DNA of 17,628 nucleotides from Rubrobacteraceae bacterium (GTDB lineage: Bacteria; Actinomycetota; Rubrobacteria; Rubrobacterales; Rubrobacteraceae). Under the pieces are notes generated by a model that saw nothing but the letters and a program-made list of their open reading frames with translations, was not told the DNA's origin and searched no databases. Location of the stretch: NCBI GenBank assembly GCA_013698525.1, contig JACCSM010000110.1, forward strand, positions 1 to 17,628, written 5' to 3'. The first letter of the stretch is position 1. Every line of letters begins with the position of its first letter. Below are positions 1 to 17,628 of the stretch, one piece after another. Position numbers and translations under genes: made by a program.

Positions 1-304
1 CGGCATTCTCGTCGCGGACGGGCTTGTCGTAGTAGCCGCAATTCTGCCAGACGGGGTTGTGCTCGCCCCCTGCGGGAGGGGTCTGCGCGTAGTCCACGTC
101 TCCCTCGGTGTGCTCTCCGGCCGGGCCTACGTCGTAGGTCTTTACGTCGTCAGGGGCGCCTGCGCCAGACTGCTGCCTGGCGTCCACCACCGCGAGCGCG
201 ATGAACCCCGCTACGAACAGGACGATAATCGCGCCTACTATCAGGTATGTCCTTCTGGAGCCCCCCGACCCTGTGCTCTGACGTCTTACCCTGCTCTGGG
301 CCAA
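1..304 (-). CDS. DUF3105 family membrane-anchored protein, 5' part only
   Basis: About 101 codons are visible; the 3' end lies outside the window. The TTG start is chosen because no ATG, GTG or TTG precedes it in frame nearby and a purine-rich GAGG sits 6 bases upstream; a TACGAT hexamer at 338-333 could be the -10 box. The protein has a basic N-terminus (residues 1-19), one membrane segment (about 20-40, rich in I, V, L, F) and then an outside-facing region. That region carries GEHTEGDVDY (63-72) and PPAGGEHNPVW (76-86), which match the pattern of the DUF3105 family (a conserved Y, then PP-x-G-x-H). The family's following H-x-L-E-H-G segment would lie beyond the window, so the call rests on the first half. 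The family's function is unknown to me. Confidence 0.7.
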   Translation of the reverse strand, partial: MAQSRVRRQSTGSGGSRRTYLIVGAIIVLFVAGFIALAVVDARQQSGAGAPDDVKTYDVGPAGEHTEGDVDYAQTPPAGGEHNPVWQNCGYYDKPVRDENA

Positions 305-381
305 AACCTTCCTCTTTCTAGCCTGCGGTGAGATCGTAGCACATGCAACCCGCTTCTCCGAGAGGCGTCAGAACGCCCGCG

Positions 382-564
382 CTACGAGCCATACGCGGCC
401 AGCGCGAGAGGAGATCCAGGCCAGGTCGCATACGCATAGCTCCCCACCCTCACCAAGAGCTGCGTCGGGTCGGAGACCATCCTCGCCCGTTCAGCGGTCT
501 CCCCGCAGCCCCCACACCGGGTAGCCTCACGTATTGCCTCGGACCGCAGGGCATCGAGACACAA
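382..564 (-). CDS. Doubtful small ORF with a CxxC motif
   Basis: A 60-codon frame begins at a TTG and has a single CxxC (RCGGCGETAE, about residues 16-25) that could suggest half a zinc ribbon. There is no clear Shine-Dalgarno, no recognised family and no second Cys pair. It lies just downstream of the cation efflux gene on the same strand. It may be a chance frame in GC-rich DNA or a gene remnant. Confidence 0.15.
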   Translation of the reverse strand: MCLDALRSEAIREATRCGGCGETAERARMVSDPTQLLVRVGSYAYATWPGSPLALAAYGS

Positions 565-579
565 TAGATCACAGATCTC

Positions 580-622
580 ATCGTTAATACCGTCGTTCTA
601 ACGATTGTTGATACGTTGATAC
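580..622. repeat. Inverted repeat plus adjoining 8-bp tandem repeat
   Basis: ATCGTTA at 580-586 is matched by TAACGAT at 599-605 (7-bp arms, 12-bp spacer). Immediately after it, GTTGATAC occurs twice in tandem (607-614 and 615-622). The cluster sits 15 bases past the stop of the cation efflux gene. It lacks a GC-rich stem followed by a T run in the direction of transcription, so a protein-binding site is as likely as a terminator. Confidence 0.4.
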
Positions 623-636
623 AAGCAGGATGAACG

Positions 637-1560
637 TCACTCCAGACGGGAGGGGAAGCGGAGGGTTTGGAGTGAGGCGTGATGGTCGCCTACGTGGTCG
701 ACCTGGAGGGTGGTATGGGAGATGGCGTACTCCTGGGTGAGGAGCTCTTCGAGTTCGCGCCTGCGGGCATGGCAGTCTTCGCTGCTCCCTACGAGGACGT
801 GGGCTGAGAGGGCAGGAAAGCCCGAGGTGATGGTCCAGATGTGGAGGTCGTGGACCTCGACTATGCCCTCGGCTGCTGCCATCCTCTGGCCGATTTCCCC
901 GGCGTCCAGGCCACGCGGCGTCGCTTCGAGCAGGATATTGGTCGAGTCTCTGAGGAGCGTCCATGAGCTGCCCAGGATCAGGAGCCCGATAGCGACGCTG
1001 ATCAGGGGGTCAGCGTAGCGCCAGCCGGTGAGGATGATAGTGGCTGCGGCGGCCATCGCGCCGACCGAACCAAGGGCGTCGGCGAGCACGTGGCGAAGGG
1101 CTCCCTCCACGTTCAGGCTCTCGCCACCGGACCTGTAGAGGATGGCAGCGCCTGCAGCGTTGACGAGGAGCCCGAGCGTGGCGACGGCCAGCATCGGTCC
1201 ACCGAGGACTTCCGTTGGCTCGCTGAGGCGGGCGTAGGCCTCAGCGAAGACCCAGACCGAGATAGCCACGAGCGTTACCCCGTTCGCGAGGGCAGCAAGG
1301 ATCTCTGCCCGACGGTACCCGAAGCTCCTCTCCGGTGTCGCCGGTCGCCCTGCCAACCAGGCGGCGAAAAGGGCGATCCCGAGCGAGAGGTTATCCGAGA
1401 GCATGTGTCCTGCGTCAGCAAGCAGGGCGAGGCTCCCAGTGAGGATGCCGCCGATGATCTCCACCATCGTGAAGCTCGCTGTCAGGACTAGCACGGCGGT
1501 GAGCGCGCGGCGGTTCCCGTCCCGCGCGTCCGCTGTGTGGTCGTGTCCGTGATGAGCCAT
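637..1560 (-). CDS. CzcD/ZnT-type cation diffusion facilitator (Zn/Co/Cd efflux)
   Basis: This 307-residue inner-membrane protein exports divalent metal ions, most likely Zn2+, in exchange for protons. The N-terminus is His-rich (MAHHGHDH), as in CzcD-type members. The two intramembrane metal sites are visible: D49-x-x-x-x-x-x-D56 with H52 in the DAGHMLSD motif of TM2, and H157/D161 in HVLADALGS of TM5. N134 of TM4 is also typical. Six membrane segments are followed by a cytosolic ferredoxin-like domain with VHDLHIW (about 237-243), a family hallmark. Length is normal. No Shine-Dalgarno precedes the ATG; instead TAGAAT ends 6 bases upstream, so the gene may have its own leaderless promoter although it follows the small membrane protein by only 49 bases. 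The metal specificity cannot be read from sequence. Confidence 0.92.
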   Translation of the reverse strand: MAHHGHDHTADARDGNRRALTAVLVLTASFTMVEIIGGILTGSLALLADAGHMLSDNLSLGIALFAAWLAGRPATPERSFGYRRAEILAALANGVTLVAISVWVFAEAYARLSEPTEVLGGPMLAVATLGLLVNAAGAAILYRSGGESLNVEGALRHVLADALGSVGAMAAAATIILTGWRYADPLISVAIGLLILGSSWTLLRDSTNILLEATPRGLDAGEIGQRMAAAEGIVEVHDLHIWTITSGFPALSAHVLVGSSEDCHARRRELEELLTQEYAISHTTLQVDHVGDHHASLQTLRFPSRLE

Positions 1561-1566
1561 GAGGCT

Positions 1567-1572
1567 ATTCTA
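1567..1572 (-). promoter_or_regulatory. Putative -10 box for leaderless cation efflux mRNA
   Basis: TAGAAT (TANNNT pattern) reads toward the gene and is followed by 6 bases and the ATG, placing the predicted transcription start on the start codon. No convincing -35 element is seen. Confidence 0.4.
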
Positions 1573-1609
1573 TCGCCGCGCGACTACCACGGCCGTTCGC
1601 GGACGGTAG

Positions 1610-1846
1610 CTATCGCCCGTGGTATTGGCGCTTGGCTAGCCAGATGCCGAAGGCGACCTGCGCCGCGCCGAGGAGGCGCATCAGGTTCGGGTTCTCGGCG
1701 AAGAAGCGGGCGACTTTGCGGACCCTTGCAGGGCCGAACTCCCACAGGAGCGAGTGCTCCGTGGGGAAGATCACCTCGATGATCCCGTCGCCGACGGTGA
1801 GGATCGCGAAGGTCTCCTTCAGCCTGCGGGCCCACACGCTTTGCAT
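1610..1846 (-). CDS. Small hypothetical membrane protein (78 aa)
   Basis: I do not recognise the family. The start is well supported: AAGGAGG lies 9 bases before the ATG and overlaps the htrA stop codon, with only 14 bases between the genes, so translation is probably coupled to the protease. The N-terminal half is mixed (LTVGDGIIEVIFPTEHS, about 16-32). The C-terminal half has one probable membrane helix (about 54-71, LMRLLGAAQVAFGIWLA) followed by a basic tail (KRQYHGR). Position suggests co-expression with the extracytoplasmic protease HtrA and possibly with the downstream metal exporter. No function can be assigned. Confidence 0.7.
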   Translation of the reverse strand: MQSVWARRLKETFAILTVGDGIIEVIFPTEHSLLWEFGPARVRKVARFFAENPNLMRLLGAAQVAFGIWLAKRQYHGR

Positions 1847-1860
1847 GGTGGCTTCCCTCC

Positions 1861-2967
1861 TTACTGTGACATCTCGCCGAGCGTCACTTCGAGCTTCTTC
1901 TCGTCTCCGTTGCGGAAGACCGTCAGGGTGACATTATCGCCTGGCTCATAGTCGCGCAGGGCGCCGAGGAGATCCCCGTAGCCCACTACTGTGGCGTCGC
2001 CCAGGGCCGTGATTATGTCCCCTCTGCGCACCCCGGCCTCCCTGGCTGGGCTGCCCGATACGACCTGCTCCACCAGCGCGCCCGAGTCTACGGGCAGGTC
2101 GAACCGTCCCGCGTCCTCGGGGCTAAGGTCAGTCGTCAACACGCCGAGATAAGGGGTCGTGACCTCGCCCTTCTCGATGAGCTGGTCCGCCACCGAGACC
2201 GCCGTGTCAGAAGGGATGGCGAAGCCGAGGTTTACCGCCCCGGTCTGGGCAGGAGGGAGATAGGCAACGTTGATGCCGATGATCTCGCCGTCGCGGTCGG
2301 CCAGGGCGCCGCCCGAGTTGCCTGGTGAGATCGCCGCATCAGTCTGGATAAGGTCAGTCAGGGCGCTCCTCGCCGCCGTACCGCTGCCGGTTAGCTCGGA
2401 AGGGAACTCGCGGCCCACACCGCTCACCACGCCAGAGGTTACGGTCGACTCGAAGCCAGACGGACTACCGATGGCTACTGCGAGCTGGCCGACGACGGGG
2501 GTGTCTCCCTCGAACGTGGCGGCCGGCAGGTCGTCACGATCCACCTTTATCACGGCGATCTCGGTGTTCGGGTCGGCGCCGACTACGCTCGCGTCTTCGA
2601 TGGTGCCGTCGGCGAAGGCCACGCTCACGTCGGTGGCTCCGTCGACCACATGGTTGTTGGTAACGATGTAACCGTCCTGACGGTAGATCACTCCGCTCCC
2701 TACAACCTCACCCCTCTGGGTCCCGAGCGGCGTCTGCTGCACCGCCCTGACGTTGACCTGCACGACGCTGGGTCCCACCGTCGAGGCGACCCTGGCCACC
2801 GGCTCGTCGGCCGGTATGGGCGTGGACTTCCCCGATGTAGCCTGCGGCGAGGCCTTGGCCGTGCCGTTTCCCTGGGATATTGGGTGTTGCTCGGAACATC
2901 CCGCAAACAGGATCGTACCGAGCAATGCGGCGAGTAAGGTGGAGCGCGCTCTAGATTCCACATTCAA
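1861..2967 (-). CDS. HtrA/DegP-type S1C serine protease with PDZ domain, probable lipoprotein
   Basis: This is a secreted quality-control protease. I take the TTG at 2967 (368 residues) because GGGAGG lies 10 bases upstream; an in-frame TTG at 3036 would add 23 residues but has no ribosome site. A GTG at 2961 is a near alternative. From 2967 the protein has a basic n-region, a hydrophobic stretch and a lipobox-like LFAGC with C24, predicting a lipid-anchored protein. A Thr/Pro/Ser linker is followed by the trypsin-like domain: VTNNHVV gives catalytic H106 and SPGNSGG gives S218. The acid position, normally Asp in DPxTD[LI]AV, is Glu136 (DPNTEIAVIKV). The PDZ domain spans about 272-364. It is first of three minus-strand genes; the 3064 gene diverges from it across about 96 bases. 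Confidence 0.92.
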   Translation of the reverse strand: MNVESRARSTLLAALLGTILFAGCSEQHPISQGNGTAKASPQATSGKSTPIPADEPVARVASTVGPSVVQVNVRAVQQTPLGTQRGEVVGSGVIYRQDGYIVTNNHVVDGATDVSVAFADGTIEDASVVGADPNTEIAVIKVDRDDLPAATFEGDTPVVGQLAVAIGSPSGFESTVTSGVVSGVGREFPSELTGSGTAARSALTDLIQTDAAISPGNSGGALADRDGEIIGINVAYLPPAQTGAVNLGFAIPSDTAVSVADQLIEKGEVTTPYLGVLTTDLSPEDAGRFDLPVDSGALVEQVVSGSPAREAGVRRGDIITALGDATVVGYGDLLGALRDYEPGDNVTLTVFRNGDEKKLEVTLGEMSQ

Positions 2968-3051
2968 TGTATCAGAACCTCCCGTAGGCGCCCGGAGCGC
3001 GTAGTTCGCTACAGAGTCTATACGAGGGGCGTCCAAAACGGTTGTACGTCG

Positions 3052-3057
3052 TACCCT
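3052..3057 (+). promoter_or_regulatory. Putative -10 box for leaderless mRNA of the 3064 gene
   Basis: TACCCT (TANNNT) ends exactly 6 bases before the GTG at 3064, and there is no Shine-Dalgarno. The -35 region is not recognisable. Confidence 0.35.
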
Positions 3058-3063
3058 CTAAGC

Positions 3064-3408
3064 GTGGATGCCTCGACCAACAGCAGAGAGGTTCCAGTCG
3101 ACCTCGCCCGCGCGGGCGAGGCTCGCTACTTTATAGTCTGGAGAGGCGCCGTCGCAGGACTTGGCGGCGGAGGGCCGAACGAGTTGGCCGTCGCGGCCGA
3201 AGCCGTCGTTACTGACGTCTTGCTCTCCGCACGAGAAGGTGTCCTCCAAATCGAGTCCGTACACGACGAGGAAGTCGTCAGGATCTCTATCAAACATCCC
3301 GAGATAAAGGAACGCCGGATGAGAGACCTCGAAGACATGCTGGACCGGTTCCTGGACGATTACGAGATTACCCCTACCCACGCGATGCTCGAAAAGCGGC
3401 TGCGTTAG
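3064..3408 (+). CDS. Small hypothetical cytosolic protein (114 aa)
   Basis: I do not recognise the family with confidence. The frame has GC-rich third positions, and the C-terminal third is amphipathic and charged (RMRDLEDMLDRFLDDYEIT, about 86-104), like a real helical domain. The middle (GGGGPNELAVAAEAVVTDVLLSA, about 35-57) has the flavour of the first helix of GHKL-type anti-sigma kinases (RsbW-like), but the ATP-binding N, G1 and G2 boxes are absent. At most it would be a degenerate relative. No signal peptide or membrane segment is seen. The GTG start has no ribosome site and sits 6 bases after a TANNNT hexamer. It is divergent from htrA and convergent with the minus-strand gene at 3589. 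Confidence 0.6.
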   Translation: MDASTNSREVPVDLARAGEARYFIVWRGAVAGLGGGGPNELAVAAEAVVTDVLLSAREGVLQIESVHDEEVVRISIKHPEIKERRMRDLEDMLDRFLDDYEITPTHAMLEKRLR

Positions 3409-3427
3409 AGCATTTCAGCACTTCAGC
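3409..3427. repeat. Short tandem AGCAYTTC repeat, also present near 7470-7519
   Basis: AGCATTTC then AGCACTTC then AGC occur in tandem directly after the stop of the 3064 gene. The same 11-mers, AGCATTTCAGC and AGCACTTCAGC, recur at 7509-7519 and 7470-7480. The remaining 160 bases before the 98-residue gene hold nothing I can name apart from a weak stem-loop at 3439-3455. Confidence 0.5.
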
Positions 3428-3588
3428 TTTCATAGCGAGTCCGTTTGAACGGGACCGTGTTCTGGCTGCGGGCACGCCCAGACCCTCTCATACGTCATTC
3501 CCGCGCAAGCGGTAATCCACTCCGAGGAGGCGGGCTCGTGGGCGATGGCAGGCTCCGTCGTGCCGTTGGCATTCGCCCAGATCCCGTA

Positions 3589-3885
3589 TCAACCTCCTGC
3601 GGCGTCTCTTGAGGCAGGTTCGCGGATGGCCTCCTTGACCTTCTCTTCTTCCTCTCTGAGGTAGAGGAAGACGTCCTGGGCGAAGCGTACGGCGTGCTCT
3701 TCGGGAAGGTTGACCCGCCGGTTTGCGAGGACCGACTCCAGCTCCCTGATGGCCGCATCTGCCATCCCGACCATCGTCTCCGCCTCCCTTAGTGTCTCCT
3801 CGCGCTCCTCGTCCGAGAGGCCCTGACTCTGCTTCAGTCGGTTCTGGTGTTCTTCGAGGAAGTGTATGAAGTCCCTGATACCCAC
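3589..3885 (-). CDS. Hypothetical helical protein next to the BchB-like gene (98 aa)
   Basis: I do not recognise this protein. It is acidic and almost entirely helix-forming: about 1-22 (GIRDFIHFLEEHQNRLKQ), a long stretch about 24-53 rich in E, R, A and L, and about 61-90 (EEHAVRFAQDVFLYLREEEE), with no Cys and no membrane segment. It begins 19 bases after the stop of the BchB-like gene on the same strand, so it may be the third gene of that unit and a possible partner of the NB-like proteins. The GTG start has no Shine-Dalgarno, and a perfect TATAAT ends 8 bases upstream, so it may also have its own leaderless transcript. The C-terminus (EPASRDAAGG) looks disordered. Confidence 0.65.
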   Translation of the reverse strand: MGIRDFIHFLEEHQNRLKQSQGLSDEEREETLREAETMVGMADAAIRELESVLANRRVNLPEEHAVRFAQDVFLYLREEEEKVKEAIREPASRDAAGG

Positions 3886-3893
3886 GAGGCAGG

Positions 3894-3899
3894 ATTATA
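3894..3899 (-). promoter_or_regulatory. Putative -10 box (TATAAT) upstream of the 98-aa gene
   Basis: A perfect TATAAT on the minus strand ends 8 bases before the GTG at 3885. It lies in the 19-base gap after the BchB-like stop. No clear -35 element is visible. Confidence 0.4.
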
Positions 3900-3904
3900 T
3901 CGGT

Positions 3905-5341
3905 TCAGGAGCGCGACTCCAGGAAGATATCTCGCGTCACCATGCCCGAGCCTTGTCTGCGGGCGCGTTCTTCGGCTAGCCGGCGGGCCCGGCCCCGCAA
4001 GAACAGCGGCACCTCTGCCGCCTCCTGTAGCGCCCCGTCCGTCCACTGCATGCCGGCCTCTCCTGCGGGCTCCACGCTCGCCCTCCGCAGGGCATTGTCG
4101 AGCGCGTCGGCAAGGACGCTTGATCCGGCGTAGCCCATGAGCGGTCGCCCGACGAAGGGCCTGTCGGCGACGGGAGGACAGAGGGGTAGGAAGGGCACTC
4201 CAAGAGAGTCGGCCACGCCTTGTTCCAGGTGTGTGCCGACGACCAGGTCGGGCTTCGCGGCTTCGATGCGGGCTGCGACCTCGTCGGGATCGTCCTCGAC
4301 AAAAGCCCCTTCCGTGAAAGTGTGGGCGTGGAAGAGGAAGTCCCTTTCGAGGTGCGTGAGATACGTCCCGCAGGCGGTGACCTCCAGCCCGACCTCGCGG
4401 GCCAGGGCGTAACCGAGGCCAAGAGGGTAGGTGAAGTCCCCGAATATGGCGACCCTGCGGTTCTGGAAGGTCTCGGGCGGTTCCAGCCGCGCGTACCAGG
4501 GAAGCTTCGCCGTGCGGGCCAGCTCGGCCCAGATCGTACGCTGCACGGATTTCGGGTCGAGCTGGCACAGCTCGCCGACGGCCCGCAGGGCCGCGCCCGT
4601 TCCCGCGGCGCCGATCATCGGGGTCGTTACCCGCGGCATCCCGAACTCGTCCTGGAGGTAGAGCGTCGCAGATTCCCCGACCTCCCTGTAGAGGAGCACG
4701 TTGACCCACGCGCGCGGGAGGCGCCCAAGGTCTCCCGTGTTCGCTCCCAACGGCACCCTGGCGTTTACCTCGACCCCGACCATGTCGAGGAGCCGCTCGG
4801 CCTCGGCGTACTCGGCCATCGCCCCAGGACCGAATATCGGTGGCCCGAAGAGGTTGACCGTGGGATACGGGCTCCTCTCGGGCCTGTCGTGCATCCTGGC
4901 CCGGATCAGGTCCTCCAGCGCGAGCTCCGCGGCCTCGGTCTCCCTCATGGCTGGCTCCTCCCAGGGGAACTTCACCAGTTCGGGAGGCCTTCCTGTCCCT
5001 TCTACCTCGGGGAGGGTGGTAGCAGGGATGGTCTCCCCCGCGAGCAGGGAGGCCTCCGAGCGGACGAGGATGACGATCTCCGTCTTCGGGTGACGCCGGA
5101 CGACACCGGAGAGATCGCGGACCAGGTTCCCGGGCGCCATCGAGCTATCGCGTCCCTCGCGAAGCGGGCTGAGCGTGACCGGTGCCATCTCCCCGCTTCG
5201 CTCACGGGCCCCGTGGAGCGTACGGAAGTAAGCTTCGCCAGGCAGTGCCCTGAGCAAAGCATGTACGCCCCTGATGCTCGCGGCCACACGTAGGATACCG
5301 TAGCTCTGCGGTCCCTCGTAGACGCCACGCAGTAGCTTCAC
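3905..5341 (-). CDS. BchB/ChlB-like protein (protochlorophyllide reductase subunit B homologue, function uncertain)
   Basis: This 478-residue protein belongs to the nitrogenase component 1 superfamily and most resembles the B subunit of dark-operative protochlorophyllide reductase. The N-terminus MKLLRGVYEGP...LRVAASIRGVHALLRALPGEAY aligns nearly gap-free with known BchB. The middle has NLFGPP (163-168), NVLLY (214-218) and RRVAIFGD (295-302). The end (about 430-475: MQWTDGAL, PLFLRGRARR, RDIFLES) matches the C-terminal PCP_red domain that marks BchB and is absent from NifK and BchZ. The position of the cluster-ligating Asp36 of Rhodobacter BchB is Glu36, and the SSCTAE cysteine region reads RSEAS. 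True BchB is usually a little longer (about 510-530). The start codon overlaps the BchN-like stop by 4 bases (ATGA), so the two are co-translated. No phototrophy genes lie nearby; the substrate is unknown. Confidence 0.85.
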   Translation of the reverse strand: MKLLRGVYEGPQSYGILRVAASIRGVHALLRALPGEAYFRTLHGARERSGEMAPVTLSPLREGRDSSMAPGNLVRDLSGVVRRHPKTEIVILVRSEASLLAGETIPATTLPEVEGTGRPPELVKFPWEEPAMRETEAAELALEDLIRARMHDRPERSPYPTVNLFGPPIFGPGAMAEYAEAERLLDMVGVEVNARVPLGANTGDLGRLPRAWVNVLLYREVGESATLYLQDEFGMPRVTTPMIGAAGTGAALRAVGELCQLDPKSVQRTIWAELARTAKLPWYARLEPPETFQNRRVAIFGDFTYPLGLGYALAREVGLEVTACGTYLTHLERDFLFHAHTFTEGAFVEDDPDEVAARIEAAKPDLVVGTHLEQGVADSLGVPFLPLCPPVADRPFVGRPLMGYAGSSVLADALDNALRRASVEPAGEAGMQWTDGALQEAAEVPLFLRGRARRLAEERARRQGSGMVTRDIFLESRS

Positions 5342-6669
5342 AGGTTCAGCGAGTCGAGGGTCTCTGCGCGGTCCATGGTACGCACCAGGAGTTCGAGGAT
5401 GCGACGGGCGCCCCCGTAACCGTAGAGTCCGGCTTCGAGGAAATCACGGGGCGAGCGGCACAGGTGTCCGCGGGCGACCAGAGGCAGGTGGAGGCCTGGG
5501 CTGGAGATCACTATGTCAGGCCTACTCTCGTCGATCCGATTCGTCTGCCCCCTGTAGTCCGGCGAGACAACGACGTCTACGTCGGGGCCGAGGGCCTGCA
5601 GCTCGGCGGCCAGGAACCTGCGGTCCAGCCGCGGCGCCCCGACCTCGAGCACTACGGCTCCCGCGTCAGCGAGGAAACGTGCGAGCGGGATCTCCAGCCC
5701 CGTGTCGCCGGTGAAGAAGATCCTCTTCCCCCTAATGCGGTTCCTCAAGACCCCCAGGTCCTCCCACGCAGACCTGGCCCGCGCGACCTCACTGATTCTC
5801 GTTCCGGCTTCCTCTGCCACGTCCTGGACGAAGCGGGCCGTGCCGTCGACTCCGACGGGCATGAGGGTCTTGACCACCGTTGCCCCGCGTCTCTCGGCGG
5901 CCGTCGCTGCTGAGGTCAGGTTCGGGTCCATCACGGCCACTACCGTGCCCTCCCCGAGGGGCGGAAGCTCGCCCATACCGGACCCCGGTACGGCACCTGC
6001 TACCTCCACCCCAGCCCTGGAGAGCTCCGCAGCGAGTCCTTGCGCGGCCCCTGGTTTGAGTGTGCCACCGAGCAGCACCACGGGGCGCCCGTCATTCGAG
6101 TCCGACGGTTCGATGCCTCGTCCCAGCAGGCCTCCGAAGAGCCCGCCGCGCTTCGCCGGAGAGGCGGTCTCCACGAGGTCTGAAGTCTTCCTCTTCGGGC
6201 AGAGGTTCACCAGGACGGTGAGTACACGGTCCTCGAGGTCGGTGGAGAGGATGCCAGGAACTTCGCGGGGGGCATCAGGGTTGACCACCTCAGAGGGCAG
6301 GTCGAGCTTGCGGGCTACGAGCCTGGCCTCGAACTCGGCATCGACCCCGAGCGATTCCGCCGTTCGTCCCGCCACGAGCAGCACCAGGCTCGTTCCACGG
6401 AGTCCGGCGGCACTCTCCACGATCCGGGATGCCAGAAGGCCCTGCTGCGGTGGGTCGTTGGGGTCGATGATCGCGAAGATCACCCGCTGGTCGCGCCGGG
6501 AGGGGGGAAGGTTCGGGGATGGCACGGCCGAAAGGCACTGGACGAGATGGGCTTCAGCCTGCGTACCGACGACGACGACGAGCACATCAGGAAGCCTCTC
6601 CGCCAGGCCATTTACGGCATGCAATGGAGGGAGAACGTCCGGTATCCCCGACTCGTTGAGGATCGTCAC
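5338..6669 (-). CDS. BchN/ChlN-like protein (protochlorophyllide reductase subunit N homologue, function uncertain)
   Basis: This 443-residue nitrogenase-superfamily protein is the likely partner of the BchB-like subunit. The C-terminal part is plainly BchN-like: GKRIFFTGDTGLEIPLARFL (314-333), LDRRFLAAELQAL (348-360), RPDIVISSPG (383-392) and a final GYGGARRILELLVR (417-430), matching the ChlN segments for domain III and the last helix. The N-terminal part is more divergent. By motif alignment the three Cys ligands of the NB cluster (C26, C51, C112 in Rhodobacter BchN) fall on P14, E39 and R102; the only cysteines are C45, C157 and C404. A low-complexity linker lies near 165-195. The GTG start has AGGA 7 bases upstream. 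A possible promoter lies in the 63-base gap after deoD, although all genes are co-directional. Confidence 0.82.
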   Translation of the reverse strand: MTILNESGIPDVLPPLHAVNGLAERLPDVLVVVVGTQAEAHLVQCLSAVPSPNLPPSRRDQRVIFAIIDPNDPPQQGLLASRIVESAAGLRGTSLVLLVAGRTAESLGVDAEFEARLVARKLDLPSEVVNPDAPREVPGILSTDLEDRVLTVLVNLCPKRKTSDLVETASPAKRGGLFGGLLGRGIEPSDSNDGRPVVLLGGTLKPGAAQGLAAELSRAGVEVAGAVPGSGMGELPPLGEGTVVAVMDPNLTSAATAAERRGATVVKTLMPVGVDGTARFVQDVAEEAGTRISEVARARSAWEDLGVLRNRIRGKRIFFTGDTGLEIPLARFLADAGAVVLEVGAPRLDRRFLAAELQALGPDVDVVVSPDYRGQTNRIDESRPDIVISSPGLHLPLVARGHLCRSPRDFLEAGLYGYGGARRILELLVRTMDRAETLDSLNL

Positions 6670-6697
6670 TCTATTTTCCTATCTAGCGGAGGTCGGT

Positions 6698-6726
6698 ACT
6701 TTACTAGCTCCACCTCGTCCCCACAA
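6698..6726 (-). promoter_or_regulatory. Possible promoter for the BchN-like/BchB-like pair
   Basis: On the minus strand TTGTGG (6726-6721), a 17-base spacer and TAAAGT (6703-6698) lie between deoD and the BchN-like start. The match to consensus is moderate (3/6 and 4/6). It would allow expression independent of the deo genes. Confidence 0.3.
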
Positions 6727-6732
6727 GAGGTA

Positions 6733-7446
6733 CTAGTTTAAGGCGTTGAGGGTGTCCAGCGCCAGTGTCATCATATTGTCCACGGCGCTACGCAGTTCCT
6801 CGTCGCTGATCCTGACTATCTCAGCGCCGATGGTGTCGGAGACGGTCAGCAAGCATCCAGCCCTCACGCCGTGCATTGCGGCTATAGTGAAGATCACCGC
6901 GGCCTCCATCTCGACGGCGAGCACCCCGAGGTCGCCCCATAACGTCGCAGGGTCTTCGGTAGGGTCGTAGAACAGGTCGGAGCTGACTACCTGGCCGACG
7001 AAGGTCCTTCGCCCCGCGCTCTCTGCCGCGTGGTGGGCAGCGTGAACGATGTCGAAGTGGGCCGCCGGGGCGTAGGGGACGCCGCGGGTGATCGAGGAGA
7101 CCGTTCCGTCCTGCGGGGCCGCCGAGGTCGCGACGATGAGATCCCCCAGACGCAGCTCCCTGCTGTACCCTCCGCAGGTACCGACCCTGACCAGATTCTT
7201 CGCCCCTAGCTGTATGAGCTCCTCCGTCACGATGGAGGCGCTCGGACACCCCATGCCCGTAGCCTGGACCGAGACCGGTTTGCCCCTGTAAGTGCCCGTA
7301 TACCCGAGCATCCCGCGCTCTTGGGTCACAAGCTTCGCGTCCTCGAAGAAGGTCTCGGCGATGTACCTCGCCCTCAGGGGGTCACCGGGCAAGAGAACGC
7401 TCTCCGCGAAATCTCTCGGCTCCGCCCGCACGTGAACAGGGCACAT
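6733..7446 (-). CDS. deoD: Purine-nucleoside phosphorylase, DeoD type
   Basis: This 237-residue cytosolic enzyme splits purine (deoxy)nucleosides with phosphate into base and (deoxy)ribose-1-phosphate. Alignment with E. coli DeoD is nearly colinear. GDPLRA (21-26) supplies the first phosphate Arg (R25), R44 is the arginine contributed across the dimer interface, and RVGTCGG (87-93) gives R87 and T90 (Ser in E. coli). SSDLFY (155-160) and VEMEAA (178-183) form the ribose site, and TVSD (201-204) ends with the base-protonating Asp204. These features favour DeoD over uridine phosphorylase. The ATG has AGGGAG 7 bases upstream. It follows the pyrimidine phosphorylase gene after a 145-base repeat-rich gap and precedes the BchN-like gene. 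Confidence 0.93.
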   Translation of the reverse strand: MCPVHVRAEPRDFAESVLLPGDPLRARYIAETFFEDAKLVTQERGMLGYTGTYRGKPVSVQATGMGCPSASIVTEELIQLGAKNLVRVGTCGGYSRELRLGDLIVATSAAPQDGTVSSITRGVPYAPAAHFDIVHAAHHAAESAGRRTFVGQVVSSDLFYDPTEDPATLWGDLGVLAVEMEAAVIFTIAAMHGVRAGCLLTVSDTIGAEIVRISDEELRSAVDNMMTLALDTLNALN

Positions 7447-7591
7447 GATCGACTCCCTTCGGTCGTCTTAGCACTTCAGCACGCTCAGGCCTGCGGCCTT
7501 CGCTTGTCAGCATTTCAGCTTGTCAGTTTTTCTTTTGCTGAAGAGCTGACAAGCCGCCAAAGGCGGCGTGCTGACATGCTGAGCAGCTATT
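7447..7591. repeat. Repeat-rich gap with stem-loops between the two phosphorylase genes
   Basis: Direct copies GCTTGTCAG at 7502-7510 and 7518-7526 can each pair with CTGACAAGC at 7546-7554. A compact hairpin GCCGCC-AAA-GGCGGC spans 7553-7567. The 11-mers AGCACTTCAGC (7470-7480) and AGCATTTCAGC (7509-7519) are shared with 3409-3427. No T run follows the GC hairpin in the direction of transcription, so a simple intrinsic terminator is not supported. An mRNA-stabilising or dispersed REP-like element is possible. Confidence 0.6.
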
Positions 7592-8866
7592 TCACAGGCT
7601 ATCCAGGATAACAGGGGGAGGCTCTACGGGCTCGTCGGAGATTTCGAGCGCCTTTAGTACGAGGCGTCCGGCTCGCTCCGCTTCGCGTTCGCCGTAGAGG
7701 TGGGCTACGGGTTGGTCCATTTCGAGGGGGTCTCCTGGTTTTACGAGGATTTCGACCCCGGCGCCGGGGTCGATCCGGTCGCCTTTTTTCGCGCGGCCGG
7801 CCCCGAGGGCGAGTGCGGCGCTGCCGATGTCCGACGCTCCGAAACGGGCTACGTAGCCGTCTCGCGGGGACTTTACTTCGCTGACTTCGGCTGAGACGGG
7901 GAGGTCTTCCAGGGCGTCTGCGTCGCCGCCCTGGGCCCTGACGAATGCAATGAACTTCTCGTAGGCTGCACCCGAGGAGAGCGCGTTTTCGATGGCGTCG
8001 GCTCCTTCCGGTTTGCCCTTGAGGTCGAGGAGAAGGGTGGCGACGTGCCTGACCTCGGCGGCGAGGTCATCGGGGACGGGCTCGTTCTTGAGTAGGAGGA
8101 CGCTCTCGCGGACTTCGAGCGCATTGCCGATGGTGCTCCCCAGAGGGTTGTCCATGTCCGTGATCAGGGCCGATGCGTCGATGCCAAGGTCCTCGCTCAG
8201 GCGTACGAGGAGATCAGCCAGCTTGCGGGCTTCTTCGGTCGTCTTCATGAATGCCCCCGAGCCGCGCTTCACGTCGTAGAGTAGATGCCCAGCGCCGGTC
8301 GCTACCTTCTTGGAGACGATAGATGAGCCGATAAGCGGCAGAGAGTCTACCGTGCCTGTCGTATCGCGGAGGGCGTAGATCTCCTTGTCCGCCGGCGCGA
8401 GATCCCCCGCCTCGACTATTGCGAGCCCGACCTCCTCGACCTGGCGCGAAAAGATCTCCTCGGAGAGGTTGCACGAGAAGCCGGGGATAGCCTCCAGCTT
8501 GTCTACTGTGCCGCCGGTCGCGCCGAGGCCGCGCCCCGAGAGCTTGGCAACGGGCGCCCCGCAGGCGGCCACGATAGGGAGCGCCGTGAGGCTAACCTTG
8601 TCCCCGACGCCGCCCGTGGAATGCTTGTCCACGCACTCGGGGAAAGAGTAAGTCTCGCCGGATTCGGCCATCGCCCGCGTCAGCGCGAGCGTCTCCGCAT
8701 AGCTCATTCCCTGGATGAAGATCGCCATGAGCAGCGAGGCCATCTGGTAGTCGGGCACCTTTCCTAGGGCGTAGCCTTCTACCACGTCCCTGATGAGCCC
8801 GTCGGAGAGTTCCCCGCCGAATTTCTTGGTCTCTATGGCATCGAGTATCGTGTTCCCTGAGCCCAT
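7592..8866 (-). CDS. Pyrimidine-nucleoside (thymidine) phosphorylase
   Basis: This 424-residue enzyme of nucleoside salvage and catabolism converts thymidine, deoxyuridine or uridine plus phosphate to the base and sugar-1-phosphate. It shows an N-terminal helical domain with PDYQMASLLMAI (38-49) and the glycine-rich phosphate-binding segment DKHSTGGVGDK (80-90). The family signature SGRGLGATGGT starts at 110, and R167 (ALRD), S182 and K186 are expected to bind the base. A C-terminal domain has GYVARFGASDIG and GAGRAKKGDRIDPGAGVE. Length fits the roughly 430-residue Pdp/DeoA family. Whether it prefers thymidine only (deoA) or is a broad Gram-positive Pdp cannot be told from sequence alone. The ATG has AAGGA 4 bases upstream. 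It lies 73 bases after deoB. Confidence 0.92.
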   Translation of the reverse strand: MGSGNTILDAIETKKFGGELSDGLIRDVVEGYALGKVPDYQMASLLMAIFIQGMSYAETLALTRAMAESGETYSFPECVDKHSTGGVGDKVSLTALPIVAACGAPVAKLSGRGLGATGGTVDKLEAIPGFSCNLSEEIFSRQVEEVGLAIVEAGDLAPADKEIYALRDTTGTVDSLPLIGSSIVSKKVATGAGHLLYDVKRGSGAFMKTTEEARKLADLLVRLSEDLGIDASALITDMDNPLGSTIGNALEVRESVLLLKNEPVPDDLAAEVRHVATLLLDLKGKPEGADAIENALSSGAAYEKFIAFVRAQGGDADALEDLPVSAEVSEVKSPRDGYVARFGASDIGSAALALGAGRAKKGDRIDPGAGVEILVKPGDPLEMDQPVAHLYGEREAERAGRLVLKALEISDEPVEPPPVILDSL

Positions 8867-8939
8867 GCGGTCCTTGTCTCGAACGAGCTTTAGCGCCTTG
8901 CCATTCTAGCGGGTGTGCGGATCTCCGGCTTTCGTTACT

Positions 8940-10103
8940 CTAGGCGAAGCTCCTGCCTGGAAGCCCGCTTTTCTCGACCCCGAGCCATGCGGCGATGGAG
9001 GCTCCGACATCGGAGAAGCCTTCGCGAACGCCGAGGTCGCCTGGCTCACCGCCGACGACGAGGAGCGGGACGCGTTCGCGAGTGTGGTCTGTGCCTTTGA
9101 AGGTTGGGTCATTGCCGTGGTCTGCGGTGATGACCATGAGGTCTTCTGCGGTCAGTGCATCGAGCAGCTCCGGGAGCCTGTCGTCGAAGCGTTCGATGTT
9201 TTGCGCCATACCCTCGGGGTCGCGGCGGTGGCCGTATTTGGCGTCGAAGTCTACGAGGTTTGCGAAGATCAAGCCCGACTCGACGCGGCCCAGGGCCTCG
9301 AGTACAGCGTCGACTTTGGCGCCGTCGTCGGGTGGGGCGGGTAGATGCTCTGTAATGCCACGGCCGTCGAAGATGTCCCTGATCTTGCCGACGGTTACGG
9401 TCTCGTGGCCTGCGTCCTTTATGCGGTCCAGATAGGTCTCCGAGGGCGGGGTTATGCCGTAGTCGTGACGGTTTTCATTCTCCCGCTCGTAGGAGCCGGA
9501 CTCGCCGTGGAAGGGACGGGCGATGACGCGTTCGACCATGATCTCACCCTCCCCGATGAGCATCTTGTGAGCCTTCTTGGAGGCCTCATACAACTCATCG
9601 AGTGGGATCACGTCGGTGTTCGCGGCGATCTGGAAGACGGAGTCGGCTGAGGTGTAGAGGATCCAGGCCCCGGTTCTCTCCTGCTCGGGGCCGAGCTCCT
9701 CTATGATCTTTGTCCCCGAGGCCGGCCTGTTACCTATGACCCCGCGCCCTGTCCCGTCCCCGAAGCGACGCAACACTTCGTCGGGGAAGCCTTCCGGATA
9801 GGTAGGGAGCGGGTCTTCGAGCACGAGGCCCATCATCTCCCAGTGTCCTGCGAGGGTGGCCTTGGCCGCTGATAGCTCGACCATCAGGCCGTGGGAAGCC
9901 GCAGGAGACTCGGCCGGCGGCAGGCCTGCGATCTTATCGACGTTCCCGAGCCCGAGGACCTGGAGGTTCGGCGTCCGGAGGCCGCCGGTGACCCTGGCCA
10001 TGTTCGCCAGGGTGTTGGCACCCTCGTCGCCGAAGTCCGCCGCGTCCGGGGCATTGCCAGCGCCAAGGCCGTCGAGCACGATCACGACTGCTCTGCGTCC
10101 CAT
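8940..10103 (-). CDS. deoB: Phosphopentomutase
   Basis: This enzyme converts (deoxy)ribose-1-phosphate, the product of both phosphorylases downstream, to the 5-phosphate using two Mn2+ ions. It belongs to the alkaline phosphatase superfamily. From the ATG at 10103 it has 387 residues, close to the family norm. D11 in VLDGLGAG binds metal, T83 in KATLAGHWEMMG is the phosphorylated Thr, and ITADHGNDP plus GTDHTRERVPLL near the C-terminus supply the other metal ligands. AAAGGAGG lies just before this ATG, with a short 3-base spacing. An in-frame GTG at 10118 would add five residues (MERRL) and sits 6 bases after TATGAT, so a leaderless start there is a serious alternative. It is first gene of the minus-strand run. 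Confidence 0.93.
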   Translation of the reverse strand: MGRRAVVIVLDGLGAGNAPDAADFGDEGANTLANMARVTGGLRTPNLQVLGLGNVDKIAGLPPAESPAASHGLMVELSAAKATLAGHWEMMGLVLEDPLPTYPEGFPDEVLRRFGDGTGRGVIGNRPASGTKIIEELGPEQERTGAWILYTSADSVFQIAANTDVIPLDELYEASKKAHKMLIGEGEIMVERVIARPFHGESGSYERENENRHDYGITPPSETYLDRIKDAGHETVTVGKIRDIFDGRGITEHLPAPPDDGAKVDAVLEALGRVESGLIFANLVDFDAKYGHRRDPEGMAQNIERFDDRLPELLDALTAEDLMVITADHGNDPTFKGTDHTRERVPLLVVGGEPGDLGVREGFSDVGASIAAWLGVEKSGLPGRSFA

Positions 10104-10124
10104 CAGCCTCCTTTCCACGTCTGG

Positions 10125-10130
10125 ATCATA
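10125..10130 (-). promoter_or_regulatory. Putative -10 box of the deo run
   Basis: TATGAT on the minus strand is followed by 6 bases and the GTG at 10118. A start site here gives either a leaderless GTG-initiated protein or a 15-base leader carrying the Shine-Dalgarno for the ATG at 10103. The -35 element is not clear. Confidence 0.4.
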
Positions 10131-10203
10131 TTAGCGCCTTCATCCGTTCCTCGCCGCGCTTCGTAGGGTAAGTAATGCTCCAGATTACGAGACGAGGAGT
10201 AGC

Positions 10204-10686
10204 ATGGGCTCTAAGAACAAGGTGAGAGAGGCGAAGGTCGAGGACGCAGCTGAGATCTGCGGTCTCGTCCGCGAGCTGGCCGAGACGGTCGGCGACGACC
10301 CGCCCACAGAAGAGGCCACCAGGACGAGGCTCGAGGAGCTCCTGGACGAGCCAAGGGCGCGGGTCCTCGTCGCCGAGAACGAGGCCGGGATCGTGGGAGG
10401 GGCGAGCTTCTGGATCAAACCCGACCTCGCCCACGGCGACACCGTCGTCGAGGTGCCGATGCTCGTGGTCGCAGAGGACCACAGGCGGACCGGGGTGGGC
10501 AGGCTCCTGATGGAGGAGGTGCGCAACGTCGCTTCCGACAACGGCGCATCCCAGATCGAACTGGTCGCCACCCGTGCGAACGTAACGGCCCGCGCATTCT
10601 ACCGCTCCCTGGGCTTCGTCGAGGCCGACGTGGTTTCGCTGGAGTTCGTAGGATCTCAGGAAGCCCCGCCCGATTCCGAAGAATGA
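10204..10686 (+). CDS. GNAT family N-acetyltransferase
   Basis: This 160-residue protein has the GNAT fold, which transfers an acetyl group from acetyl-CoA to an amine. VRELAETVGDD (22-32) lies in the substrate-side helices. VVEVPMLVVAEDHRRTGVGR (81-100) is strand beta4 plus the acetyl-CoA pyrophosphate loop with the R/Q-x-x-G-x-G/A motif RRTGVG (94-99). ANVTARAFYRSLGF (125-138) is the usual motif B with Y133 as possible general acid. The substrate cannot be predicted. The ATG has GAGGAG 4 bases upstream. It is divergent from deoB (100 bases between starts) and convergent with the YIP1-like gene (18 bases between stops). Confidence 0.88.
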   Translation: MGSKNKVREAKVEDAAEICGLVRELAETVGDDPPTEEATRTRLEELLDEPRARVLVAENEAGIVGGASFWIKPDLAHGDTVVEVPMLVVAEDHRRTGVGRLLMEEVRNVASDNGASQIELVATRANVTARAFYRSLGFVEADVVSLEFVGSQEAPPDSEE

Positions 10687-10704
10687 TCCTCGTCGGGGCC
10701 CGGA

Positions 10705-11244
10705 TCAGGCAACGCTCAGGAAATAAAAGGCCGCCCCGAACACGACACCGACGGCCGTGCAGAACAGCACGACCCTAAGCCTTCCGACCTCATGTACCTC
10801 CGCGAGCCCGAGCGGCATGAGCACGAGCCCGGCGTAAGCGGCTCCCAGAGGCCCGAGCACGGGAGCGGCGGCGAAGGGCAGGTAGAAGCCGAGTGGGTAC
10901 GCGAGGACCCTCCAGGTCACGACGTACCCGTGCCGGCCACCGAGGATGCCGAGATGGTAGAGGCCGGCGAGGAGGAACGATAGCGGCAAGGGCAGTATGA
11001 GAGCTACCAGCGCGGGATACAGTCCCCAGAAGAGTAGCCACACGATCGCGGCAGGGATGCCGGAGAAGGCCAGGAAGAGGCTCGGGGCCCTCATGTCCGG
11101 AATCCTTGGCAGCAGCGCGAAGAACCTGACCGGGTGCACGAGTAGCATCGCCAGCGTCCGCGCGTAGCTGGAGAAAGGCCGCGAGACGTCCCACTCGCTG
11201 GCGCCGCCCCTGATCGTGTCCCTCGTGTAGCCGCGCTTAGCCAC
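10705..11244 (-). CDS. YIP1-like polytopic membrane protein
   Basis: This 179-residue protein resembles bacterial YIP1-family membrane proteins: a short soluble head, then HPVRFFALLPR (37-47), a typical start of the domain, and about four or five hydrophobic helices from residue 55 to the C-terminus. The role of the bacterial family is unknown. The frame is open further upstream, but that part is low-complexity polar sequence antisense to the DUF2723 gene and is not believable. I place the start at the GTG at 11244. It has no Shine-Dalgarno but follows TATACT by exactly 6 bases, suggesting a leaderless transcript. It is divergent from the DUF2723 gene across 63 bases. Confidence 0.72.
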   Translation of the reverse strand: MAKRGYTRDTIRGGASEWDVSRPFSSYARTLAMLLVHPVRFFALLPRIPDMRAPSLFLAFSGIPAAIVWLLFWGLYPALVALILPLPLSFLLAGLYHLGILGGRHGYVVTWRVLAYPLGFYLPFAAAPVLGPLGAAYAGLVLMPLGLAEVHEVGRLRVVLFCTAVGVVFGAAFYFLSVA

Positions 11245-11250
11245 GGGCTG

Positions 11251-11256
11251 AGTATA
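11251..11256 (-). promoter_or_regulatory. Putative -10 box for the YIP1-like gene
   Basis: TATACT on the minus strand is followed by 6 bases and the GTG at 11244, with no ribosome site between. This is one of the best matches to the leaderless layout seen repeatedly here. Confidence 0.45.
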
Positions 11257-11292
11257 CAGAGGCCCATCGGGTGGGGCGGTGCGCGTACGTAG

Positions 11293-11298
11293 TATTCT
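11293..11298 (+). promoter_or_regulatory. Putative -10 box for the DUF2723 gene
   Basis: TATTCT ends 9 bases before the ATG at 11308 and no Shine-Dalgarno is present, so the mRNA would have a leader of two or three bases at most. An overlapping TAGTAT is an alternative hexamer. Confidence 0.35.
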
Positions 11299-11307
11299 GC
11301 CCCTGCG

Positions 11308-12915
11308 ATGAATCCCTCCAGCGGCAGGATCAGATCTCCTCGGCGGCTGGGCTCGGCTATGCTCGGGGGGGCTGTGGCGATCTTCGTCGGCATCCTCTAC
11401 GTCGGTACCCTGGCGCCGACGGTCCTGCCTTACGGTGCTCCTGACACGCTCGACTCCCCGATGCTGCAGGCCGAGGTCTCTGTGCTCGGAGTCGGCCATC
11501 CGACCGGCTACCCCACCTACATGATGCTGACACACCTCTTCACCTATCTGCCGTTCGGGGACCCAGCCTACCGCGTGAACCTCGCCTCCGCCGTCTACGG
11601 CGTCGCGGCTGTGCTCGTCGTGTACCTCGCGGGACTGCGGCTTGGAGGGAGAGCCGTCGCAGCGGCGGCCGGGGCACTGGCCTTCGGACTCTCCGGGGCC
11701 TTCTGGAGCCAGGCTGTGATCGCCGAGGTCTACACCTTCGAGGCACTCCTCGTCGCACTCATCATCCTCTTCCTTCTCGTCTGGAGAGACCGCCGCGACG
11801 GCCGATACCTGCTGCTCTGCGCCTTTCTTATCGGTCTCTCCCTTACCCACCACCTGACGAGCATTCTGCTAGTCCCCGCCGCTCTCGCCTTCGTGTACTT
11901 TACCGACAGCCGCGTGTTTTCGAGGACGGTGCTTATGCTGAAGGGCGTCGGACTCTTTTTGCTCGGCCTCCTTCCGCTCCTTTACCTTCCGATACGGGCC
12001 CTGATGCACGCGCCACTGAACGAGGCTGACCCTTCGACCCCCTGGCGCTTCCTGCTACTCGTCACGGGCGGCAGCTTTCTGGCCGAGTCTTCCGAGAAGG
12101 GGAGGCATTGCAGCCCTTCGAGCCTCGCGCTCGCTGACCCCTCTACCAAACTGCAACTGTTGGGGGATCACCTCCTCGGTCAGTACCCTCTCTTGCTGAT
12201 AGTGGTCGGGGCGTTGGCTGCCTTCTACTTGCTGTTTACGGATCGCGCAACGGCCGTACTTCTCGGCGCGCTCTTCTTCGGGTGTCTCGTTCAGGCCGCC
12301 GTCTACCTCCAGTTGGGGATCGAGGACTTCTACGTTTTCATCATCCCCGCCTTTCTCGCTTTCGGACTGTGTATCTCGGCTGGCCTCGGAGCCTTGCTAC
12401 GGTGGGCGGGGAGACTGGCGATCGGCACTACTGCCAGCGGTATCCTTCTCGTCTCCCTCTCGGCCTTGATGCTCGTCGTACCGCTCTCAGGCGTGCGCTA
12501 CTCCTACGCCGCGCACGACCGCAGCGAGGATTATGGAGGACGTAAGAAGATCGAGGCCGTGGCCGGCAACGTGGAGAAGGGCGCAACTGTACTGCATCAC
12601 AGGAGTCCGCTCTGGTACATGGTGCTCGTCGAGGGGAGGAGGCGGGATCTCACCCTCGCGGACCCTTTCTGTACATCCTGGGACCGCCACACCGATGTCG
12701 TCTGGCCGGACCAGATCAGCGCGGTCGAAGCCGCCGATCGCTACGGCACCGCAGATACCACGGGTGTCGAATCCGCTCGCGAGGGCGCACGGAAGGGTCC
12801 CGTCTACCTTCTGGCCAACGACCGTGCCCGGTTGGAAGTCTTTCGGGATGCAGGCTTTGACGTGGTACCTGTCGGGAAAGCCCCGCTCCTCTACGAGCTC
12901 GTGTCCCGCCGGTAG
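11308..12915 (+). CDS. DUF2723 family membrane protein, GT-C glycosyltransferase-like
   Basis: This 535-residue membrane protein has the architecture of the GT-C superfamily, whose members move sugars from lipid carriers to proteins or lipids outside the membrane. A first helix (about 15-36) leads to an external loop with DTLDSPMLQ (46-54; D46 or D49 would take the place of the catalytic acid). The DUF2723 hallmark LGVGHPTGYPTYMML (60-74) and AYRVNLASA (87-95) follow. Around ten further hydrophobic helices come next, then a soluble C-terminal domain from about residue 400 (SYAAHDRSEDYGG... to the end). The sugar donor and acceptor are unknown. No glycosylation partner genes are adjacent, and the gene is divergent from the YIP1-like gene. 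Confidence 0.82.
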   Translation: MNPSSGRIRSPRRLGSAMLGGAVAIFVGILYVGTLAPTVLPYGAPDTLDSPMLQAEVSVLGVGHPTGYPTYMMLTHLFTYLPFGDPAYRVNLASAVYGVAAVLVVYLAGLRLGGRAVAAAAGALAFGLSGAFWSQAVIAEVYTFEALLVALIILFLLVWRDRRDGRYLLLCAFLIGLSLTHHLTSILLVPAALAFVYFTDSRVFSRTVLMLKGVGLFLLGLLPLLYLPIRALMHAPLNEADPSTPWRFLLLVTGGSFLAESSEKGRHCSPSSLALADPSTKLQLLGDHLLGQYPLLLIVVGALAAFYLLFTDRATAVLLGALFFGCLVQAAVYLQLGIEDFYVFIIPAFLAFGLCISAGLGALLRWAGRLAIGTTASGILLVSLSALMLVVPLSGVRYSYAAHDRSEDYGGRKKIEAVAGNVEKGATVLHHRSPLWYMVLVEGRRRDLTLADPFCTSWDRHTDVVWPDQISAVEAADRYGTADTTGVESAREGARKGPVYLLANDRARLEVFRDAGFDVVPVGKAPLLYELVSRR

Positions 12916-12925
12916 AGCGTGCAAC

Positions 12926-13096
12926 CTATCCGTCTTTCTGGCCCAGCCCGGCCTCTCTGGCTCGGACGATGGCCCGGGCGCGGTCGGCGACCGGGAGTTT
13001 GGTGAAGATAACGGTTGCCCGAAACGACCAGGAATGGGAGTTCCCATGCGGCCCTTCGACAACAATGCACCACCTGGTGTAAGATGCAAGCATGAG
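12926..13096 (-). CDS. Doubtful small ORF or gene remnant antisense to the vapB promoter
   Basis: The downstream half of this frame has strongly GC-biased third positions and a natural-looking composition (FRATVIFTKLPVADRARAI and a following REAGLGQKDG end), unlike a typical chance frame. I recognise no family. The start is uncertain: an ATG at 13096 overlaps the vapB start on the other strand and another ATG lies at 13111. No Shine-Dalgarno is evident. It could be a decayed gene end in the 176 bases between the DUF2723 gene and vapB. Confidence 0.25.
   Translation of the reverse strand, partial: LMLASYTRWCIVVEGPHGNSHSWSFRATVIFTKLPVADRARAIVRAREAGLGQKDG
13034..13047. promoter_or_regulatory. 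Palindrome upstream of vapB, candidate operator
   Basis: ATGGGA-GT-TCCCAT is a perfect 6-bp inverted repeat with a 2-base centre, 44 bases before the vapB start and just upstream of its predicted -35. Toxin-antitoxin operons are commonly autoregulated by the antitoxin at such sites; the assignment is inference. Confidence 0.4.
13056..13085 (+). promoter_or_regulatory. Putative promoter of the toxin-antitoxin pair
   Basis: TCGACA (13056-13061, 5/6 to consensus), an 18-base spacer and TAAGAT (13080-13085) end 6 bases before the ATG at 13092. No Shine-Dalgarno is present, so the transcript would be leaderless. Confidence 0.5.
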
Positions 13097-13379
13097 ACGC
13101 GCGAGCATCACGATCCCGGACGAGTTGGAACGGGCCCTCGAACGATATCGGGGGGATTTGGAGGTGCCACCGAGCCTTGCTTCGGTGGTCCAGACGGCGC
13201 TTGGGAGATACCTGGAAGAGAGGGGTTACCCGGTAGAGTATGGAGAAATGTTCGAGTATGAGGAGGAGATCATCCTCCCAACCGGTCCGAAGCCCAGGGG
13301 TTTGATGGGATCTGATGCTCCGAGGCCCAGGGGTGGGGGGAACCCGGTTTCCGATGCCGTGATCGAGGATCGGCGATAG
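13092..13379 (+). CDS. VapB-like ribbon-helix-helix antitoxin
   Basis: This 95-residue protein begins with a ribbon-helix-helix DNA-binding pattern: a short beta strand (RASITIPDEL, 3-12), a first helix (LERALERYRG) and a second helix (SLASVVQTALGRYLEERG, about 28-45). The tail (46-95) is acidic and then Pro/Gly-rich, fitting an unstructured toxin-binding segment. It should neutralise the PIN-domain protein encoded directly downstream and repress its own promoter. The ATG lacks a ribosome site and follows TAAGAT by 6 bases. The stop codon (13377-13379) lies just before the toxin frame becomes recognisable. Confidence 0.82.
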   Translation: MRRASITIPDELERALERYRGDLEVPPSLASVVQTALGRYLEERGYPVEYGEMFEYEEEIILPTGPKPRGLMGSDAPRPRGGGNPVSDAVIEDRR

Positions 13380-13393
13380 GGGCCGTTTCGGAC

Positions 13394-13819
13394 CTGTACC
13401 TGGATACGAGTGCTCTGGTCAAGCTCTACGTGGAAGAAGAGGAGGGACGAGAGTTGGTCCGTGGGGCGGTCGAAGAAGCCGAGTGGGTGGCTACCTCCAC
13501 GGTGGCCTACGCCGAAGCCCGGGCCGCGCTCGCGCGCAAGGAGAGGGAGGGCGAACTCGACCGTGAGCAGCATCAGCGATCGGTCGAGGCCCTCGATGGG
13601 GAATGGCGCGGCTTCGTCCGCATTTCGGTCTCCAACCTCGTCGCCTACAGGGCCGGAGAGATGGCCGAGCGGCACACCCTGCGGGGCTTCGACGCCATAC
13701 ATCTGGCGAGCGTCGCGCGGCTCGGGAAGCGGTTCGACGACCTGCACTTCCTGGCTTTCGACGCCAGGCTAGTGGAGGCGGCGCGCGGGGCTTCGGTGCC
13801 TGTGTACGAGCGGGCGTAG
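13394..13819 (+). CDS. VapC-like PIN-domain ribonuclease toxin, start codon unusual
   Basis: The protein is a PIN-domain endoribonuclease that would cut RNA when not held by the antitoxin. From a CTG at 13394 it has 141 residues, a normal length, and starts (M)YLDTSALVKLYVEEE, the family's usual N-terminus. All four acidic metal-binding positions are present: D4, E41 (AYAEARAAL), D100 (GFDAIHLAS) and D123 (AFDARL). However, no ATG, GTG or TTG lies in frame between the upstream TGA at 13313 and this motif. Candidates are CTG 13394 or a GTT at 13385 that could be a mutated GTG. A GTG at 13430 would remove the first catalytic Asp. Expression may therefore be weak or lost. Confidence 0.8.
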   Translation: MYLDTSALVKLYVEEEEGRELVRGAVEEAEWVATSTVAYAEARAALARKEREGELDREQHQRSVEALDGEWRGFVRISVSNLVAYRAGEMAERHTLRGFDAIHLASVARLGKRFDDLHFLAFDARLVEAARGASVPVYERA

Positions 13820-13835
13820 AGCACGCTAGAGGTTC

Positions 13836-13850
13836 CCCTATCCCGTAGGG
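13836..13850. terminator. Weak hairpin after the toxin gene
   Basis: CCCTA-TCCCG-TAGGG forms a 5-bp stem with a 5-base loop, 16 bases past the toxin stop. No T run follows, so termination is uncertain. Confidence 0.25.
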
Positions 13851-13864
13851 CATCCCGGATCATC

Positions 13865-13870
13865 TATAAT
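13865..13870 (+). promoter_or_regulatory. Putative -10 box of the aconitase gene
   Basis: A perfect TATAAT lies 43 bases before the aconitase ATG. It predicts a leader of roughly 36 bases that contains an AGAGG-type ribosome site 8 bases before the start. No good -35 match is visible. Confidence 0.5.
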
Positions 13871-13913
13871 CGCATAGGTTACGCATACGAGTTTCAGAGA
13901 AGAGGTTGCGAAC

Positions 13914-16859
13914 ATGGCGAACGATCCCTTCGGTGCACGCACGACGCTGAAGACTGGTTCCGGTGACGTAGAACTCTATAGCCTGAAGACCCTGGATGAG
14001 AATGTGGATGGAGACGTGTTCTCGCTACCCTTCTCCATACGGGTGATGCTCGAGTCGCTCTTGCGCAACGCCGGTGGGAAGTTCGTCTCGAAAGAGGACG
14101 TCGAGGCGCTGGCCGACTGGCCCGAGTCGGTCGGCGACGAGCTTGCGTATCTGCCGGCCAGGGTCGTCATGCAGGACTTCACCGGGGTACCTGCTGTCGT
14201 CGACCTTGCGGCGATGCGGAGTGCGATGGAGAACGTGGGCGGAGATCCAGGGAAGATCAACCCTCTGGTACCTACCGACCTGGTTATCGACCACTCGGTC
14301 CAGGTCGACGCGTTCGGATCTCCCGCTGCCCTCCAGTTCAACGCCGAGCGGGAGTTCGAGCGCAACCGCGAGCGCTACGAGTTCCTGAAGTGGGGCCAGC
14401 AGGCCTTCGACAACTTCTCGGTCGTACCGCCCGCCACAGGCATCATCCACCAGGTCAACCTGGAGTACCTGGCTAAGGGCGTCATCGTGAAGGATGGTGT
14501 GGCGATGCCGGATACGCTCGTCGGAACGGACAGCCACACCACCATGATCAACGGCCTGGGAGTGCTGGGCTGGGGCGTCGGAGGCATCGAGGCCGAGGCC
14601 GTCACCCTGGGCCAGCCCTACTACATGCTCGTCCCCGAGGTGATCGGCTTCAAGCTTACCGGCGCCCTCAAGGAGGGTGTCACGGCCACAGACCTCGTGC
14701 TGACCGTGACGCAAATGCTCCGCTCCCACGGCGTCGTGGGCAAGTTCGTGGAGTTCTACGGCGAGGGACTCAGCAAGCTCTCGCTACCCGACCGGGCCAC
14801 CATCGCGAACATGTCCCCCGAGTTCGGGGCGACGTGCACGTTCTTCCCCGTAGACGCCGAGACGCTTGGCTATCTGCGCGGCACTGGCCGCGACGAGGAT
14901 CTCGTCGAGCTGGTCGAGGTGTACAGTAAGGAGCAGGGCCTCTGGCGCACGGACGAGACGCCCGAGCCGCGCTTCTCGGAGATGGTGGATCTCGACCTGG
15001 AGTCGGTCGAGGCGAGCCTCGCCGGGCCGCGCCGCCCGCAGGACAGGGTCGCCCTCGACGACATGCAGCCCTCCTTCAGGCAGGCGCTGGCCGAGATGGT
15101 GGATCCCGACCACCCGCTCCTCGGGAACGGCAATGACGACGCCTATAACCACGCCGACGAAGAATCCTTCCCAGCGAGCGACACCCCGAACCCCGATATA
15201 CCAGTCGCCCGCGGCGGGGCCAACGAGGCTGAGGGCAAGGAGGGCGGCGCCGTCTCCACGGGTGAGAGTCACACCGCAGACGACACCGAGTCCTTCCCAG
15301 CGAGCGACACCCCGGCAGGCGCCTCTGGCGTGAGCAATGAGGATGGAGGAGACCCGACGTCCGGCGGCGAGCCGGAGAACGGCAAGACGCAGGCCGAGCC
15401 TTCGGGCGCCATCACCGTTACGGTGGACGGAGAGGAACTCTATCTCAGGCACGGCTCCGCCGTGATCGCCGCCATAACGAGCTGCACCAATACCTCTAAT
15501 CCTTCAGTGATGATGGGTGCAGGCCTCCTGGCCAGGAAGGCCGTCGAGAAGGGACTCTCCGTCGCGCCGCACGTCAAGACAAGCCTCGCGCCGGGGTCGA
15601 AGGTCGTCACGGAGTACTTGCAGACCTCGGGGCTCCTCGACCCGCTGGAAAAGCTAAAGTTCGATGTCGTCGGCTATGGCTGTACGACGTGCATAGGTAA
15701 TTCCGGTCCTCTGGCCGAAGAGATCTCCGCCGCCGTAGAGGAGAACGACCTCGTCGTCGCGGCCGTCCTTTCGGGCAACCGGAACTTCGAGGGCCGCATC
15801 AACCCCGACGTCCGGGCGAACTACCTGGCCTCCCCGCCGCTCGTCGTCGCCTACGCCCTGGCAGGAACGGTGGACATAGACTTGTCCAAAGACCCTATAG
15901 GCGAAGATGATGGTGGCAACCCCGTGTATCTCGAGGACGTGTGGCCCTCGCAGGAAGAAGTCGCGCGGGAGATAGACAACGCCCTCGACCCGAAGATCTA
16001 CAAAGAGCAGTACGCCGACGTGTACACTGGCAACGAGCAGTGGAACGACGTTGAGGTGCCATCCGGCGACCTCTACGAGTGGGACCCCGACTCGACCTAC
16101 ATCCAGGAGCCCTCATTCTTCAAGGACATGGGATCCGAGGCCGAAGACCTGAAGGACATCGAGGGCGGGCGCGTCCTCGTGAAGGTCGGCGATTCCGTGA
16201 CCACCGACCACATCTCGCCTGCCGGCGCCATACCTTCGAAGATGCCAGCGGGACAGTACCTGATCGAAAAGGGCGTGAACTCGCGCGACTTCAACTCCTA
16301 CGGCTCCCGTCGCGGCAACCACGAGGTCATGGTGCGTGGCACGTTCGGCAACATCAGGCTCCGCAACCAGCTCGTGGACAAAGAGGGCGGCTACACACTC
16401 CACTTCCCTGACGGCGAAGAGACCACGATCTACGAGGCGAGCCTGAAGTACGCAGAGGAGAACGTGCCCCTCGTGGTGCTCGCCGGTAAAGAATACGGGT
16501 CCGGCTCGTCGCGCGACTGGGCGGCGAAGGGCTCGTTCCTGCTCGGGGTAAGGGCCGTTATCGCCGAGAGCTTCGAACGCATCCACCGCTCGAACCTGAT
16601 CGGCATGGGCGTCCTCCCGCTACAGTACGCAGATGGCGAGAGCGCAGAATCCCTGGGGCTGAGCGGCCACGAGTCCTTCGACATCGCCGGCCTCTCAGGC
16701 CTCGAGCCTGGCAAGCAGTTGACCGTGAAGGTCACTAGCGACGAAGGCGAAGAAAAGGAGTTCGAGGTAAAGGCGCGCGTGGACTCCCCGGTCGAGGTCG
16801 AGTACCTCCGTAACGGCGGTATCCTGCCGACCGTCCTGCGCCAGATGCTCGCAGAGTAG
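13914..16859 (+). CDS. acnA: Aconitate hydratase A (AcnA/IRP1 type)
   Basis: Aconitase interconverts citrate and isocitrate in the TCA cycle through a [4Fe-4S] cluster in the cytosol. All three cluster cysteines are present: C524 in TSCTNTSNP and C590 and C593 in [13 protein letters not shown]. Other hallmarks are GTDSHTTM (about 203-210), [10 protein letters not shown] (about 624-633), and in the swivel domain [12 protein letters not shown] and the substrate-binding loop [12 protein letters not shown]. At 981 residues it is longer than the roughly 890-900 of enteric AcnA. The extra length is mainly an acidic, Gly/Ser-rich insert at about 403-500 just before the cluster domain, carrying ESFPASDTP twice (417-425 and 459-467). 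The next gene follows after 23 bases, so the two are probably co-transcribed. Confidence 0.96.
15165..15314 (+). repeat. Exact 24-base duplication inside the aconitase gene
   Basis: Bases 15165-15188 and 15291-15314 are identical and encode SFPASDTP in the same frame, 126 bases (42 codons) apart. Both lie in the low-complexity insert before the cluster-binding domain. Identity at synonymous positions suggests a recent duplication or gene conversion rather than ancient shared ancestry. Confidence 0.85.
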
Positions 16860-16882
16860 AGCCCGGAAAAGGGAGGAAGCCC

Positions 16883-17628
16883 ATGCCCGATAAGGTCCTC
16901 GTTACCCGTGAGATCCCGTCCGCCGGGCTCCGTGTCCTCGAAGGGTTCGATGTGGCGGTGCTCTCAGAGGGGCCGCCCGCGCGCGAAGAGCTCCTCGAGG
17001 CAGCCCGCGGGGCCGCCGGCATCCTCTCCACCGTCACAGAGAAGGTGGATGCGGAGTTGATGGACGCGGCCGGCGAAGACCTCAAGGTCGTCGCAAACAT
17101 GGCCGTCGGCTACGACAACGTAGACCTCGACGCCGCCGGGGAGCGGGGCGTCGTAGTGACCAACACCCCCGAGGTCCTGAACGAGACCACCGCCGATACC
17201 GCCTTCATGCTGTTGCTCGCGGCGGCCAGAAGACTCGGCGAGGCTGAGCGTCTCCTGCGCTCCGGCGGGTGGGACGCCTGGGGACCGATGCAGCTCACGG
17301 GTCCTGACGTCTGGGGCAAGAAGCTCGGGGTCGTAGGGTTCGGCAGAATCGGACAAGCCGTAGCCCGCCGCGCCCGGGGGTTCGACATGGAGGTCCTGTA
17401 CCACGACCAATACCGCAACGAAAGCGCAGAGAATGAGACCGGGGCGCAGTACCTCGAGCTCGACGAGCTGCTCGAAACCGCGGACTTCATCTCCGTCCAC
17501 ACCCCGCTCACGCCCGAGACCAGGCACCTGATAGGCCAGGGGGAGCTGGACCTCATGCAACCCACAGCCATTCTCGTCAACTCTTCGCGCGGTCCGGTGG
17601 TCGACGAAGCGGCTCTCGCTGATGCACT
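16883..17628 (+). CDS. D-isomer-specific 2-hydroxyacid dehydrogenase (glyoxylate/hydroxypyruvate reductase-like), 3' end missing
   Basis: The first 248 residues are visible. Such enzymes reduce 2-oxoacids such as glyoxylate or hydroxypyruvate with NAD(P)H. The N-terminal half-domain contains VANMAVGYDNVD, the conserved substrate-loop region (A/G-VG-x-D-N-V-D). The cofactor domain follows with VVGFGRIGQAVARRA and its GFGRIG nucleotide loop (152-157), then SVHTPLTPETRHLIG. NSSRGPVVDE (233-242) carries R236, the substrate-binding catalytic Arg. The catalytic Glu and His should lie beyond the window. The ATG has a strong AAGGGAGG 6 bases upstream and is 23 bases after the aconitase stop. A link to glyoxylate metabolism is plausible beside a TCA-cycle enzyme but is inference. 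Confidence 0.9.
   Translation, partial: MPDKVLVTREIPSAGLRVLEGFDVAVLSEGPPAREELLEAARGAAGILSTVTEKVDAELMDAAGEDLKVVANMAVGYDNVDLDAAGERGVVVTNTPEVLNETTADTAFMLLLAAARRLGEAERLLRSGGWDAWGPMQLTGPDVWGKKLGVVGFGRIGQAVARRARGFDMEVLYHDQYRNESAENETGAQYLELDELLETADFISVHTPLTPETRHLIGQGELDLMQPTAILVNSSRGPVVDEAALADA

Follow-up and report, generated by a model that had tools for sequence, protein, structure and literature searches.

In dark-operative protochlorophyllide reductase (DPOR; BchN–BchB or ChlN–ChlB), the [4Fe-4S] cluster is held by three cysteines of BchN and Asp36 of BchB, and Asp274 of the beta' subunit recognises protochlorophyllide and donates a proton, according to the accessible text of PMC12518044. Genes for BchN- and BchB-like proteins of Rubrobacter, a genus named as a home of such homologues in the original prediction, are already in print in the accessible part of PMC7901476, and the B and N proteins of Rubrobacteraceae are described as unconnected to phototrophy in the accessible parts of PMC7901476 and PMC9561532.

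The window, i.e., the whole stretch of DNA analysed here (17,628 nucleotides, contig C283), belongs to a Rubrobacteraceae genome of 2.98 Mb in 639 contigs, with an estimated completeness of 79.8%. The two adjoining DPOR-like genes that had been noticed in it were found as open reading frames of the minus strand:

5338 to 6669, minus strand: N-like subunit, a BchN homologue lacking all three cluster cysteines (443 aa; open reading frame, Pfam and NCBIfam profiles, alignment, structure model)
3905 to 5341, minus strand: B-like subunit, a BchB homologue with Glu36 for Asp36 (478 aa; open reading frame, Pfam and NCBIfam profiles, alignment)
5338 to 5341, minus strand: four-base overlap of the N and B genes, GTGA (sequence)
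3920 to 4045, minus strand: PCP_red domain, B residues 433–474 (Pfam PF08369)

The overlap had been read as ATGA, which is corrected here to GTGA. Both proteins contain PF00148 above the gathering score (149.2 bits for B and 87.8 bits for N, cut-off 28.6), and the BchB-type C-terminal PCP_red domain that had been proposed for B was recovered with 38.2 bits (cut-off 32.5). The best NCBIfam models for the pair are those of DPOR B (436 and 264 bits against cut-offs of 509 and 490) and DPOR N (218 and 207 bits against 420 and 324), every score being under the curated cut-off; among the other models of the superfamily, the best scores were 62.9 bits for BchZ (cut-off 529), 47.6 for BchY (425), 40.3 for nitrogenase alpha (486) and 33 for NifE (505), none of them over the cut-off. 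The resemblance of N and B to DPOR is not due to chance, given E-values as low as 2e-130 and conservation across the family. On whether the pair lies outside DPOR, as had been asked beforehand, profiles and tree diverge: both proteins score under the curated DPOR cut-offs, but in the tree each falls within its own half, N or B.

Ligand positions were compared in alignments that set 28 N and 30 B proteins of the Rubrobacter family, those of the window among them, against 6 reference N and 7 reference B. Neither the alignments nor the tree include N row L047, which is broken, or B row L065, which is partial; the tree also omits the rows of 11 further loci. The cluster cysteines of BchN are numbered C26, C51 and C112 in R. 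capsulatus (Rc). The residues of the window proteins in the columns concerned, all located by alignment, are:

6628 to 6630, minus strand: N Pro14, column of the first BchN cluster cysteine (Rc C26)
6553 to 6555, minus strand: N Glu39, column of the second BchN cluster cysteine (Rc C51)
6364 to 6366, minus strand: N Arg102, column of the third BchN cluster cysteine (Rc C112)
5234 to 5236, minus strand: B Glu36, column of the cluster ligand Asp36
5054 to 5056, minus strand: B Glu96, column of BchB Cys95
4478 to 4480, minus strand: B Pro288, column of the protochlorophyllide proton donor Asp274
5458 to 5460, minus strand: N Cys404, new cysteine, 28/28 in the family alignment
4565 to 4567, minus strand: B Cys259, new cysteine, 30/30 in the family alignment
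4178 to 4180, minus strand: B Cys388, new cysteine, 28/30 in the family alignment

Cysteine is absent at all three ligand columns from the 28 family N proteins and present at each of them in 6/6 reference N. The columns are occupied in the family by Ser (16), Pro (9), His (2) and Ala (1); by Glu (25) and Asp (3); and by Arg (23), Leu (2), Trp (2) and His (1), respectively. The column of BchB Asp36 contains Glu in 30/30 family B proteins and Asp in 7/7 references, and that of BchB Cys95 contains Glu in 24 and Asp in 6 of the 30; Glu or Asp now occupies three of the four columns of ligand type (N C51, B D36 and B C95) in almost every protein. The Asp274 column is represented in the 30 family B proteins by Pro (15), Ser (5), Arg (4), Val (3), Thr (2) and Ala (1), and by Asp in 5/7 references (absent from G040 and G223); the His378 column is never His in the 30. 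Since the proteins of G223 and G040 retain the cluster ligands and are also without Asp274 and His378, the loss of these two residues by itself marks neither redox death nor the Rubrobacter family.

Of the 668, 643 and 644 proteins matched in three database searches, 120 each were listed; these comprise 218 different N and 120 B and range from close to distant relatives of the window proteins. Among these listed matches, cysteine was found at the three ligand columns in 0, 0 and 1 of the 218 N; the Asp36 column is Glu in 117 and Asp in 3 of the 120 B, and the Asp274 column is Pro in 120/120.

No BchL was found among the window proteins scanned, as had been noted, and the BchL cut-off was passed by none of 39 genomes of the family, 22 of which have a completeness of 90% or more and a contamination of 5% or less. 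The matches to this model in the family are P-loop ends, none of them extending beyond model position 92 of 268. Searches of the window's own genome (79.8% complete) with BchL and NifH-family models gave no full-length match; the only candidates for a reductase elsewhere in this genome are short P-loop matches, which we read as those of ParA/MinD proteins. Genes of the chlorophyll pathway were also sought as candidates and rejected: BchM was over the cut-off in 0/39 family genomes, BchH in 0/39 (cut-off 829; best scores about 768–806 bits, as a CobN-type chelatase may give), and ChlG in 0/5 genomes, three of them of the Rubrobacter family. In the pair-bearing genomes G009, G019, G021 and G029 (96–99% complete), no match to the BchH model was detected. 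The surroundings had been described as devoid of phototrophy genes, and the genome has no detectable chlorophyll pathway. The question of which reductase feeds the pair very probably has no answer, because the N–B cluster ligands are gone and BchL does not pass the cut-off in any of the 39 family genomes.

PF00148 was found in 31/36 genomes of the window's family (own genome included), in two copies in 29 and in one copy in G002 and G025, where the single copy sits at a contig end. Matches to the BchN model are present in 32/39 family genomes, G002 and G025 having B only, and neither N nor B was found in five of the 39 (G001, G008, G022, G032 and G035). The PYNP neighbour of the pair is absent from these five as well, three having partial matches of 29–31% and two none, which probably means that these assemblies do not cover the region, although the genomes may instead have lost it altogether. 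In genome G061 the pair occurs twice, in differing copies on separate contigs (L129 and L130), which may reflect a mixed assembly. Two short patterns from the B alignment, compared with 84,980 species genomes, gave at least 22 loci, all titled Rubrobacter, Rubrobacteraceae, actinobacterium, Actinobacteria or Actinomycetota. The BchN cut-off was passed by 0/396 genomes of the phylum sample, and no match for N was found in phage records.

Matches to the BchN model under the cut-off were present in 16 genomes of the phylum sample outside the Rubrobacter family, five of which were examined: G040 and G223 contain complete L-N-B sets, and G039, G295 and G341 contain other PF00148-type proteins. The set of G040, a genome of another actinobacterial family (L067:8096-11375), is BchL-N-B-like, with all three N cysteines and Asp36; its L scores above the BchL cut-off (381 vs 345 bits), its B frame stops without a PCP_red-like tail, no BchH match was found, and the set is read as a nitrogenase-like reductase. 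The set of G223 (L128:7106-10722) lies near true DPOR, with N over one of two cut-offs and L and B just under theirs; it adjoins two look-alikes of BchE-type radical-SAM proteins, recognised by eye, and cytochrome-assembly-like and multihaem frames, and BchH was not matched.

In a 50-row tree, the Rubrobacter family is represented by one clade in the N half (100/99) and one clade in the B half (100/100); the references of the N half form a clade excluding the family (95/88), and the branching order in the B half is unsettled, in a tree with a small reference set and two long-branched rows of G040. N C51 and B D36 share one alignment column, and N C112 and B C95 share another. In seven PF00148-type relatives from G039, G295 and G341, cysteine occupies the C51/D36 column in 7/7 and the C112/C95 column in 6/7, the C26 column being unaligned in them; an eighth frame entered into this comparison does not belong to the PF00148 family. 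Because cysteine is present in reference N and, at two columns, in these relatives, its absence from the Rubrobacter-family N is a derived loss, which is the sole claim drawn here from the tree and the relatives.

The dN/dS values of N and B (0.09–0.21) indicate purifying selection, and the mean column identity is 61–72% in four family alignments. N is modelled by structure prediction as a whole DPOR-N fold, and within its residues 321–380 all 15 of the 15 columns invariant in five reference N are kept. PCP_red was matched in 18/20 family B proteins (E up to 0.01). Going by the kept columns and PCP_red, much of the DPOR frame is still under constraint. The two PCP_red misses probably correspond to two short rows, L083 with 417 aa and L075 with 430 aa. 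For L075, tblastn extends the match to residue 477, so that this locus likely carries a frame break. In four same-genus genomes, G003, G004, G005 and G007 (L046, L055, L056 and L057), the B frame stops ahead of PCP_red. The domain seems to have been lost in places within the Rubrobacter family and, since these frames end before it, is not essential to the role of the pair.

The neighbours of the pair had been described as genes of nucleoside catabolism, a protease and a metal exporter, and were identified as phosphopentomutase, pyrimidine-nucleoside phosphorylase (PYNP), a DeoD-type phosphorylase, an HtrA-type protease and a CDF exporter. The genes that accompany N and B on the same strand are:

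8940 to 10118, minus strand: phosphopentomutase (deoB), upstream in 16/34 loci of relatives at variable distance (tblastn gene order)
7592 to 8866, minus strand: PYNP, operon partner (tblastn gene order)
6733 to 7446, minus strand: DeoD-type purine-nucleoside phosphorylase, operon partner (tblastn gene order)
3589 to 3885, minus strand: S, a 98-aa three-helix protein, 19 bases after B (alignment, model, gene order)

Gene order was counted by tblastn of the window proteins on 34 loci from 33 relatives. The order PYNP-DeoD-N-B on one strand is present in 28/28 loci with room for it; the DeoD-type gene precedes the pair on its strand in 32/32 loci with room, as does PYNP in 28/28 loci having at least 2.9 kb, and S lies downstream of B in 32/33 loci with room. 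Phosphopentomutase (16/34) and HtrA (25/34, uncorrected for room) are more variable across the loci. A check of the neighbourhood across related genomes, proposed in the original prediction, thus showed that the pair travels with nucleoside genes in one order and that these are not incidental neighbours. Successive genes of the window, from deoB through to S, are separated by 73, 145, 63, -4 and 19 bases, and the set would be transcribed as one unit, although a shared operon can mean co-regulation alone. No promoter was predicted in the window, the predicted terminators did not differ from those of shuffled sequences and are uninformative, and no known RNA reached the gathering score, one match having E 0.26. 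Two further conserved frames of the window are a 114-aa frame without a Pfam match at 3064-3408 on the plus strand, between S and HtrA (6 loci, window included), and a 78-aa protein at 1610-1846 on the minus strand, between HtrA and the CDF exporter (11 loci, window included).

The gene for S was found in 20/246 genomes of the phylum, all of the Rubrobacter family; the two family genomes without S in that sample are also without the N/B pair, and one assembly gap could explain both absences. In G002, S is absent from the 1,876 bases downstream of B and is located on another contig. The mean column identity of S is 73% in an alignment of 20, and its dN/dS is 0.36 in the one pair measured, indicating weaker constraint than for N and B. 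The predicted structure consists of three helices (pLDDT 87.7), for which no fold match with E under 0.001 was found in the PDB; no Pfam family is over the cut-off for the S of the window, and the 20 members gave weak matches only.

The sequences show that N still has its fold and B its sequence frame, and that the [4Fe-4S] ligands (three N cysteines and B Asp36) and Asp274 are gone; the pair would be neither DPOR nor an ancestor of DPOR. We consider it reasonably probable that the pair is a derived, redox-dead offshoot of DPOR, acting in a non-redox ligand-binding, regulatory or catalytic module tied to deoxyribonucleoside breakdown. A more specific form is proposed tentatively, at somewhat less than even chances: a cluster-free N–B(–S) complex with a charged plug at the [4Fe-4S] site and a pocket rebuilt with the new cysteines N C404, B C259 and B C388, serving non-redox sensing of, or catalysis on, a nucleoside-derived compound. 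N and B would still assemble as an alpha2-beta2 complex; the charged residues N Glu39, N Arg102, B Glu36 and B Glu96, perhaps with B Arg31 and B Arg94, would, by the positions of the canonical ligands, fill the former cluster cavity and hold the subunits together without iron. The old protochlorophyllide pocket, with its new conserved cysteines and arginines, may bind a different ligand, perhaps anionic, connected with the breakdown of deoxyribonucleosides, and S may be a third subunit or a partner.

The DPOR frame that is still constrained speaks against this reading to some extent, as do the weaker dN/dS of S, the separate location of S in G002 and the chelatase that scores near the BchH cut-off in many family genomes. 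Frame and chelatase would be in keeping with a tetrapyrrole-binding protein, in which reduction was lost and a porphyrin, haem or B12 precursor is still bound in the old pocket by a carrier, sensor or chaperone; N retains the DPOR fold, PCP_red is common in B, and the chelatase is of the CobN/BchH type. This is nevertheless rather unlikely, given that Asp274, the residue of protochlorophyllide recognition in the accessible text of PMC12518044, and His378 are lost in 30/30 B, that four nearly complete pair-bearing genomes contain no match to the BchH model, that BchM is over the cut-off nowhere in 39 genomes, and that the operon partners are nucleoside enzymes. The new cysteines raise a further counterpoint, since they could bind metal: the pair may be a redox enzyme whose cluster has moved, or which carries a different metal, bound by N C404, B C259 and B C388 or by the new carboxylates and fed by some reductase. 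N C404 is conserved in 28/28 family N and in 218/218 of the N among the matches listed, B C259 in 30/30 and in 117/120 of the listed B, and B C388 in 28/30, and the columns N C51, B D36 and B C95 now offer carboxylates. However, 180 of the 218 listed N have just 2 or 3 cysteines in the whole protein, no BchL is over the cut-off in 39 genomes, and the conserved gene order includes no redox protein, which makes such an enzyme improbable.

The view of Gupta and Khadka 2016, as given in the accessible part of PMC7203096, is that these proteins are ancestral, pre-photosynthetic BchN/BchB. The position of the family outside the clade of six references in the N half (95/88) agrees with it, but the ligand columns are cysteine in 6/6 reference N, two of them also in other PF00148-type relatives, which points to loss; even with the limits set on the tree argument by the unsettled B half and the small reference set, an ancestral state appears very unlikely. 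A decaying relic without function is hardly credible: the N gene of Rubrobacter marinus (NZ_CP045121, L089:5542-7004) is split over three frames with B intact, by a real break or a sequencing fault, but the low dN/dS of N and B, the column identities and the fixed gene order disfavour decay, and R. xylanophilus B is predicted, not measured, to be highly expressed from its codon use (PMC4510606, accessible part).

Ligand loss, the absence of BchL, purifying selection, gene order and the S protein are added here to what was known of the Rubrobacter genes, although Gupta and Khadka 2016 may have noted some of these; the literature searched, with queries not aimed at those words, yielded no mention of ligand loss, the operon or S. 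With both the ligands and the proton donor lost throughout the family, genomes in which these genes are annotated as 'protochlorophyllide reductase' most likely hold no such enzyme. To our knowledge, every nitrogenase-superfamily component 1 carries or handles a cluster; a pair that is constrained, lacks a cluster and keeps its gene order is therefore a good chance to see other uses of the fold, and the adjoining nucleoside genes make its role directly testable.

The pair belongs very probably to the same protein family as the Rubrobacter BchB/BchN homologues of Gupta and Khadka 2016, to judge from the accessible parts of PMC7203096 and PMC9561532. Like DPOR, it has PCP_red in B and the BchN fold in N; unlike DPOR, it lacks the N cluster cysteines, Asp274 and His378, has Glu for Asp36, and occurs in a family without BchL or BchM over the cut-off. 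To NifEN and nitrogenase component 1 the pair is much less similar by score, and their cysteine columns are Glu or Arg here. The deo operon of E. coli is represented by deoA-deoB-deoD; the window likewise contains pyrimidine-nucleoside phosphorylase, phosphopentomutase and DeoD-type phosphorylase genes side by side, but here the DeoD-type gene is followed by N, B and S.
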